From NCBI GenBank assembly GCA_017387565.1, contig JAFOEY010000033.1, forward strand, positions 1 through 64,000: DNA of 64,000 nucleotides, given 5' to 3'. This DNA is from Lachnospiraceae bacterium. GTDB taxonomy: Bacteria; Bacillota; Clostridia; Lachnospirales; Lachnospiraceae. The notes under the pieces are model-generated. The model was not told the origin of the DNA, did not search any database, and saw only the letters and a list, made by a program, of their open reading frames with translations. Position 1 is the stretch's first letter, and each line of letters opens with the position of its first letter. The position numbers were made by a program, and so were the translations under genes. This document shows positions 1 to 64,000 of this stretch, piece by piece.

Positions 1-50
1 AACCCCATAAGTTCATCGACACAGTGACGCGACTTTGTTCAATTCGGCAA

Positions 51-127
51 AATCGCTATTAGCGCAAACGAAAGGGCAGATACTGACAATATGTAAGTCT
101 GCTTTTTCGTTTACGCTAACAGCGATT
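51..127. repeat. Long imperfect palindrome at the window start
   Basis: Positions 51-80 and 98-127 are near-complementary 30-base arms around a 17-base loop. Most mismatches become G-U wobbles on one strand or the other. It lies just downstream of the first toxin gene (minus strand), so it could act as its terminator, though no clear T-run follows. It could also be the end of a decayed mobile element. Confidence 0.6.
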
Positions 128-149
128 GTAACCTATTCAATCTTCTGTT

Positions 150-497
150 CTATTCATCCCAATAATCTATCGTATCTTGAGGTGTAGTATCAATTCCAAA
201 CAACTGCCACATAAAATTCTCTTTCTCATGATAAAAATTGATTATTCGAATGTATTTATCTTCTATCCTATAAAATACATAATTTCTAGACACAAATATG
301 TACCGATAATCTGACACCACATCAAACATTTTCGATACCTTAGGACCCTTTTCTTCATAATCACAAAGCCCTCTTATTGTATCTGTTATGCTTTTGATAA
401 TTTTCTTTGCTTTATCCTCGCCATATTCCCCGGATATTGCCGATTTTAATGCACGTAGTTTATCCGCTGCATCAGGAGTATATTTTATCTTTTTCAA
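150..497 (-). CDS. RelE/ParE-family toxin of a type II toxin-antitoxin pair
   Basis: A 115-residue basic protein with the RelE/ParE fold pattern: N-terminal MKKIKYTPDAADKL, a helical middle, then beta strands (VVSDYRYIFVSRNYVFYRI) and IRIINFYHEKEN near the C-terminus. Such toxins cleave mRNA on the ribosome or poison gyrase; which one applies here is not visible. The start is a TTG at 497-495 that overlaps the antitoxin stop by four bases, with a GGGGG stretch upstream, so the pair is translationally coupled. Antitoxin-first order is typical of RelB/RelE operons. A ParE-type assignment is the main alternative. Confidence 0.8.
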   Translation of the reverse strand: MKKIKYTPDAADKLRALKSAISGEYGEDKAKKIIKSITDTIRGLCDYEEKGPKVSKMFDVVSDYRYIFVSRNYVFYRIEDKYIRIINFYHEKENFMWQLFGIDTTPQDTIDYWDE

Positions 498-814
498 TCA
501 ATTACCCCCAATTCCCGTTCCAAATCATCTGCATCAATCCAACCTTCAATTTCAGCTCGCTCCTCTGATCGCTTCAAATCAAGCATCAGCATAGCAACCG
601 CCTGTTCCCTCAACGCTTCTTTGCTATTCTTGGTAACAATAAAAGGAAGACCTTCAACATTTAGAGATTGCTGTATAAAGGTATTAAATGCATCCGTCAA
701 TGTCATTCCGGTTTTTGCATAAATATCCTCAACCGCTCTTTTGATTTCTGAATTTATTCTTACTTGAAACGTTGAATCCTTTGGTGCAATAGCAACATTC
801 AAATTTGTATCCAT
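494..814 (-). CDS. RelB/DinJ-family antitoxin
   Basis: About 106 residues. The N-terminal part (STFQVRINSEIKRAVEDIYAKTG) is a ribbon-helix-helix motif of the RelB/DinJ family, followed by MTLTDAFNTFIQQSL and an acidic C-terminal tail (IDADDLERELGVID) that would wrap the toxin. The start at 814 is chosen because GGAGGTATGTCTT directly precedes that ATG; an in-frame ATG five codons earlier lies over the ribosome site. Antitoxins of this type autoregulate their operon, and the toxin gene overlaps its 3' end. Confidence 0.82.
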   Translation of the reverse strand: MDTNLNVAIAPKDSTFQVRINSEIKRAVEDIYAKTGMTLTDAFNTFIQQSLNVEGLPFIVTKNSKEALREQAVAMLMLDLKRSEERAEIEGWIDADDLERELGVID

Positions 815-834
815 AAGACATACCTCCACTTTTT

Positions 835-1395
835 CTACATCATAACACTTCTATTACCATGTGTAAATACATTGTCATTACGCGCACTTTTATGGGTACA
901 CTTGGGTACACTTTTATGATATATATTTTCTTGAGACAATTTCACATTGTTTTGATTAACCATTGCATATCTGAGCGTTGTATCTATTTGCTCATGTCCC
1001 TGAATTTTCTGTACCTGTTCAATCGGCATACCTTTCTCAATTGCTCTGGTGGCCATAGTCCTTCTGAACTTACGTGGGTGTACCTTTTCTACACCTAACT
1101 TCTTCCCCATTTCTCGTAATCGTAACTCCACACCGCTTTCAGTAAGTCTACTGTGTGGTTTGTTTAACGACACAAATAACGCAATATTATTATCTATCCT
1201 TGATTCAATATAATTCAACAAATGAATTTTGGTCTCAGCATCAAAATATGCTTTCCTCTCTTTGTCTCCTTTGCCATAAACCACGCATTCCCGTTCAGAG
1301 AAATCTATATCATCAATGTTCAGCCTTACCAATTCGCCTACTTTAATTCCTGTTGAAAGCAGGAAATCAATCATTGCCCTATCACTATTATTTTT
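835..1395 (-). pseudogene. Truncated tyrosine recombinase (integrase), catalytic domain only
   Basis: The frame opens just after an in-frame TAG at 1396-1398 and reads like the middle of an integrase (SDRAMIDFLLSTG). It encodes only the C-terminal catalytic domain: HPRKFRRTMATRAIEKG, the GHEQIDTTLRYAMVN box with histidine and nucleophile tyrosine. The N-terminal DNA-binding domain is absent, and the first catalytic arginine of the usual TGxRxSEL motif is lysine here (TGIKVGEL). Both points argue against activity. It lies directly upstream of the RelB/RelE pair, suggesting a decayed mobile element. A partial protein from the internal ATG at 1374 is possible. Confidence 0.75.
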
Positions 1396-1404
1396 CTATC
1401 ACAG

Positions 1405-1431
1405 AAAAAAGGACACCCTCTCGGGTGCCCC
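1405..1431 (-). terminator. Rho-independent terminator
   Basis: Read on the minus strand this is a GC-rich stem (GGGCACCC / GGGTGTCC) with a GAGA loop followed by six T. It sits directly after the serine recombinase remnant and was probably that gene's terminator. Confidence 0.8.
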
Positions 1432-1443
1432 TATCCTTATTCC

Positions 1444-1581
1444 TTATGAAACTTTTGTCTCCAGCCCGTTCTTAAATATGAATCTTATATCGTCCTTGGA
1501 TTTCACAATCACTTCCTGCACAAGGCTGCTCCAAATCCCGGCATCAAACTCGCAGGTTATGCCGTCCTGCTCCAGTGGTCT
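1444..1581 (-). pseudogene. C-terminal remnant of a large serine recombinase
   Basis: Translating the minus strand gives a short stretch ending at TAA 1444-1446 that contains ITCEFDAGIWSSLVQEV and then IVKSKDDIRFIFKNGLE. This resembles the extreme C-terminus of large serine recombinases of clostridial conjugative elements. No upstream reading frame remains; the sequence changes into the next gene's terminator at about 1582. Its own terminator (1405-1431) is preserved. It is identified from recalled family character, not from a search. Confidence 0.6.
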
Positions 1582-1624
1582 AAAAAAAGGGGAGAATCGG
1601 TTCTTTCATTGAACCGGTTCTCCC
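1582..1624 (-). terminator. Terminator of the second toxin-antitoxin operon
   Basis: On the minus strand a 14-base stem (GGGAGAACCGGTTC pairing with GAACCGATTCTCCC) with a short A-rich loop is followed by a run of seven T. It begins ten bases after the toxin stop codon. Confidence 0.85.
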
Positions 1625-1633
1625 ACATAAAAA

Positions 1634-1930
1634 TCACATATTTCTCATGTACTGCTTTAATTGGTCATAAAAGTTTTCTCTGGTTCCTGCCATAATCACT
1701 ACAATTACCTTATCCTCCAGATACTCCAACGTATATGCTAATTCATAATTCGTCTTATTGTAGTAAATATCATATCCGTATACGCCGGACAAATCACCGG
1801 TCTTTGGCTCACCTGCCATATGATCTTTACAAATCTTATCAATTGCTTCCTGATACAGCGCCTTTAACTTTTTATCCTTCAGTTTCTTCAGGTATTTAGC
1901 CGCCGGAGGAAGAAATCTAACTTCCGCCAT
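1634..1930 (-). CDS. RelE/ParE-family toxin (second module)
   Basis: A 98-residue basic protein. MAEVRFLPPAAKYLKKLKDKKLKALYQEAI is the N-terminal RelE-type strand and helices; GDLSGVYGYDIYYNKTNYELAYTLEY and KVIVVIMAGTRENFYDQLKQY form the beta-sheet core and the C-terminal segment typical of YoeB/RelE-like plasmid stabilisation toxins. The start follows the antitoxin stop by two bases, so the genes are co-translated. It differs from the first module by being paired with an AbrB-type rather than a ribbon-helix-helix antitoxin. Confidence 0.8.
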   Translation of the reverse strand: MAEVRFLPPAAKYLKKLKDKKLKALYQEAIDKICKDHMAGEPKTGDLSGVYGYDIYYNKTNYELAYTLEYLEDKVIVVIMAGTRENFYDQLKQYMRNM

Positions 1931-1932
1931 AC

Positions 1933-2307
1933 CTATTTCTCCGTTCCGAAAATATCCTCATAAGTGACATACTCTGCGTTTGCACCTGCCACCTGTTCAG
2001 CCTCAGCAAGCATTGCCTCTACAGCCGGACGAACCTCTTTTTGTGCTTTCTTAAAATGATTAAGCAGTTCTTCCCCACTAAGTCCCTGTGCAATAAGGTC
2101 TGCCAAAATCTGCTCAGCAAACTCTCCACCTGTATTTGTCTTTACCGGACGAAGAACTAATTCGTTGCCTCGCACTATACACTCTGCTTCTGTATCAAAC
2201 CCTAACATGGCAAAAAACTTCTGCGGAATTGTAATCTGCCTTTTTTCTGATATACTGATTTTTTTCATTTCCATAGGAATGCTTCCCTTCATCATTGCTG
2301 CCTGCAT
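1933..2307 (-). CDS. AbrB/MazE-type antitoxin with swapped-hairpin DNA-binding domain
   Basis: 124 residues. The segment MKKISISEKRQITIPQKFF followed by LGFDTEAECIVRGNELVLRPV is a SpoVT/AbrB DNA-binding domain (residues about 14-55). The remainder is acidic and helical (EQILADLIAQGLSGEELLNHFKKAQ) and should hold the toxin. The start at 2307 is preferred because GGAGGAG lies six bases upstream; a longer in-frame reading exists but crosses the promoter. A consensus promoter at 2390-2418 drives the pair, and A-rich direct repeats between promoter and start are plausible autoregulatory sites. Confidence 0.8.
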   Translation of the reverse strand: MQAAMMKGSIPMEMKKISISEKRQITIPQKFFAMLGFDTEAECIVRGNELVLRPVKTNTGGEFAEQILADLIAQGLSGEELLNHFKKAQKEVRPAVEAMLAEAEQVAGANAEYVTYEDIFGTEK

Positions 2308-2389
2308 TTTGGCTCCTCCTTCCATAGTATACACTACTCCAAATAATTTATACATTTTCTTTGTTTCTTGGTTTCTTTGTTCCAAGATT

Positions 2390-2418
2390 ATTATATGCCC
2401 TCTTTGCTTCTTTGTCAA
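2390..2418 (-). promoter_or_regulatory. Consensus sigma-A promoter of the AbrB/RelE operon
   Basis: On the minus strand TTGACA (2413-2418) and TATAAT (2390-2395) are both perfect, with a 17-base spacer. Downstream, before the start codon, lie A-rich near-repeats of the form AAAGAAAC, CAAGAAAC, AAAGAAAA that could bind the antitoxin. Confidence 0.85.
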
Positions 2419-2489
2419 GAAAGAGGGGTGAACTATAAATGAGTATAATGCTGAAAATGCCACCAGTTCATAAACCGGTGGCATTGCTT

Positions 2490-2606
2490 TTAGTTAATCT
2501 CAAATTCTGCTGCTAAATAATGGGTATGAGCAAGATAATCATCAAAAATCGCATCAAAATGATTGTCCTCATCCCATTCATCCGTTTTCCGGCTTTCTAA
2601 GATGAT
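2490..2606 (-). pseudogene. Short orphan reading frame, probable gene remnant
   Basis: Between stops at 2607-2609 and 2490-2492 the minus strand reads a 38-residue acidic peptide (contains DEWDEDNHFDAIFDDYLAHT and YLAAEFEIN) without a start codon. It looks like the C-terminal end of a lost gene. I do not recognise the family. Apart from the promoter, the rest of 2308-2639 shows nothing further. Confidence 0.35.
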
Positions 2607-2639
2607 TTATCAGCAAACGCACACGCATATTTATCATCT

Positions 2640-2957
2640 TTAGATGTCAGTTTTGCTATTATGCTGTCCTTCATCACTGTCTTTATCCTCTTTCTCTTTT
2701 TTTATGCTGGTTCCTATCGCCAAACCAATCAACATACCAAGGGATATACCTATGCCGGTATTATTACCAAAAGAGGATCCAAGCGCAGTACCCATGCACA
2801 TTCCAAGACACATTCCTTCTGCACCGTAATCGTCGCTTGCATCCTCGCTCTCATTTTTCCTTTTTTTTGCGGCACTTCTGGCAGAAAAAATTGCCAGCAA
2901 AAGTCCCATTGCGATCCACGGCAAAGCCGCCTGCATAAAATCGAGTATATTTTCCAT
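2640..2957 (-). CDS. Small membrane protein with a glycine-zipper segment
   Basis: 105 residues. An N-terminal hydrophobic helix (ALPWIAMGLLLAIFSA, about 13-28) is followed by a charged stretch, then a long glycine-rich segment (CLGMCMGTALGSSFGNN, then GIGISLGMLIGLAIGTSI) with the spacing of glycine-zipper membrane helices, and a charged tail. The function is unknown. Glycine-zipper proteins can be pore-like or simply structural, so no role is assigned. A purine-rich ribosome site (GAAAGGAGAATG) precedes the start. Confidence 0.65.
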   Translation of the reverse strand: MENILDFMQAALPWIAMGLLLAIFSARSAAKKRKNESEDASDDYGAEGMCLGMCMGTALGSSFGNNTGIGISLGMLIGLAIGTSIKKEKEDKDSDEGQHNSKTDI

Positions 2958-3009
2958 CTTTCATTCTCCTTTCAATCACTTATGCTTCCTCTGATAAGAG
3001 GTGGTTCGT

Positions 3010-3441
3010 TCACCTCTCTAAACACCGCTTTTGTTCTGCAATTTCATAATAGTCACGCAAAATCGGATATGTTAATTCATCTGGCAGTGAATCGAACAGC
3101 CCAATCTTTTCCATTTCACTGTTTGACGGTATTTCCTCTAATGAGCACACAATTGCAAAATACACTTGTCCATTTCCTTTGTAGTAATAACCATTGAGTT
3201 CTCCGTCAATCGTGTAGTCGCATAACGGTTCCATATCGAACGAAATTGCGCCTGATTCTTCATATAATTCTCTTTTGGCCGCTTCTAAAGGTGTTTCACC
3301 TTCTTCAATCCACCCGCTAGGATGCTCCCAAGTGGTACGCTCTTTGTGCATACACAATAGCCATTTTCCTTTATACAAAGCCATAACATCTGCAGATAAA
3401 TAGCTTTGAAAAGAATTAAAAGGAAAAATTTCAAACTTCAT
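3010..3441 (-). CDS. Nudix hydrolase
   Basis: 143 residues. The complete Nudix box runs from about residue 43 to 65 (GWIEEGETPLEAAKRELYEE then SGA), matching Gx5Ex7REUxEExGU, the site that binds divalent metal for hydrolysis of nucleoside diphosphate-linked compounds. The substrate cannot be read from sequence. Start at 3441 is chosen because GAGGAG lies seven bases upstream; a longer in-frame reading starts seven codons earlier over that ribosome site. It stands alone among other small accessory enzymes. Confidence 0.88.
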   Translation of the reverse strand: MKFEIFPFNSFQSYLSADVMALYKGKWLLCMHKERTTWEHPSGWIEEGETPLEAAKRELYEESGAISFDMEPLCDYTIDGELNGYYYKGNGQVYFAIVCSLEEIPSNSEMEKIGLFDSLPDELTYPILRDYYEIAEQKRCLER

Positions 3442-3515
3442 AAATATTCTCCTCAACCGCATTATTCAAAAAACGTCACAAACAGATAGATTTTTCCAAT
3501 TACATATTTCATGTA

Positions 3516-3953
3516 TTATTCAAGCCATTGAATAAAAGCTGTTTTATCCGTACTGTTATATCCTGCATTTCCATAGAAATTCAATGTCGTTTCTTTCTTT
3601 GAACCTGTAAGTAACATCATTTTATAGCAGTTTGTGTTTTCTGCTATATCCTTTGCATAATTCAGGCATTCTGTTGCATACCCTTTTCCACGATAATCTG
3701 AATGTGTAACAACATTTTCAATAAACGCATAGGGTCTTATATTTCTTGTTAAATTTGGAATAATCACACAGACGCAAGAAGACACTATTTTCCCATCTAT
3801 TTCCTTGACAATAATGTGATGGTTTTTATCTTGCATAATCGTATTCCAAATGTTTTCCAAATGCTCTGACATTTCCGGGATTGTTTCCTCGTGCAAATGT
3901 AAATATAATTCTAATACTTTACTTAATTCGTTTTCATAAACTTCTCTAACCAT
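3516..3953 (-). CDS. GNAT-family N-acetyltransferase
   Basis: 145 residues. Motif A of GNAT proteins is visible (VVTHSDYRGKGYATECLNYA), giving the acetyl-CoA pyrophosphate loop RGKGYA, followed by the C-terminal strand and helix (MMLLTGSKKETTLNFYGNAGY). The substrate is unknown. Start at 3953 is favoured by GGAG seven bases upstream; an in-frame TTG eight codons earlier is less likely. It lies next to a second, broken GNAT gene of different sequence. Confidence 0.82.
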   Translation of the reverse strand: MVREVYENELSKVLELYLHLHEETIPEMSEHLENIWNTIMQDKNHHIIVKEIDGKIVSSCVCVIIPNLTRNIRPYAFIENVVTHSDYRGKGYATECLNYAKDIAENTNCYKMMLLTGSKKETTLNFYGNAGYNSTDKTAFIQWLE

Positions 3954-3998
3954 TGCAACATCTCCATAATTTTTCAATTTGAAGTCATATTGGGTTTG

Positions 3999-4339
3999 CT
4001 AAATTCTCTTAATAAGAAACATCTCCATTGGTTGTTCATACCCAGGAACATCAATAACAAAACCACCACAATCTTTATATCCTAATTTTCTATAGAAATG
4101 CTGTGCTTCTTCATCAACCTGTGTAGATGTCAAAAGCAAACCATATCCTTGAGATTTCATATCAGCTTCCCAATGCTCCATAAGTTTTTTCCCATAACCT
4201 TTTCCTTGATAATTCCATTCAACAAATAACATTGTACAAAAAGGGATATTATCCCAAAATGCTCCTATCGTGGTGTACTGCTCTTCATTTTGAGTTGAAA
4301 ATATCCTTCTTCATGTTATCAGGAATATCAGACAGAATG
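3999..4339 (-). pseudogene. Broken GNAT acetyltransferase (frameshifted, N-terminus lost)
   Basis: The 3' part (3999 to about 4285) encodes a GNAT motif A (FVEWNYQGKGYGKKLMEHWE) and the end LTSTQVDEEAQHFYRKLGYK. In the same frame upstream it continues NEEQYTTIGAFWDNIPFCTM. At about 4285-4292 the family-like sequence jumps frame: the adjacent frame reads SILSDIPDNMKKDIFNSK and then hits TGA. A single-base frameshift therefore separates them. The N-terminal quarter is missing because the methyltransferase gene ends directly beside it. A shortened protein from the ATG at 4232 would lack the first half of the fold. Confidence 0.7.
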
Positions 4340-4342
4340 CTC

Positions 4343-5119
4343 TTATTTCTTTTGAAACAAAAGATTATTCACCTGTTCCGTTACCCAAATTTCATCTTCA
4401 GTCTGAGTAAGCTGATAACTATCAATAATGGACTTTTCATGTCTTGCGAGGACTTTTTCAAATCCATCTGCTGTGCTCTTTTTCTTTGGGAAACGAATTT
4501 CGGAATCAAATGACTGAATGAAATGCATATTGCATTCTCTGCATATCTGCACCCACTCATCTCTGGTATAGAATTTTATGTGACCATCCTTCTTAAGCTG
4601 CATATAATCATCTACAAATCTTGTTATATCGCAATCATTTGGCCTTGGATCGGACACAAAGAACAGACCTCCACTCACAAGTACCCGAGCAACTTCACAA
4701 ATACTCTTCCTGATTTTGGGAAAATGATGAAGGGCATATCTTGTAACAATCAAATCAAAGGAATTATCCTCAAACGGAAAAGTAATTCCGTCATATGAAA
4801 CGAATTCCAAGTTTTTTAAATTCATTTCCTGTGCCTTTTTCACATTTCGTTCCAATGTATCTGTTACAATATCTAACCCAACAACATGCACATCCTCATT
4901 CATCTTTGCTATTGGAAATGTCAAATATCCACTGCCACAACCAAGGTCCAAAATCTTCATTCCGGGTTTGACATTTATTGTCGCCAAAATATCTTTTAGA
5001 TGCTTGTCGTCCTGTGTTTGCTTATTATAAAAATCACCTTCTTTAAAACTGGCTTCAAAACCGGCTTTTGCTGCTTCAATCCAGTTTTCTTTATGTATTC
5101 TTTCAATTTCGTTTGACAC
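4343..5119 (-). CDS. Class I SAM-dependent methyltransferase
   Basis: 258 residues. Motif I (ILDLGCGSGYL, about 56-66) binds S-adenosylmethionine; GLDIVTDTLERN is motif II with the acidic ribose-binding residue; FDLIVTRYALHHF and ARVLVSGGLFFVSDP are motifs III and IV of the UbiE/Methyltransf_11 type. The acceptor is unknown; small-molecule or quinone-like substrates are typical for this group. A GGGGGAGAAGCG ribosome site precedes the start. The stop abuts the broken acetyltransferase. Confidence 0.85.
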   Translation of the reverse strand: MSNEIERIHKENWIEAAKAGFEASFKEGDFYNKQTQDDKHLKDILATINVKPGMKILDLGCGSGYLTFPIAKMNEDVHVVGLDIVTDTLERNVKKAQEMNLKNLEFVSYDGITFPFEDNSFDLIVTRYALHHFPKIRKSICEVARVLVSGGLFFVSDPRPNDCDITRFVDDYMQLKKDGHIKFYTRDEWVQICRECNMHFIQSFDSEIRFPKKKSTADGFEKVLARHEKSIIDSYQLTQTEDEIWVTEQVNNLLFQKK

Positions 5120-5144
5120 CGCTTCTCCCCCTGCATACTACACT

Positions 5145-5948
5145 TCAAAAGCCACCATAATGCGACAACGTTTGTGCCGCCAATTCCGATCCAACCCTCA
5201 TGGCTTTACTGATATTTCCATCAAGCATATACGAACACACAAAACCTGCATGGTAGCTGTCTCCGCAACCGGTCGTATCAACGATATGATTTATAGGCTT
5301 CGCAGGCACCAGATATTCATTTCCTTTATGATATGTGACACTACCTCGTTCAGCCAATGTCATATTAAATAATCCATCATAGCAATTAGAAAAATTCTCA
5401 AAATAAGGCAGAAATTCTTCTGTTCCGCTAATCATAAAAAAGTCTATGTACGGTGCAAATTGCTTCATATCTTCAAAATCTCTGTAGACATCAAAATCCA
5501 CCGCTATTTTAAAATCATACCGTTTTTTCAATTCCATTAACTCCCTAAAGCATGATGCCCAAAAATGCACAAATACTACATCAGCCTCAGCTATTATTTT
5601 TATTTCAGTATCATTTAGAACAATATTATCAAGTATCTTTCCATTCCATGAATCATCCTTATAATATCGATCTCCTGACGACGTTAAATATGTAATATTG
5701 TTGGCCGTAACTTGATTTTTATCAATCCGGATATACTTCGTATTTATTTTTTTATCAGAGATTGAATCCATAATATATTTGGCATATACATCATCGCCAA
5801 CCACGCCAAGAATTGTAACATCAATGTCATCAAACTTTGAGGCATGGGCTGCAAAATTTAGCGCCTCACCCCCGGGTCTGATTTCATCTGCGCCGTCAAA
5901 AACATCTACACAAAGACATGGCAATGCAACCAGATTTATTTTTTTCAT
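5145..5948 (-). CDS. PfkB-family sugar kinase, FrlD-like
   Basis: 267 residues. The N-terminal GGEALNFAAHASKF segment is the PfkB substrate-binding signature; the C-terminal DTTGCGDSYHAGF (224-236) is the ATP/anion-hole signature with catalytic Asp230. The protein is short for a ribokinase-family member, and its C-terminal ending (AAQTLSHYGGF) resembles the fructoselysine 6-kinase FrlD (AAKTIQYHGAW in the E. coli protein as recalled). No deglycase or transporter is adjacent, so substrate assignment stays open. Ribosome site GGAGG precedes the ATG. Confidence 0.75.
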   Translation of the reverse strand: MKKINLVALPCLCVDVFDGADEIRPGGEALNFAAHASKFDDIDVTILGVVGDDVYAKYIMDSISDKKINTKYIRIDKNQVTANNITYLTSSGDRYYKDDSWNGKILDNIVLNDTEIKIIAEADVVFVHFWASCFRELMELKKRYDFKIAVDFDVYRDFEDMKQFAPYIDFFMISGTEEFLPYFENFSNCYDGLFNMTLAERGSVTYHKGNEYLVPAKPINHIVDTTGCGDSYHAGFVCSYMLDGNISKAMRVGSELAAQTLSHYGGF

Positions 5949-6053
5949 TATCTTTCGCCTCCGTCCGTTTCAATCAGTATTATTATTCTCCCACCGATGT
6001 CATCATCCATCTCCATCCCCTGAAAACAGAAATTTACCAAGTCAAAACAACCA

Positions 6054-6446
6054 TTAAATCCACCATTCCGGAGTCAATTCTCCTAACGTAACGATTCTTT
6101 CCGTATCATAATCCATTAATATCTCAACATTTTTATAAGTATCAGGCATTAATTGAACCATCAACTCTCTGCATGCTCCACATGGCGCTCCATTTTTTCC
6201 ATCCGGCATAATCGCAAGCACCCTCGAAAATGATTGCTCTCCATTCGTAATCATCTGAAAAATCGCATTTCTCTCAGCACAGATTCCCAACGTAGAACAG
6301 GTATCAATACATACCCCTGTGTAAATCTTACCGGATGCTGAATATATTGCAGCAGAAACCTCTCCGGCTTCAACATAATTCGATATTTTCCTTCCATTCT
6401 GAACTGCCTTTGCAGCTTCATACATTTCTTTCCATATTTGGTCCAC
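6054..6446 (-). CDS. Cytidine deaminase-like zinc hydrolase
   Basis: 130 residues. The zinc site is complete: C56-A57-E58 (CAERNAIF) and P88-C89-G90-A91-C92 (PCGACRE). This is the cytidine deaminase pattern, where the glutamate shuttles protons. Length agrees with homotetrameric cytidine deaminases, but the blasticidin-S deaminase group shares the motif, so the substrate is uncertain. Start is GTG at 6446 with AAGGAG eight bases upstream. It follows the adjacent GNAT gene in the same direction. Confidence 0.78.
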   Translation of the reverse strand: MDQIWKEMYEAAKAVQNGRKISNYVEAGEVSAAIYSASGKIYTGVCIDTCSTLGICAERNAIFQMITNGEQSFSRVLAIMPDGKNGAPCGACRELMVQLMPDTYKNVEILMDYDTERIVTLGELTPEWWI

Positions 6447-6493
6447 TTCTCATTCTCCTTTAATCTCAATTTGTTTTTTCTAGTCTCCTGATG

Positions 6494-6952
6494 CTATAAT
6501 TTGTATTGCATAAAGTTGCCATTATGAACAAAGCCATACGCTTCATACAGTTTTACTCCCATATCAGAAGCTGTAATCTGTATTGTTCCACATCCATATT
6601 TCCTTGCTTCTTCAACAACTCTATGTAAAAGCTCTTTTGCAATTCCCATCCGTCTATAGCGGGGATTTGTAAACATACTTGACAAAAGTCCCATTTTCCC
6701 ACTTGGACAACCGAAATACGGAGGTTTTTCCACAAATGACATTCCACTCGTACCAATGATCTCTTCATCATCCACCGCAAGCCATGACACAAATGTACCG
6801 TCAGCCATATGACGTTTATAGTAATCTCTCAACGCAGGCACTAAATCAATATCTTCTTTTGCGCCCTCTTCCCTTAATTGATTTATTCTCATTTCAATAA
6901 AGATATCAAGTTCCTTTTCCGTTAATCTCTTATACTCTACTGCCAAATCCAT
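6494..6952 (-). CDS. GNAT-family N-acetyltransferase
   Basis: 152 residues. Conserved GNAT features: SWLAVDDEEIIGTSGMSF (strand 2-4), LLSSMFTNPRYRRMGIAKELL (motif A, with acetyl-CoA loop RRMGIA) and ITASDMGVKLYEAYGFVHN at the end. The sequence resembles acetyltransferases seen near resistance genes in clostridia, but the substrate is not inferable. GGAGG lies directly upstream of the start. It is in the same direction as the deaminase-like gene and may be co-transcribed with it. Confidence 0.83.
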   Translation of the reverse strand: MDLAVEYKRLTEKELDIFIEMRINQLREEGAKEDIDLVPALRDYYKRHMADGTFVSWLAVDDEEIIGTSGMSFVEKPPYFGCPSGKMGLLSSMFTNPRYRRMGIAKELLHRVVEEARKYGCGTIQITASDMGVKLYEAYGFVHNGNFMQYKL

Positions 6953-6983
6953 TTCCTCCGTTTATATGCATTGCATAACTTCT

Positions 6984-8270
6984 TTATCTAATCTCAGTGG
7001 GATGTGCCTCTGTCACAAAAATCATCCCATCATACATGCTGGCAGGACTTCCCCAGATCCGGTATGTATACGGAAGAACACGCATGACAATCCTATTGAG
7101 TATAGTCAACTGATTTTCGCCTAGACTTCCCATATAACAGTACTCTGTGACTGCATTTTTCAGAACGGATTCGTCCGGAATTTTTGAAAAATCCAGAAAA
7201 CAGATATCATATCCACATTTCTTTGCTGCTTTTGCCAACGGATCATGGGAATAAACGGTAAATTTCGTTCGTTCCTCACTTGTCTTGGGCATATTATTCG
7301 TCGTTTTGTAAAAATCGGTGCCGATTACAAAATAAGCATCTTCCCCTATATTATCCGCTAAAAGGTTTCCCATATATTTATTCTCATTGTCATAAGAACC
7401 AAACTGACTTACATGTCCATTATGACCGGAAACAAAGATGCGGTTGTTTCCCCTTAATTCCTCTTCATCAAGAATCCACATGATGTTTTCTGACATCAGT
7501 TTGTCTCTGAGTGCAATTCCTGCCCAGGCATTCTCCATTGTTTTTCCAAGCTCCATATTCTGAAGTAGAATATCAGCAAAATGTACTGCCTGATTCGTCT
7601 CCGTTTTCTCCTTTTCAAGAAGCTCTGCTTTAACCGCCTTTATCGTCTCAGCTCTTTGCTCATCAGTGTATTCCGTATTTAGCTCTCCATTATTCCATAT
7701 TTTTTCAAGTTCTGTCGTATCGGCTCCCAGTGCTTTTGCCGCTTCAATCAAGTACTCATAATTTGCGTCATATCTCTGCATGTCAAATCCATAGAAACAG
7801 ATATCCTCGCCTTCACCGGCTGTTTCGTTATACTCACGCATCCAACGAAGCAGATTTGCCATCTCGTCAGTCTTGTAAATTTGAAAGTCCAGCGCACCGG
7901 CAGCTTGCTCTGCTGTTCCCTCTCCACCATGAATATATCTGTTTGCAATCTCACAGCAACCATAATCTGCTTCTAATGCAAAGGCTTTGACACCATATTT
8001 TTCGACCATAATCTGAAATACATCCAGCTTTAACTGCTGAAACTCTGCATTTCCATGAGTCGCTTCTCCCAGCGCAATAATTCTTGCTTCTTCAGGAATT
8101 GTGATTTCTGAAACCTGTCCTGCGTATTTGGCAAACTCCGCTGTATCTGCACACTTTCCGGTACTAAAACCGCCAAACCGGCTGTAAACACCTCCTGCTA
8201 TGATAAGTACTATCAAAATTCCTAATATAATTCCACCAATAATAGGATGCTTTTTTCTTGATTTTTTCAT
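6984..8270 (-). CDS. Membrane-anchored erythromycin-esterase-like protein
   Basis: About 428 residues. An N-terminal transmembrane anchor (PIIGGIILGILIVLIIAGGVYS) precedes a domain with the Ere family hallmarks: IIALGEATHGNAEFQQLKLD containing the catalytic-site histidine and glutamate region, FALEADYGCCEIANRYI, and FVSGHNGHVSQFG near the C-terminal half. Characterised members open macrolide lactones; many chromosomal relatives have unknown substrates, so resistance should not be assumed. Start 8270 is chosen for its ribosome-site spacing; further in-frame starts lie up to 8306. The promoter carries twin palindromic operators (8309-8346). Confidence 0.78.
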   Translation of the reverse strand: MKKSRKKHPIIGGIILGILIVLIIAGGVYSRFGGFSTGKCADTAEFAKYAGQVSEITIPEEARIIALGEATHGNAEFQQLKLDVFQIMVEKYGVKAFALEADYGCCEIANRYIHGGEGTAEQAAGALDFQIYKTDEMANLLRWMREYNETAGEGEDICFYGFDMQRYDANYEYLIEAAKALGADTTELEKIWNNGELNTEYTDEQRAETIKAVKAELLEKEKTETNQAVHFADILLQNMELGKTMENAWAGIALRDKLMSENIMWILDEEELRGNNRIFVSGHNGHVSQFGSYDNENKYMGNLLADNIGEDAYFVIGTDFYKTTNNMPKTSEERTKFTVYSHDPLAKAAKKCGYDICFLDFSKIPDESVLKNAVTEYCYMGSLGENQLTILNRIVMRVLPYTYRIWGSPASMYDGMIFVTEAHPTEIR

Positions 8271-8308
8271 AACCATCTTCCCTTCGTTTTTCCATTCCGA
8301 ACGCATGC

Positions 8309-8357
8309 GTTAACGGTCGTTTTCTATATTATAGTTAACGACCGTTCTCAATGTCAA
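8309..8357 (-). promoter_or_regulatory. Perfect -35/-10 promoter with two TetR-type operators
   Basis: On the minus strand TTGACA (8352-8357) and TATAAT (8328-8333) are separated by 18 bases. GTTAACGACCGTT at 8334-8346 fills the spacer, and GTTAACGGTCGTT at 8309-8321 lies just after the -10. Each contains a short palindrome (AACG-2-CGTT), and the two are inverted copies of one another. This arrangement is what a TetR/AcrR-type repressor would use. No TetR gene is visible in the window. Confidence 0.7.
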
Positions 8358-8368
8358 GACATAGACAG

Positions 8369-8397
8369 TTGATTTTTTTTATCCTCTATGTTATATT
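8369..8397 (+). promoter_or_regulatory. Promoter of queT
   Basis: TTGATT (8369-8374), a 17-base spacer and TATATT (8392-8397) lie just upstream of the riboswitch-like leader. It is divergent from the esterase-like gene's promoter. Confidence 0.55.
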
Positions 8398-8403
8398 CAT
8401 GTT

Positions 8404-8466
8404 TGCGGTCAGTTCGAGACCTTCCTGACCTATCCGATTTTGGAGAAAAAACAAAACTAAAGGAGA
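8404..8466 (+). promoter_or_regulatory. Probable preQ1 riboswitch (class II-like)
   Basis: GGTCAG (8407-8412) pairs with CTGACC (8425-8430) around a 12-base loop TTCGAGACCTTC. A linker with a tiny CC/GG hairpin follows, and then AAAGGAG, the ribosome site of queT. CCTT in the loop can pair with AAGG of the ribosome site, giving an H-type pseudoknot that would hide it. This layout and the downstream queT match the preQ1-II (COG4708) riboswitch; the A-rich tail also recalls preQ1-I. The class is not certain. Confidence 0.55.
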
Positions 8467-8472
8467 AAAAAC

Positions 8473-8967
8473 ATGAAAAACAAAAAAGCCTATTTCATCA
8501 CTCAGGCAGCTGTCATAGCTGCTCTCTATGTAGTACTTACCTTGTTTATCAATGCATTTGATCTTGCAAGCGGTGCCATTCAGGTGCGAATTTCCGAAGC
8601 ACTGACCATTCTTCCCTATTTTACTCCCGCAGCCGTACCCGGCCTTTTTATCGGTTGCCTGCTCAGCAACTTTATGACAGGTGCCGCAATCTGGGATATT
8701 ATTTTCGGAAGCCTGGCAACCTTAATTGGCGCAATCGGAACCTATCTGTTGCGCAAATGGAAATGGTGTGCCCCTCTTCCCCCCATTTTATCAAATACCA
8801 TTATCATACCCTTTGTACTAACCTATGCATATAGCATCCCCGGAGGAATTCCTTTCTTCATGCTTACAGTTGGAGCCGGAGAAGTATTATCCTGTGGCGT
8901 ATTAGGAATGATTCTTCTGTTTGCACTGCAAAAATACAGAAATATTATCTTTAAAAATAACGCATAA
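8473..8967 (+). CDS. queT: QueT-family queuosine precursor transporter (ECF S component)
   Basis: 164 residues, almost entirely hydrophobic with about five to six membrane helices. The start ITQAAVIAALYVVLTLFINAF and the segment ASGAIQVRISEALTILPYF are characteristic of the QueT family (COG4708), whose members are thought to be substrate-binding S components that import queuosine precursors using the shared ECF module. No ECF energy-coupling genes are in this window. The riboswitch-like leader supports the substrate assignment. AGGAG precedes the start by seven bases. Confidence 0.85.
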   Translation: MKNKKAYFITQAAVIAALYVVLTLFINAFDLASGAIQVRISEALTILPYFTPAAVPGLFIGCLLSNFMTGAAIWDIIFGSLATLIGAIGTYLLRKWKWCAPLPPILSNTIIIPFVLTYAYSIPGGIPFFMLTVGAGEVLSCGVLGMILLFALQKYRNIIFKNNA

Positions 8968-8978
8968 AAAATAAAATT

Positions 8979-9216
8979 TCCTTTTCGGATTTGTGTTCCC
9001 ATTATATATCTTTGTCACCGGCTTTTGCGAGGTTTCGTGTCTTTCTTAGCGCCATGAGCGAACAAAATAATGACCGGTTTCAACTGTCTGAAGACGAAGT
9101 CTGAGTTTTGAAACCGGTCATTTAATAGTATTTTGTGAGCATGGCGCTTAGAAAGCCTAGAAACCGAAGTACGAGGTGATAAAGATATATAATGGGAACA
9201 CAAATCCAAAAAAGGA
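8979..9216 (+). repeat. Long hairpin repeat, copy 1
   Basis: A nearly self-complementary element. Outer arms CGGATTTGTGTTCCC and GGGAACACAAATCC, then ATTATATATC / GATATATAAT, AGCGCCATG / CATGGCGCT and GACCGGTTTCAA / TTGAAACCGGTC enclose an apical AGACGAAGTCT hairpin. Unpaired bulges (CGGCTTTTGCGAGGTTT and AGAAACCGAAGTACGAGG) are conserved among copies. It lies between convergent queT and the 843-residue gene. No protein is encoded. See copies at 12441, 20797, 35258 and 60916. Confidence 0.85.
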
Positions 9217-9220
9217 AAAA

Positions 9221-9244
9221 TACCTCCGAATTGTTTCGGAGGTA
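9221..9244 (-). terminator. Terminator of the 843-residue gene
   Basis: TACCTCCGAA pairs with TTCGGAGGTA across a 4-base loop; on the minus strand a run of five T follows. It starts seven bases after the stop codon. Confidence 0.8.
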
Positions 9245-9250
9245 TAAATA

Positions 9251-11782
9251 TTAATTGATATAGGTAATAAATTGATTTCCATTGGAATTGAACCAGTCTG
9301 TGGAATCATTGATACCTTTTTTGTAAATTGTTCCGGTTGCCGGATCCATAATAACCGTATTTAATTCATTGAATCCGATAATTAAAACTGCACTTCTGTC
9401 ATTTAGAATTGCCATAACCGGAATATCTCTGTTGACGTAGTATAACACAGCATCCAGACTACAGCCACTAAGGTCTAGTATCTCACAATCTTCGGGCATA
9501 TTATCCTGTAGTACCGATAATGCAGTAGCTCCCTGATCTAACAGATATTGGCTGTTTCTGCTGATGCCTTCTGCTAAAAGCATGGTATCAAGACACACTG
9601 CCAGCGAAGAATTGTTCTCATCCTGCATGGTAGCCGTAATTTTCATAATCTGATTAGAAACATTTCGATTTGCTTTTATCCAGACATAATCTCCGTATCC
9701 ATTCAATACCGTGCCGGATTCCTGTTCCGCAATATTAACAGCCTCTGATTCTTTAGCATATACTCCCAAAATGCCTCCCGAACCATATACATAGTAATTT
9801 TCATGCATACTCTCGGGATATTCCAAATTCACTTCATGTCCGCCTTCATACATGACTTCCTTGGGCGTCATAAATTTGAGCGACCTGGTAGCAATATTAC
9901 TTTTTGCTGCAATCTGAACAATTTTTTCCAATGTTTTTGTTGCCGCAACATCAATCGTATTTTCATGTCTCAATTCAGAAGTGTTGCTCATAATCTGATC
10001 CGCTGATGTGGCCACATAAACTCCTTCCGGTGTTTTCCTTGCCCTCTCCATGGTAATCTGATTATCCGAAAGGATTACATTCATAATATAAATATCATCC
10101 TTCTGATACTGCATACTGATTTTATTATCCGGTTCGCTACAAATATTAATACAAAACATAGGTGTCACAAGACTTCCGGCATTATCCACAAACAAATCCG
10201 ACTGATTTACCAGACCGTAAATCAAATCTTCTTCCATAAATCCAAGCGGACGAATATAATGACCTACACCTGCATCAATGGTTGAAATTACTTTTGTATT
10301 TAAATTCATGACATTCAAATTCTGACTGCGGTCCGAATCCTCTCCCTCCGGCCAGACAACAATCCTGCCTGATTCAGAAACCTTAAAACTTCCCTGTGCC
10401 AAATCTTTTGCAACGACGGTATAGCTGTTATCGTTGAGATTGATGCAGAAAATACTTCCACCCAGATAGACAAACAATTCCTCATTGCTGTTAAGATACA
10501 TTAATCTTTCAACATCATTTTCAAGCGTAGCAAACGATCTGTTGTAGGGAACAAATGCCTCTTCCTCAATGGTATTTAACACGCCGTTAAATAAATAAAC
10601 AGCTACCCCCATTTTTCCTTCATGCGTTCCCCTGTTCATATAACCATATACTGCAAATTGAACATTTCCGGCTTCATCCACACTGAGCACACGTATATCA
10701 TTTTGATTATAAAAGGTTCTTTCATCTTCATGATCTTTAGTATAGAATGCAAACAACTGGGAAAAACGATTATTGTTGGAATTATAACAGAACAATCTGT
10801 TTGCGGATACAAAAGCAAACGCTCCTCCATCTTCACTCTCCGCAATTTCAACATCTGCATTTCGAATACCCAGATCAATTTTATTGTTGTTGAAAGCAGC
10901 AAGATCCATTTCAAATACTTCAGTCATGATTCTTTCATAATTCAACAGATAAATTCTCTGTATTCCATACCGAAGCCTGTAATATTCATCTACCCGGCAT
11001 CTACGCTCACCGGTTTCTGTTAAAACATTTACATAGTAAGAAATTGTGATACGAGCTGTCTGCGGAAATAATTCCGTAATAGAAAGCTGAGGTTCTGTTA
11101 TTTTCTCCACCGTCAGATCACCCCATGTAATCTGTCGAAAACTGCTATGGATATTCACATAGCTGTAAGTCGTATTGTCTCCACTTTCATTTGTCTCAAG
11201 ATACTGTGCGATCTCGTCAGCATTTTCCCGGTCGAATGTTTTCTCATGGAAATTACGCGCAAAACGAATCTCCTCGCTAATATGGTTATCACTCCGTAAA
11301 ACCACTCTGGTATAATAGCGCAGTTGTCTTCCCTGAACGTCACTTAGCAAAATAATCAGCTCATATTCTTCATCCGGATCAATCAGATCCTTTAACTGAA
11401 TATCCGCCGAAATCCCCGCCGTCTGCACAATATAATCATATAGCTGTGTACTCTCAATCAGTCTTGTACCATCTGTAGAGCGTACCTCATAGGCAATGGA
11501 AGTAATACTGGTATTAAACGTATCAATATATAAAGAAAGCTCCCGATTTTCACCTAACGGAGTAATCGTATCACGCATAAAAGATACGTCCATTTCCTGA
11601 GCGTATCCATGCAGACAATTAATGTGTTCTCCTTCATAATTGACATAAACCAACGGATATGATGCCTCACTCATCTCCATGGTAATATCACTGTTTCCGC
11701 GATTCATAACCGAACTGATTATCAGTATCGAAAGTACAAATGAAATCACGCAGACAATCGCTTTTATGATTCCTCTTTTCAT
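9251..11782 (-). CDS. Large exported protein of unknown function with a C39-like C-terminal domain
   Basis: 843 residues. Residues about 8-25 are a signal anchor (AIVCVISFVLSILIISSVM), so the bulk is extracellular. The N-terminal third is beta-rich; the middle (about 320-560) has repeated short strands suggesting a propeller-like fold (for example GGAFAFVSANRLFCYN, NVQFAVYGYM, ELFVYLGGSIFCIN). The C-terminus (about 735-843) reads like a C39/papain-like peptidase (LAVCLDTMLLAEGI, SLDAVLYYVNRDIPVMAIL, VLIIGFNELNTVIMDPATG), but the usual catalytic Cys and His positions appear substituted. Not recognised as a named protein; it stands alone with its own terminator. Confidence 0.72.
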   Translation of the reverse strand: MKRGIIKAIVCVISFVLSILIISSVMNRGNSDITMEMSEASYPLVYVNYEGEHINCLHGYAQEMDVSFMRDTITPLGENRELSLYIDTFNTSITSIAYEVRSTDGTRLIESTQLYDYIVQTAGISADIQLKDLIDPDEEYELIILLSDVQGRQLRYYTRVVLRSDNHISEEIRFARNFHEKTFDRENADEIAQYLETNESGDNTTYSYVNIHSSFRQITWGDLTVEKITEPQLSITELFPQTARITISYYVNVLTETGERRCRVDEYYRLRYGIQRIYLLNYERIMTEVFEMDLAAFNNNKIDLGIRNADVEIAESEDGGAFAFVSANRLFCYNSNNNRFSQLFAFYTKDHEDERTFYNQNDIRVLSVDEAGNVQFAVYGYMNRGTHEGKMGVAVYLFNGVLNTIEEEAFVPYNRSFATLENDVERLMYLNSNEELFVYLGGSIFCINLNDNSYTVVAKDLAQGSFKVSESGRIVVWPEGEDSDRSQNLNVMNLNTKVISTIDAGVGHYIRPLGFMEEDLIYGLVNQSDLFVDNAGSLVTPMFCINICSEPDNKISMQYQKDDIYIMNVILSDNQITMERARKTPEGVYVATSADQIMSNTSELRHENTIDVAATKTLEKIVQIAAKSNIATRSLKFMTPKEVMYEGGHEVNLEYPESMHENYYVYGSGGILGVYAKESEAVNIAEQESGTVLNGYGDYVWIKANRNVSNQIMKITATMQDENNSSLAVCLDTMLLAEGISRNSQYLLDQGATALSVLQDNMPEDCEILDLSGCSLDAVLYYVNRDIPVMAILNDRSAVLIIGFNELNTVIMDPATGTIYKKGINDSTDWFNSNGNQFITYIN

Positions 11783-11927
11783 ATGGTTTCTTCTCTATAA
11801 ATATAATCTGATTTTTCGTATTTCATCCGCCCTTTTCAAATGGACGGTCAATATTATTCTAATTCGTTTCCCTAAAAACCACAACTATATTTTATGCCTA
11901 AGATAATCCAATTATTTTAATTTTTTA

Positions 11928-12317
11928 TCAAAATCTGAGATATCCCCTGCTTTTTCTGTGCCTCCTTTTCAAAATCTCATCATACATCAACAGCCTGATG
12001 ATATCCTGAAACCCTTCCCACGAAAGCATATCTCGGAATTTACATGTATCATCATCCTGATATTTACTCTTTAACCGGTCACAAATCATCTTGCTCTGTC
12101 TTTCCATGGAAAAACGATCCGGATATTCATCATAAATCATACTGCCTTCATAATCCAAAAGATTAATCACTTCCATGATTTCCCTTTGCAATGACCGTAT
12201 TTCCGGCGAATGCTGACTCTGCAGATATTCCATATCTTTTACAACTTCCTGTTCATCTTCATAGTATAAAGGCAAAGGATACGCCATATAGAAAGGTATT
12301 ATTTTCCCTTTTTCCAT
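11928..12317 (-). CDS. Hypothetical protein, cytoplasmic
   Basis: 129 residues, no signal or membrane segment. Begins MEKGKIIPFYMAYPLPLYYE, then an acidic helical part (KDMEYLQSQHSPEIRSLQRE) and a basic C-terminus (ILKRRHRKSRGYLRF). The proline/tyrosine-rich N-terminus and the helical middle suggest a conserved Clostridia family of unknown role; I do not recognise a named domain. Start at 12317 is chosen for GGAG nine bases upstream; an in-frame ATG at 12350 is less likely. It lies downstream of the 843-residue gene's promoter region and in the same direction. Confidence 0.6.
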   Translation of the reverse strand: MEKGKIIPFYMAYPLPLYYEDEQEVVKDMEYLQSQHSPEIRSLQREIMEVINLLDYEGSMIYDEYPDRFSMERQSKMICDRLKSKYQDDDTCKFRDMLSWEGFQDIIRLLMYDEILKRRHRKSRGYLRF

Positions 12318-12440
12318 CTTTTTAACTCCGTTTTTTATTATCCTATGCACAAGTTTCCCATTTTGTTCTTTTTGTTTCTTTCAGCTATGTTATGGCTCTG
12401 TGTGAGGATATATATTCTGCGCAAACTACGCAAACTTTTC

Positions 12441-12560
12441 TATGAGTTTTGAAACCGGGCATTTAATAAATACTTTGTGAGCATGCCGCTTAGAAGGGCT
12501 AAAAACTGAAGTACGAGGCGGTAAAGATATAAAATTTTCTATAAGGACGACTTGCAATCC
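12441..12560 (+). repeat. Long hairpin repeat, copy 2 (right half only)
   Basis: From TGAGTTTTGAAACCGGGCAT onward this matches the right arm of copies 1, 3 and 5, through CATGCCGCTTAGA and GAAGTACGAGGCGG to GGACGACTT, which matches the outer flank of copy 3. The left arm is missing, replaced by unrelated sequence, so it is a decayed copy. It lies in the 12318-12628 gap upstream of the hypothetical gene and downstream of atpC. The remainder of the gap shows nothing else besides the atp terminator. Confidence 0.8.
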
Positions 12561-12564
12561 ACAT

Positions 12565-12599
12565 GAAAAAAGGGCAACCCCAATGGGATTACCCTTTAA
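12565..12599 (-). terminator. Terminator of the ATP synthase operon
   Basis: On the minus strand AAAGGGTAATCCC pairs with GGGGTTGCCCTTT across a short loop and is followed by six T. It lies 30 bases after the atpC stop. Confidence 0.88.
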
Positions 12600-12628
12600 T
12601 AAAATAACTAAATTATACAGTTCAAGGA

Positions 12629-13027
12629 CTATTTTAATACCTCGATACGTGCCATGGCTCTTAAGAGTGCTGTTTCAGCCCTTGCGATATCTGTCTCCGG
12701 AGTTTTATTTTGCAATCTCTCCTCGGCACGCTCTTTTGCCTGCTCAGCACGGTCCTGATCGATTTCAACAGGCCACTCAATAATCTCAGCCATGATTGTT
12801 ACCTGATCCGGTAAGATTTCCGCAAATCCGGCATGTAAAGCAGCCGTTTTTGTTTCGCTCTCCTCGGTAATGGTCAGGATACCGGGTTTTATAATAACCG
12901 TCATCGGAATGTGTTTTTTATAAATACCAATTTCACCTTCCGTTGTATTAAATTCTACCATTTCCGCTTCGCCTTCATAAAAGACGCGGTCAGGAGTGAT
13001 AATTCTCAGTTTGAATAAATCAGCCAC
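12629..13027 (-). CDS. atpC: ATP synthase F1 subunit epsilon
   Basis: 132 residues. The N-terminal beta sandwich (FKLRIITPDRVFYEGEAEMV, NTTEGEIGIYKKHIPMTVII) and a C-terminal two-helix hairpin (DQDRAEQAKERAEERLQNK) are typical of epsilon, which couples the gamma rotor to the c-ring and can inhibit ATP hydrolysis. It is the last gene of the minus-strand operon, 12 bases after atpD, with the terminator at 12565-12599. Confidence 0.95.
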   Translation of the reverse strand: MADLFKLRIITPDRVFYEGEAEMVEFNTTEGEIGIYKKHIPMTVIIKPGILTITEESETKTAALHAGFAEILPDQVTIMAEIIEWPVEIDQDRAEQAKERAEERLQNKTPETDIARAETALLRAMARIEVLK

Positions 13028-13039
13028 TTTCTATCACCC

Positions 13040-14449
<1,410 letters not shown>

Positions 14450-14453
14450 TTAC

Positions 14454-15308
14454 TTAGCTGATTGCTTCCGCACCTGCTATAATCTCGGTTAATTCTTGTG
14501 TAATAGATCCCTGACGGGCTCTATTGTACTGTAAGGATAATTTCTCGATCATTTCTTCCGCATTGCTTGTTGCCGAATCCATTGCCTGCATACGGGCTCC
14601 GTTTTCGCTGGCAACTGCTTCGACCATGCCGCCGTATATCAAACTTGTGATATATTTTGGAATCAACATATTTAATGCCTCTTCCTCATCCTGTTCAAAA
14701 TTCATAAGTGCCTTATCGCCATCTACATCTTCTATTCCATCTGTATCCACAGGTAACAGTTTTAACAATGTAGGAATATGACTTACGGTATTTTTGAATG
14801 CGGTATAGGCTAAATAGATTTCTCCGATTTCACCCTCAGCGAATGCTTTTAATAAATCATCGCTGATACGCATTGAATCTGCATAAATCGGCTCTTCAAT
14901 CACATCGGAATAGTCACCGCCAATCTGATAACCGTGACGGGACAAATAATCTCTTCCTTTGCTACCGATTGCATATACAACGACATCTTCTTTATGAAAA
15001 TCTCCCTTTGTAATCAATTTGATTACATTGGAATTGTATCCGCCTGCCAAACCTCTGTTAGAGGTAATGACAATCACTGCCTTTTTTTTGCTGCTGCCGG
15101 ATTTCAAATAGGGATGCTCGATATTCCCACTCTTAGCAAGCACGCTCTTAACAGTTGCATACATACATTCAAAATACGATTTTGATTTTTCTGCACGGCC
15201 TTTTGCTCTCTGGAGCTTTACGGTAGACACAAGCTTCATCGCTTTGGTGATCTGCTGGGTACTCTGAATACTACCCTTACGTCTTTTAATACTTCTCATA
15301 GAAGCCAT
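14454..15308 (-). CDS. atpG: ATP synthase F1 subunit gamma
   Basis: 284 residues. The N-terminal MRSIKRRKGSIQSTQQITKA and the C-terminal YNRARQGSITQELTEIIAGA helices form the coiled-coil rotor shaft; the middle carries the Rossmann-like domain (VIVITSNRGLAGGYNSNVIK). It transmits torque between the c-ring and F1. Normal length and full motifs. Positioned between atpA (27 bases) and atpD (22 bases), as in most bacterial atp operons. Confidence 0.97.
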   Translation of the reverse strand: MASMRSIKRRKGSIQSTQQITKAMKLVSTVKLQRAKGRAEKSKSYFECMYATVKSVLAKSGNIEHPYLKSGSSKKKAVIVITSNRGLAGGYNSNVIKLITKGDFHKEDVVVYAIGSKGRDYLSRHGYQIGGDYSDVIEEPIYADSMRISDDLLKAFAEGEIGEIYLAYTAFKNTVSHIPTLLKLLPVDTDGIEDVDGDKALMNFEQDEEEALNMLIPKYITSLIYGGMVEAVASENGARMQAMDSATSNAEEMIEKLSLQYNRARQGSITQELTEIIAGAEAIS

Positions 15309-15335
15309 AATCTGTCACCTTTACTTTCTATCTGC

Positions 15336-16859
<1,524 letters not shown>

Positions 16860-16879
16860 TTATTATTTCACGGTTACAA

Positions 16880-17428
16880 TTATGCCAACTGTATTTTTAA
16901 AAGCTGCCGTTTCAGCTCTTCTAATTTTGTAGCAACACTGCTATCCACAACTCTGTCACCGATACGGATTACCATTCCACCAATCAAAGCCTCATCAACC
17001 TGATAGTGCATTTCCATCTCGCGATAAGATGTTGTTTCTAACAACTTCGCACAAACAGCACTTTTCTGTGCTTCATTTAATTCCATCGGGGTTGTCACAG
17101 TTGCAACACCAATGCCTTTATACTCTTTTACTCTGGAGATGAAATATTCTAAGATATTGCATATCTCACCAAAACGGTCCTTTTTCACGATGATTACCAA
17201 AAATCCGGTCATATCGTCACTCACACGACCCTTAAAGATTTCTTCCACAATCTGAAGCTTTTCTTCTTTTAAGATCTTTGGATGTACCATCAGTTCGGAA
17301 AGCTTGGGATTTTGTGAAAACGCTTCTAAAACGACTTGTGCTTCCTCAAATAAGGAATCCATGGTCTGTTTTTCTAAAGCTGTTTCAAATAATGCATCTC
17401 CATAGGTTTTTGAAATCAGCTTAGCCAT
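16880..17428 (-). CDS. atpH: ATP synthase F1 subunit delta
   Basis: 182 residues. N-terminal helical bundle (YGDALFETALEKQ) and C-terminal domain (SVATKLEELKRQLLKIQLA) fit the delta/OSCP family, which links the top of F1 to the b-subunit stator. The start overlaps the end of atpF by 13 bases, indicating translational coupling. Its neighbours fix the identity despite low sequence conservation in this family. Confidence 0.95.
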   Translation of the reverse strand: MAKLISKTYGDALFETALEKQTMDSLFEEAQVVLEAFSQNPKLSELMVHPKILKEEKLQIVEEIFKGRVSDDMTGFLVIIVKKDRFGEICNILEYFISRVKEYKGIGVATVTTPMELNEAQKSAVCAKLLETTSYREMEMHYQVDEALIGGMVIRIGDRVVDSSVATKLEELKRQLLKIQLA

Positions 17429-17982
17429 GTGCTCTCACCCATTTCCTTTAATGTTTCATCAATCAAGCTGTCCTGAACCGCTGTATCAATCGAAGCCTTT
17501 ACAACCTTTCCTGCCATTACACTTGCAAGGTTGATTATTTCCTTCTTAACATCGTCGGCAACTTTCTGTTTTTCAAGTTCTGCCTCGCGGTTTGCTCTTG
17601 CAATAATCGACGCCGCTTCTTCTTTTGCTTTTGCAACGATCTGATCCTGTGTGCGAAGAGCTTTTGCTCTTGCTTCACTCAAAATTGCTTCTGCTTCTTT
17701 ATCAACACTCTTTAATTTCTCTTCGTATTCCAGCTTTAATGCATTTGCCTGTTCTTTGTCTTCTTTTGCACTATCTAAATCATTCTGGATTTTTTCCTGT
17801 CGGTTCTGTAATAAATTACGTACAGGATTGAATAATAGATTGGATGCAATTAAAAACAGGAAGAATACCGCAATAATCATAAGCGCCGCATCATGCAATA
17901 ACTGAAAGTCCAAATCGAACAATCTCGTCATCCCTGCTTCTTCCGATAACAGGATGAGTCCTGTGTTTACTAACGTATTCAA
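17416..17982 (-). CDS. atpF: ATP synthase Fo subunit b (stator)
   Basis: 188 residues. One N-terminal membrane helix (LLHDAALMIIAVFFLFLIASNLLF, about 28-51) is followed by a long charged coiled coil (ALKLEYEEKLKSVDKEAEAI, RANREAELEKQKVADDVKKE). It holds the alpha-beta hexamer against rotation. The N-terminal extension of about 25 residues before the helix (NTLVNTGLILLSEEAGMTRL) is slightly longer than usual; an internal ATG at residue 18 is an alternative start. It lies between atpE and atpH. Confidence 0.95.
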   Translation of the reverse strand: MNTLVNTGLILLSEEAGMTRLFDLDFQLLHDAALMIIAVFFLFLIASNLLFNPVRNLLQNRQEKIQNDLDSAKEDKEQANALKLEYEEKLKSVDKEAEAILSEARAKALRTQDQIVAKAKEEAASIIARANREAELEKQKVADDVKKEIINLASVMAGKVVKASIDTAVQDSLIDETLKEMGESTWLS

Positions 17983-18019
17983 GTCTTAAGCCTCCTTTCT
18001 TGTTATTTTTAAAAGGCTT

Positions 18020-18304
<285 letters not shown>

Positions 18305-18372
18305 TTAATCTTGATGATTGTCATCTTATGATGACTTACACGCTCATCAACGTGTTTTCAATAAATGTGTTT

Positions 18373-19092
18373 CTATGATTCTCCAATTGCATCTGTGACA
18401 TAGGTCATTGTCAGCATACAGAATACATAGGTCTGAATTGCTCCTGAGAACAAATCAAAGTACACATGAAGCGCAGCCGGCCAGATAATTGCAATCTTTG
18501 ATAACAATCCGTATATCAAAGCCATCATTACCGTACCGGACAATACGTTTGCGAACAAACGTAATGATAATGAAATCGGAACCGCCACATCACCGATGAT
18601 ATTAATCGGCGCCCAAAACGGCCACGGATCGCACAAGCCTTTAATTACACCACTGATATGCTGATGTTTAAACTTGTTGAAATGGATAATACAGAATGTC
18701 ATAATACCCAGTGCAAGCGTGACACCGTAGTCAGCTGTAGGCGGACGCAGTCCAAACAATCCGGAAATATTACTGATTAAGATAAACAGGAAAATGGTGC
18801 CAATGTAGTTTGCAAATTTGGCCGCATTTTTTCCCATGGTTGAAGAAACCATGCCATCTAACATTTCCACAATCAGCTCTACTGCGTTGAGAAATCCTTT
18901 GGGCACATCTCCGGCTTTATTAACTGCACGGTTTGCTGCGATACAAAAACCGATAATCAGCAAAAATACAATTAAAACACAGACATGTGTGGTTGTTATC
19001 CATACGGTTTGTCCAAAAATCTCATAGGAAAAGATACCATGGACCATAAAGTCAATATCGGCACCGCCGGATAACAAAATTCCCTGCCCCAT
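18373..19092 (-). CDS. atpB: ATP synthase Fo subunit a
   Basis: 239 residues, five to six membrane helices. LRLFANVLSGTVMMALIYG contains the essential arginine of helix 5 that interacts with the c-ring glutamate, and SGAIQTYVFCMLTMTYV is the last helix. It forms the ion half-channels. Start at 19092 is chosen because AGGAGG precedes it by seven bases; thirteen additional in-frame codons upstream would overlap the preceding gene. Located between the AtpI-like gene and atpE. Confidence 0.96.
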   Translation of the reverse strand: MGQGILLSGGADIDFMVHGIFSYEIFGQTVWITTTHVCVLIVFLLIIGFCIAANRAVNKAGDVPKGFLNAVELIVEMLDGMVSSTMGKNAAKFANYIGTIFLFILISNISGLFGLRPPTADYGVTLALGIMTFCIIHFNKFKHQHISGVIKGLCDPWPFWAPINIIGDVAVPISLSLRLFANVLSGTVMMALIYGLLSKIAIIWPAALHVYFDLFSGAIQTYVFCMLTMTYVTDAIGES

Positions 19093-19096
19093 ACAT

Positions 19097-19483
19097 TCAC
19101 CTCCTAAATAATTTATGTGTAAACGGCGCAAGATACGCCGACACTTTCAAAGAAATCATACCGACAAAAGCGGCAATCGGACTGGCAAAATCAAAAATCA
19201 TCAAAATTCCCAAAAGAATGAGCCAAAATCCATAACGAAGAGCGCTTCCCTTTTGCATTTGTTTGGTCGCCGTTCCTTCGTCATAGTCCACGGCACTATC
19301 AATACTGTATGCCATATGCCACGCAGAAAGTGCGGCTGTAAAAAGACCGATCAATAGCCCAATCGAATAATATAGCTTACGCTCTAAAAACCAAACCGGT
19401 AAAAACTCGGCAAATAATCCGAAAATCAAAATTCCAATTAACAAATCCGGCAGAGATTCGTTAATCTTAAAATACTTACTCAT
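19097..19483 (-). CDS. AtpI-like membrane protein of the ATP synthase operon
   Basis: About 128 residues with four hydrophobic helices (LLIGILIFGLFAEFLPVWFL, YSIGLLIGLFTAALSAWHMA, FWLILLGILMIFDFASPIAA, then a last short one). Position directly before atpB is that of atpI, which helps assemble the c-ring or supplies cations in other bacteria. Sequence similarity to AtpI is not obvious, so the assignment is mainly from position. Start 19483 overlaps the end of the preceding gene by eight bases and has an AAAGGA site upstream. Confidence 0.7.
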   Translation of the reverse strand: MSKYFKINESLPDLLIGILIFGLFAEFLPVWFLERKLYYSIGLLIGLFTAALSAWHMAYSIDSAVDYDEGTATKQMQKGSALRYGFWLILLGILMIFDFASPIAAFVGMISLKVSAYLAPFTHKLFRR

Positions 19484-19796
19484 GCTCTCTATCCTTTTTA
19501 TCATCCGTCTTCTCAATCCGGGAAGTATCGGAAGAATTTAAATCACCACGAGAATTTGTACGGGGACGAATATCCCTGTCAGGCGCCGCATGAAATATCT
19601 TTTTGGAAAAAACATAAATATTCCTGCCTCCGGCAAGTGCACCGATAAAGAAAAACAGAATCATGAAAAAAGACGTGCCAAGATACCGATCAAGAAAGAT
19701 GCCCATAAACGAACATGCAAAAATCGGAACAAGCATATTAATACCAAACTGGGTAATCATCGCAAGAGAACGGTATACATTTTTATGATATTTCAT
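19476..19796 (-). CDS. AtpZ-family membrane protein
   Basis: 106 residues. Two membrane helices (MLVPIFACSFMGIFLDRYLG and SFFMILFFFIGALAGGRNIY) with the LGTSFFMILFFFIGALAGGRN pattern of AtpZ (putative F0F1-ATPase subunit, DUF-type family found at the head of atp operons). AtpZ with AtpI is reported to assist magnesium/calcium transport for the enzyme. The C-terminal 35 residues are charged and hydrophilic. Start 19796 is chosen for a GGGAG site upstream; the operon promoter is at 19895-19923. Confidence 0.75.
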   Translation of the reverse strand: MKYHKNVYRSLAMITQFGINMLVPIFACSFMGIFLDRYLGTSFFMILFFFIGALAGGRNIYVFSKKIFHAAPDRDIRPRTNSRGDLNSSDTSRIEKTDDKKDREHE

Positions 19797-19894
19797 ATCA
19801 CGCTCTCCCTGTCCTTTCCGGTAGCTTACCAATACAAAATCCCTGTCATTTAACAATTTAAAGAGCCTTGCGCCATGTCCGCAGACTTAAAATC

Positions 19895-19923
19895 ATTATA
19901 CTAATATTTATAAAAAGAGTCTA
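19895..19923 (-). promoter_or_regulatory. Putative promoter of the ATP synthase operon
   Basis: On the minus strand TAGACT (19918-19923), 17 bases, TATAAT (19895-19900). It lies about 100 bases before the AtpZ-like start. The intergenic gap 19797-20139 contains this and the divergent promoter at 20071-20099; nothing else is evident. Confidence 0.55.
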
Positions 19924-20070
19924 CTTAAATCATTTTATTTTATGAAGTTTTTACAAGAATTATCTGACAAAATCCGTTTTCGGATATATTTAGGATTACG
20001 CGAGCATAAAGTCCGGGACAATCCGTTAAAAATATTAAGGACAAAACCAATAAAATGCATCATATTTCCA

Positions 20071-20099
20071 TTGACTTTTTATTTACAAACAGTTAGTAT
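20071..20099 (+). promoter_or_regulatory. Promoter of the DUF402 gene
   Basis: TTGACT (20071-20076), 17-base spacer, TAGTAT (20094-20099), about 40 bases before the start codon. Confidence 0.55.
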
Positions 20100-20139
20100 T
20101 TAGAAAATCAAAACATTTTCTGCCGAAAGGAGTCGAAGA

Positions 20140-20622
20140 ATGGATTATCCCGTTTTATACAGAAAACGTCTAATTCCGGACGAATGTATCTGCTTAAAAG
20201 ATGATGAAATTATCTGTTTTTCGGAATCGGCCAAACGGATTGTAACAAAATGGCATGCCATAAAACCACGCAAAGATCTACACCATGGCTACTCAGCTTA
20301 TTTCTGGGATGAGGGATTTAAGGTCAGTAAGTTTTATTCCGAAGCCGGAAATTTATTATATTGGTACTGCGATATCATCGATGTCCATTATGATAAAGAG
20401 AATGGCCGTCTGATTGCGACAGATTTACTTGCCGATGTTCTGATTTATCCCGACGGCTTTGTAAAAGTGGTGGATCTGGATGAAATTACCCAGGCATATG
20501 ACAGCGGAATACTATCAATTGACATGATGAAAACATCTATCAATCGGCTGAATCATCTGCTAACTTTGATTTATTCGGGCGAATTTAAAACATATCAGGA
20601 ATATCTTAATAAATTCGAATAA
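20140..20622 (+). CDS. DUF402-family protein (possible nucleoside phosphatase)
   Basis: 160 residues. The pattern YYSEAGNLLYWYCDI-like (here FYSEAGNLLYWYCDIIDVHY), then LIATDLLADVLIYPDGFVKVVDLDEI and helices at the end, matches DUF402/Ntdp proteins, in which conserved aspartates and glutamates coordinate metal. Family members hydrolyse nucleoside di- and triphosphates or organophosphates (FomD), so a phosphohydrolase role is likely but not specific. It is a single gene with its own promoter and a terminator at 20650-20676. AAGGAG precedes the start. Confidence 0.8.
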   Translation: MDYPVLYRKRLIPDECICLKDDEIICFSESAKRIVTKWHAIKPRKDLHHGYSAYFWDEGFKVSKFYSEAGNLLYWYCDIIDVHYDKENGRLIATDLLADVLIYPDGFVKVVDLDEITQAYDSGILSIDMMKTSINRLNHLLTLIYSGEFKTYQEYLNKFE

Positions 20623-20649
20623 AAATAGAAAAATTTTAACTTATGATAA

Positions 20650-20676
20650 AAAGAGCGAACTGATCGCTCTTTTTTA
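20650..20676 (+). terminator. Terminator of the DUF402 gene
   Basis: AAGAGCGA pairs with the inverted GATCGCTCTT segment around a short loop and is followed by six T, about 28 bases after the stop. Confidence 0.88.
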
Positions 20677-20796
20677 TTACTCCCTTATCGAATTTGTATT
20701 CCCGATTTTTATTAATACAAAACGCGAATATATTGTGCTTGCAGACGTTCTGCCGCGTTTCTTACTTTTTATTATTTACAACATTTGGCATATAAT

Positions 20797-21023
20797 AAGT
20801 CGTCCTTACAGAAAATGATATATCTTTGTCCGCCGGCTTTTACGAGGTTTTGTGTATTTCTTGGCGGCATGGTGAACAAAATAATGCCCGGTTTCAACTG
20901 TTCGAAGACAAAGTCTGAGTTTTGAAACCGGGCATTTATAATATTTTGTGAACATGCCGCTTAGAAATACTAAAAACCGAAGTACGAGGCGGCAAAAATA
21001 TATCATTTTCTGTAATGACGACT
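20797..21023 (+). repeat. Long hairpin repeat, copy 3
   Basis: Full-length copy: AAGTCGTCC and outer CAGAAAATGATATATC pair with GATATATCATTTTCTG-like right flank (on the right CATTTTCTG plus GACGACT); inner GGCGGCATG / CATGCCGC and AATGCCCGGTTTCAA / TTGAAACCGGGCATT. The paired bases differ from copy 1 yet stay complementary. A GAACACAAATCCGAAAAGG segment follows at 21043-21061 and CGAATTTGTATTCCC precedes at about 20689, suggesting a former larger flank. It lies between convergent genes; the 20677-21070 gap holds nothing else. Confidence 0.85.
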
Positions 21024-21070
21024 GCTCCCCTATAAAAACTGTTGAACACAAATCCGAAAAGGGAATTCAT

Positions 21071-22219
21071 TTAATAAAAAATATGTCCGCCAATCTGAAT
21101 TCCGGTCAATCCCGGTATCGGTGTCCGGAAAAACAGACAATTTCCAACCGGTGCTGAACCGGCCATGGCATCCTGAGCTGCCGCATAACAGGCCGGCGTG
21201 GCCTTGTGATTGGCAAGCGCAATCGCAAAACGTCCGCTTCCTACCGGAGAAAACTGACGGTTCTGATAAATAACCTCTAAAATGGTATTGGGAAAAACCG
21301 AACTTTTGACACGATTCATTACAACATTTCCCACGGCAACCTGTCCGATATAAGGCTGATTACCGGCTTCACAATAAATTATGGCCGCAAGCAAATCTAA
21401 ATCTCCGGAAGCGAAAGTAACGGATGAAAGATCTGAAAAACCGGCCGCCATTGCCTGCTTTGTCAAAGCATTTTCTTGTTTTAACTTTTCCTGCAGTGTA
21501 GCGATATCATTTTCACTTTCTTCCATCTTTCTTTCATACGCCAGAAGTTCTTCCTCTTTTTCCGAAATCTGATCCTGATACTGGACCACATTCATACTGG
21601 CTTCCTTTACCAGACCGGATACCTCACTCTGCTTCTCCAACGCCTGTTCCTGCAAAGCTCCCAGTGCAACTCGCTCATCTACAATACTCTGTTCGTTAAC
21701 ACGAATAGTTTCCTGAATATTCATATATTCTTCAAGCATATCCCGGTCATACTGAGACATCATTTCAACATACTCAGTCTTATTTAAAAAATCCGCAAAA
21801 CTCTGTGCATGAAAAAACAGCTCCAGATATGCCGAATCGCCCTTTTCATACATGAACTTAATCCGCTTTTTCATGGCGACATACTGGTCGGCTTCTTTTT
21901 CTTTTGCCGTTTCCAGTTCTTCCTGCATCTCTACTAAGGCAATCTCTTTTTGCGAAATTAAATCTTCAATTCCGGCAAGCTCACCAGTGGTTTGTAGCAA
22001 TTCATTATTCAATTGATCCAGATACGTCTGCAACCCCGCACGTTCTTCGTTTAAGTCGTTGATATCTTCCTGTACCCTGTCAGCATTTTTCTCAGCCCTG
22101 TCTTTATCTTTTTGGGCTTCCTGCAACTGACTGTATGTTGTGGCAGATACTGTTTTATCACCTGCAAACAGAAAAATAACTGTCATGACGGATAACAGAC
22201 ATAAGATCTTAATTCTCAA
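21071..22219 (-). CDS. Exported cell-wall hydrolase: coiled coil plus SleB-type domain
   Basis: 382 residues. Signal peptide (ILCLLSVMTVIFLFAGDKTVSA, about 4-25), then a long coiled coil of PcsB/CwlO type (residues about 30-245, with the FMYEKGDSAYLELFFHAQSF motif common in those proteins), and a C-terminal SleB/Hydrolase_2 domain starting at about 270 (DLDLLAAIIYCEAGNQPYIG, AVGNVVMNRVKSSVFP, YQNRQFSPVGSGRFA). The catalytic glutamate is in YCEAGNQ. Such lytic enzymes degrade peptidoglycan, including spore cortex. The combination suggests regulated wall hydrolysis. Its promoter and partner are not seen. Confidence 0.82.
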   Translation of the reverse strand: MRIKILCLLSVMTVIFLFAGDKTVSATTYSQLQEAQKDKDRAEKNADRVQEDINDLNEERAGLQTYLDQLNNELLQTTGELAGIEDLISQKEIALVEMQEELETAKEKEADQYVAMKKRIKFMYEKGDSAYLELFFHAQSFADFLNKTEYVEMMSQYDRDMLEEYMNIQETIRVNEQSIVDERVALGALQEQALEKQSEVSGLVKEASMNVVQYQDQISEKEEELLAYERKMEESENDIATLQEKLKQENALTKQAMAAGFSDLSSVTFASGDLDLLAAIIYCEAGNQPYIGQVAVGNVVMNRVKSSVFPNTILEVIYQNRQFSPVGSGRFAIALANHKATPACYAAAQDAMAGSAPVGNCLFFRTPIPGLTGIQIGGHIFY

Positions 22220-22242
22220 AACAAAACCCTTCTTTAATCACT

Positions 22243-22728
22243 CTAAAGATTTAGCATTACCTTTTTACCGGAATGCTGATATTCCTGATAAACAACTCCT
22301 GCTGCATCAAACATTTTCCTTGACGCAATGCTGGCCGGAGTGTCTTTGTACTTGTCGGAAGCGTATACCACTTTTTTGATTCCCGCCTGAATAATGGCTT
22401 TTGCACATTCATTACAGGGGAATAATGAAACATAAAGGGTCGCCCCTTCCAAACTTCCGCCACGATAATTTAAAATGGCATTTAATTCACTGTGTGCCAC
22501 AAAAGAATACTTTGTTTCCAAAGCGGAACCTTCTCTGGCCCACGGGAACAAATCATCTGAACAGCCATTGGGAAATCCATTATATCCCATAGAAAGAATC
22601 CGATGATCCTTTCCAACAATACAGGCACCGACCTGTGTGTTGGGATCCTTTGAGCGCATGCCGGAAAGCATGGAAACCCCCATAAAATATTCGTCCCAGG
22701 AAATATAATCCGTTCTCTGTCCTGCCAT
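22243..22728 (-). CDS. comEB: dCMP deaminase
   Basis: 161 residues. Zinc residues H79-S80-E81 (VAHSELNAI) and P104-C105-N106-E107-C108 (LFPCNECAK) match the deoxycytidylate deaminase pattern, with GACIVGKDHRILSMGYNGFPNG upstream. It makes dUMP for thymidylate synthesis. Start at 22728 follows GGAGG by seven bases; an upstream in-frame start overlaps the upp end. It lies directly after upp in the same direction. Confidence 0.9.
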   Translation of the reverse strand: MAGQRTDYISWDEYFMGVSMLSGMRSKDPNTQVGACIVGKDHRILSMGYNGFPNGCSDDLFPWAREGSALETKYSFVAHSELNAILNYRGGSLEGATLYVSLFPCNECAKAIIQAGIKKVVYASDKYKDTPASIASRKMFDAAGVVYQEYQHSGKKVMLNL

Positions 22729-22747
22729 ATCAATCCTCCGTTTCCGG

Positions 22748-23377
22748 TTATTTTGTACCGAAAATTCTATCTCCGGCATCACCTAAACCGGGAACTATAT
22801 AACTATGGTCATTCAATTTTTCATCCAGTGCACCAATGTATAAATCTACATCCGGATGAGCTTCCTGCATTGCTTTTACACCTTCCGGTGCAGCAATAAT
22901 ACACATAAAATGAATATTTTTACAACCTTTATCCTTTAACATCTGAATAGCAGCCACACTTGATCCACCGGTTGCTAACATCGGATCTACCACAAACACT
23001 TCACGCTCACTACAGTCTGCCGGCAGTTTGCAATAATACTCAACCGGTTTTACCGTAACCGGATCTCTGTATAAACCGATATGACCAACCTTTGCAGAAG
23101 GAATCAATTGCAACATTCCATCTACCATGCCAAGTCCCGCTCTTAAAATCGGAACAACTGCAAGTTTTTTTCCCTTCAGCTCCTTTACCGTTGTTTTACA
23201 GATAGGAGTTTCGATTTCCACCTCATCCATCGGCAAATCTCTGGTGGCTTCATAGCAGATTAACATCGCTATTTCACTGATTGTCTGTCTGAAATCCTTT
23301 GTTCCCGTATCTTTTCTCCTGATAAATCCGATTTTGTGTTGGATTAACGGATGATCCATAACAACTACCTTGCTCAT
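22748..23377 (-). CDS. upp: Uracil phosphoribosyltransferase
   Basis: 209 residues. Conserved PRTase features: [19 protein letters not shown], the flexible loop [24 protein letters not shown]-binding [19 protein letters not shown] and C-terminal [14 protein letters not shown]. It salvages uracil to UMP. Start 23377 is chosen for a GGGAGG site eight bases upstream. Placed between rpiB and comEB, all minus strand, a nucleotide-salvage group. Confidence 0.97.
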
Positions 23378-23410
23378 ATTTTTGTCCTCCCGTACTTTCA
23401 TTTATTTTAT

Positions 23411-23436
23411 CAAGACCGTTTTATCAAAAAAGGTCT
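23411..23436 (-). other. Weak hairpin between rpiB and upp
   Basis: AAGACC (23411-23416) and GGTCTT (about 23431-23436) pair around a 14-base loop containing a six-T stretch on the minus strand. This is not a classical terminator since the T-run lies inside the loop; it could be a processing or leader hairpin before upp. Confidence 0.35.
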
Positions 23437-23450
23437 TACCATTCTTAAAT

Positions 23451-23522
23451 CTGTTTTCTTATTCTGTATTTCTTATTCTGTATTTCTTATTCTGTATTTC
23501 TTATTCTGTATTTCTTATTCTT
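23451..23522. repeat. 14-bp tandem repeat after rpiB
   Basis: The unit CTGTATTTCTTATT is repeated four times exactly, with a fifth shorter variant at the left (CTGTTTTCTTATT). It begins directly at the rpiB stop codon and ends before the hairpin at 23411-23436. Copy number probably varies between strains through slippage. Confidence 0.9.
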
Positions 23523-23943
23523 CTATTCCATTGATTCTTCTCTGATGCCGTTCCTCACCCGAAAAATCGGTATTTAAAAAGGTGTCTACGATTTCCATTG
23601 CCAGATTGGCACCTACAATTCCGGCTCCCAATGCTAAAACATTGGCATCATTATGAAGGCGGGTAAGCTTGGCAGAAAGTGTATCTGCACAAAGAGCTGC
23701 CCGAATTCCTTTTACCTTATTTGCCGTAATGGAAATACCGATACCGGTAGTACAAATCACAATTCCTTTCTCACAGCTTCCATCAGCAACTGCCTTTGCC
23801 ACAGCCCGGCCATAAACAGGATAATCACAGGAAGATTTGTCATAACATCCCATATCGTTGACATCGACACCCTGTTTTTCCAAATGTTTAATTATCAGTT
23901 CTTTTAATTCAAATCCGCCATGGTCACTTCCGATTGCTACCAT
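23515..23943 (-). CDS. rpiB: Ribose-5-phosphate isomerase B
   Basis: 142 residues. MVAIGSDHGGFELKELIIKHL contains the conserved Asp-His pair; GIVICTTGIGISITANKVKGIRA is the phosphate-binding loop. The enzyme interconverts ribose-5-phosphate and ribulose-5-phosphate. In place of the usual catalytic Cys the motif CTTGIG does carry a cysteine, as in the RpiB subfamily. Preceded by GGAGG; follows the tsaC-like gene by 10 bases, so the two are likely co-transcribed. Confidence 0.95.
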   Translation of the reverse strand: MVAIGSDHGGFELKELIIKHLEKQGVDVNDMGCYDKSSCDYPVYGRAVAKAVADGSCEKGIVICTTGIGISITANKVKGIRAALCADTLSAKLTRLHNDANVLALGAGIVGANLAMEIVDTFLNTDFSGEERHQRRINGIEE

Positions 23944-23953
23944 TTTTATCCTC

Positions 23954-25018
23954 CTAAATTGTTATGACTTTATGCCCTGCTGCCTTTAACAAACGATTCA
24001 TAATTGCCTGCCCCATACCACTGCAGTCAAAAGATTCTGCAAAAATATAAGAAACTTTTTCCTCATCAAACTCCCGCAAAATCTCATATAATCTGCGGGC
24101 AATTGTTGCTTCATCGGTTCTTTTTCCAACACTTTTTTTATAGCATTCGATATAAGAATCAATACTCTCATCCGTTGCAATAATTCCCACTTTTTCCCCA
24201 CAAGACTGCAACTTTTTCAACCTTTCATTGATAAAAGGAATGACCTTTTTCATATCTCCGTCAACAATGGTCAAATCGCCCTTGGGCGCATAATGGCGAT
24301 ACTTCATACCGGGAGCTTTCGGAGCAATGCCCGAAGCTGCACTTAAAATCGTCCGGTCCATTTCCACCTGACTTAAAACATCCTGCAACATTTCTTCTGT
24401 AATAAATCCCGGTCTTAAAATGACCGGTATGTCTTCTGTCAGATCAATGATAGTAGACTCTAATCCGATATCACAGCTTCCACCATCTAAAATCATCTCG
24501 ATTTTGCCATCCATATCTTCAAAGACATGCTGTCCTGTTGTCGGCGAAGGTCTACCGGATGTATTGGCACTGGGTGCGGCAACATATCCACCCGCCTGCA
24601 GAATAAATGCCTGAGCAATTTCATCGGAAGGAAAGCGAACCGCAACGGTATTCAATCCTCCCGTTGTTTCTAACGGTACAATATCACTTTTTTGAAAAAT
24701 CATAGTCAAAGGACCCGGCCAGAAATGCTTTGCCAGTATTTTCGCACTTTCCGGTATGTAGGATACGATTTTATCCAAATCCCTCAAATCCGCAATGTGG
24801 ACAATCAGGGGATTATCAGAAGGGCGTCCCTTTGCCGCATATATTTTTTTGGATGATTCCGGATTGAGAGCATCTCCTCCAAGACCATAAACCGTCTCCG
24901 TAGGAAAAGCCACCAGTCCGCCTTTTTTTATAATCTCTCCGGCCTCCCGGATAATTGAATTGTCTGATAATTTTAGTCCTTTATTGTCCCGCTCAATTTG
25001 TTCAAAACGCGTTTTCAT
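23954..25018 (-). CDS. Threonylcarbamoyl-AMP synthase (Sua5 type)
   Basis: 354 residues. The N-terminal YrdC domain (VAFPTETVYGLGGDALNPES, AKGRPSDNPLIVHI, AKHFWPGPLTMIF, GLNTVAVRFPSDEIA, APSANTSGRPSPTT) makes threonylcarbamoyl-AMP for tRNA t6A modification. After SGIAPKAPGMKYRHYAPKG comes the extra C-terminal Sua5 domain, so this is the long Sua5 rather than the short TsaC form. Essential in most bacteria. It lies between cwlD and rpiB on the same strand. The start is an ATG without a very strong ribosome site. Confidence 0.93.
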   Translation of the reverse strand: MKTRFEQIERDNKGLKLSDNSIIREAGEIIKKGGLVAFPTETVYGLGGDALNPESSKKIYAAKGRPSDNPLIVHIADLRDLDKIVSYIPESAKILAKHFWPGPLTMIFQKSDIVPLETTGGLNTVAVRFPSDEIAQAFILQAGGYVAAPSANTSGRPSPTTGQHVFEDMDGKIEMILDGGSCDIGLESTIIDLTEDIPVILRPGFITEEMLQDVLSQVEMDRTILSAASGIAPKAPGMKYRHYAPKGDLTIVDGDMKKVIPFINERLKKLQSCGEKVGIIATDESIDSYIECYKKSVGKRTDEATIARRLYEILREFDEEKVSYIFAESFDCSGMGQAIMNRLLKAAGHKVITI

Positions 25019-25064
25019 AGATCCGGCTCCGCTATCATAATCTTATCTTTCATCATATCACAAA

Positions 25065-25757
25065 TTATAATTCATTGAAATACTTTTGAATCCCCATATA
25101 AATCTGAAAAGCCAGTTTTTCCTGATAAGTTTCGTCGGTAAGTTTTTTGGCATCTTCCGGATTTGACAAAAAGCCACACTCAACGATTACCGTTGGCATG
25201 GCTGATTTTTTTAAAATATAATAACTGTCATTTGCCTTTTCCTGCCGCGGCGATTCGATTTCAAGTCCCTGATTTAATGTATTCTGCAAAATCGAGGCAA
25301 CCTGATGTCCCGATTCGGAATTGGCATAATAAAAACATTGTGGACCGCAGACAGAACTATCCTGAAAGCTGTTCTGGTGAATGCTGACAACCAAATCTGC
25401 ATGTTGATCTTCCATAAACTGAATTCTGCGATGCATATCCTGCGCTTTCTTATTGGTTGCGTTCTCATCATACAGACCGCAATCGGTTGTTCTTGTCATG
25501 ACAACGGTAAGATCAGACTGCTTTAATACTTTCTGAAGCTTTAATGCTATTTCCAGATTGACATCCTTTTCGAGAATCTGATTGACCCCCACTTTTCCGG
25601 GATCATTTCCCCCATGTCCAACATCAATCACAACGATTTTTTCTTTTTCATCTCGGGCAGTCATGGTATAGATTGCTGCCTGTCTGGATAAAACAACCAT
25701 GGCCGCAAGCAGAAAAACCGTCATACACGTTGCTATCACTTTCCGTTCCATTTTCAA
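25065..25757 (-). CDS. cwlD: N-acetylmuramoyl-L-alanine amidase, CwlD-like
   Basis: About 230 residues. N-terminal membrane helix (VIATCMTVFLLAAMVVLSRQ), then an Amidase_3 domain: VVIDVGHGGNDPG (zinc His), QILEKDVNLEIALKLQKVL (zinc Glu), ADLVVSIHQNSF (zinc His) and VECGFLSNPEDAKKL (catalytic Glu). This layout and length fit CwlD, which with PdaA makes the muramic-delta-lactam of spore cortex. The start codon is probably TTG at 25757; an ATG two codons later is an alternative. Suggests sporulation capacity, as does the SleB-like gene nearby. Confidence 0.85.
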   Translation of the reverse strand: MKMERKVIATCMTVFLLAAMVVLSRQAAIYTMTARDEKEKIVVIDVGHGGNDPGKVGVNQILEKDVNLEIALKLQKVLKQSDLTVVMTRTTDCGLYDENATNKKAQDMHRRIQFMEDQHADLVVSIHQNSFQDSSVCGPQCFYYANSESGHQVASILQNTLNQGLEIESPRQEKANDSYYILKKSAMPTVIVECGFLSNPEDAKKLTDETYQEKLAFQIYMGIQKYFNEL

Positions 25758-25823
25758 CCATAAATTCCTTTTTTATAGTATTTATGCATAAACAAAAACA
25801 GATATTCAAACGACCGGATTCTG

Positions 25824-25849
25824 TTGGGGCAAAATACCTTCTGACCCAA
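25824..25849. repeat. Short REP-like hairpin, copy 1
   Basis: TTGGGGCAAAATACCTTCTGACCCAA folds on itself (TTGGGG with CCCAA). It is nearly identical, in inverted orientation, to 53559-53585, and both lie in gaps between genes. It sits between the GH18 stop and the cwlD start. Confidence 0.65.
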
Positions 25850-25868
25850 ACATCATAATAAATAATTC

Positions 25869-27545
25869 CTACTGTAAATAAGCTGCTATTTCATTCCAGA
25901 TATCAGCTTTCTCCTGGCCCAGTCTCCATCCGGCAACTCCGGCAAGATTGTATTTTTCCATAACGTTTAATTTCACCGCAATGGATTCACTCTCTTCAAG
26001 CCATACCGCATAATCTGTTCCGTCTACGGAAAATTGCGCTGTATACTGGCAGGTGCCATCATCCCAGACGGTTGTAACACCGTTGTTATTTAAAAAGTTC
26101 TCAATCTCATTCATTCCGTATGCAACCTGACCGATATCACCTGTCGTTTTCCACAGTCTGGTATAAAACGGGATTGCATTGATGACTTTTTCAGCCGGAA
26201 CCTGTGAAAGTGTCTTTTCAATTCCACTCTGTACGAAATCAATGGATGCATTGGAGCCCACACCGTCTGCAGCCGCAACATGTTCATCATATCCCATGAT
26301 AATCACATAATCGACGACTTCTCCCTGTTTTCCACGGTCATAATTTAACAGATATCCATTATCTGCGGAAAGGATGATACCGTTTTTGTGACATTCAATA
26401 TAGAGTTCCCGTAAAAACTGAATATAACCGGGAGCCGCTTCTGCGCTAACTGCTTCAAAATCGACATTAATCCCATCTATCCGATATTCCAATGTCGTCT
26501 GAATCAACCGTTCAATCAAATTGCGACGACTCGCTGTATTGTTGACAACATTAGCTGTTGAAACATCCTTGTTGGTAAAGTTATCCAAAAGAGCCCATAC
26601 CTGGATACCTCTGTTATGCATGGCACTAACATATGACGCATCAGCCAATGAAGAAAAATTGCCATTATCATCAATCAGAGAAAACCATGTGGGAGATATA
26701 ACATTCACTCCCTGTGTATTTTGCAACAATCCCTCTGCATATGCATTGGCATCCCTGTTGGTTACCATATTCCATACCAGGCAAACCTTGCCATCCCTTT
26801 GCAAGGGTGCATAAGCCGGTGCTACATAATCTGTCACAGGCGCAGGCGTAACCGGAGCTGTTTCCTCCAGTCTCTTGTTTTCTACGTATCCGCTGATTCC
26901 ATCATACGTAGTGACCAGACTCCAGGTCTCCATCTCATCAACCAAACGAACATTGTCTCCTTTGGAAAGATCTGCTAAAACCTCACTCTTTACACCACCA
27001 AGCACCCTGACCTGGGTATCTTTTTTAACCAAAGCATGACGTTCTTCTTCCCAAACTGTATCAATGATGACGCGGTTCGGCTCTCCAAAAAACTGATAAG
27101 AAAAATTACTGAATTTTTTCACAAACTCGTCAGCCAGATAAAGCGTATCGTTCATGGCAACCGTCAGAGCGTAACTCTCCGATGCAAATTCCGAACCGAA
27201 AGTATAATCCGTACTTCCGATTGCTGTTGAAAGAATTGCTGTATCGGTTGTAAATAAAAGCTGCTGTTGTGACATATCATAATAAAAATGATTATTTAAA
27301 TTTTCATCAACAAAAGCAAGCGGAAAATAGACATGACCATCCCGATAAAGAGCATCGGTCTCGATCAACGTATCATTAAAAATAATCGCCGTTTCCTCAC
27401 CGCCGGCCACATTGAAATATGCGTTTAAATCCACTCTCTCCTGCGAATAAGAGTACTTTTCCAACAGACCTGTTGACACGCCAATCAGTGCCACAACAAC
27501 AATCAGTACAACCGCAACCAAGACGGGTATATAATTTTTCTTCAT
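25869..27545 (-). CDS. Glycosyl hydrolase family 18 protein with SH3-like domain
   Basis: 558 residues. Signal anchor (YIPVLVAVVLIVVVALIGV), an N-terminal copper-amine-oxidase-like or stalk region with FNDTLIETDALYRDGHVYFPLAFVDE, an SH3-like repeat (about 195-230, TQVRVLGGVKSEVLADLSKG) and a GH18 barrel from about 250. The catalytic motif DGINVDFE carries the acid glutamate, with YVIIMGYDEH and LAGVAGWRLGQEK further on. Similar proteins (YaaH/CwlL group) act in spore cortex or wall remodelling. It may be co-expressed with cwlD, 112 bases downstream. Confidence 0.88.
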   Translation of the reverse strand: MKKNYIPVLVAVVLIVVVALIGVSTGLLEKYSYSQERVDLNAYFNVAGGEETAIIFNDTLIETDALYRDGHVYFPLAFVDENLNNHFYYDMSQQQLLFTTDTAILSTAIGSTDYTFGSEFASESYALTVAMNDTLYLADEFVKKFSNFSYQFFGEPNRVIIDTVWEEERHALVKKDTQVRVLGGVKSEVLADLSKGDNVRLVDEMETWSLVTTYDGISGYVENKRLEETAPVTPAPVTDYVAPAYAPLQRDGKVCLVWNMVTNRDANAYAEGLLQNTQGVNVISPTWFSLIDDNGNFSSLADASYVSAMHNRGIQVWALLDNFTNKDVSTANVVNNTASRRNLIERLIQTTLEYRIDGINVDFEAVSAEAAPGYIQFLRELYIECHKNGIILSADNGYLLNYDRGKQGEVVDYVIIMGYDEHVAAADGVGSNASIDFVQSGIEKTLSQVPAEKVINAIPFYTRLWKTTGDIGQVAYGMNEIENFLNNNGVTTVWDDGTCQYTAQFSVDGTDYAVWLEESESIAVKLNVMEKYNLAGVAGWRLGQEKADIWNEIAAYLQ

Positions 27546-27558
27546 TTGTATATCCTCC

Positions 27559-27638
27559 GATTCAAATGATATCAGATTTTCCGATTCTTATACATTTTAA
27601 ACATCAATTTAAACATCATCCCGGATATCATTTGAATC
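27559..27638. repeat. 15-bp perfect inverted repeat
   Basis: GATTCAAATGATATC (27559-27573) and GATATCATTTGAATC (27624-27638) are exact inverted copies separated by 50 bases. They lie just upstream of the GH18 gene's start and could form a leader hairpin or operator pair. Confidence 0.85.
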
Positions 27639-27668
27639 CGATTATAACAAAACTTTTATTTCAGCACA

Positions 27669-27750
27669 ATGCTTAAACTCCCCAATCCCTTTGCCAAAGG
27701 CAAACCTATGATCAGCATAGAAGGACCTTGATCATACCCCCGTTAAGCAT
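27669..27750. ncRNA. Candidate three-way-junction structured RNA
   Basis: ATGCTTAA (27669-27676) pairs with TTAAGCAT (27743-27750). Inside lie two more stems: TTTGCC-AAA-GGCAAA, and ATGATCA pairing with TGATCAT around a loop containing GCATAGAAGGACCT. Conserved-looking C/G tracts (ACTCCCCAATCCC, ACCCCCG) fill the junction. Located between two minus-strand genes, so either strand could carry the RNA. I cannot name a known family. Confidence 0.5.
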
Positions 27751-27760
27751 CTATGGCTTA

Positions 27761-27994
27761 TTAACAGATACTGTCATAGCGGATTTCCCTGATATATCCA
27801 CGCTCGTCCGTTACGAAATCCGCCATATAAAAATGATCTTCCCGAAACACTGCCGAACTTATCTTTTTCGGTGATGACAATGTTCCGTCGAGATACAGCA
27901 CAGCTCCCTTTTTTAAAGAAGCAGTCAAATCCTGTTCCATTTGCTTTTTCGTGTTTTTCTTTTCTGCTTCCATAAAATAATACAGCACCTCCAT
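27761..27994 (-). CDS. Small conserved protein of unknown function
   Basis: 77 residues, soluble. MEVLYYFMEAEKKNTKKQME is a helical start; AVFREDHFYMADFVTDERG is a strand-rich centre. The compact sequence and the run GAVLYLDGTLSSP look like a conserved Firmicute family but I do not recognise it by name. The start is uncertain: the ATG at 27994 lacks a strong ribosome site, while a GGAGG occurs inside the first codons, so ATG at residue 8 is possible. It lies just upstream of the structured RNA candidate. Confidence 0.55.
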   Translation of the reverse strand: MEVLYYFMEAEKKNTKKQMEQDLTASLKKGAVLYLDGTLSSPKKISSAVFREDHFYMADFVTDERGYIREIRYDSIC

Positions 27995-28551
27995 GGATAT
28001 TTTATTTTCCTTATTTTGTCAGCGATCAAAATCCGTATTTACCGTTTTCCAAAAGGTTTGTGATATATTATAAAATTTGGCATTATACTTTTTTTGATAA
28101 TGACGATAATAAATAAAGAAGACAAGAATACTACGGGACATGTAAAATAAAAAAATAAAAAAAGCATTTTCTAATATTGAATTATACGTGATTGTGAAAA
28201 TATACCGATGATATAACCATCGATCAGGCACGAAGCCTTAGACAACCCATAAGGGTCAAAATGTGAATTTGATTTGCTTTAAAGAATTCACTAACAAATT
28301 TAAGATAAACGCTTATGCCTCCTTTCCTTACGGATTGTCCCGGAAGCATCTTGTAAGTTCATTATATATGCATTGTTTCTTTTTGACAATATACTTTTTC
28401 TTTTTTTGTTAATATTGCACAAAACAATGAGTGTGTTAAAATATGGAAATCTAAAATTTTTTTAAACTGGCACTTGCCTCTCTTGACTAAATAAACTATA
28501 CATTATAAGATACATTTACAATTTTTTCGTATACAGTAAGGATGTGATAAC
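27995..28551. other. Intergenic region with small hairpins before mecA
   Basis: No gene is supported here. Three short hairpins sit in a row at 28206-28256 (CGATG/CATCG, AGGC/GCCT, ACCC/GGGT). Downstream is AT-rich with several TTGAC-type boxes and the mecA promoter at 28483-28511. An ATG-starting frame at 28019-28231 on the minus strand is AT-driven and not convincing. Confidence 0.5.
28483..28511 (+). promoter_or_regulatory. Promoter of mecA
   Basis: TTGACT (28483-28488), 17-base spacer, TAAGAT (28506-28511); about 40 bases to the start codon. Confidence 0.5.
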
Positions 28552-29322
28552 ATGAAAATCGAAAAAATTAATGACAATCAAATTCGTTGCACACTTACTC
28601 ACAATGATTTGGCCAACCGTGAACTCAAAATCAGTGAGTTAGCTTATGGCAGTGATAAAGCGAAATCTCTTTTTAAAGATATGATGGAACAGGCTTCTTA
28701 CGAATTTGGATTTGAAGCTGAAGATATTCCGTTGATGATAGAGGCTGTCCCAATCAGCTCAGAATGTATTGTTTTAACCATTACCAAGGTGGAAGATCCG
28801 GAAGAACTGGATACACGTTTTTCCAAATTTGCACCTTCTGTTCATGAAGACAGTTCATCCGGGGAAGAAGCTGATATCTCCGATATTTCCGAAGAAGTCA
28901 TGGATTTATTTCATAAAATTCAGAAATCCGAGCGCGATTTTATGAGTGATGTTACCAAAAGCAACACTCTTCCCGGTACCCCTGCAGATACCCAAGACTC
29001 CAAAGAAAAATCAGAAAAAGTCAAAACGGTTGAAGCATGTATCTTTTCTTTTGACAGCCTTTCCCTTGTCATCCAGTTTGCACATGCCGTAAATAATTTT
29101 ACCATCTGCAGGAATTCTTTATATAAGGATAAAACAAAGGATGAATATCATTTAGTGATATACAATCATGAAATCGGTGTCAGGGAATTCAATCAGCTCA
29201 GCAATGCCGCATCAGAGTATGGTCATCTTTTAAAGAGCATGACCCACACAGAGACCTATTATAAAGAGCATTTTGAACCGATTGTCGAAAATCATGCTTT
29301 GCAATCTCTGGGCACTGTATAA
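28552..29322 (+). CDS. mecA: Adaptor protein MecA
   Basis: 256 residues. N-terminal MKIEKINDNQIRCTLTHNDLANREL is the MecA substrate-binding domain, a hydrophilic linker follows, and the C-terminal domain (IFSFDSLSLVIQFAHAV, DEYHLVIYNHEI, FNQLSNAASEYG) binds ClpC. MecA delivers substrates such as ComK and other regulators to ClpCP for degradation. Single gene with its own promoter; AAGGATG serves as ribosome site. A bidirectional hairpin terminator follows (29369-29396). Confidence 0.92.
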   Translation: MKIEKINDNQIRCTLTHNDLANRELKISELAYGSDKAKSLFKDMMEQASYEFGFEAEDIPLMIEAVPISSECIVLTITKVEDPEELDTRFSKFAPSVHEDSSSGEEADISDISEEVMDLFHKIQKSERDFMSDVTKSNTLPGTPADTQDSKEKSEKVKTVEACIFSFDSLSLVIQFAHAVNNFTICRNSLYKDKTKDEYHLVIYNHEIGVREFNQLSNAASEYGHLLKSMTHTETYYKEHFEPIVENHALQSLGTV

Positions 29323-29368
29323 TAATTGAATTATTTTCACTTAGTTCGTTACTAACAAAGCGACAAAA

Positions 29369-29396
29369 AGGCTGTACCGGTTATCCGGCACAGCCT
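29369..29396. terminator. Bidirectional terminator hairpin
   Basis: AGGCTGTACCGG and CCGGCACAGCCT pair around TTAT. A-run before and T-rich after serve both mecA (+) and the DUF1858 gene (-), which converge here. Confidence 0.8.
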
Positions 29397-29417
29397 GATT
29401 TATTATTTTGACATCGA

Positions 29418-29609
29418 TTATAAACTATTAATCTTTGCCATCAATTCATCAATATCAATTCCATGAACCGCTGCGGCTTCTTCCAATGTTTCCATTTGGG
29501 ATGCCGGACAGCCTAAGCAGTGCATTCCTGCTTCCAGCAAAACCGGAACAACACTTTGGTCTTTCATAAGAATTTCACCAATTGTCATGTCTTTTGTGAT
29601 TTCTGCCAT
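29418..29609 (-). CDS. DUF1858-domain protein (possible redox disulfide)
   Basis: 63 residues. [34 protein letters not shown] matches DUF1858, often described as a hybrid-cluster-protein-associated redox disulfide domain. The Cys-Leu-Gly-Cys pair (HCLGCP) is complete. Function is not proven; it may sense or transfer electrons in anaerobes. Single gene facing mecA, with GGAGG upstream. Confidence 0.85.
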
Positions 29610-29766
29610 TATCGACGCCTCCTTAAAAATTGGTCTTTATTTCTGCTTTAGTATAACCTAATCCCATTTTTTTATCAACGAAAATAACTCTGATACCAAC
29701 CTATTTCCATTTCATCATTTTCACTTCGCCATTTTTATTTCATCATTTCTACTTTATTCTGCTTAC

Positions 29767-31035
29767 CTATTCATACACTTTTTTCATATATTTAACCACA
29801 CGATTAAAGTCTCCGGGCTGAATCAGATACGTATACTTTCCTTCAATCGTTCCAAATGTAACGGTTTTCTCTATTCCAAGCTGTGTTTTCAAGTAGTCAA
29901 TCATATTTTCTTTGGACGCATTTTTATTGTAGATTTTCAGAAGAGAACATCCCTCGCATTCTGTAGATAAATGCATGATTACTTTTAACGTCTGACAGAA
30001 TTCTTCCTTCATCATATCTGCATAAAGCATCTCAATGCGTTCTGTTTTATCAATTACCATAAAATAAACAACATTTTCGTTTTCCGGAAGAGGTCTTTTG
30101 ATATAGTTCCGGTAGGGAGATTTTCGCATTTTTTCAACAACGGTATTATAATCCTCCCAATCTGACTCCTGATAATAAATCAAAAGAACATCATCCACAA
30201 CCACATTGGCAAAATAGGGTATCTCTCTTTTTTCAAAGTATGAACGGACAGCCTCGCAATGACCTGAGCTGACAATGTATACGTATTCGTACTTGTTTTC
30301 CCCAATATTGTATAAAGCTGCACCATCCATGGCAATCACAGGGAGCTTTAGATGAATACCGCGCAGCGGTTCCATTAAAGATGCCGGTGTGCGAATCGTT
30401 GATACGGTAAAATTAGCTCCGCTGTCAATCATCCGGTTTAATTCCACACGACTATAATCGGACATACTTCCATTTAAAGAAAGCAATGTGTCATCCAATC
30501 CTGACAAAAACAGAATTTCGTTGCGCTTTTTTCCCGGAATCCGGAAACAGTTTACCGCAACTGCAACCACAATTCCTATCATAGTGTCCAGAAAGCGGTT
30601 CCATACAAAAATAAATGGATTGCTGTCCTGAATGTGATTGACTACAATGCTGAGAAATACGACACAGGAAAAATAAGATGCCTGCTTTTGTCGGATTAGC
30701 ACCGTGGTATACAAAATGATGATGATAAACGCGGAAACAATCAGACGGTAGGAAATAATTCCCAAAAAGGAAGCTTCACCGGGAAGCTTTCTGTGTATCA
30801 GTAACAGCACAAGTCCATATAATGCACCAATAACCGTCCCTATACTTCTCTGCATGGCAAAGCGGCGTGTCTCGCTGACGTAATCTCTCATACACCAAAG
30901 CACGGCAAGCTGGGAATAAAAAACAATTCCTGCATTTCCACGTAAAATATCAATCAGAAAGCACAGGAAAACACCCACTGCTGACTTCATAATCCGCATT
31001 CCGATCCGGGGTATGTTTTGTGTTTTTATGCTCAT
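29767..31035 (-). CDS. FUSC-like membrane domain fused to a HAD-like domain
   Basis: 422 residues. Residues about 1-165 have five to six membrane helices with YVSETRRFAMQRSIGTVIGA typical of FUSC/aromatic acid exporter-like proteins. From about 172 a cytoplasmic HAD-IIB (Cof-type) domain follows: LSGLDDTLLSL, TIRTPASLMEPLRG, LPVIAMDGAALYN, but the usual nucleophile Asp of the DxDGT motif reads Gly-Leu-Asp-Asp here, and the C-terminal DGxGD element is not apparent. Phosphatase activity is thus doubtful. Fusion is in one uninterrupted frame. The role is unknown; it may sense or gate export. It directly follows a cytidylate-kinase-like gene. Confidence 0.75.
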   Translation of the reverse strand: MSIKTQNIPRIGMRIMKSAVGVFLCFLIDILRGNAGIVFYSQLAVLWCMRDYVSETRRFAMQRSIGTVIGALYGLVLLLIHRKLPGEASFLGIISYRLIVSAFIIIILYTTVLIRQKQASYFSCVVFLSIVVNHIQDSNPFIFVWNRFLDTMIGIVVAVAVNCFRIPGKKRNEILFLSGLDDTLLSLNGSMSDYSRVELNRMIDSGANFTVSTIRTPASLMEPLRGIHLKLPVIAMDGAALYNIGENKYEYVYIVSSGHCEAVRSYFEKREIPYFANVVVDDVLLIYYQESDWEDYNTVVEKMRKSPYRNYIKRPLPENENVVYFMVIDKTERIEMLYADMMKEEFCQTLKVIMHLSTECEGCSLLKIYNKNASKENMIDYLKTQLGIEKTVTFGTIEGKYTYLIQPGDFNRVVKYMKKVYE

Positions 31036-31044
31036 GAATATGTT

Positions 31045-31632
31045 TTATCCTTCTGCCAGTCTGCAAATGATATCCACACAGGTATCAATGCCTAAAGAAG
31101 AGCTTTTCAATGTCAAGTCATAATAATCTGCATTTCCAAACTCGGTATTGGTATAATAAGTACAGTATCTTCTTCTTGCCTTGTCCACAGACTTCATTTC
31201 TTCCAAAATTTTGCTTTCAGAATATTCGGGCATCTGCTGTTTTAAATTTTTCAGGCGAAAATACTGAGATGCTGAAATAAAAACATGTAGCGAATAATCA
31301 AATTCTTTTAATATCACATTGGCATTGCGCCCTACGATGACACATTTTCCCTTTTCACCTACTTTTTTAATGGCATCTCTCTGTGCCGCAAAAAGCTTTT
31401 CATTTAAGGGTTTGTTGTAAAAATCAAACAGACTTTGCCCCAGTCCGAAATTGTGGGGAACCTTTTCGTCATACATTCTGAAATCTTCCGGTGTCAGATC
31501 CGAAGCCTCCATGGCAGAACGAATAATCATATCTTTATCCAGATAATAATATCCCAGTCTTTCCGCTACTGCCTTTCCGATTTGTCCACCGCCGGCTCCA
31601 AATTCCCTGCTGATTGTAATGATTTTTTTCAT
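31045..31632 (-). CDS. Cytidylate kinase-like protein
   Basis: 195 residues. MKKIITISREFGAGGGQIGKAVAERLG has an altered P-loop of the cytidylate-kinase-2 type, later IVGRNANVILKEF and helices with KARRRYCTYYTNTEFG. These proteins are widespread in Clostridia beside membrane proteins and are of unknown substrate; they differ from true Cmk. Start 31632 has a GGAG site at a usual distance; an ATG eight codons earlier overlaps that site. It is upstream of the FUSC/HAD fusion by nine bases, an apparent operon. Confidence 0.85.
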   Translation of the reverse strand: MKKIITISREFGAGGGQIGKAVAERLGYYYLDKDMIIRSAMEASDLTPEDFRMYDEKVPHNFGLGQSLFDFYNKPLNEKLFAAQRDAIKKVGEKGKCVIVGRNANVILKEFDYSLHVFISASQYFRLKNLKQQMPEYSESKILEEMKSVDKARRRYCTYYTNTEFGNADYYDLTLKSSSLGIDTCVDIICRLAEG

Positions 31633-31681
31633 AGGCACACACTCCTTTCTATTCAAGGAAAATAAGTCTATATTGCTACGT

Positions 31682-32422
31682 TTATAAAACTTTATTCAGG
31701 AAATTAATCGTTCTGGGTTCCTTCGGATTCAGTAATACTTCCTGAGGAGTTCCCTCTTCAACAATATATCCGCCATCCATAAATATGACTCTGTCTGCAA
31801 CTTCCCTTGCAAATCCCATCTCATGAGTGACAATCACCATTGTCATGCCGTCTGCTGCAAGTTCCTTCATAACCTGTAATACTTCACCAACCATTTCCGG
31901 ATCAAGTGCTGATGTCGGTTCATCAAAAAGCATAATATCAGGTTGCATACAGAGTGCCCTTGCTATGGCAATACGCTGTTTTTGTCCACCTGACAGCTGA
32001 CTGGGATAACTTTCTTTTTTCTCAACCAGTCCTACTTTTTCCAGCATTTTCAGCGCACGCTCTTTTGCTTCTCCTTTTGAACATTTTTTCAACATATTCG
32101 GCGCAAGTACCAGATTGTCCAAAATATTCAAATTATTAAACAGATTGAAATGCTGGAATACCATTCCAATATTTTCACGTACTTTATTGATATTGGTTTT
32201 TTTGCTTGTGATATCCATATCATCCACGATAATCGTACCACCGGAAGCTTCCTCTAAACGATTTAAGCATCTTAAAAAGGTAGATTTTCCCGATCCGGAG
32301 GGGCCGATTACAACAACCACTTCTCCTTCATAAATATCGGTTGAAATATCCTTTAGCACTTCAAGACTGCCGAAGTTCTTTTTCAGATTTTTAACATGTA
32401 TTTTTACGTTTCTATCTTCCAA
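31682..32422 (-). CDS. Amino acid ABC transporter ATP-binding protein
   Basis: 246 residues. Walker [20 protein letters not shown]-loop MVFQHFNLF, signature LSGGQKQR, Walker [19 protein letters not shown] and switch His (VTHEMGF) are complete. It resembles GlnQ/ArtM-type subunits that drive polar amino acid import. It overlaps the permease gene by 11 bases, so translation is coupled. Substrate is likely glutamine, histidine, cystine or similar but cannot be distinguished. Confidence 0.96.
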
Positions 32423-33083
32423 CGTTTAATCTCCTTTCCACAACCTTTGCACTTCTTGAAAGGATTGTAATCACAATCAGATACATGATACCGACAATTG
32501 CCCAGGTCTGGAATGACATGAAGGTATTTGCCTGTACATTTTTTGCCGTATTAACCAGTTCCGGAAATCCAATAACAGATAGAATAGAAGTATCCTTTAA
32601 TGTAATAATAAACTGATTAATAAAAGTAGGAATCATAGTACGAATCGCCTGAGGAAGAACAACCTTTCTCATTGCCATACCATAAGAAAGTCCCAGTGAA
32701 CGTGCCGCTTCCATTTGTCCTATATCTACAGACTGAATACCGGCTCTGATAATCTCAGCCATATACGCGCCACAATTTAACGCCAGACAAATGGTACCTG
32801 CCTGAAGTGCAGTCAGAGTTACATTAAATCCGCCAATAACATTGTTAAAAAGATAAGGCATACCAAAATAGACGAAAAATGCCAGTACAATCATCGGCAC
32901 ACCTCTGATAACGTCTACAAAAATCTGGGAAAAAATATTACATGCCTTATTTTTCACAACACCAAGCATTCCGAAAATTAATCCGATGATACAGGCAAAG
33001 AATAAACCAAGCAACGCCAAAAGCAGCGTTCTTCCCATCGCAGCCAAAAGCATACTGCCATAAACTGTTATAATTTTTACCAT
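32412..33083 (-). CDS. Amino acid ABC transporter permease
   Basis: 223 residues with about five membrane helices. The cytoplasmic EAA loop ([20 protein letters not shown]) that docks the ATPase is clear, with the HisM/GlnP-like beginning [19 protein letters not shown]. It follows the binding protein gene after 132 bases containing a hairpin (33149-33183) and overlaps the ATPase gene. Only one permease gene is seen, so it would work as a homodimer. Confidence 0.95.
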
Positions 33084-33148
33084 AGTCTTTTCCTTTCCGT
33101 ATTTTACTCTTATACCTATTGTATACTATATTTTATAAAAATGAAAGA

Positions 33149-33183
33149 CGCCAGAGCGGGCGTTTTTTCCCCCCCGTCTGGCG
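33149..33183 (-). terminator. Hairpin between binding-protein and permease genes
   Basis: CGCCAGA (33149-33155) pairs with TCTGGCG (33177-33183), extended by partial G/C pairing; on the minus strand it ends in T-rich sequence. It probably terminates part of the transcripts so that the binding protein is made in excess over the membrane complex. Confidence 0.7.
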
Positions 33184-33215
33184 ATCTTTTTCCTGTCATA
33201 TGAATTTCTATCGAA

Positions 33216-34079
33216 TTATTCACCAAGATATTTTGCTAAAATTTCGTCATATGTTCCGTTTGCCTTGATGTTTGCAAGACCTGCGTTGAACATATCAACA
33301 AGTTCCTGATTATCAGCATTGAAAATAGCAAAACCATACTGTGCAGGTTCATTTCCCGTACCGTCAACCAGTTTCATTTTAAGATCGCTGTTGTCTTTGA
33401 TATTTGCTGCCATAATCGGAGTATCATCAAATACAGCTGCAACCTGACCACCGACAACTGCCTGATACATAGTCGGTGAATCTTCAAAATATGTGATGGT
33501 GAAACCATATTCATCAACAAGGCTTTCTGCATAAGTAGCACTCATGGAACCTGTCTTAACTGCTACTGATTTTCCGGAAAGACCATCAAATCCTGTAATA
33601 TCAGAAGACTCTGCTACAGCCATACTCTGATTTGCATCATAGTATCCGTCTGAGAAAATCCAGCCTGATTCTTTACGTTCATCTGTAATAGATGCACCTG
33701 CAATCATACCATCTGCCTGACCGGCCTGACATGCTGCGATAGAAGCGTCCCAGCCAAGTGACTGAAGTTCATATTCAAATCCCTGATCTTCTGCAACAGC
33801 TGCAAGAATGTCTACGTCAATACCAACAAATTCTCCGGAATCATCAGTATACTCAAAGGGCTTGAATGATGTATCTGTTGCAATCACCCATTTCTTGCCT
33901 GTTGTTTCCTCTGCTGCTTCTTCGGTTTCAGCCTCTTCTGTTGTTTCCTCAGCAGCTTCCTCAGTAGTTTCTTCTGTTACTGCAGGCTCCTCTGTCTTTG
34001 CTTCTTCTGTACTACCGCATCCTGCAAGGCTGAATACCATGGCTGATGCAAGAAGTACTGCCAATAATTTCTTTTTCAT
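33216..34079 (-). CDS. Amino acid ABC transporter substrate-binding lipoprotein
   Basis: 287 residues. A lipoprotein signal with lipobox LAGC at Cys21, then an acidic threonine/glutamate linker (residues about 22-62, with repeated TEEAAEE-like units), then a family-3 solute-binding domain (VIATDTSFKPFEYTDDSGEF, GIDVDILAAVAEDQGF, DGMIAGASITDERKES, YFEDSPTMYQAVVGGQ). The acidic linker extends the domain through the wall. First gene of the transporter operon; strong AGAGAGGAG site. The highly repetitive linker may vary in length. Confidence 0.95.
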   Translation of the reverse strand: MKKKLLAVLLASAMVFSLAGCGSTEEAKTEEPAVTEETTEEAAEETTEEAETEEAAEETTGKKWVIATDTSFKPFEYTDDSGEFVGIDVDILAAVAEDQGFEYELQSLGWDASIAACQAGQADGMIAGASITDERKESGWIFSDGYYDANQSMAVAESSDITGFDGLSGKSVAVKTGSMSATYAESLVDEYGFTITYFEDSPTMYQAVVGGQVAAVFDDTPIMAANIKDNSDLKMKLVDGTGNEPAQYGFAIFNADNQELVDMFNAGLANIKANGTYDEILAKYLGE

Positions 34080-34291
34080 AACTAATTCTCCTCTCTTAGT
34101 TTAAAAATTTTTCAGTCAGTTTTAAAAGATTGCCGGATTTGTATCCTGAAACAATATTCAAAACCGCTTATTTATATCAACAGCCTAAGCTGTGATAATC
34201 AATCTATCATATTTTTCTAATTATCATTCTGATTATCAGAAGCCCGTATTTATTCTGTCTTTATCCGTATTGCCAATATTTAGATTCGATT

Positions 34292-34996
34292 TTAAATTCG
34301 ACATGCATCCACAAATGCCTGAACCAGTTTTACACTGTTTTCATTTACCCGATAGGAAAATTCCGGATGCCACTGAACGCCTACGGCAAATTTCTGTCCT
34401 TTCACAGAAATAGCTTCCACCAGACCATCTTCCGAAACAGCCATGACTTCTGCCCGCTCAGCGGGACTTTTTACAGCCTGATGATGATAACTGTTTACCT
34501 CAATGGTTCCTTCTCCCAAAATCTTTGAAAGAAGTGTGTTTTCCATAATACGCACCTTGTGAGCGGCGACATCATAGGGCGGTTCCATGTGGTGTTCCAC
34601 CGTACTTTCATACTCAGTAGGGAGATCCTGATATAAATCACCGCCTAAATAAGCATTCATGAACTGAATTCCACGGCAAATACCAAATACCGGTTTATCA
34701 TCAGCAAGCGCCATGTCCAAAAGAATACTCTCCATGGCATCTCTGTCCTTACACGAAACACCGCATTTATCGGATGCCTCTCTTCCATATACATAAGGAC
34801 CGACATCATGCCCTCCTGTCAGCAACAGACCATCACACAATGCATATGCTTCTTTTAGTTCTGCCTGATCCGTGGTCAAAGGAAGCATAATCGGAAGTGC
34901 ATTGCACTCTTCGAGTACCTTCATATATCCCGGCAGCATCCAATAACTCTCTTTTTCATCATCATATAGTGGAATTAAACCAATAACCGGTCTCAT
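34292..34996 (-). CDS. Gamma-glutamyl-GABA hydrolase (peptidase C26 family)
   Basis: 234 residues. Class I glutamine amidotransferase-like fold: LLLTGGHDVGPYVYGRE, the nucleophile motif FGICRGIQFMNAYLGG with Cys, and the later His/Glu pair VQWHPEFS. Matches PuuD and YvdE-like proteins. The in vivo substrate (gamma-glutamyl compounds) is not known here. Start 34996 is chosen for an AGGAAG site eight bases upstream; two further ATGs lie within 66 bases. Upstream sequence contains a strong hairpin at 35129-35160. Confidence 0.85.
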   Translation of the reverse strand: MRPVIGLIPLYDDEKESYWMLPGYMKVLEECNALPIMLPLTTDQAELKEAYALCDGLLLTGGHDVGPYVYGREASDKCGVSCKDRDAMESILLDMALADDKPVFGICRGIQFMNAYLGGDLYQDLPTEYESTVEHHMEPPYDVAAHKVRIMENTLLSKILGEGTIEVNSYHHQAVKSPAERAEVMAVSEDGLVEAISVKGQKFAVGVQWHPEFSYRVNENSVKLVQAFVDACRI

Positions 34997-35128
34997 CTTC
35001 ATCACTTCCTGCAAATATTCTTTCAATAAAAGATATCTAAAGATGCATTCAGATGTATTCAAATCAAATGAAAGATATATTTGATTACTAATTTTTTGAA
35101 TAAATTATAAGAAAGAATAATAAGAAAG

Positions 35129-35160
35129 GCGTCTGCTTCTATTTTTCTTAAAGCAGACGT
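35129..35160. repeat. GC-rich hairpin in the divergent gap
   Basis: GCGTCTGCTT and AAGCAGACGT pair around a 12-base AT-rich loop. It lies 5' of the C26 gene; T-rich sequence flanks both sides, so it could be a leader attenuator or the terminator of a lost gene. Confidence 0.6.
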
Positions 35161-35257
35161 CTTTGTCTTTCATGTGATACACTATACAATTAATTTTTTT
35201 AATTTGCAACTGTTTTTTGATTCAGTTCATAATAATTTCATATTTTTTATGTCTTTT

Positions 35258-35334
35258 TCGGTTTCAACCGTCTGAAGACGAAGTCTGAGTTTTGAAACCG
35301 GTCATTTAATAATACTTAACACAAATACAAAAAG
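35258..35334 (+). repeat. Long hairpin repeat, copy 4 (apical part only)
   Basis: Only the apex survives: CGGTTTCAACCGTCTGAAGACGAAGTCTGAGTTTTGAAACCG-like stem (two blocks CGGTTTCAA and TTGAAACCG around AGACGAAGTCT), then TCATTTAATAATACTT and a partial outer flank AACACAAATAC. It is upstream of pflB. Same orientation as the other copies. Confidence 0.75.
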
Positions 35335-35450
35335 GATAATTCTTATTTATCTTTCATACTACATTTAGTTACCCTTACACTCTATCTTGTGTTATTTCTA
35401 AAAAGCCTTAAAATACCACTTTTTGTTTGTAAAAAAGTACAACACTTTGC

Positions 35451-35480
35451 TTGACGTATTTTGACCTTATAACCTATAAT
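35451..35480 (+). promoter_or_regulatory. Promoter of the split pfl operon
   Basis: TTGACG (35451-35456), 18-base spacer, TATAAT (35475-35480). No obvious FNR or Rex site is recognisable. Confidence 0.65.
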
Positions 35481-35565
35481 TGAATCATGGGATTAGCATA
35501 ATTTCATGTGCTACTTAAACGGATTTTTCCGTAAAAAAATAATATTTATAGGAGGCATTTCAAAA

Positions 35566-37605
35566 ATGAGACCCGAATGGACAGATTTTGTAACTGGCAA
35601 ATGGGACAAAGAAGTCAATGTCCGTGACTTCATCCAGAGAAACTACACACCTTATGAAGGTGACGAAGCATTCTTAGCTGGCCCTACTCAAAACACAAAG
35701 GACTTATGGAATCAGGTACTTGATTTACAGAAACAGGAGCGTGCAGCTGGCGGTGTTCTTGATATGGATACCAAAGTTGTTTCTACCATTACTTCTCATG
35801 GTCCCGGTTACCTTGATAAGAGCAAAGAAACAATCGTTGGTTTCCAGACTGACAAACCTTTCAAACGTTCTTTACAGCCTTACGGCGGTATCCGTATGGC
35901 AGAGAAAGCTTGCGCAGACAACGGCTACACAGTAGATCCTGAAATCTCAGAGTTTTTCTCTACACACAGAAAAACACACAACGCAGGTGTATTTGATGCA
36001 TATACTCCCGAAATGAGAGCTTGCCGTACAGCTCATATCATCACAGGTCTTCCGGATGCATACGGACGTGGACGTATCATCGGCGACTACAGACGTGTTG
36101 CATTATATGGTATTGACAGACTGATCGAAGACAAAGAAGATCAGAAAGCTTCTACAGGACGTGTTATGACAGATGACGTTATCCGTCTTCGTGAAGAAAT
36201 TTCAGAGCAGATTACTGCATTAAAGATGATGAAACAGATGGCAGCTTCTTACGGATGTGATATCTCTAAACCTGCTGCTAACGTACAGGAAGCTATCCAG
36301 TGGACATACTTCGGATACTTATGTGCAGTTAAAGAACAGAACGGTGCAGCTATGTCTCTTGGACGTACATCTACATTCCTTGATGTTTACGCAGAAAGAG
36401 ATTTAAAGAACGGTACATTCACAGAAGAACAGATTCAGGAATTCGTTGATCACTTCATCATGAAATTACGTTGCGTAAAATTCGCTCGTACACCTGAATA
36501 CAACCAGATTTTTGCCGGTGACCCTGTATGGGTAACAGAATCACTTGGTGGTGTTGGTATCGACGGACGTCCGTTAGTAACAAAGATGTCTTTCCGCTAC
36601 TTAAATACATTAAACAACTTAGGTGCATCTCCTGAACCGAACTTAACAGTTCTTTGGTCAACAAGATTACCGGAAGGCTGGAAGAAATTCTGTGCTAAGA
36701 TGTCTATCAAGACTTCTTCAATCCAGTACGAAAACGATGACTTAATGAGAGTAACACATGGTGATGACTACGGTATCGCTTGCTGTGTATCTTCCATGAG
36801 AATTGGTAAAGAAATGCAGTTCTTCGGCGCACGTGCTAACGTTGCAAAATGTTTGTTATACGCATTAAACGGTGGTATCGACGAAGTAACCAAGAAACAG
36901 GTTGGACCGAAATATCGTCCTGTTACCGGTGATGTTCTTGATTATGATGACGTAATGGAAAAATTCACTGACATGCTTGAATGGCAGGCAGAGGTTTATG
37001 TTAATACTCTGAATATCATCCACTACATGCATGATAAATACTGCTATGAAAGAGCTCAGATGGCATTACATGACAGAGATGTAAGACGTTACTTCGCAAC
37101 AGGTGTTGCCGGTCTTTCAATCGTTGCTGACTCTTTGTCAGCTATCAAATATGCAAAAGTTGAAGTAGTTCGTGATGAAGATGGAATCATCGTTGACTTC
37201 AAGACAACCGGTGACTTCCCCAAATATGGTAATGATGATGACCGTGTTGACTCTATCGCACAGGAAATCGTACACAAATTCATGACAGCTATCAGAAGAC
37301 ATCATGTATACAGAGATGGTTTCCCGACAACATCTATCTTAACCATTACATCTAACGTAACATACGGTAAAGCTACAGGTAACACTCCTGATGGACGTAG
37401 AAAAGGACAGCCTTTCGCTCCCGGTGCTAACCCGATGCACGGCCGTGATACTCATGGTGCAGTTGCTTCCTTATCTTCTGTATCTAAACTTCCTTTCAAC
37501 GATGCACAGGATGGTATTTCCAATACATTTACCATTATCCCCGGTGCTCTTGGAAAAGATGATCAGGTATTCGCAGGAGATATCGAAATCGACTTAAACA
37601 AATAA
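35566..37605 (+). CDS. pflB: Pyruvate formate-lyase catalytic core lacking the glycyl-radical domain
   Basis: 679 residues against about 760 for the E. coli enzyme. All core features are present: pyruvate/CoA-binding sequences, [19 protein letters not shown] with adjacent active-site Cys406-Cys407 (E. coli Cys418/419), and the late segment [18 protein letters not shown]. After about fourteen more residues ([12 protein letters not shown]) the protein stops, just where the radical domain would begin in E. coli. That domain is encoded separately at 37889. Start 35566 is chosen for AGGAGG and homology (MRPEWTDF); an upstream in-frame ATG is not. Codon use is strongly biased, indicating high expression. 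Confidence 0.95.
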
Positions 37606-37623
37606 TGAAAAAGGGTGATTGTT

Positions 37624-37824
37624 ATGGACGAAAATGCAATGATTGATGATTTAATCCGTCAGCTTGACGGTGGAATGTCAAAAGAAGTCGGACATGTAAA
37701 TGTGGATGTTAATTCTCTTACAGCCGGCAAAAATGTAGAAACCATGGGATGTGCGGACTGCTCTTCCAATCCTCTTGCATGCAGCGTTCCGACACTTCAC
37801 GAAGGTTTGGATGGCGAAGAATAG
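37624..37824 (+). CDS. Small Cys-rich protein resembling a truncated glycyl-radical domain
   Basis: 66 residues. IDDLIRQLDGGMSKEVGHVN aligns with [20 protein letters not shown] of the radical protein two genes on, including GHVNVDVN versus HHLNVNVL. After this the sequence is replaced by a Cys-rich tail (METMGCADCSSNPLACSVPT), with cysteines at a C-x2-C and further spacing. No RVSGYAV loop exists. I infer a duplicated, diverged radical domain, perhaps a metal- or disulfide-binding accessory. Start 37624 (AAGGGTGA upstream) is preferred to a GTG nine bases earlier. It begins 18 bases after pflB. Confidence 0.75.
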   Translation: MDENAMIDDLIRQLDGGMSKEVGHVNVDVNSLTAGKNVETMGCADCSSNPLACSVPTLHEGLDGEE

Positions 37825-37888
37825 GCCGTTACAAACTTTCCAAACAAAGTAACATTACAAATTATGAATTAATAGGAGGTAATTAATT

Positions 37889-38134
37889 ATGGCAGACGCT
37901 AGTACAGCTCAAGTAGACAACTTAGTAAACTTATTAGATGGTTATGCAACAAAAGGCGGACATCATTTAAATGTTAACGTATTAAACAGAGATACATTAT
38001 TAGATGCACAGAAAAATCCTGAGAACTATCCTCAGTTAACAATCCGTGTATCAGGATATGCTGTTAACTTCATCAAATTAACACCTGAACAGCAGGCAGA
38101 CGTTATCAGCAGAACATTCCATGAATCAATCTAA
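37889..38134 (+). CDS. Stand-alone glycyl-radical subunit of pyruvate formate-lyase
   Basis: 81 residues. The sequence is the C-terminal domain of [35 protein letters not shown] (radical Gly56), and ISRTFHESI at the end. In ordinary PFL this is residues about 685-760 with Gly734. Here it is a separate protein with its own strong AGGAGG site and 64-base spacer. It resembles the rescue protein YfiD/GrcA, but it would be the only source of the radical because the core gene lacks one. It must dock into the core and be charged by PflA. Confidence 0.93.
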
Positions 38135-38156
38135 TTGATACGTTTATGAATGACGA

Positions 38157-38194
38157 CAACCCTTTGGTTTTTTCCAAAGGGTTGTTTTATTTTA
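38157..38194 (+). terminator. Terminator of the split pfl operon
   Basis: CAACCCTTTGG pairs exactly with CCAAAGGGTTG around a T-rich loop and is followed by a T-run. It separates the three pfl genes from pflA, suggesting pflA is expressed at a lower, separate level. Confidence 0.9.
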
Positions 38195-38338
38195 ATAGGA
38201 ATGTGATATAATGATAAACAGGGGTTATAAATCAGAAATTATTTCTGCTTGCAGGAAAAACGATTTTTATTTTAATTGTGAGAGTTGCTGTAAGCAACGA
38301 AGCAATTCGTACAAGAAATGAAGAAAAGAGGAACGAAT

Positions 38339-39103
38339 ATGAGCGGTAGAATTCATTCATTAGAAAGCTTCGGTACCGTAGACGGTCCCGGCACACGTTT
38401 TGTAGTCTTTGTACAGGGATGTCCCATGCGATGTGCGTATTGCCACAATCCGGATACCTGGTCCATGACAGGCGGTACCATAATGGAGGCTTCCGAGATT
38501 ATTGAGCAATATGAAAGAAATAAGCCATTTTATCAAAATGGAGGAGGTCTTACTGTAACCGGTGGTGAACCTCTGATGCAGATTGACTTTTTAATCGAGC
38601 TTTTTACGCTTTGCAAAGAAAAAGGCATCCATACCTGCATCGACACCTCAGGAATTGCTTATAAGCCTGCCAATACAGAATACAATGCAAAGCTGGATCA
38701 TTTAATGACCATGACAGATCTGGTTATGTTGGATATCAAACATATTGATCCTGAAAAGCATAAAGAATTGACAAAGCAGCCCAATGACGGCATTCTGGCC
38801 TTTGCGGCATACTTAAACGAAAAAAAGGTTGATATGTGGATCAGACACGTTGTTGTTCCGGGAATCACCGATGATGAAGAATATCTTTATAAACTGGGAT
38901 ATTTCATCGGACAATTTACCAACTTAAAGGCTTTGGATGTATTGCCTTACCATGATATGGCAAAAAAGAAATACAAAGAACTGAATATTGATTATGTCTT
39001 AAAAGATGTAAAACCGATGGATAAAAATCTCATACCAGAGAAAAAACAATTTATCTTGAATGGTATCAAAAAACGACGGGAAGAAATGGGAATCTCGAAA
39101 TAA
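38339..39103 (+). CDS. pflA: Pyruvate formate-lyase activating enzyme
   Basis: 254 residues. Radical SAM CxxxCxxC site CPMRCAYC followed by HNPDTW, GGLTVTGGEPLMQIDFL and LVMLDIKHIDPEKHKEL identify PflA. It abstracts hydrogen from the PFL glycine using S-adenosylmethionine and a reduced [4Fe-4S] cluster. Here its target must be the separate 81-residue protein bound to the core. Start 38339 has AGAGGA upstream; a longer reading adds seven codons. A ferredoxin gene 108 bases downstream could be the electron donor. Confidence 0.95.
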   Translation: MSGRIHSLESFGTVDGPGTRFVVFVQGCPMRCAYCHNPDTWSMTGGTIMEASEIIEQYERNKPFYQNGGGLTVTGGEPLMQIDFLIELFTLCKEKGIHTCIDTSGIAYKPANTEYNAKLDHLMTMTDLVMLDIKHIDPEKHKELTKQPNDGILAFAAYLNEKKVDMWIRHVVVPGITDDEEYLYKLGYFIGQFTNLKALDVLPYHDMAKKKYKELNIDYVLKDVKPMDKNLIPEKKQFILNGIKKRREEMGISK

Positions 39104-39210
39104 TACCTCTGTTTTCTATTTTTTTACACTTGTTTTATCAGAGGTAATGTATTAAAATACTTATTGGATAGAGATAAAAATAGTAAAGTCTATTTAAGGA
39201 GGATATCATT

Positions 39211-39381
39211 ATGGCATTCGTAATTAACGATGGTTGTGTAGCTTGTGGTGCTTGTGAAGGCGCTTGCCCCGTTGGAGCAATCAGCATGGGAGACGGCAAA
39301 TTTGAAATCGACGCTTCTAAATGTGTAGATTGTGGTACATGTGCAGGTCAGTGCCCTACAGGTTCTATCGAAGCTGAATAA
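39211..39381 (+). CDS. 2[4Fe-4S] ferredoxin
   Basis: 56 residues, two CxxCxxCxxxCP motifs: CVACGACEGACP and CVDCGTCAGQCP. Clostridial-type low-potential ferredoxin, an electron carrier for fermentation enzymes and, plausibly, for PflA. AAGGAGGATATCATT precedes the ATG. It is followed by a strong terminator. Position after pflA may be a functional link. Confidence 0.95.
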   Translation: MAFVINDGCVACGACEGACPVGAISMGDGKFEIDASKCVDCGTCAGQCPTGSIEAE

Positions 39382-39423
39382 TCATTTTTGATTTGTATGT
39401 GTATAATCTAAAATACACAATTA

Positions 39424-39451
39424 AAAACCTCACCGCATGGTGAGGTTTTTT
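39424..39451 (+). terminator. Terminator of the ferredoxin gene
   Basis: AAAAACCTCACC pairs with GGTGAGGTTTTT around GCAT, ending in six T. Confidence 0.92.
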
Positions 39452-39581
39452 GATGCATTTCTTATATCTCTTTTTATACTTAAATCTCTTATTTGCGTCA
39501 AATTTCCTGTTTGTGCAAAAATTCTCTGTTTTGTAAAATTCTCTACTTATGCTAAAGCCCCTATCACACAAAAAACTATTT

Positions 39582-40943
39582 TTACTCTTCCTGGTTATAA
39601 TATTTCTTTTCCAGATTAGCAAACTTGGTGTAATCCGGCAGCCATGCTAACTTAACAACACCGGTTGGTCCACTTCTCTGCTTTGCAATGTTAATCTCAG
39701 CAATTCCGCGTTCCTTTGAATCCTTGTTATAATAGTCATCACGGTAAATAAACATAACAACATCGGCATCCTGCTCGATTGCCCCTGATTCACGCAAATC
39801 AGACAGCATCGGCCGCTTATCCGGTCTCTGCTCAACCGCACGGCTTAACTGTGACAACGCAATGATAGGAATGTCTAATTCCCTGGCCAAGGATTTCAGT
39901 GAACGGGATATTTCAGATATCTCCTGCTGACGGGATTCCGAAGCCGCCCGATTGGAACCTTTCATCAACTGCAGATAGTCAATAATAATCAGTTTAATAT
40001 CCTTCTCTATTTTATATTTACGGCATTTACTCCGAAGCTCCGATACCGTAAGACTCGGCGGTGCATCGATAATCAGATTGGAATCACCAATCTCTCCTGC
40101 CGATCTGACGAGTTTTTCCCATTCATCATCCGAGAGATTACCGGTTCGGATATTTCCGGAATTTACATTGGATTCTAATGATAATAAACGGTTTACCAGT
40201 TCTACTTCGCCCATTTCCAAACTGAATATGGCAACAGCCATATTTTGACGCAATGCAACATATTCCGCAATATTAAGTACAAAAGCGGTTTTTCCCATAG
40301 CCGGACGCGCTGCAATCAGAACAAGGTTGGAGGCATGTAAACCGGCCAGCTTGTAATCTAAATCCAAAAATCCGGTGGGAACTCCTGTCACATTACCGGA
40401 AGACTGGGAAGCTGCCTCAATCCTTGCCAAAGCCTGCATGACAACTTCATCGATAGGCATATGGGTAGACATCTTTCTGGACTGAAGCAGGTCAAAAACT
40501 TTCTTTTCTGTCTGCTCGAGCAAAACTTTGAAATCCTGTTTGCCTTCATAACAGGAATTTGCGATTTCCTCATTGATTTTAATCAATTTCCGCAATGTGG
40601 ATTTTTCAATCACAATATTACAAAAATCACGAATTAGACTGGAATTGGTATCAGCAACAAGCCCACCTAAATATTCCACATTATTAATCTCATCCGGAAT
40701 TCCTTTTTCTTTCAGTTTGTTTTGTAACGGAATGACATCCGGAACACTTCCTTTGTCATATAACTCCACAATCGCATCAAAAATTATGCCATTCTTTTTT
40801 CCATAGAAGTCCTCTGCTGTTAATAACTCTGTTGCCGTTACAATCGCATCTTTATCCGAAATCATAGCTCCGATAACAGCCTGCTCTGCTTCTAAACTAT
40901 AAGGCATCACTCTTTTTTTAATTTGCTGTTCTTCTGCCGGCAT
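39582..40943 (-). CDS. dnaB: Replicative DNA helicase
   Basis: 453 residues. N-terminal domain (MPYSLEAEQAVIGAMISD), linker, then RecA-like core with Walker A LIAARPAMGKTAFVLNIAE, Walker B IKLIIIDYLQLM and LSQLSRAVEQRPDKRPMLSDL. It unwinds DNA at the replication fork as a hexamer. It lies downstream of rplI, 24 bases after, in the common Firmicute order rpsF-ssb-rpsR ... gdpP-rplI-dnaB. No intein is present. Confidence 0.97.
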   Translation of the reverse strand: MPAEEQQIKKRVMPYSLEAEQAVIGAMISDKDAIVTATELLTAEDFYGKKNGIIFDAIVELYDKGSVPDVIPLQNKLKEKGIPDEINNVEYLGGLVADTNSSLIRDFCNIVIEKSTLRKLIKINEEIANSCYEGKQDFKVLLEQTEKKVFDLLQSRKMSTHMPIDEVVMQALARIEAASQSSGNVTGVPTGFLDLDYKLAGLHASNLVLIAARPAMGKTAFVLNIAEYVALRQNMAVAIFSLEMGEVELVNRLLSLESNVNSGNIRTGNLSDDEWEKLVRSAGEIGDSNLIIDAPPSLTVSELRSKCRKYKIEKDIKLIIIDYLQLMKGSNRAASESRQQEISEISRSLKSLARELDIPIIALSQLSRAVEQRPDKRPMLSDLRESGAIEQDADVVMFIYRDDYYNKDSKERGIAEINIAKQRSGPTGVVKLAWLPDYTKFANLEKKYYNQEE

Positions 40944-40967
40944 AATGTATCTTCCTAACCAATCATC

Positions 40968-41414
40968 TTACTGCTCTACTACCTTCACGCGGATCATCCC
41001 GCTTACCTTAGGATGAAGCTTTACTTTTACTTCATAAGTGCCAAAATTTTTAATCGCTTCAGGTAATACAAGTTTTTTCTTATCAAGTTCTTTTCCAAAC
41101 TGCTCTTTATAGGCAATTGCAATTTCCTTTGATGAAACAGAACCAAAGGCTTTTCCACCCTCTCCGGATTTCATTTTCACCTCAACAATCTGTTCTTCCA
41201 TTTCTTTTGCAAAATCCTTTGCAGCTTGTAACTGCTCTGCAGCAATCTTTTCTTCATTGGCTTTTTGCAGTTTCAAATCATTTAAGTTTTTAGGAGTAGC
41301 CTCTACACCTAATTTCTGGGGAAGGATATAATTTCTGACATATCCGTCACTCTTTTCAATAATATCGCCTTTTTTTCCGATATTTTTTACATCTTGTAAT
41401 AAAATGATCTTCAT
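40968..41414 (-). CDS. rplI: 50S ribosomal protein L9
   Basis: 148 residues. MKIILLQDVKNIGKKGDIIE and VSDGYVRNYILPQ-like (here KSDGYVRNYILPQKLGVEAT) are L9 signatures, followed by the long helix and C-terminal domain (EAIKNFGTYEVKVKLHPKVSG). It stabilises the L1 stalk region and helps frame maintenance. Its ATG is adjacent to the gdpP stop (TAA ATG), so the two are coupled. Confidence 0.97.
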   Translation of the reverse strand: MKIILLQDVKNIGKKGDIIEKSDGYVRNYILPQKLGVEATPKNLNDLKLQKANEEKIAAEQLQAAKDFAKEMEEQIVEVKMKSGEGGKAFGSVSSKEIAIAYKEQFGKELDKKKLVLPEAIKNFGTYEVKVKLHPKVSGMIRVKVVEQ

Positions 41415-43463
41415 TTAAATCTCTCCTTTTTCCATCATAGAAGTCAAGGTCTCTTTTAACGTATCAATGGCCTGTTCTACAGACATATCCTTAAGCTGTG
41501 CCGCAGCAACATTTATATGACCGCCGCCACCAAATCTTTCCATGATAATCTGAACATTTACCTCATCGATACTTCTCGCACTGATATATACCAGATTATT
41601 GTATTCTGTCAAAACAAAGCTTGCCTTGATTTCATTCATATTTAAGAGTTCATTTGCCGCTTGCGCTCCAACAATCGTAGGACTTTGTGAATTGCCGGGA
41701 TCACAAACAGATATCGCAAAGGAATCTTTAAAGATTTCTGCTTTACTGATGGTTTCTGCTTTTACCCGGTAATCAACGGCATCATCCCGAAACATCTTTC
41801 TGACCCTAAGCACATCTGCACCATTTCTTCTTAAATATGCCGCTGCTTCAAATGTTCTGACACCGGCCTTTGACGTAAAATTATTGCTGTCTATGACAAT
41901 TCCACCATATAAGCAATCTGCTTCCGTGCTGTTTAGCCGTAAACCGTCAATATACTGAATAATCTCTGCAACCATTTCACAGGCACTCGAAGCATAGGAT
42001 TCGATATAAGACAAAGTTGCATTTTCAATATATTCTTCTCCCTGTCTGTGATGATCCAATACAACAATGGAGCGACATTGCTTAAGCAACTCCGGGCATT
42101 CGGTAATACTCGGCTTATTCACGTCCACAACCACCAGACAGGTGTTAGAACCTGCATGTTCCATTGCCTGCGCATTACCAATTAAAACCTGCTCTTCCGG
42201 ATCAATATGACTGAGAAAATGCTCAACCATCGGTTTTACTGCAGGTGCAACATCATTTAATACGATATTGACGTTTCTACCCAGGCTCTTTGCAATACAG
42301 TAAATACCCACTGCCGCACCAAAGCTATCCACATCCGACATTCGGTGCCCCATGACGAGAACACGGTCCTTTGTTGAAATCAATTCTCTTAATGCATGAG
42401 CTTTCACACGGGCTTTTACTCGGGTGTTCTTTTCGACACGCTGACTCTTTCCACCATAGTAGCTTACACCGTCTTTCGTCTTGATAACAGCCTGATCACC
42501 GCCACGTCCCAAAGCAAGGTCTATGGCCGTTCGAGCATATTCGTAGTTTTGTGCATAGGAAAGACCACCTACACCGACACCGATACTCAAGGTAACCGAC
42601 ATTTCATTTCCAATATTAACCGTCTTAACTTCTTCAAGTAAATCAAAACGATTTTCCTGCAACATCGAAAGCGACTGCTTGCGAATGATGAAAAAGAATT
42701 TGTCTTTTTCCATCTTGCGTACAATTCCGTCCAAAGATGCAAAATATTTATTTACACGTCTCTCTATCAATGCTGTCAAAAGTGATCTGCGCACCTCTTC
42801 CACACTGTCAAGAGCTTCTTCATAATTATCAAAATACAAAAGTCCGACAGCAAGACTCTGATTATCGATTTCTGTTAATGCTAACTTTAGTGCAGTCTGA
42901 TCAAACAGATACAATGCAATCAGATATCCTTCATATACTCCTTCGGATGTGAAAATATCACTGTTTTGTACCATCTCATCCAAGGGAATCTTTTTCATTT
43001 TGGCATGAAAATCCCGATCTTCATATTGAAAATCCACCTCAGCCTCATCATTTTCCTTGTTGGGAAATTTATCTTTCGATAAGGTCGGAAAAAAGGAATA
43101 TATCGTCTTATTTTCGACTTTAGACTTTTCAATAATCTGGGCAAATGCCCGATTAGCCCAAATGATCTTTCCGCTTTCATCCAGTAGTGCATTCGGCATT
43201 TCCAGATCGCGCAACAGTCGTTTCTGAATCTGTCCGTATTGCGTCGCAAAGCTGACCAACTCATTCATGACAATCGGTCTGTTAAAGTGCTCCATTAACA
43301 AAAATACAATCAGATAAATCAGGGTAAAAGCCGACATCAATATACCGGCCGTAACATCCAGTGTATAAGTAATAATATCTGTTATTGCGAGCAAAACTCC
43401 AAATACCAGAGGCATCTGGAAATATAAGCGCAACCTTCCTTTAAACTTAAGATTTTTGTCCAT
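41415..43463 (-). CDS. gdpP: Cyclic-di-AMP phosphodiesterase GdpP
   Basis: 682 residues. Two N-terminal membrane helices (MPLVFGVLLAITDIITYTLD, LMSAFTLIYLIVFLLMEHF), PAS-like segment (NALLDESGKIIWANRAFAQI), a degenerate GGDEF domain (NEMSVTLSIGVGVGGLSYA), then DHH (VLVMGHRMSDVDSFGAAVGI, VVLDHHRQGEEY) and DHHA1 (FGGGGHINVAAAQ). It hydrolyses c-di-AMP and so tunes potassium and wall homeostasis. Gene order with rplI and dnaB is the standard one in Firmicutes. Confidence 0.96.
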   Translation of the reverse strand: MDKNLKFKGRLRLYFQMPLVFGVLLAITDIITYTLDVTAGILMSAFTLIYLIVFLLMEHFNRPIVMNELVSFATQYGQIQKRLLRDLEMPNALLDESGKIIWANRAFAQIIEKSKVENKTIYSFFPTLSKDKFPNKENDEAEVDFQYEDRDFHAKMKKIPLDEMVQNSDIFTSEGVYEGYLIALYLFDQTALKLALTEIDNQSLAVGLLYFDNYEEALDSVEEVRRSLLTALIERRVNKYFASLDGIVRKMEKDKFFFIIRKQSLSMLQENRFDLLEEVKTVNIGNEMSVTLSIGVGVGGLSYAQNYEYARTAIDLALGRGGDQAVIKTKDGVSYYGGKSQRVEKNTRVKARVKAHALRELISTKDRVLVMGHRMSDVDSFGAAVGIYCIAKSLGRNVNIVLNDVAPAVKPMVEHFLSHIDPEEQVLIGNAQAMEHAGSNTCLVVVDVNKPSITECPELLKQCRSIVVLDHHRQGEEYIENATLSYIESYASSACEMVAEIIQYIDGLRLNSTEADCLYGGIVIDSNNFTSKAGVRTFEAAAYLRRNGADVLRVRKMFRDDAVDYRVKAETISKAEIFKDSFAISVCDPGNSQSPTIVGAQAANELLNMNEIKASFVLTEYNNLVYISARSIDEVNVQIIMERFGGGGHINVAAAQLKDMSVEQAIDTLKETLTSMMEKGEI

Positions 43464-43539
43464 TTAGCTTTGCCTCATTCCGTCTTCAAAAACTATGTAA
43501 GACAGCAATCAAATATATTTTCACAATTACCACACTTAT

Positions 43540-43599
43540 GTAATCAGTACATAATACTTGTAATCGGTACACAATACTTGTAATCGGTACATAATACTG
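43540..43599. repeat. 20-bp direct repeat, three copies
   Basis: GTAATCRGTACAYAATACTT occurs three times in tandem with one or two differences (43540-43559, 43560-43579, 43580-43599). Just upstream of gdpP's start, so it lies in its promoter/leader region. Confidence 0.9.
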
Positions 43600-43769
43600 A
43601 TACTGGTGTTTTTCACAAAACTAGTATACCATTAAACCAAAAATTTTGCACATACTATATATGGTAGTTTTAATACATATCTCATGCAAGCAAAAATTGA
43701 AAGCTGAAAAAATGACTTTATATATTTTTGAAAGCTGAAATACTGCTATATTGCGTAAATTGAAATATT

Positions 43770-43859
43770 TAGTCCCAAAATACGAAATGAAACCGGTTTG
43801 GCATGTCATGCGAAAACAAGATGTAGTCCCAAAACACGGAATAATGTTATTTTGGCATG
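43770..43859. repeat. 36-bp imperfect direct repeat pair
   Basis: TAGTCCCAAAA at each start and TTTGGCATG at each end bracket similar middles (43770-43805; 43824-43859). The centres differ at several bases, so they are old duplications. Confidence 0.75.
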
Positions 43860-43921
43860 ACAAGCCGGAAGAAGTTGTCGGTCCAATTCCAGAAATAATA
43901 ACGAATTGAACCTATACAATA

Positions 43922-43956
43922 AAAAAACACTCCCTAAGTATTATTAGAGAGTGTTT
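43922..43956 (-). terminator. Terminator of the rpsF-ssb-rpsR operon
   Basis: On the minus strand AAACACTCTC and GGGAGTGTTT form a stem around an AT loop followed by seven T. Lies about 20 bases after the rpsR stop. Confidence 0.85.
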
Positions 43957-43974
43957 CAAAATTATAATTTCACA

Positions 43975-44238
43975 TTAGTCCTGTACATAGGGCATCAGTG
44001 CAACGTGACGTGCACGTTTAATAGCTACTGTTAATGCTCTCTGATGCTTAGCACAGTTTCCTGTAATTCTACGAGGAAGAATTTTTCCTCTTTCAGAAAT
44101 ATATTTTCTTAATTTAGCTGTATCTTTGTAATCGATCACATTATCTTTTCCGCAGAATACACAAACTTTTTTTCTTCTACGGATTCCGCCTCTTCTCTTC
44201 ATGGGAGAATCGGATTTGTCTGTCTTATTAAAAGCCAT
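43975..44238 (-). CDS. rpsR: 30S ribosomal protein S18
   Basis: 87 residues. [20 protein letters not shown] and [20 protein letters not shown] are S18 signatures. The Cys pair of the zinc-retaining (C+) form is seen (CVFC, and NCAKHQ), so zinc binding is likely. Operon partner of rpsF and ssb; follows ssb by 23 bases with GGAGG upstream. Confidence 0.97.
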
Positions 44239-44261
44239 GTTTTTGCCTCCATTCTAATTCT

Positions 44262-44705
44262 CTAATTGAACGGCAATTCCTCGATACCTTCGGGAATGTT
44301 GATAAATCCTGCACCTGCTTCTACCGGAGCAGCATTGCTCTGAGCGGGTACATAGCCACCATTATCAGAACCACCCTGTGCATTTTTGCTTTCAGCAAAT
44401 TCCTGCTCTTCTACAATTATATCTGTTGTATAAACCTTTACACCATCTTTGTTGGTATAGCTTCCGGTCTGAATTCTACCGGTAAGAGCAATTTTGGTTC
44501 CTTTATGCAGGTATTTCTCTGCAAATTCACCCTGTCTTCCAAAAGCAACACAGTTGATAAAATCTGCGGTCTGTCCATCCTGACTGTTACGACCTCTGCG
44601 ATCTACTGCAATGGAATATCTGGCAATTGCCAGCGGCTGCTCACCCTGTGAATATCTCACTTCAGGATCTCTTGTTAAACGTCCCATTAGAATAACTTTA
44701 TTCAT
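44262..44705 (-). CDS. ssb: Single-stranded DNA-binding protein
   Basis: 147 residues. OB fold: MNKVILMGRLTRDPEVRYSQ, FINCVAFGRQGEFAEKYLHKG, VYTTDIIVEEQEF; then a flexible Gly/Asn-rich linker and the acidic C-terminal tip GIEELPFN that recruits partner proteins. Standard member of the rpsF-ssb-rpsR operon. Start has ribosome site AAAGTAGGAAA. Confidence 0.97.
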   Translation of the reverse strand: MNKVILMGRLTRDPEVRYSQGEQPLAIARYSIAVDRRGRNSQDGQTADFINCVAFGRQGEFAEKYLHKGTKIALTGRIQTGSYTNKDGVKVYTTDIIVEEQEFAESKNAQGGSDNGGYVPAQSNAAPVEAGAGFINIPEGIEELPFN

Positions 44706-44723
44706 ATTTTTTCCTACTTTCTA

Positions 44724-45014
44724 TTATGCCTCGTCTTGTCTTACGCATAAGAATCTGATGACATTTTCCATAAGACGTACATGGTTCTCAACGTCATAAG
44801 GAACTGTTGCATCAGCATCGAACTGGATGAAATAATAGAATGCTTCACTCATCTTCTGAATGTCATATGCAAGTTTCTTCTTGCCCCATTCATCAACATT
44901 TGTGATAGTTCCACCGAATCTCTCGATATAGCCTTTTACTTTTTCAATCGTTGCGGCTCTTTCATCATCTTCGATTTTAGCACTGACAACAACGGCTAAT
45001 TCATATTTGTTCAT
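44724..45014 (-). CDS. rpsF: 30S ribosomal protein S6
   Basis: 96 residues. NKYELAVVVSAKIEDDERAA, GKKKLAYDIQKMSEAFYYFIQ and RLMENVIRFLCVRQDE are S6 features. First gene of the operon; in many bacteria the S6:S18 complex binds the leader. GGAGG precedes the start. Confidence 0.97.
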   Translation of the reverse strand: MNKYELAVVVSAKIEDDERAATIEKVKGYIERFGGTITNVDEWGKKKLAYDIQKMSEAFYYFIQFDADATVPYDVENHVRLMENVIRFLCVRQDEA

Positions 45015-45113
45015 GCTTGTTACCTCCTTTTGGTCTCTGGCCCTTTAACTTTTAATAAAGAGCAAGGAATAATATATCACAAACATGAATGATACCATCT
45101 ATCTGCGCAAATT

Positions 45114-45296
45114 TCAAGTATTTTTACAAATTTCTTTCGTATTTTTTTCGACCTGCACTCGTGGCATCATCAACTGATGTCCACAACCGACACATTTTAA
45201 TCGAAAATCGGCACCCACACGCAATACTTCCCATTGTTTACTCCCGCATGGATGTGCTTTTTTTAAGGTAATAATATCTCCAATCTGATATTCCAT
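45114..45296 (-). CDS. DUF951-family protein
   Basis: 60 residues. MEYQIGDIITLKKAHPCGSK, then WEVLRVGADFRLKCVGCGHQ and MMPRVQVEKNTK are the signature of DUF951, a small beta-barrel protein conserved in Firmicutes next to rpsF. CVGCGH suggests metal binding together with HPCGS. Function is unproven. Start 45296 has GGAG six bases upstream; longer readings start at in-frame codons up to 45338. Confidence 0.9.
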   Translation of the reverse strand: MEYQIGDIITLKKAHPCGSKQWEVLRVGADFRLKCVGCGHQLMMPRVQVEKNTKEICKNT

Positions 45297-45373
45297 AGGA
45301 ATCTCCATTCCGATACTTTTTGTACAACTCAAACTCAAACAACAATGAAAAACCGCTTTTTTACCAATTCATT

Positions 45374-46096
45374 TTATCCTACCGTAATCTGTGAAAAAAT
45401 CTCTCCAATCGGTCCGCTGATTACCAAATCTGCCATGCTGTCTCTGGTAGTCGGTGCTTTATTGATTACGACCAGTTTGTTTCCTTTGTAATAGTCAATT
45501 AATCCTGCTGCCGGATAAACAACTAAAGAAGTGCCTCCGATAACCAACATATCGGCAGATGCTATGGCACGGATGGCATTGGTCATAACAGTATTATCCA
45601 AACCTTCTTCATATAACACAACATCCGGCTTTATAAATCCTCCGCACTCACATCTGGGGACATCCTCTGAATCAAGAATATACTGCGCATCATAAAACTT
45701 CCCACAGGATTCGCAGTAATTCCTCAAAACACTCCCGTGAAGTTCATATACCGTTTTACTGCCGGCTGCCTGATGAAGCCCATCGATATTCTGTGTCACG
45801 ACGGCTTTTAATTTACCTGCCTTCTCCAATTCAGCCAGTTTTAAATGCGCCGCGTTAGGCTTTGCAGACAGACAGAGCATTTTGTCCCGATAAAACCGAT
45901 AAAACTCCGACGTCTTTTGCCGGTAAAAGGTATGACTCAATATCGTTTCCGGAGGATAATCGTATTTCTGGTGATACAGACCATCCACACTTCGAAAATC
46001 CGGAATTCCGCTTTCGGTAGATACTCCTGCCCCACCAAAAAATACAATAGAATTACTTTCATCAATCATTTTTTGCAGTTGTTCCAACTCTGTCAT
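45374..46096 (-). CDS. cobB: NAD-dependent protein deacylase (sirtuin)
   Basis: 240 residues. GAGVSTESGIPDFRS, TQNIDGLHQAAG, the catalytic ELHGS His, the zinc cysteines (YCESCGKFY, RCECGG) and GGTSLVVYPAA are all intact. It removes acetyl groups from lysines using NAD. Single gene; AAGGAGG precedes the start by eight bases. Nothing unusual in the sequence. Confidence 0.95.
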   Translation of the reverse strand: MTELEQLQKMIDESNSIVFFGGAGVSTESGIPDFRSVDGLYHQKYDYPPETILSHTFYRQKTSEFYRFYRDKMLCLSAKPNAAHLKLAELEKAGKLKAVVTQNIDGLHQAAGSKTVYELHGSVLRNYCESCGKFYDAQYILDSEDVPRCECGGFIKPDVVLYEEGLDNTVMTNAIRAIASADMLVIGGTSLVVYPAAGLIDYYKGNKLVVINKAPTTRDSMADLVISGPIGEIFSQITVG

Positions 46097-46253
46097 AATA
46101 TCATATCCTCCTTATACATATTTTATCAACTCGCATCACATGCATAAATCCACTCGGATCATTGCCAGGTCCACATCGCATACATAAATCCATTTGGCTT
46201 ATTTTCCGCTCACATCTCATCCAAACATACTCAGAGATGGACATTCGCCAAAT

Positions 46254-46290
46254 AAAAAAGACAGTCCATGCACAAATCGCATGAACTGCC
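46254..46290 (-). terminator. Terminator of the MCP gene
   Basis: On the minus strand GGCAGTTCATGC pairs with GCATGGACTGTC around ATTTGT and is followed by six T, 14 bases after the stop. Confidence 0.85.
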
Positions 46291-46303
46291 TGAAATTCTT
46301 TTC

Positions 46304-47602
46304 CTAAATATAAATCTGGAAACGGTTGGTCTGGGTTGTTAAATCATCGGCAACCTGATTTAATCTGCTGGTAGCATTTTTAATCTCACCAATGGTGGCA
46401 GCCAGCTCTTCGGCACTTGCTGCTGTTTCCTCTGTAGATGCCGCATTCTGTTCAGCAATAGCAGAAAGGCTTTCAACTGATACCATAACCTGACCTTTTG
46501 CAACATCCAGATTTTTGGTGCTCTGGGCAATACTTTCCACACCTTCCATGGTAACAATCAGTCCATGATTCACTTTATCAAATACTCTCTTGGTCATTTC
46601 AACCTTATCAGCCTGGAAACCGATAATAGCATCAACCGTATTCATGGTCTTAACAGCCTGCTCGGTGTCTGCAAGCAAATTGTTGATAATTGCTTCAATT
46701 GTCTTAGCCGACTGATTGGACTGCTCTGCAAGATTTTTAATCTGTTCCGCTACGACTGCAAAACCTCTTCCGCTTTCACCGGCTCTGGCAGCCTCAATAG
46801 AAGCATTTAAAGCCAATAGATTGGTCTCGTTCGCAATGGATGAAATCAACTCAGTAGCCTTATGTATTTCCTGTGCGGATTCGTTGGTAGTATTGGTCTG
46901 CTCATAAATAACAGCAATCTGCGCTTTAACTTTTTCGGAAATCGTCTTTAATTCGCCAACAGAATCAACACCTTCCTGACCTGCAGCTTTCATCTGATCG
47001 GCATTCGCAATCAGTTTAGCAACGGCATTGCCGGTTTCCTCAATTCCTTCTCCAATACGGTTAATCGCATCGGATACTGCCTGTGTCTCAGCCGCCTGTG
47101 CTGTTGCTCCGTTTGCCATATCGCCCATACTTCTTGCAACATCTTCAGATGCATTGCTTGTCTGCTCAGCCATCTTATCCAGTCTTGCAGTCGAATCTTC
47201 AATAACGTCGGAAGTATTTCCAACCTGTCCAATAACATCTTTTAACTGGCCAATAACATTATTGGCATGGCTCGCCAAAACAGCAATTTCATCTTTGCGT
47301 TCCAAATCCAGTTTGCCAAGCTCAGCCGTCAAATCACCACTGCCGGCACGATCCAGTGTCTGAATAATACGGTCAATGGAATTTCCCAGTCTCCATGCGA
47401 ATGCCTGCATAACAAACAGCATAATAACAGAATTAACGATAAAAATAATCAATATTGGCATCTTGACTGTAGATAAAACATCTTTTCCAAAAAACAGTCT
47501 GATTCCAATACAGAGCTCAATACATGTTGCAATCAGCGGAAGCAATGAATAAATCATCAGTTTCCATCGAATGTTTAATTTTACATCAGCGTTTTTCTTC
47601 AT
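46304..47602 (-). CDS. Methyl-accepting chemotaxis protein without large sensor domain
   Basis: 432 residues. Two membrane helices (LMIYSLLPLIATCIELCIGI, PILIIFIVNSVIMLFVMQAF) are close together, leaving only a short outside loop, so signals probably come from the membrane or cytoplasm. HAMP follows (NSIDRIIQTLDRAGSGDL), then a cytoplasmic signalling helix bundle with the conserved hairpin tip (ISSIANETNLLALNASIEAA, AGESGRGFAVVAEQIKNLAE). Couples to CheA/CheW. No che genes are in the window. AGAGAGG precedes the start. Confidence 0.92.
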   Translation of the reverse strand: MKKNADVKLNIRWKLMIYSLLPLIATCIELCIGIRLFFGKDVLSTVKMPILIIFIVNSVIMLFVMQAFAWRLGNSIDRIIQTLDRAGSGDLTAELGKLDLERKDEIAVLASHANNVIGQLKDVIGQVGNTSDVIEDSTARLDKMAEQTSNASEDVARSMGDMANGATAQAAETQAVSDAINRIGEGIEETGNAVAKLIANADQMKAAGQEGVDSVGELKTISEKVKAQIAVIYEQTNTTNESAQEIHKATELISSIANETNLLALNASIEAARAGESGRGFAVVAEQIKNLAEQSNQSAKTIEAIINNLLADTEQAVKTMNTVDAIIGFQADKVEMTKRVFDKVNHGLIVTMEGVESIAQSTKNLDVAKGQVMVSVESLSAIAEQNAASTEETAASAEELAATIGEIKNATSRLNQVADDLTTQTNRFQIYI

Positions 47603-47722
47603 ACTATAACCTCTCTTTAATACCTACTGTAATGTTCCCCACAAAAAAAACCCTTTTCTACATGACATTATATCATAGTTTTTATCATTTGTAACTGCTA
47701 AACAACGGTTTTTTACCTTTTC

Positions 47723-49021
47723 TTAAAAATTATCCGCATCCTCCACAATTTGGTTTCTGCCACCGGTTTTTCCTTTGTATAACAAGTCGTCTGCTCTCTT
47801 TACAATTTCTTCAATACTTTCTTTTTTCTTGTATTCGGTTATTCCCATTGTCATGGTAACATGAAACATTGTGCCTTCATATTCAAACTGCGTTTTTCGT
47901 ATTTCCTCCACCATGGATTCTACCAGTCCATATGCCGTTTTATAATCTGTTTTAAAAACCAGCAGAAATTCTTCTCCGCCCCAGCGAATAGGAATCCCGT
48001 TTTTATCCATATGCTTTACAAAAATGTCAGACAGCTTCGTTAATACAAGATCTCCACAATCATGACCATAAGTGTCATTGATTCTTTTAAAGAAATCAAT
48101 ATCTCCTAACGCCACAACAACCTTTTTGCGGAAATTACTGGCTTCTGCCAGATCGATATATTTGGACAACTCAATACGACCGGCACGACGGTTATACAAT
48201 CCGGTAAGCGGATCCTTATAGATTAGCGTCTGCAAGGTCTCGCCTACCTCCTGTGCATGTCGTCCCATATCACCCAGTTCATCCGTTCTTTTTAAAACCG
48301 CAACCGGCATTTTGGTATTGAAGTTATTTTCTGCCAGACTTCCGATATAGGTTCTGATTTGATTTAATGTTTTTACAATATTGCCTGCAAAAAGCGATGC
48401 AATCAAAACCACGCCCAGCAAAGCTATAATAAATACAATCAAAATCTTGGTAATAATGCTGCTGACACTGTCCCGAACACTTTCATTGGACATTCCGGCA
48501 AAAATCATACCGCAGATTTGACCATTGTTTTTTAACGGCACATAATAGCCATAATAATATTTTCCATTGATATAAACACGGTCGGAATAATACTCATTTC
48601 CCATCTGAATTGCAGAAAAAATATTGGGATCTTTAGAAGTCGTATGAACAATCCTCTCCCCTGTATCATCCGTAATCGTTGTCAGCATACGCGTATCGCC
48701 ATAAAAAATACTGATTTCATTACCGGTATTTTCTTTAATCTGGTCAATCAGCGTATATTCTTTCGTCAAGTCTGTATCCCCCATGAAGAACCGCTCGTCC
48801 TCCATTCGAATCTCTCCCGGATAAGACAACGAATAAATAGCTACCGCTTCCCTTGCTGTGGAAGCCAGTGCCTTTTGGATTTCTAATTCCATTCCTTCCG
48901 ATACGCTTTTAGTCCCCATAATGACAAGCACGATACCCAATACCAGAATCGGTACTGCCATAACAGCTGACAGCGACAGAAATAATCCTGTGCTTTTTCT
49001 TCTCTTTTCGCTCTTCTTCAT
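47723..49021 (-). CDS. Diguanylate cyclase with Cache-type sensor domain
   Basis: 432 residues. Two membrane helices flank an extracytoplasmic single-Cache-like domain (EKALASTAREAVAIY-like sequence, ISIFYGDTRMLTTI, YYGYYVPLKNNGQICGMIFAG); then HAMP-like sequence, a linker and a GGDEF domain with DPLTGLYNRRAG and the active-site RWGGEEF. It makes c-di-GMP from GTP. An RxxD inhibitory site is not obvious. Start 49021 has GAGGGG upstream; an in-frame extension exists upstream. Confidence 0.93.
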   Translation of the reverse strand: MKKSEKRRKSTGLFLSLSAVMAVPILVLGIVLVIMGTKSVSEGMELEIQKALASTAREAVAIYSLSYPGEIRMEDERFFMGDTDLTKEYTLIDQIKENTGNEISIFYGDTRMLTTITDDTGERIVHTTSKDPNIFSAIQMGNEYYSDRVYINGKYYYGYYVPLKNNGQICGMIFAGMSNESVRDSVSSIITKILIVFIIALLGVVLIASLFAGNIVKTLNQIRTYIGSLAENNFNTKMPVAVLKRTDELGDMGRHAQEVGETLQTLIYKDPLTGLYNRRAGRIELSKYIDLAEASNFRKKVVVALGDIDFFKRINDTYGHDCGDLVLTKLSDIFVKHMDKNGIPIRWGGEEFLLVFKTDYKTAYGLVESMVEEIRKTQFEYEGTMFHVTMTMGITEYKKKESIEEIVKRADDLLYKGKTGGRNQIVEDADNF

Positions 49022-49107
49022 ATTTCCCCTCGCATTGTTCAACAATATAGCAACCATCCTACACAAAACGAACTGTTGCCTTGCTGTTACGACATTCTTT
49101 TACATGA

Positions 49108-49554
49108 TTATTTTACTATATCCCCAAAGTCCGACACAAGTCCGCAATAATCTTTTTTTACACGATATTCATTCTCTTTCAATCCCGGAAAAAAGATTTT
49201 TGTAACCTCTTCCGGATTCAAAATCAGTTTTTGCTTTTCTTCCCGCTTTAATTGCTTAATCGCATACTCCAAACGGGCAGCCGACGCATAAGTATCTGCT
49301 TCCCAGACCATCTTGATCTCACGGATTTTATGAGAATGCGTATATTTTGCACCCTTTCCCTTCTGCTGATAATGCTCTTTCATACGCCTCTTTACATCTG
49401 TCGTAATTCCGGTATAAAACGAATGATCTTCACATTCTACTATATAAATGTATGTTATTCTCTCTTGTTGGGCTCTCTCTTTTCCGACGCTTTCTTTTTT
49501 GTCCCCGGTCAATATTTGTTTTTGCTTTGTACCGCTCTGTGTTTCTTTTTTCAT
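49108..49554 (-). CDS. GIY-YIG nuclease-fold protein
   Basis: 148 residues. After a charged N-terminal 35 residues, TYIYIVECEDHSFYTGITTDVKRRMKEH is the GIY-YIG motif (Y/I form), with HSHKIREIKMVWEADTYASA and R/E catalytic positions (EYAIKQLKREEK). The N-terminal extension is low complexity. Members of the YhbQ-type group have DNA or RNA repair roles that are mostly unproven. Starts immediately after the 136-residue gene (overlap of a few bases at most). Confidence 0.85.
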   Translation of the reverse strand: MKKETQSGTKQKQILTGDKKESVGKERAQQERITYIYIVECEDHSFYTGITTDVKRRMKEHYQQKGKGAKYTHSHKIREIKMVWEADTYASAARLEYAIKQLKREEKQKLILNPEEVTKIFFPGLKENEYRVKKDYCGLVSDFGDIVK

Positions 49555-49572
49555 CGCAACACACTTCATCTG

Positions 49573-49983
49573 TTATTTATGCAATCCGTAAAACTTATCC
49601 GGATATTCCGTCCCGGTATCAACCTGTAGCCGAAGCGTATATTCCTCGGGATTTTCTGCCATTTTTAAAAAGGTATCAAAAGCCGTAAGAATCATTACTG
49701 CCTCATTTTGTTTATACTTCGCATTATCCATATCCATCCGGGCTTTAAAATGATCCATCTGCCAGATTAAGATGTCAATCACATGATAGCCTTCCACATT
49801 CACCTCATTGGAAAAATCATGCTTTACCAGATAATAGACATATTCCTTATAAATATCATCTCTCTGCATCAGGCGATTCCAAAATCCCTCAAAAAAAGAT
49901 TCCGGCATATCGTTTGAAAGACATGATTCGTATGTAAACTGTTTTACCTGCTCTCTTGTAATGACCAATTTATTCTGATCCAT
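49573..49983 (-). CDS. Conserved hypothetical protein
   Basis: 136 residues, soluble and acidic. KLVITREQVKQFTYESCLSN, FWNRLMQRDDIYKEYVYYLV and HVIDILIWQMDHFKARMDMD form mostly helices; the ending GTEYPDKFYGLHK is typical of a small Lachnospiraceae family I do not recognise by name. Start 49983 overlaps the radical SAM gene's end by 14 bases and has AAGGGATGG upstream, so it is translationally coupled. Role not inferable. Confidence 0.7.
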   Translation of the reverse strand: MDQNKLVITREQVKQFTYESCLSNDMPESFFEGFWNRLMQRDDIYKEYVYYLVKHDFSNEVNVEGYHVIDILIWQMDHFKARMDMDNAKYKQNEAVMILTAFDTFLKMAENPEEYTLRLQVDTGTEYPDKFYGLHK

Positions 49984-50938
49984 GTATGTCCATCCCTTGC
50001 TGTTTTTCTTCTTTTCTGACACCTTCCAAATCAAACGCCGGAATAAAGCTCTCTTTTGCCGTCTTTCCAATCTGCATATATGCTTTGGTAATTCCGAGTG
50101 ACAACGCATAATCGATTACTTTTTGATATTCATAGGTTGTTAAATGCCTTTGTAACTGTTTATCCTGCAGTTCTATATTCCTAATCGGCGTATATTGATT
50201 CAGAATACTGAAATAAATATCTTCGCCATATTCGTGATACAGATACTCTAAAACCTTTTCTGCTTCTCTCCGTTGCCCGGGCAGTACCAGATGACGGACA
50301 ATCACGCCTTTTTTGATACTTCCGTCTTTTTGAAAAGAAATACTTCCTGTCTGTCTGACCATTTCTTTGATGGCAGCCTTAGCCACTTTAGAGTAATTTG
50401 ATGCACCAAAATAACGCCTTCCCAACTCGTCGGAAATGCATTTAAAATCAGGAAGATACACATCCACAAAACCATCCAGTAAACGAAGAGCTTCTACCGA
50501 TTCATATCCTCCACAGTTATAAATAATCGGAAGGTTAAGCCCTTTTTCCTTTGCCAGGAAAAGCGCCTCCACAATAGTGGGAATAAACATGACTCCGGTT
50601 ACCAGATTAATGTTATTCGCACCTTTATCCTGTAATTCCATAAATATTTCAGCCAAACGCACTTTCGAAATCGCCAAACCGGCTTTTCCTCTGGAAATTT
50701 CCCAATTCTGGCAAAAAACACATTGGAGATTGCACCCTGAAAAGAAGACCGCACCGGAACCGTTATTCTGGCTGATACAGGGTTCTTCCCAAAAATGGAG
50801 TGCAGCTCTTGCAACATGCGGCAAGGCTTCCATTTTGCAAAAACCGACCTCTCCTTTCAGACGATTTGCGCCACATTTCCTTGGACACAGAAAACAACAG
50901 CTATAATATTGTTCTTCCTGCTTGCTATACATTTCCAT
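49970..50938 (-). CDS. PflX-like radical SAM protein (COG1313)
   Basis: 322 residues. Radical SAM site CNLQCVFCQNWE (CxxxCxxC), preceded by an extra Cys-rich N-terminal segment (YYSCCFLCPRKCGANR), VTGVMFIPTIVEALFLAKEKG and LPDFKCISDELGRR. This matches COG1313, proteins annotated as PflA homologues whose activation target is unknown. The added N-terminal cysteines could bind another cluster. Start 50938 has GAGG eight bases upstream. It overlaps both neighbours: PilZ upstream by reading, the hypothetical gene downstream. Confidence 0.88.
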   Translation of the reverse strand: MEMYSKQEEQYYSCCFLCPRKCGANRLKGEVGFCKMEALPHVARAALHFWEEPCISQNNGSGAVFFSGCNLQCVFCQNWEISRGKAGLAISKVRLAEIFMELQDKGANNINLVTGVMFIPTIVEALFLAKEKGLNLPIIYNCGGYESVEALRLLDGFVDVYLPDFKCISDELGRRYFGASNYSKVAKAAIKEMVRQTGSISFQKDGSIKKGVIVRHLVLPGQRREAEKVLEYLYHEYGEDIYFSILNQYTPIRNIELQDKQLQRHLTTYEYQKVIDYALSLGITKAYMQIGKTAKESFIPAFDLEGVRKEEKQQGMDIHGSE

Positions 50939-50961
50939 CCACAAAACCTCACAAGTCAGAA

Positions 50962-51603
50962 TCACTTTTCATCTCTGTCTTTTGGTTTCATGATCTTTCT
51001 CTGTCTGGCTGTAATGTACTTATCAATATCCTGACGCGGAATCATATAACAACCAAACAGCGTCTTTCCGTCTTCACGGTCTACCCTACGAACCACACGT
51101 CCCATAACGGAAATGTCCATATCCATTAAGGTATCAGTATAAACTAATTTTATGTAATCCATATCATTATTATCATAGTGTCCCACGATAAAAGAAAAAC
51201 CGGCCGAGCTCATATCCAGAATATATGCATCAATGGTTGCTTTCCCATGATTTACATAGCAGTATTCATCAATCGGTACTCTGAAATGCGATCTGCGGTT
51301 TAGATTTACACCATTTCCTTTCGCAATAATTGCATGATATTTCTGATCTTTGAATTTAATATATTGAACATGACAACCCTTGAAAACAATCGGTTTTCCG
51401 TCACGAACGACTAGCAGCTCGGCAATAATGCATTCTGAGCCAAAGGTTAATACCTTATCTTCATATTTCAGCGGAGGAATCAGAATGCATCTCCCTTTTA
51501 CGGAAGTGTCCAGAACCGGACATTTCCATTCCATTTTCTCACGCTCTTTCATTTTAATGGTCAATGTAACAATTTCATCTTTTTCAAGCTCATATATATA
51601 CAT
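50962..51603 (-). CDS. PilZ-domain protein (YcgR-like)
   Basis: 213 residues. The N-terminal half is a YcgR-N-like beta domain; the c-di-GMP-binding PilZ motifs are present at about 103 (NRRSHFRVP, the RxxxR box) and about 130 (DMSSAGFS, the DxSxxG box). Such proteins couple c-di-GMP to flagellar motor or exopolysaccharide control. Located between two diguanylate cyclase genes, consistent with local c-di-GMP signalling. Start follows AAAGG. Confidence 0.93.
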   Translation of the reverse strand: MYIYELEKDEIVTLTIKMKEREKMEWKCPVLDTSVKGRCILIPPLKYEDKVLTFGSECIIAELLVVRDGKPIVFKGCHVQYIKFKDQKYHAIIAKGNGVNLNRRSHFRVPIDEYCYVNHGKATIDAYILDMSSAGFSFIVGHYDNNDMDYIKLVYTDTLMDMDISVMGRVVRRVDREDGKTLFGCYMIPRQDIDKYITARQRKIMKPKDRDEK

Positions 51604-51618
51604 AACTGGAACCTTTTA

Positions 51619-51915
51619 TCACTTTTTTATCACATGCTTAGGATCTTTGAGCAAAAGAATAATCAGCCAGATGATCAGGCCAAGCGCTATAACAGATAAT
51701 CCTAAAAAAGTATCATTTAACATATCCTGTCCTGATGGAGAAAAATATGCTTCTCTAAACTCCAGATACTCATAAACAGCATCTACGAACCACATCAGGG
51801 AGGCTCCCCAGAACTCGTAACACAGGATACCTATTTTTAAAAACCGGGCTTTTTCGTTCACATACCATAATATGGTCGAAAAAATGGCTGCAAAAACTGT
51901 AATTAATAATGTCAT
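51619..51915 (-). CDS. Small membrane protein of unknown function
   Basis: 98 residues. Three hydrophobic stretches (LLITVFAAIFSTILWYV, then an amphipathic ILCYEFWGASLMWFVDAVYE, and LGLSVIALGLIIWLIILLL). It forms a pair with the next gene 12 bases upstream and may be co-translated. No recognised domain. GGAG precedes the start. Confidence 0.6.
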   Translation of the reverse strand: MTLLITVFAAIFSTILWYVNEKARFLKIGILCYEFWGASLMWFVDAVYEYLEFREAYFSPSGQDMLNDTFLGLSVIALGLIIWLIILLLKDPKHVIKK

Positions 51916-51927
51916 CCCGGTCTCTCC

Positions 51928-52323
51928 TTATTGAATAACCGCTTTTTTATTCATGCCCTTTGTCTCGATTAATGTAAGAACACTCCAGAAGAGTGTAACA
52001 ACAACCGCCATGGTTACACCTACCGTTGACATTTCATGCAGCATCTTTGCAAAATCTGCCGGATTATTCGTCGCTGTCAAAAACGGAAAATAAGGCACGA
52101 TTTCTCCATGCCATAAATGTTCAAATGCGAGTAAGCCAGAGCCTCCCCACAAAAAATTCGATAATCTTTTTATATGATGGGACCAAACATGACAACTTCC
52201 GGTATCCTTAATAAGCCCACCCTCTATTTTCTGAATTTCTTTTTGTTCTTCTTTCCTATTTAAAACTTTTGAAACCGCTGTTGCCACCATCGCTTCTGCC
52301 ATGGGAACCATAAAACATGCCAT
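51928..52323 (-). CDS. Small membrane protein of unknown function
   Basis: 131 residues. MACFMVPMAEAMVATAVSKV at the start, then a charged linker (NRKEEQKEIQKIEGG), KRLSNFLWGGSGLLAFEHLWHG and one C-terminal membrane helix (VGVTMAVVVTLFWSVLTLIE). Upstream of the 98-residue membrane gene; AGGAGG lies seven bases before its start. The His-containing WHG/HIWS motifs (HVWSHHIK) could bind metal, but this is speculation. Confidence 0.6.
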   Translation of the reverse strand: MACFMVPMAEAMVATAVSKVLNRKEEQKEIQKIEGGLIKDTGSCHVWSHHIKRLSNFLWGGSGLLAFEHLWHGEIVPYFPFLTATNNPADFAKMLHEMSTVGVTMAVVVTLFWSVLTLIETKGMNKKAVIQ

Positions 52324-52423
52324 AAGAAACCTCCTGCCTGATTAAACAAAATCGCATTTTTTTAATAATAACATACATCGCGCAAAGATAAAAGAAAATG
52401 AGATATACAACCTGTTTTTTGAT

Positions 52424-53515
52424 TTAATATACAATCCGGTCTCTTCCGTCTTTCTTTCCGCGATAGAGTTTTTGATCTGCATTGGTTAACATACTTTCAT
52501 AATTGCCGCTATAATCATATTTCGCCAATCCAAAAGTCATGGTAATACGTATTTCCACATCATCTTTGGTCACAACTATATCTTTAATTTTCCGGCGTAT
52601 TTCACACAACTTGATAAAGGCCGAATCACCATTCGTTTCCGGGAATATCAGCAGAAACTCTTCCCCACCCCACCGGGCAGCCATATATTTTTCCTTCATT
52701 TCCTGCCGAAATACTTTTCCGATTGCCTGAAGCACTTTATCCCCTGCATCATGCCCATAGGTATCATTTACCTTTTTAAAAAAATCAATGTCGCAAATAC
52801 ACACACACAGTCCTTTATCTCTACTATTTTTACAACATTCTTCAATATATTCCAATGCCTTTCTACGGTTATATAAAGATGTCAATTTATCGGTATTGGC
52901 CATAACCTTAAGTTCTTCATTGTAAGCAATCAGCTTACTCTCAAGTTCCTGGCTATCTCTGCCATAAATATAAGAAATAACCGAAATTGACCAGAAAATT
53001 ACAATTGTGTTAATCATTTGCAGGGAATCATTTTCACGGTTGCTTATTTTAACAAGCGATTCACTATTGCAGAAAATATAGTATAGCGCAATACGAAAAA
53101 TACATAACCCTGTTGCAAAGAGTGCTTTAAAACGCAGATTGTTATATTGAACAAAAAAGACCAATACCAGCAAAACCATCAAATAGTGCTGCACACCCAC
53201 GTCCCATCCGAACAAATAGATAAAACTTATAATCCAAATAATCATAGCAACACTCAGCGCTGTAAAAATCCCAAGTGTACGAAATTTGTATGTGGATGCA
53301 AAAATACCCCCAAAAGCCAGCAATGCCACCAAATATAACACAAAACCACCCTTGGCAGATATAACATTAATAAAAACGGTCGGTATCAATAGATATGCAA
53401 TAAATGACAATGTCAAAATACGAATAACAACTGCCGTTTTCTTCGATTCATTTTCAGCCTGCGTATCTTTTCCTATGAACTCTGTAAATCTTGACCATAA
53501 ATCCCATAAATACAC
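52424..53515 (-). CDS. Diguanylate cyclase with multi-pass membrane domain
   Basis: 363 residues. The N-terminal half has about six membrane helices (for example VIRILTLSFIAYLLIPTVFI, GFVLYLVALLAFGGIFA, YLMVLLVLVFFVQYN), similar in style to MASE-type sensors. The GGDEF domain carries TDKLTSLYNRRKA and the active motif RWGGEEF. Makes c-di-GMP. Start is GTG at 53515 with AAGGGG eight bases upstream. Confidence 0.92.
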   Translation of the reverse strand: MYLWDLWSRFTEFIGKDTQAENESKKTAVVIRILTLSFIAYLLIPTVFINVISAKGGFVLYLVALLAFGGIFASTYKFRTLGIFTALSVAMIIWIISFIYLFGWDVGVQHYLMVLLVLVFFVQYNNLRFKALFATGLCIFRIALYYIFCNSESLVKISNRENDSLQMINTIVIFWSISVISYIYGRDSQELESKLIAYNEELKVMANTDKLTSLYNRRKALEYIEECCKNSRDKGLCVCICDIDFFKKVNDTYGHDAGDKVLQAIGKVFRQEMKEKYMAARWGGEEFLLIFPETNGDSAFIKLCEIRRKIKDIVVTKDDVEIRITMTFGLAKYDYSGNYESMLTNADQKLYRGKKDGRDRIVY

Positions 53516-53558
53516 GTAAAATACCCCTTATGCTTAACCATCTGTCTGTGTAATGCTG

Positions 53559-53585
53559 TTGGGGTCAAAAGATATTTTGCCCCCA
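53559..53585. repeat. Short REP-like hairpin, copy 2
   Basis: TTGGGGTCAAAAGATATTTT then GCCCCCA folds into GGGG/CCCC and CAAAA/TTTTG stems. It is nearly identical in inverted orientation to the copy at 25824-25849. Gap 53516-53828 also holds the transketolase terminator and nothing else. Confidence 0.65.
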
Positions 53586-53722
53586 TGATACAACGGATTG
53601 CAATTCACTTTGTGCTCTCACAATCCTAATACAAACTATTATACTTCTATATCTACAAAATAGTCTATATTTTTTAATCCAAAAAATTTCTTTATTCGAA
53701 ATCCATTACTGTCAAATCACAA

Positions 53723-53761
53723 ATCGGGCTGTTACAAAAATAATTTTGGTAACAGCCCGAT
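53723..53761 (-). terminator. Terminator of the transketolase genes
   Basis: ATCGGGCTGTTAC pairs exactly with GTAACAGCCCGAT around a 13-base AT loop; T-rich on the minus-strand side though not a perfect run. Confidence 0.75.
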
Positions 53762-53828
53762 TACATCAAATAAAAATTACACAACAGATCTCATAAAACT
53801 TTGATTCATCTGCTGTATGAAAATTATA

Positions 53829-54767
53829 TTATAGATTTTCTTTTATTTTTGCATAAATACCTTTTGCATCCAGTCCGTATTTTACAACAAGGTCTGCTGC
53901 CGGTCCGGATTCGCCAAATCGATCATAAACACCGATTTTGGTCACTTTTGTAGGTGCATTTTCAGAAAGGACATCACAAACTGCGCTTCCCAGACCACCA
54001 ATTACAGAATGTTCTTCAACCGTAAATACTTTTCCGGTTTTCTTTGCAGAAGCTACTACCAGATCTTTATCTAACGGTTTAATGGTATGGATATTAATGA
54101 CCTCTGCATCAACACCATCTGCTTTTAACATTTCCGCTGCCCCCATGGCACCTTCCACACAGATACCGGTTGCAATAATGGATACATCACTACCTTCTTT
54201 GAGTACCACACCTTTTCCAATTTCAAACTTGTAGTCTGCATTGTCATTGATGACCGGAACTGCAGCACGACCAAATCTTAAATAAACCGGACCATCCATT
54301 TCCAACGCTGCACGAACAGCAGCTCTTGCTTCAATATCATCAGAGGGCACAATGACTGTCATGCCGGGAATCGTTCTCATTAATGCAATATCTTCATTAC
54401 ACTGATGTGTTGCACCATCTTCACCAACGGTTATTCCGGCATGTGTTGCGCCTATTTTTACATTTAAGTGAGGGTAGCCGATGGAGTTGCGAATCTGCTC
54501 AAAGTTCCTTCCTGCAGCAAACATTGCAAAAGAAGAAATAAAAGGTATTTTCCCACATGTAGCAAGACCGGCCGCAATACCTGTCATATTACATTCTGCG
54601 ATACCACAGTCAATATGTCGTTCAGGATATGCTTTTTGAAAAATACTTGTCTTTGTTGCACCCGCTAAATCGGCATCTAAAACAACTAATTCAGGGAAGT
54701 CTTTTGCACAGTCAACCAAAGCATTTCCGTAACTTTCTCTTGTTGCGATTTTCTTTACGTCTGCCAT
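53829..54767 (-). CDS. Transketolase C-terminal subunit (split transketolase)
   Basis: 312 residues. Pyrimidine-binding and C-terminal domains: GNALVDCAKDFPELVVLDADL, AGLATCGKIPFISSFAMFAA, GEDGATHQCNEDIALMRTIP and VFTVEEHSVIGGLGSAVCDV. It works only with the N-terminal subunit encoded directly upstream (one-base overlap TAATG). Split transketolases are common in archaea and many Firmicutes. It is at the end of the sugar gene cluster. Confidence 0.93.
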   Translation of the reverse strand: MADVKKIATRESYGNALVDCAKDFPELVVLDADLAGATKTSIFQKAYPERHIDCGIAECNMTGIAAGLATCGKIPFISSFAMFAAGRNFEQIRNSIGYPHLNVKIGATHAGITVGEDGATHQCNEDIALMRTIPGMTVIVPSDDIEARAAVRAALEMDGPVYLRFGRAAVPVINDNADYKFEIGKGVVLKEGSDVSIIATGICVEGAMGAAEMLKADGVDAEVINIHTIKPLDKDLVVASAKKTGKVFTVEEHSVIGGLGSAVCDVLSENAPTKVTKIGVYDRFGESGPAADLVVKYGLDAKGIYAKIKENL

Positions 54768-55612
54768 TATACTTCACCTGCTTTCTCTAATTCTGCGGCA
54801 ATTTTATCCAAATCAGCCATTGCAGTTGCATATTCTTCATCGTTGGGAGCTTTTCCGTGCCATCCGGCTTTATCTTCCATAAAAGAAACACCTTTTCCTT
54901 TTACGGTATGCATAATAATCGCTGTGGGTTTTCCTTTTGTTTCTCTTGCTTTTTTAAATGCGGCACGAATTTCATCAAAGTTGTGTCCGTCAATATTAAT
55001 AGCCTGGAAATTAAATGCTTCAAATTTTGCATCAATGGGATAAACGGAACAAACATCCTCTACTTTTCCATCAATCTGAAGACCGTTATTATCCACGATT
55101 ACTACCAGATTATCTAATTTATTAGCACCTGCAAACATGGATGCTTCCCAGACCTGACCTTCCTGAATTTCTCCATCTCCCAAAAGGGTATACACACGAA
55201 AATCCTTTTTATCCAGTTTTGCTGCCAAAGCCATGCCGACAGCCGCTGAAATACCCTGGCCTAAAGAACCGGAGCTCATATCCACACCGGGCGTTTCCTG
55301 CATACAGGGATGTCCCTGTAAATAAGAACCGATTTTTCGAAGAGTTGTTAAATCCTCAACAGGGAAATAACCTCTGTTTGCCAACGCAGAATAAAGACCG
55401 GGAGCAGTATGACCTTTTGATAACACAAAACGGTCTCTGTCTTCCCATTTTGGATTCGCAGGATCAATATTCATTTCCTCAAAATAAAGATACGTAAACA
55501 TATCTGCCGCAGAAAGTGATCCACCGGGATGTCCGGCTTTTGCACTATGAACTGAGGTCACAATACCCTTACGAACTTCGTTTGCCATTTTCTGAAGCTC
55601 TAAGTTTGTCAT
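54767..55612 (-). CDS. Transketolase N-terminal subunit (split transketolase)
   Basis: 281 residues. Thiamine-pyrophosphate-binding domain: AKAGHPGGSLSAADMFTYLY, FVLSKGHTAPGLYSALANRG and the TPP motif LGDGEIQEGQVWEASMFAG (GDG...). It binds the cofactor and pairs with the C-terminal subunit. Start at 55612 has GAGGAG five bases upstream; upstream in-frame codons to 55717 overlap the ribosome site and are not used. Transfers two-carbon units between sugar phosphates in the pentose pathway. Confidence 0.93.
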   Translation of the reverse strand: MTNLELQKMANEVRKGIVTSVHSAKAGHPGGSLSAADMFTYLYFEEMNIDPANPKWEDRDRFVLSKGHTAPGLYSALANRGYFPVEDLTTLRKIGSYLQGHPCMQETPGVDMSSGSLGQGISAAVGMALAAKLDKKDFRVYTLLGDGEIQEGQVWEASMFAGANKLDNLVVIVDNNGLQIDGKVEDVCSVYPIDAKFEAFNFQAINIDGHNFDEIRAAFKKARETKGKPTAIIMHTVKGKGVSFMEDKAGWHGKAPNDEEYATAMADLDKIAAELEKAGEV

Positions 55613-55732
55613 GGTTTCTCCTCTTTCTTGTTGTGGAGCAACTTCGTGATTTTTCTTACAATACATAATGACTCCGGAAACCATCGCGAAGTTAGTCCTT
55701 ATTAATAAATTTTTCAAACGTACAAAGAAGAC

Positions 55733-55754
55733 TTCGGTCGGCTCTCCGACCGAA
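55733..55754. terminator. Hairpin between isomerase and transketolase genes
   Basis: TTCGGTCGG pairs exactly with CCGACCGAA around CTCT. On the minus strand it is followed by a short T-rich stretch, so it may partly terminate isomerase transcripts. Confidence 0.7.
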
Positions 55755-55801
55755 ATCCTCTTTTATTTTATACAAAATATGTCCGCGTTACAATCCTAAA
55801 A

Positions 55802-57286
55802 TTATGCAAAAGGATTTTCTGTCGGGTAACGAACGCCGGCAGGCTGGTTGTATCCAATTTCATCTACATCAACACCGATGTATTTGAATACTTCGTATAA
55901 TGCTTTTCCGTGATGACCAAAAGCAACCGCGCCATGATGAGGGAAGTTTTTCTCAATCAATACATGTCTGTAGAAACGTCCCATTTCCGGAATTGCAAAT
56001 ACACCGATACCACCAAAGGATTTTGTTGCTACAGGTAATACTTCACCATTTGCAATATAAGCGCGCAGAATATTGTCTGCTGTAGACTGTAAACGGAAAA
56101 AGGTAATTTCACCGGGAACAATATCGCCCTCTAAGGTACCCTGGGTTACTTCTTCGGGAAGGGCTCTTGCCATAATCATCTGGTACTGCATTCCGCAAGA
56201 TGTAAGTTTCTTGCTGTTGGTATTTCCACAGTGGAAGCCCATGAAAGTATCTTTGTGTGTATAGTTGAATTTGCCCTCAATGGACTCTTTGTACATATCA
56301 GCCGGAACGGAGTTGTTGATATCCAGCAAGGTAACGATATCCTCGGATACACAATAACCGATAAACTCTGATAAGCATCCGTAAATATCTACTTCACAGG
56401 ATACCGGAATACCCATACCTGTCAGACGGCTGTTAACATAGCAGGGAACAAATCCAAACTGTGTCTGGAATGCCGGCCAGCATTTTCCTGCAATTGCCAC
56501 ATATTTGCGATATCCTCTGTGCTCTTCAACCCAGTCTAATAAGGTCAATTCATACTGAGCCAGCTTAGGAAGAATGGTAGGTTTGTTGTTTCCGGCACCA
56601 AGCTCTTCTTCCATTTCTTTTACTTTTGCAGGGATACGAGGATCATCTGCATGCTTGTTGAAAGATTCAAATAAATCGAGTTCTGAATTTTCTTCAATTT
56701 CCACACCAAGGTTATAAAGCTGTTTAATTGGTGCATTACAAGCTAAGAAGTTTAACGGTCTGGGACCAAAGCTTATAATTTTTAAATTTGAAAGTGCATC
56801 AATTGCACGTGCAATCGGAACAAATTCATGAATCATATCAGCGCATTCTTCTGCAGTTCCGACAGGATATTCAGGAATATATGCACGTACATTACGCAGT
56901 TTTAAATTATAACTGGCATTTAACATTCCGCAGTAAGCATCACCACGACCCTGCAACAAGTCGTCCTGTGTTTCCTCAGCAGCAGCAACAAACATTTTAG
57001 GTCCATCAAAGTGTTTCGCAAGTAATGTCTCAGAAATTTCAGGGCCAAAGTTTCCAAGATATACGCACAGGGCATTACATCCGGCTTTTTTAATATCTTC
57101 TAATGCCTGTACCATATGGATTTCACTTTCCACGATACAAATGGGGCATTCATAAATGTCTGCAGCATTATATTTCGCTTTATAAGCTTCTACTAAAGCT
57201 TTTCTTCTGTTTACGGAAAGAGATTCCGGAAAGCAGTCACGACTTACTGCAACAATACCTATTTTTACTTCAGGTGCATTAAACAT
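55802..57286 (-). CDS. L-fucose/L-arabinose isomerase-like protein
   Basis: 494 residues. Features of the FucI/AraA fold: VYLGNFGPEISETLLAKHFD, EVDIYGCLSEFIGY (metal glutamate), and HCGNTNSKKLTSC; the C-terminal GRFYRHVLIEKNFPHHGAVAFGH region carries the conserved histidines. The closest family group is broad and the true substrate could be a pentose or deoxyhexose. It lies between DUF4867 and the split transketolase, suggesting ketopentose generation. GGAGG precedes the start. Confidence 0.85.
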   Translation of the reverse strand: MFNAPEVKIGIVAVSRDCFPESLSVNRRKALVEAYKAKYNAADIYECPICIVESEIHMVQALEDIKKAGCNALCVYLGNFGPEISETLLAKHFDGPKMFVAAAEETQDDLLQGRGDAYCGMLNASYNLKLRNVRAYIPEYPVGTAEECADMIHEFVPIARAIDALSNLKIISFGPRPLNFLACNAPIKQLYNLGVEIEENSELDLFESFNKHADDPRIPAKVKEMEEELGAGNNKPTILPKLAQYELTLLDWVEEHRGYRKYVAIAGKCWPAFQTQFGFVPCYVNSRLTGMGIPVSCEVDIYGCLSEFIGYCVSEDIVTLLDINNSVPADMYKESIEGKFNYTHKDTFMGFHCGNTNSKKLTSCGMQYQMIMARALPEEVTQGTLEGDIVPGEITFFRLQSTADNILRAYIANGEVLPVATKSFGGIGVFAIPEMGRFYRHVLIEKNFPHHGAVAFGHHGKALYEVFKYIGVDVDEIGYNQPAGVRYPTENPFA

Positions 57287-57381
57287 ATCATTGTCCTCCT
57301 TATTACCTTATGTTTTTCTTTATTTATTATTTTTCACACTTTTTATACGTCACTATTTTAAATATTTATAAGAGAATTCTC

Positions 57382-58005
57382 TTATTCATTTACATTTAAG
57401 TTTTTTCCGATTAAGCCTATATGGGCATTTGCATCAAGGCCGCCTTCCGGATGTCCGATCAGCCATTTATTTTTTGCTGTAATTAATTTATCTTCCCATT
57501 CGTCATGGTTATCATCCAACGGATAGTTTGTACCTTTGGGTAATACAACCCCGACTTTGAATCCGGCTCCTTTTACCCCGCAGGGTGCATAATGAAGTGT
57601 TGTTGCATATACTTCTACTGCGGTTCCTGCCGGTACGAGGAACGCTTCCATCAAAGATGTGTCATATGTAAAATCATCCGTAATATCCTGCTGGCAGCCT
57701 AAAATTAAAATAGCATCTGTGGCAGCGACATTGATTTCTGAACTTCTGTGGTATTCAACCGCATTGAGAAGTTCATTGTGTCCGTTACAATAACCGATTT
57801 CGATTTCCAGCTCACCATATGTTTTTTTCGTCAGTTCCTGATATACAGGCAGTGCCTCCAAAACAGCAACGCTGGGTTCATAAGCTACTCCATCCGGCAA
57901 CGGTGTCTTTTCATTGATTGCATCCACAAGCTCTGAAAAATCAACGTTTTGTACGATTCTGCCATACTTTCTGAACCTTTCATCCGTCACGTCATAAATT
58001 GTCAT
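57382..58005 (-). CDS. DUF4867-family protein (sugar-cluster associated)
   Basis: 207 residues. MTIYDVTDERFRKYGRIVQN at the start; later AVEYHRSSEINVAATDAILI, EAFLVPAGTAVEVYATTLHY and FKVGVVLPKGTNYP look like a beta-rich cupin-like fold (conserved His/Glu). In my knowledge DUF4867 proteins sit next to sugar isomerases and kinases, as here; a role as isomerase or epimerase is plausible but unproven. Start 58005 has AAGGAG seven bases upstream. Confidence 0.75.
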   Translation of the reverse strand: MTIYDVTDERFRKYGRIVQNVDFSELVDAINEKTPLPDGVAYEPSVAVLEALPVYQELTKKTYGELEIEIGYCNGHNELLNAVEYHRSSEINVAATDAILILGCQQDITDDFTYDTSLMEAFLVPAGTAVEVYATTLHYAPCGVKGAGFKVGVVLPKGTNYPLDDNHDEWEDKLITAKNKWLIGHPEGGLDANAHIGLIGKNLNVNE

Positions 58006-58142
58006 GTCATAACTCCTTTCTGTTATATAAAAATCATCTTGGTTTTCCACATAGCATGTGGTTTGTTTCAAGTTAGTGAATACATGTTAATATCTTTTTC
58101 CATTCTTTTACTGCATTTACCGAATCACTGCATTTGCTGAAC

Positions 58143-59612
58143 TCACTGAATTTTTTGAAACAGCTCTTTGCATGCAGGATAGATTTGCTTAAACTGCCGG
58201 TATCTTGCTTCGTATTTTTCAACCAGAGCCGGTTCCGGTTCTACCGTATCCACAATCTTAACGATTTTTGCCGCCGCATCTTCTACGCTTGCAAACTCTC
58301 CGTTAGCCACAGCGGCAAGCATAGCACCTCCCAATGCCGGACCTTCTTCACTTTCAATCACATCTACTTTTACATTTAAAATATTGGCAATCATCTTTTT
58401 CCACAGCGGGCTCTTTGCACCACCGCCACAGATCTTGGTTCTCTCAATCTTAATACCAAGTGCTTTTGCTACTTCAAAAGAATCACGAAGTGCAAAAGCA
58501 ACACCTTCTAAAACCGCCTGTGTCATATCAGCTCTTGTCGAATCCATGGTCAAACCGATAAAAGTACCTCTTGCCTGTGGATCATTAATCGGTGAGCGTT
58601 CACCCATTAAATAAGGCAGGAAATAAACATGATTTTCACCAAGCTTTTCAATCGCTTTTTGTTCAGCCGCATAATCCTTGGTTCCGATGATTTCATCCAT
58701 CCACCACTTATTGCAGCTTGCTGCAGATAACATGCATCCCATCAGGTGATAATGACCATCTGCATGTGCAAAGGCATGCAAAGCATTAAATTTATCCACC
58801 CCGAATTTTTCCGAAGATATAAAAATGGTTCCGCTCGTACCGAGTGATATATTACAATTACCGTCTCCAACGGTACCTGTACCAACAGCCGCCGCTGCAT
58901 TGTCACCGGCACCCGCAACAACTTTGCAGCTTTCCGGAATTCCAAGTTCAGCAGCAATTTCGGGAAGTACACATCCTACTGTCTCATAACTTTCGTAAAC
59001 CTTTGCTAACTGTTCTTCTTTGATGCCGCAAATCTCACACATTTCCTTTGACCAGCATCTGTTCTTTACGTCAAACACTAACATGCCGGAAGCATCGGAA
59101 ACATCGGTGCAGTGCACACCGGATAATTTATAAGCAATGTAGTCTTTGGGGAGCATGATTTTTTTAATTCTCGCAAAATTTTCAGGCTCTTTATTCCTGA
59201 CCCACAAAATTTTGGGAGCTGTAAATCCGGTAAAAGAAATATTAGCTGTATACTCGGATAATTTATCTTTTCCGATTACATTATTTAAATAATCACATTC
59301 CTCTGTTGTACGACCATCATTCCAGAGAATGGCAGGACGTATAACCTCGTCGTTTTCATCCAGAATAACCAGTCCGTGCATCTGTCCGCCAAAGCTGATG
59401 CCTGCAACCTGACTTTTGTCTGCATCTTGAATTAATTCTTTAATTCCGGCCATTACCTGCGTATACCAGTCTTCCGGCTTCTGCTCAGACCAGCCGGGAT
59501 GTGGAAAATACAACGGATATTCTTTGGAAACGATGTTCATAATCTTTCCGCTTCCATCCATGAGCAGTAATTTTACTGCAGAAGTACCCAGATCAACTCC
59601 AATATATAACAT
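58143..59612 (-). CDS. xylB: Xylulokinase
   Basis: 489 residues. FGGY kinase family: MLYIGVDLGTSAVKLLLMDG (first ATP motif), ISFGGQMHGLVILDENDEVI, AILWNDGRTTEECDYLNNVI (catalytic Asp) and GGGAKSPLWKKMIANIL. Phosphorylates D-xylulose; related pentulokinases are possible. First gene of the minus-strand sugar cluster, divergent from the LacI gene. Start 59612 has GGAGGAG upstream; a longer in-frame reading exists. Confidence 0.9.
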   Translation of the reverse strand: MLYIGVDLGTSAVKLLLMDGSGKIMNIVSKEYPLYFPHPGWSEQKPEDWYTQVMAGIKELIQDADKSQVAGISFGGQMHGLVILDENDEVIRPAILWNDGRTTEECDYLNNVIGKDKLSEYTANISFTGFTAPKILWVRNKEPENFARIKKIMLPKDYIAYKLSGVHCTDVSDASGMLVFDVKNRCWSKEMCEICGIKEEQLAKVYESYETVGCVLPEIAAELGIPESCKVVAGAGDNAAAAVGTGTVGDGNCNISLGTSGTIFISSEKFGVDKFNALHAFAHADGHYHLMGCMLSAASCNKWWMDEIIGTKDYAAEQKAIEKLGENHVYFLPYLMGERSPINDPQARGTFIGLTMDSTRADMTQAVLEGVAFALRDSFEVAKALGIKIERTKICGGGAKSPLWKKMIANILNVKVDVIESEEGPALGGAMLAAVANGEFASVEDAAAKIVKIVDTVEPEPALVEKYEARYRQFKQIYPACKELFQKIQ

Positions 59613-59675
59613 TTTGCTCCTCCTTTTTGATATCATTCTTATCCTTTATTATAACATTTAAACCTTCTCTGTGCC

Positions 59676-59812
59676 CGTGCACATTTTTATCATATATTCT
59701 TTTTTTTGAAAAATCAATATTTATTTTTTAAAACATCTGTTTTTCTTATCATTTCAGCACTTTTACTGTTTTTTTTATTTTTTATTGTGCATATTAACAA
59801 TATATGTGCACG
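59676..59812. promoter_or_regulatory. Twin inverted CGTGCACAT operators
   Basis: CGTGCACAT at 59676-59684 and its inverted copy ATGTGCACG at 59804-59812, about 120 bases apart, lie in the divergent xylB-LacI gap. The first overlaps the region around the -35 of the minus promoter (its TATAAT is at 59648-59653). Each has a GTGCAC palindromic core, typical of LacI-family sites; looping by a tetramer is plausible. No experimental support. Confidence 0.55.
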
Positions 59813-59887
59813 ATATATATTTTTGTTGTTTTTTTGAAAAAATGGGAATAAAATATAGTTAGTTTTTTGCAGGAGGGAGATTCGTAT

Positions 59888-60907
59888 ATGGCAACCATAA
59901 AAGAAATTGCAGAATTAGCCGGTGTTTCCAGAGGAACCGTTGACCGTGTGTTGAATAAGCGCGGAGCGGTAAATCCCAAAACAGAAGCAAAAATACTTGA
60001 AATTGCCAAAGCTTTGGATTATAAACCAAATAAAGCCGGCATCGTTTTAGCCGCACAGAAAAAGAAAATCAAGCTCGGTGTGGTAATGTTTGGTGTAGAA
60101 AATCCCTTTTTTGATGATGTGATTTTGGGTATTCGTGAAAAAGAAGAAGAGCTTCTTAGCTATAATTGCTCGGTGATCATCAAACGAATTTCTGCTTTTG
60201 GCATTAAAGATCAACTTGATGCCATTGACGAATTGCTTTCCGAAGAGATAAACGGCTTAGCCATTTCCCCTCAAAACGACCCCCTGATTGCTGCTAAAAT
60301 AAATGAATTATATGATTTAGGCATTCCAACTGTTACTTTTAATACAGATATTGCCGGTTCGAAACGCATTGCCTATGTTGGCAGCAATTATTATCGTTGT
60401 GGCCAGACAGCAGCCGGACTAATGCATCTGATAACCAGTGGCGATGTCTATGTCGGTATTGTAAGCGGTAATTCCAATGTATTATGTCATACCGAACGAA
60501 TTGCAGGCTTCCGTTCCTCTTTAAAAGAATATACAAACATTCACGAAGTAGCTTTTTTTGAAAATGATGATGACGACTTTGTCAGCTATGATAAGACTGC
60601 AAAAATGCTGAAAGAACATCCGGAAATGAATGCCATTTTCTTTGCGGCAAGCGGTGCTTATGGCGGTTGCAAAGCTGTTCTTGCAGCTAACAGACAAGAT
60701 CAGATCAAAATAGTCGCTTTTGATAAAATTGAAAAAACAGTCGAAATGATTCAAAATGGTGTTATTGCTGCATCTATATGCCAAAAACCGCGCATTCAGG
60801 GTTCTTTACCCCTCGAATTATTATTTGAATATCTGACAACAGGGGAAAGTCCAAAAAAAGAATTCCATTATATGGAAGCAGAAATCCGGATTAAAGAAAA
60901 TATTTAA
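59888..60907 (+). CDS. LacI-family transcriptional regulator
   Basis: 339 residues. N-terminal LacI helix-turn-helix: ATIKEIAELAGVSRGTVDRV followed by LNKRGAVNPKTEAKILEIAK; the hinge helix then a periplasmic-binding-type domain (PFFDDVILGIREKEEELLSY, GLAISPQNDPLIAAKINEL, YVGIVSGNSNVLCHTERIAG). Sequence style matches sugar-binding regulators close to RbsB-like domains. It likely represses the divergent xylB cluster through the CGTGCACAT sites. AGGAGG lies ten bases before the start. Confidence 0.9.
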   Translation: MATIKEIAELAGVSRGTVDRVLNKRGAVNPKTEAKILEIAKALDYKPNKAGIVLAAQKKKIKLGVVMFGVENPFFDDVILGIREKEEELLSYNCSVIIKRISAFGIKDQLDAIDELLSEEINGLAISPQNDPLIAAKINELYDLGIPTVTFNTDIAGSKRIAYVGSNYYRCGQTAAGLMHLITSGDVYVGIVSGNSNVLCHTERIAGFRSSLKEYTNIHEVAFFENDDDDFVSYDKTAKMLKEHPEMNAIFFAASGAYGGCKAVLAANRQDQIKIVAFDKIEKTVEMIQNGVIAASICQKPRIQGSLPLELLFEYLTTGESPKKEFHYMEAEIRIKENI

Positions 60908-60915
60908 GAAATATC

Positions 60916-61145
60916 TCCGGATTTGTGTTCCCAACATATATCTTTGCCCGCCGGCTTTTACGAGGTTTTGTGACTTTCTTAGCGGCATGGCGAGCAAAAA
61001 TAATGCCCGGTTTCAACTGTCCGAAGACGAAGTCTGAGTTTTGAAACCGGGCATTTAATTATACTTTTGTGAGCATGACGCTTAGAAAGTCTAAAAACCG
61101 AAGTACGAGGCGGCAAAGATATATGTTGGGAACACAAATCCGAAA
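60916..61145 (+). repeat. Long hairpin repeat, copy 5
   Basis: Full-length copy: outer CGGATTTGTGTTCCC and GGGAACACAAATCCG, then CAACATATATC / GATATATGTTG, AGCGGCATG / CATGACGC, AATGCCCGGTTTCAA / TTGAAACCGGGCATT and an apical AAGACGAAGTCT. Arms differ from copy 1 but remain paired. It lies between the convergent LacI gene and SRP RNA. No coding. Confidence 0.85.
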
Positions 61146-61162
61146 TAAAATAAAATTTAAAA

Positions 61163-61425
61163 CCGTGCGTCCGGCTTCGAATCGCATCCCTATGCGTTAC
61201 CTCTACAGTTAACTCAACCCAGGCACCCTCACGGCACATGGAAGATTCCCCTTAGTGCTGCTGTATTCCTACCCTGACACGGTTCGAAGATTTCCATTGC
61301 GTAAGACCCAGATATCAACGCCACTTATAGAGGGCAGCCATAAAAACGCTAAACCCTCGGCCGGACATCACCCCTGCTAAAGCGGATTGCAGGTACAAGG
61401 CACCGCTACTGCCCCGGCTGCACGG
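61163..61425 (-). ncRNA. ffs: Signal recognition particle RNA (large, bacterial type)
   Basis: On the minus strand the ends pair (CCGTGC with GCACGG). The apical S-domain shows GTCAGG-GTA-GGAA-TAC-AGCAGC, i.e. a GGAA tetraloop above the conserved CAGG/AGCAGC internal loop that binds Ffh (61258-61290 region). Length of about 263 bases indicates the Clostridia/Bacillus form with an Alu domain. Position next to tadA is typical. A promoter (TTGACT at 61457-61462, 17 bases, TATACT at 61434-61439) lies directly upstream; a T-rich tail follows the 3' end. Confidence 0.92.
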
Positions 61426-61433
61426 TAAGTCTT

Positions 61434-61462
61434 AGTATACTTTGTTTTTACACAAAAGTCAA
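61434..61462 (-). promoter_or_regulatory. Promoter of the SRP RNA
   Basis: On the minus strand TTGACT (61457-61462), 17-base spacer, TATACT (61434-61439). The 5' end of the RNA lies about nine bases after the -10 box, so it initiates close to the mature end. Confidence 0.8.
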
Positions 61463-61479
61463 TGAATGCATTCTATAGC

Positions 61480-62136
61480 TTATCGCAATTTTCTAAAAAA
61501 AGCTTTCAGTAATTCCGAGCATTCTTCCCTCATGATGCCTGTCGACAATTCCACCTGATGATTAAACTCTTTCATTTGTAAAATATTTAAAACCGATCCT
61601 GCACAACCGGCTTTCGGATTCATACTCCCTACCACAACCCTTTTTATCCTTGCCTGAACGATGGCACCTGCACACATCTGGCAGGGCTCCAATGTGACAT
61701 AAAGTGTACAATCTTCTAATCTCCAGTCATTCAATTTCCGGCTTGCCTTGCGGATTGCGGAAATTTCTGCATGAGACAATGTACTATGATCTGTATTTCT
61801 CCGGTTGTATCCTCTGGATATTATCACATCATCCTTTACAATCACACACCCGATGGGAACCTCATTTAACACAGCCGCTTTCTTTGCCTGTCTGATGGCC
61901 TCTTTCATATAATAGATATCCCTATTATACTGAGCTTTTTCTTCTTCCTGTTGTACTTCTAATAATTCCGCTTTTTTCTGTAAGCGGGACAATCTCCTTC
62001 TTTCTGATTTTGTCAGCTCAGACTTTTCCTGCAACTCCAGAATTTGTTTTGATATCGTCTCCATTTCTGACAACAGATCATTGTTCAGTATCATACTTTT
62101 GGGAAATATCTTGTTTTTTTCTGACATCTTCTGCAT
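61480..62136 (-). CDS. tadA: tRNA adenosine(34) deaminase with an N-terminal coiled coil
   Basis: 218 residues. The deaminase core (from about 72) has zinc residues H122-A123-E124 (SHAEISA) and P151-C152-Q153-M154-C155 (PCQMC), and GCAGSVLNILQMKEFNHQVE. It makes inosine 34 of tRNA-Arg. The first ~70 residues are an unusual charged coiled coil (ELQEKSELTKSERRRLSRLQ) not found in standard TadA (about 150-170 aa). The start overlaps the upstream stop (TAATG), with AAAGGA in front. Confidence 0.93.
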   Translation of the reverse strand: MQKMSEKNKIFPKSMILNNDLLSEMETISKQILELQEKSELTKSERRRLSRLQKKAELLEVQQEEEKAQYNRDIYYMKEAIRQAKKAAVLNEVPIGCVIVKDDVIISRGYNRRNTDHSTLSHAEISAIRKASRKLNDWRLEDCTLYVTLEPCQMCAGAIVQARIKRVVVGSMNPKAGCAGSVLNILQMKEFNHQVELSTGIMREECSELLKAFFRKLR

Positions 62137-63137
62137 TATCCTTTCGTGAAATAGTAACCAAACGTTCCTGTTTGTATTTCTTCTTTTCCAGCAGGCTCAA
62201 AATCAGGAAATCCAAACATCGTAGCTACCATTTGTTCTCTTTCATAATAATTTCCCGGTACACCCAGCCGGCTTTCACCGTTTCTTTCATCCAGAACCAA
62301 ATGTCCGTAATTATAGTATCCGTGAAGGAGAAAACTGTTATGAAGATAAGAGCGAAACAGCATTTCTTCTTCTAAAACACCCAGTTCTATTATTTTACGA
62401 AATCCGGATTGTAATTCTTCCGGTTCGTCGCCAGCATCCGTTTCATCAAACGAATCACATTCCGATTCGGTTACCCTCTTCCTCATATTATCTAATCTCT
62501 GTTCTATCGGTTTTCTCGATTCATTCGTGTGCTGTAACTCTGATAGTCTCTCTGATTCTTTACTATTCTGTCGTTCTGCCTGTTCTTCCGCCTCTCTACT
62601 ATTTTGCTGCTCTGCCTGTCGTCCCGGTTCTCTGCGATTTTGCAGTGCTATCTGTTCGACGGATTCTTTTATGCTCTGCCCTTCTTTCGGTTCCTTTGGT
62701 TTGATATATGCTTTTTGTTCTTTCGTCTGCTCCGAATTCTTATCTGTATCCGAATTCTCCCTCTTTTCTTCCCTTTGGTCAAATTCATGCAAAGGACATT
62801 CTATGCCGCCGGATAGAAAACAGAAATTGCCCACTCGTATACACATCTCCAGATCTTTCCTGTTTCGTTGCAATAAGGCGGCTGTTTCAGCATCCATAAT
62901 TCCCTTACCAGCCAATGCCTCTTTTAAAAACGCAGAATCATTTTTGTATATCATTTCTTTTAAAACACACGCATCTTTATGAAAAAAACGGATGATCCAA
63001 TCATCATATTGTGCAAACTCTGCAAATGCACTCAAATCCAGATGGGCCGTGGGAACTTTTTCTTTTTCATACACAAACAGTTTCACTGTCTTTTTCTTCT
63101 TATTTTCTTTTCCATCCAGATACCAGACCTTTTTCAA
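62136..63137 (-). CDS. Uncharacterised protein with a low-complexity middle
   Basis: About 333 residues. Structured N-terminus (KVWYLDGKENKKKKTVKLFV, DWIIRFFHKDACVLKEMIYK) and C-terminus (FRKIIELGVLEEEMLFRSYL, YYNYGHLVLDERNGESRLGV) flank a glutamate/glutamine/serine-rich middle (about 125-235, with repeated EEQAERQNSKE-like units) that is likely disordered. This resembles an uncharacterised Lachnospiraceae family (possibly DUF6128). Start is probably TTG at 63137, preceded by AGAGGTGG; an ATG at 63164 is another option. Couples to tadA through TAATG. Confidence 0.65.
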   Translation of the reverse strand: MKKVWYLDGKENKKKKTVKLFVYEKEKVPTAHLDLSAFAEFAQYDDWIIRFFHKDACVLKEMIYKNDSAFLKEALAGKGIMDAETAALLQRNRKDLEMCIRVGNFCFLSGGIECPLHEFDQREEKRENSDTDKNSEQTKEQKAYIKPKEPKEGQSIKESVEQIALQNRREPGRQAEQQNSREAEEQAERQNSKESERLSELQHTNESRKPIEQRLDNMRKRVTESECDSFDETDAGDEPEELQSGFRKIIELGVLEEEMLFRSYLHNSFLLHGYYNYGHLVLDERNGESRLGVPGNYYEREQMVATMFGFPDFEPAGKEEIQTGTFGYYFTKG

Positions 63138-63215
63138 AAATATCCCACCTCTCAAAGTTTTCATGAGTCATTTTACTCATTTCATTCTATGAAGAGGTGG
63201 GACAAATTATGTTTC

Positions 63216-64000
63216 TTAGTATTTCAGATTTTTTAAATATTTCATATAATTCACAACCATAAGTGCTATTTTTAATGTCAATGCATCATCAAACACACGA
63301 ATATCCAGCCCGGTTGCTTTCTGAAGCTTTTCTAAGCGATATAATAAAGTGTTTCTGTGAACATAAAGCTGACGTGCTGTTTCCGATACATTTAAGCTGT
63401 TTTCCAAAAATATATCGATTGTATTCAATGTCTCTTCATCTAATTCTTTCTGCATATTTTCACCAAAAATTTCTTCAATAAACATCTGGCACAAATTTAT
63501 GGGAAGCTGATAAATCAGACGTCCAATACCCAAGGTATTATATGCAACCACGTCCTTATCTGCATAAAAAATTTTACCGACATCTAAAGCCATTTTCGCC
63601 TCTTTATAACTTTTTGACAAATCTTTTAATTCTGAAACAATTGTACCATACGCAATCTTTCCATTAATCATGATCTCTGTATTGAGCATTCCTCTGATAG
63701 TCAACGATATATCCATCAGAGTATCATAGCCTTCATCCGGCTTTAACTGTTTAATCACAATCAGATTATGTTCGTCAACAGATGTAACAAAGTCTCCACA
63801 CTGCTGGGAAAACATATTTTTTAGCATTTCCTGTATAATACTGTCACTCTCTTTTTGGACCTCCACTAAGATAACTGCACGTCTGACAGAAATATCCAGA
63901 TGAAGCTTCTTGGCCCGATTATAAACATCGACCAGCAACAAGTTGTCCAGAAGAAGATTTTGAAAAAAATTGTTCTTGTCAATTTTTTCCCGGTATGCAA
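63216..64000 (-). CDS. PucR/CdaR-type transcriptional regulator (5' end outside the window)
   Basis: The frame is open to the window edge (upstream residues read YREKIDKNNFFQNLLLDNLL), so the true start lies beyond 64000. The visible 260 residues include a GGDEF-like middle domain and the C-terminal HTH_30 region (LNVSETARQLYVHRNTLLYR, LEKLQKATGLDIRVFDDALT, LKIALMVVNYMK) characteristic of CdaR/PucR proteins. Such regulators respond to metabolites such as sugar acids or purines. Its target is unknown. Confidence 0.85.
   Translation of the reverse strand, partial: AYREKIDKNNFFQNLLLDNLLLVDVYNRAKKLHLDISVRRAVILVEVQKESDSIIQEMLKNMFSQQCGDFVTSVDEHNLIVIKQLKPDEGYDTLMDISLTIRGMLNTEIMINGKIAYGTIVSELKDLSKSYKEAKMALDVGKIFYADKDVVAYNTLGIGRLIYQLPINLCQMFIEEIFGENMQKELDEETLNTIDIFLENSLNVSETARQLYVHRNTLLYRLEKLQKATGLDIRVFDDALTLKIALMVVNYMKYLKNLKY

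Follow-up and report, generated by a model that had tools for sequence, protein, structure and literature searches.

Core and glycyl-radical domain of pyruvate formate-lyase are encoded by separate genes in a Lachnospiraceae bacterium, with a candidate third element between them

In a gut Lachnospiraceae bacterium (GenBank assembly GCA_017387565.1), the core and the glycyl-radical domain (GRD) of pyruvate formate-lyase (PFL), a central enzyme of anaerobic fermentation that oxygen destroys at its glycine radical, are separate proteins, and a small third gene, named MID, lies between the two genes that encode them (Table 1). All three genes are found in the window, i.e., the whole stretch of 64,000 nucleotides that was analysed (contig JAFOEY010000033.1, positions 1 to 64,000). 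An earlier, sequence-only reading had described an enzyme made of two parts; the separate core and GRD were borne out, but the third element, which is MID or a cysteine-bearing tail of the core, had been overlooked. We regard as probable the whole three-part explanation, in which the split is natural, the GRD is activated in trans by PflA, and MID or the tail aids this arrangement.

Table 1. Features of the split PFL locus and one RNA gene elsewhere in the window.
Feature	Positions	Strand	Basis
Sigma-70-like promoter, TTGACG-18-TATAAT	35451..35480	+	consensus match only, 11 of 12 positions
PFL core, 679 aa, Cys406-Cys407, without glycyl-radical domain	35566..37605	+	TIGR01255 and PF02901
MID, 66 aa, N-terminal half GRD-like, C-terminal motif GCADCSSNPLACSVPTLHEGLD	37624..37824	+	conserved open frame
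GRD, 81 aa, RVSGYAV with Gly56	37889..38134	+	PF01228 positions 50-106, E 6.6e-23; NF038360
Intrinsic terminator-like stem-loop after the GRD gene	38155..38186	+	13 pairs, 6 G-C, then T-rich tail
pflA, PFL-activating radical SAM enzyme	38318..39103	+	TIGR02493, 303.8 bits (cut-off 231.75)
Bacterial large signal recognition particle RNA	61163..61425	-	RF01854, 191.6 bits

The core alone scored 1105.6 bits against TIGR01255 (cut-off 994.2; model positions 2-665 of 744) and matched PF02901 with an E-value of 2.6e-219. Its alignment with E. coli PflB stops at PflB residue 681, and the chain itself stops at about position 665 of TIGR01255, the glycyl-radical domain being a separate gene. The TIGR01255 match and the sequence confirmed the claim of a 679-residue PFL that carries Cys406-Cys407 and lacks RVSGYAV. 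This cysteine pair aligns with Cys418-419 of PflB, and Arg170, Trp322, Phe420, and Arg423, mapped by hand on the alignment, fall on Arg176, Trp333, Phe432, and Arg435, which we take to be substrate or catalytic residues of the E. coli enzyme. The dN/dS ratio was 0.03-0.11 for the core, and also for the GRD, in seven comparisons. Both genes are under strong constraint, and these values contradict the idea of the core as a decaying gene.

The 81-residue protein also proved to be as described, with RVSGYAV and a standard PFL ending (RTFHESI): it aligns with residues 682-758 of PflB, which places Gly56 on Gly734. Against NF038360 (GrcA3), the GRD scored 157.2 bits as a protein and 156.1 bits in the genome search, for a cut-off of 158. 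The score against TIGR04365 (GrcA/YfiD) was 100.9 bits versus a cut-off of 170, and only model positions 65-126 were matched; the N-terminal disordered half of the YfiD type is absent.

The core and the GRD very likely assemble in trans and, after activation by PflA, carry out ordinary PFL chemistry. The core would supply the active-site cysteines and the substrate sites, and the loop of the GRD would insert into the core, take the glycyl radical (Gly56) from PflA, and pass it to Cys406/Cys407. Hypothetically, a GRD damaged by oxygen could be exchanged for a fresh one while the core is kept. In E. coli, formate is made in vivo by PflB G734A together with GrcA (PMC12338860). In another study, a truncated PFL combined with YfiD reached wild-type activity once activated, and YfiD bound oxygen-cleaved PFL with a KD of 14 uM (PMC8683613). 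When E. coli PFL was cut to residue 695, YfiD binding could no longer be detected and activation was 32-fold lower than for PFL cut at 733/734; the authors proposed that residues 696-733 are a recognition element (PMC8683613). The natural split core resembles the E. coli PFL shortened to residue 695.

The core and GRD genes look like one transcript, with pflA beyond the terminator, because a promoter-like site precedes them and a terminator-like stem stands directly after them. Between positions 35000 and 39700, 12 promoter-like sites were found versus a mean of 14.5 in shuffled sequences, the site listed in Table 1 being the best, and terminator-like sites numbered 7 versus 2.6 in shuffles. 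The pflA gene, which starts at 38318 or, more likely, at 38339, lies behind the stem. Of the 122 loci long enough to tell, 101 had a PflA-like motif on the strand of the core, within the stretch that runs from the core to 2.5 kb past the GRD. The ribosome-site matches were AGGAGG for the core, GGTGA for MID, and AGGAGGT for the GRD; those of the core and GRD, together with the promoter- and terminator-like sites that flank the pair, agree with the claim of one operon with separate ribosome sites.

Codon adaptation, computed with the core and rplI as reference, was 0.814 for the GRD, 0.625 for MID, and 0.512 for pflA; eight other genes of the window ranged from 0.414 to 0.680, a range that includes MID. 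Among the genes compared, the GRD had the codon usage closest to that of the core, and it was nearer to the core than MID in 104 of 109 loci, some genomes being counted twice. The ribosome-site match was also longer for the GRD (mean 6.81 versus 5.40 for MID in 105 loci, again with some genomes counted twice). These sequence signals suggest abundant production of the GRD and lower production of MID, and core-like codon usage fits a GRD that is a subunit made in quantity. Core, MID, and GRD shared one reading frame in 12 named loci out of about 70 with both genes, and about 8 were expected at random; we do not infer read-through from this.

The split arrangement was found in many relatives. The family sample comprised 150 genomes from 149 genera, each at least 90% complete, and a PFL over the cut-off was found in 116 of them: 65 had a fused and 54 a split PFL, three of these having both (G078, G109, and G119) and 62 being fused-only, according to the table read by hand. 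In all 53 split loci retrieved from the family (52 over the cut-off and G057), the GRD was downstream of the core on the same strand. The split was also found in 16 of 84 PFL-bearing genomes of the order sample (12 outside the family), in 9 of 103 of the class sample (7 outside the family), and in 1 of 62 of the phylum sample, which was that of the window itself; these three samples overlap, and the split genomes outside the family number 19, in eight other families. Split cores persist across Clostridia, with their predicted catalytic residues intact. With an E-value limit of 1e-9, MID was detected in 79 of 393 genomes of the order, irrespective of PFL type. A search with the core for named relatives gave at least 590 loci, of which 80 were kept; these were mostly Lachnospiraceae and included Hungatella hathewayi WAL-18680 and Lachnospiraceae bacterium 28-4 (L155). 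Seventy-four of the 80 were parsed (L153, L174, L181, L183, L186, and L187 were left out), and 71 had an adjacent MID; two others end with their contig inside the core (L160 and L179), and in L176 MID follows the GRD. The GRD itself was detected in 71 of the 74.

MID was present in all eight split genomes of the genus, in which nine genomes were searched, and its dN/dS was 0.09-0.23 in four of seven comparisons, dS being saturated in the other three. The MID of the window, taken alone, matched no Pfam family and no GrcA model, and a search of the PDB with its sequence gave no useful match. When 30 MIDs were scanned with a limit of E 1, GrcA3 was matched by 23 of them (best E 8.6e-7) and Pfam Gly_radical by two (best E 0.01). 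Comparison of a profile of 112 MIDs with one of 133 GRDs in global mode gave a probability of 70.4% (E 5e-6). Among 33,979 six-frame stretches from the loci and the window, the MID profile matched 148 MIDs, 174 GRDs, and one core tail below E 1e-3, although these matches are not independent since many loci overlap. The weak matches to the profile in family genomes, at about positions 3-32, were stand-alone or fused GRDs wherever coordinates were compared. Against the PDB, the profile found no PFL, YfiD, or GRD, the best match being unrelated (E 0.72). The putative kinship of MID and GRD is therefore a family-level one, which rests on family profiles and on the GRDs of the clade to which MID belongs. 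By chained alignments, the GRD-like part of MID corresponds approximately to PflB 682-711, which takes in strand beta10 and the first part of the 696-733 stretch; the radical loop is absent.

Most MIDs end in a cysteine motif, with the spacing CX2CX6C in the majority, and two of the 35 family MIDs (G017 and G027) end before the ACxVPT motif. Some split genomes (G090:C7:8462-8599, G102:C40:89381-89539, and a few more) have further small frames, distant from the PFL locus, that match MID in part, hinting at MID paralogues. Three of the 30 MIDs weakly matched TIGR04118, a family of radical-SAM-modified Cys-rich RiPPs (best E 0.0099); these matches are probably due to chance, and they raise the question of whether MID itself is modified.

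We infer a docking role because MID contains a segment related to the first part of the 696-733 recognition element: the GRD-like half of MID would most likely dock at the GRD site and help to load, hold, or gate the GRD, and the cysteines of MID or of the tail would be metal ligands or lie close to the radical site. That MID or the cysteine tail makes the trans arrangement work in this way is a proposal for which we see an even chance. MID may instead be a place-holder that occupies the vacant GRD site, acting as a plug or inhibitor that protects the core or blocks activation when no intact GRD is available. MID does resemble the N-terminal half of the GRD without the radical loop, and its ribosome sites and codon bias, weaker than those of the GRD, suggest fewer copies; this explanation is nevertheless hard to reconcile with tails that have no GRD-like half, and we consider it somewhat unlikely.

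Most cores without a neighbouring MID have such a tail with cysteines. Among the 53 split loci of the family, 32 had an adjacent MID, 19 had a core tail with at least two cysteines, and two had neither; both of the latter, L088 (G117) and L100 (G009), keep an unlinked MID elsewhere in the genome. Counted by genome from tables read by hand, all 54 split family genomes over the cut-off have either MID (35 genomes) or a core tail with two or more cysteines (19 genomes), a count that adds the window and G008 and leaves out G057. MID matches that span 50 or more profile positions, with E no higher than 3.5e-7, were obtained in 37 genomes, namely these 35 and two in which contig ends truncate the PFL (G057 and G024); the 62 fused-only family genomes yielded no MID. 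Outside the family, the 19 split loci comprised 12 with an adjacent MID, 5 with a cysteine tail, one with MID after the GRD (L226, G397), and one with neither (L231, G427), so that MID or a cysteine tail was present in 18 of the 19 split genomes of other families.

Many tails carry CX4-6C. Fourteen tails with a C-x-[IVST]-P stretch aligned with the end of MID (probability 96.6%, E 6.8e-10), and 12 of 25 cysteine tails beat all 1250 shuffled tails against the MID profile, the other 13 failing to do so. A common origin of tail and MID is well supported by these alignments for about half of the tails, and is suggested for the remaining ones from cysteine content only. The GRD-like half cannot be a need of every split enzyme, because tail-type cores keep only the cysteine part.

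MID and the tails could also be metal- or Fe-S-binding accessory parts, like the BSS-beta and BSS-gamma subunits of benzylsuccinate synthase, which would tune radical transfer and not dock the GRD. We judge this unlikely. Their cysteines are indeed paired or tripled, as in the spacings given above (CX2CX6C in most MIDs and CX4-6C in many tails), but many tails have two cysteines only, too few for a cluster held by one chain, and the spacing varies. The family matches were at chance level, with one of the 30 MIDs matching LipS2 (E 0.057) besides the three RiPP matches, and in the family sample MID accompanies split PFLs only.

A quick tree of the cores (LG+G4, midpoint root) was built from 122 of 131 rows, L026-L029, L201, L202, L204, L205, and L227 being skipped. 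In this tree, 73 of the 74 split rows fell in one group (SH-aLRT 99), with four fused rows nested inside, and L231 (G427) was a long branch outside it. Four changes between fused and split are needed, three of them forced by starred branches, and two returns to one chain are the best interpretation of the nested fused rows. In one of them (L040), the core, a cysteine stretch (TCGCEEVTC), and the GRD form one protein, and in the three others (L035, L036, and L042) a plain linker has no cysteine stretch. No MID was found in any of the four re-fused genomes, in which the only matches fell on the fused GRD (E 0.00153 in G086 and 2.9e-4 in G153). These MID-less re-fusions fit, without proving, the idea that the cysteine element is needed when the GRD acts in trans. 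In L231, the core and GRD frames overlap, and this locus may be an independent split.

Several observations speak against the three-part explanation. L231 is split with neither element, and three of the re-fused rows have no cysteine stretch while L040 keeps it. The MID of the window has no GrcA match, 13 of 25 tails are not above shuffles, and two family MIDs are shortened, which slightly lowers our confidence in the full mechanism. We propose only tentatively that, in nearly half of the PFL-bearing family genomes sampled, PFL may be a three-part enzyme: a body would be joined by a radical module that is made in quantity and can be exchanged, and loading and exchange would be governed by a relative of this module that lacks the radical, or by a core tail with its cysteines.

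The GRD had been claimed to be the only radical source for the core, and the whole genome (2,905,470 bases in 69 contigs, 99.54% complete, 1.72% contamination) agrees with this claim: the small chain is the sole PFL-type radical source found. TIGR01255 matched only the core and the GRD, and PF01228 matched three places, the core end (model positions 1-51), the GRD (49-106), and an ORF on contig 15. By its sequence, its motif, and a neighbouring radical SAM activase gene, all judged by eye, this ORF is an anaerobic ribonucleotide reductase, NrdD; its C-terminal motif is RRTCGYIG and not RVSGYAV, and it was rejected as a source of a PFL-type radical domain. A full-length pflB elsewhere was looked for across this 99.5% complete genome, and none was found.

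It is very improbable that the small chain is only a spare part of the GrcA type, next to a PFL gene that is damaged or no longer works. The name of its NCBIfam family, "autonomous glycyl radical cofactor GrcA3", and a further unlinked GRD copy in three of the nine genomes of the genus would suit such a role, but no full-length PFL to be repaired was found in the genome, and the core is strongly constrained and conserved in many genera. The three unlinked copies, L109 (G001:C32), L110 (G007:C21), and L111 (G003:C54), had no PFL core in the stretch fetched, and their neighbours resemble regulators and an ABC-type ATPase. A PF01228 search found no such extra copy in the genome of the window.

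A sequencing or assembly error that splits one continuous frame, of practically negligible probability, is ruled out because the split recurs in other genomes (8 of 9 in the genus, and 54 of the 116 PFL-bearing genomes of the family), with separate ribosome sites and a conserved gene between the two frames. In the ninth genome of the genus, G006 (L004, 89% complete), the PFL is fused and belongs to a distant clade; no split PFL was found there, a pattern that would fit a replacement of the split enzyme. An open frame of 874 aa in G001:C37 was considered as a fusion of the parts and was rejected, since stops separate the core and GRD frames in the sequence.

PFL, GrcA, and the GrcA3 model are already known, and MID is the least known part; no account of a split PFL or of MID was found in searches of open-licence papers from PubMed Central. 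A core that ends at about residue 681 and a bare GRD are the normal state in many relatives, together with a GRD-related element or a cysteine tail. The large gene alone is thus unlikely to reconstitute PFL from such bacteria, and the naturally separate parts allow direct tests of how the GRD docks, how PflA activates it, and whether exchange can repair the enzyme. If the three-part reading is true, PFL would work like an enzyme with a renewable protein cofactor.

The solved sequences closest to the core are two PDB chains named "Formate acetyltransferase", 38lb_A (739 residues, 1141.3 bits) and 38la_A (687 residues, 1122.6 bits), compared here by sequence alone; 38lb continues past the junction with ECDMCEM. 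A solved structure of a split or cut core may thus already exist in these entries. A PDB search with the GRD did not find either chain, none of its GRD matches was a stand-alone chain that fits these entries, and no solved core-GRD complex was found. A 59-residue piece of 38lb was found in none of 391 genomes at 1e-22, a threshold too strict for such a short query.

Known relatives of the other parts differ from those described here. BSS-beta and BSS-gamma accompany an enzyme that has its own radical domain. Like them, MID is small and bears cysteines, and it matched no model of BSS-type subunits in the Pfam and NCBIfam scans. The BSS subunits are small [4Fe-4S] proteins that occur together with a glycyl radical enzyme (PMC12590467). 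GrcA/YfiD (TIGR04365; PDB 6owr), GrcA2, and GrcA3 (NF038360) are stand-alone glycyl-radical domains, as is the GRD of the window. YfiD has a disordered half (residues 1-60) and repairs oxygen-cleaved full-length PFL (PMC8683613), whereas the GRD has no such half and, as the sole PFL-type radical source found, is not a spare. PflB of E. coli (TIGR01255; PDB 1h16) shares with the enzyme of the window its core, the Cys-Cys pair, a GRD with RVSGYAV, and the activase PflA. PflB is, however, one chain, and here the match to it ends at residue 681, the GRD is a separate gene, and the MID gene is extra.
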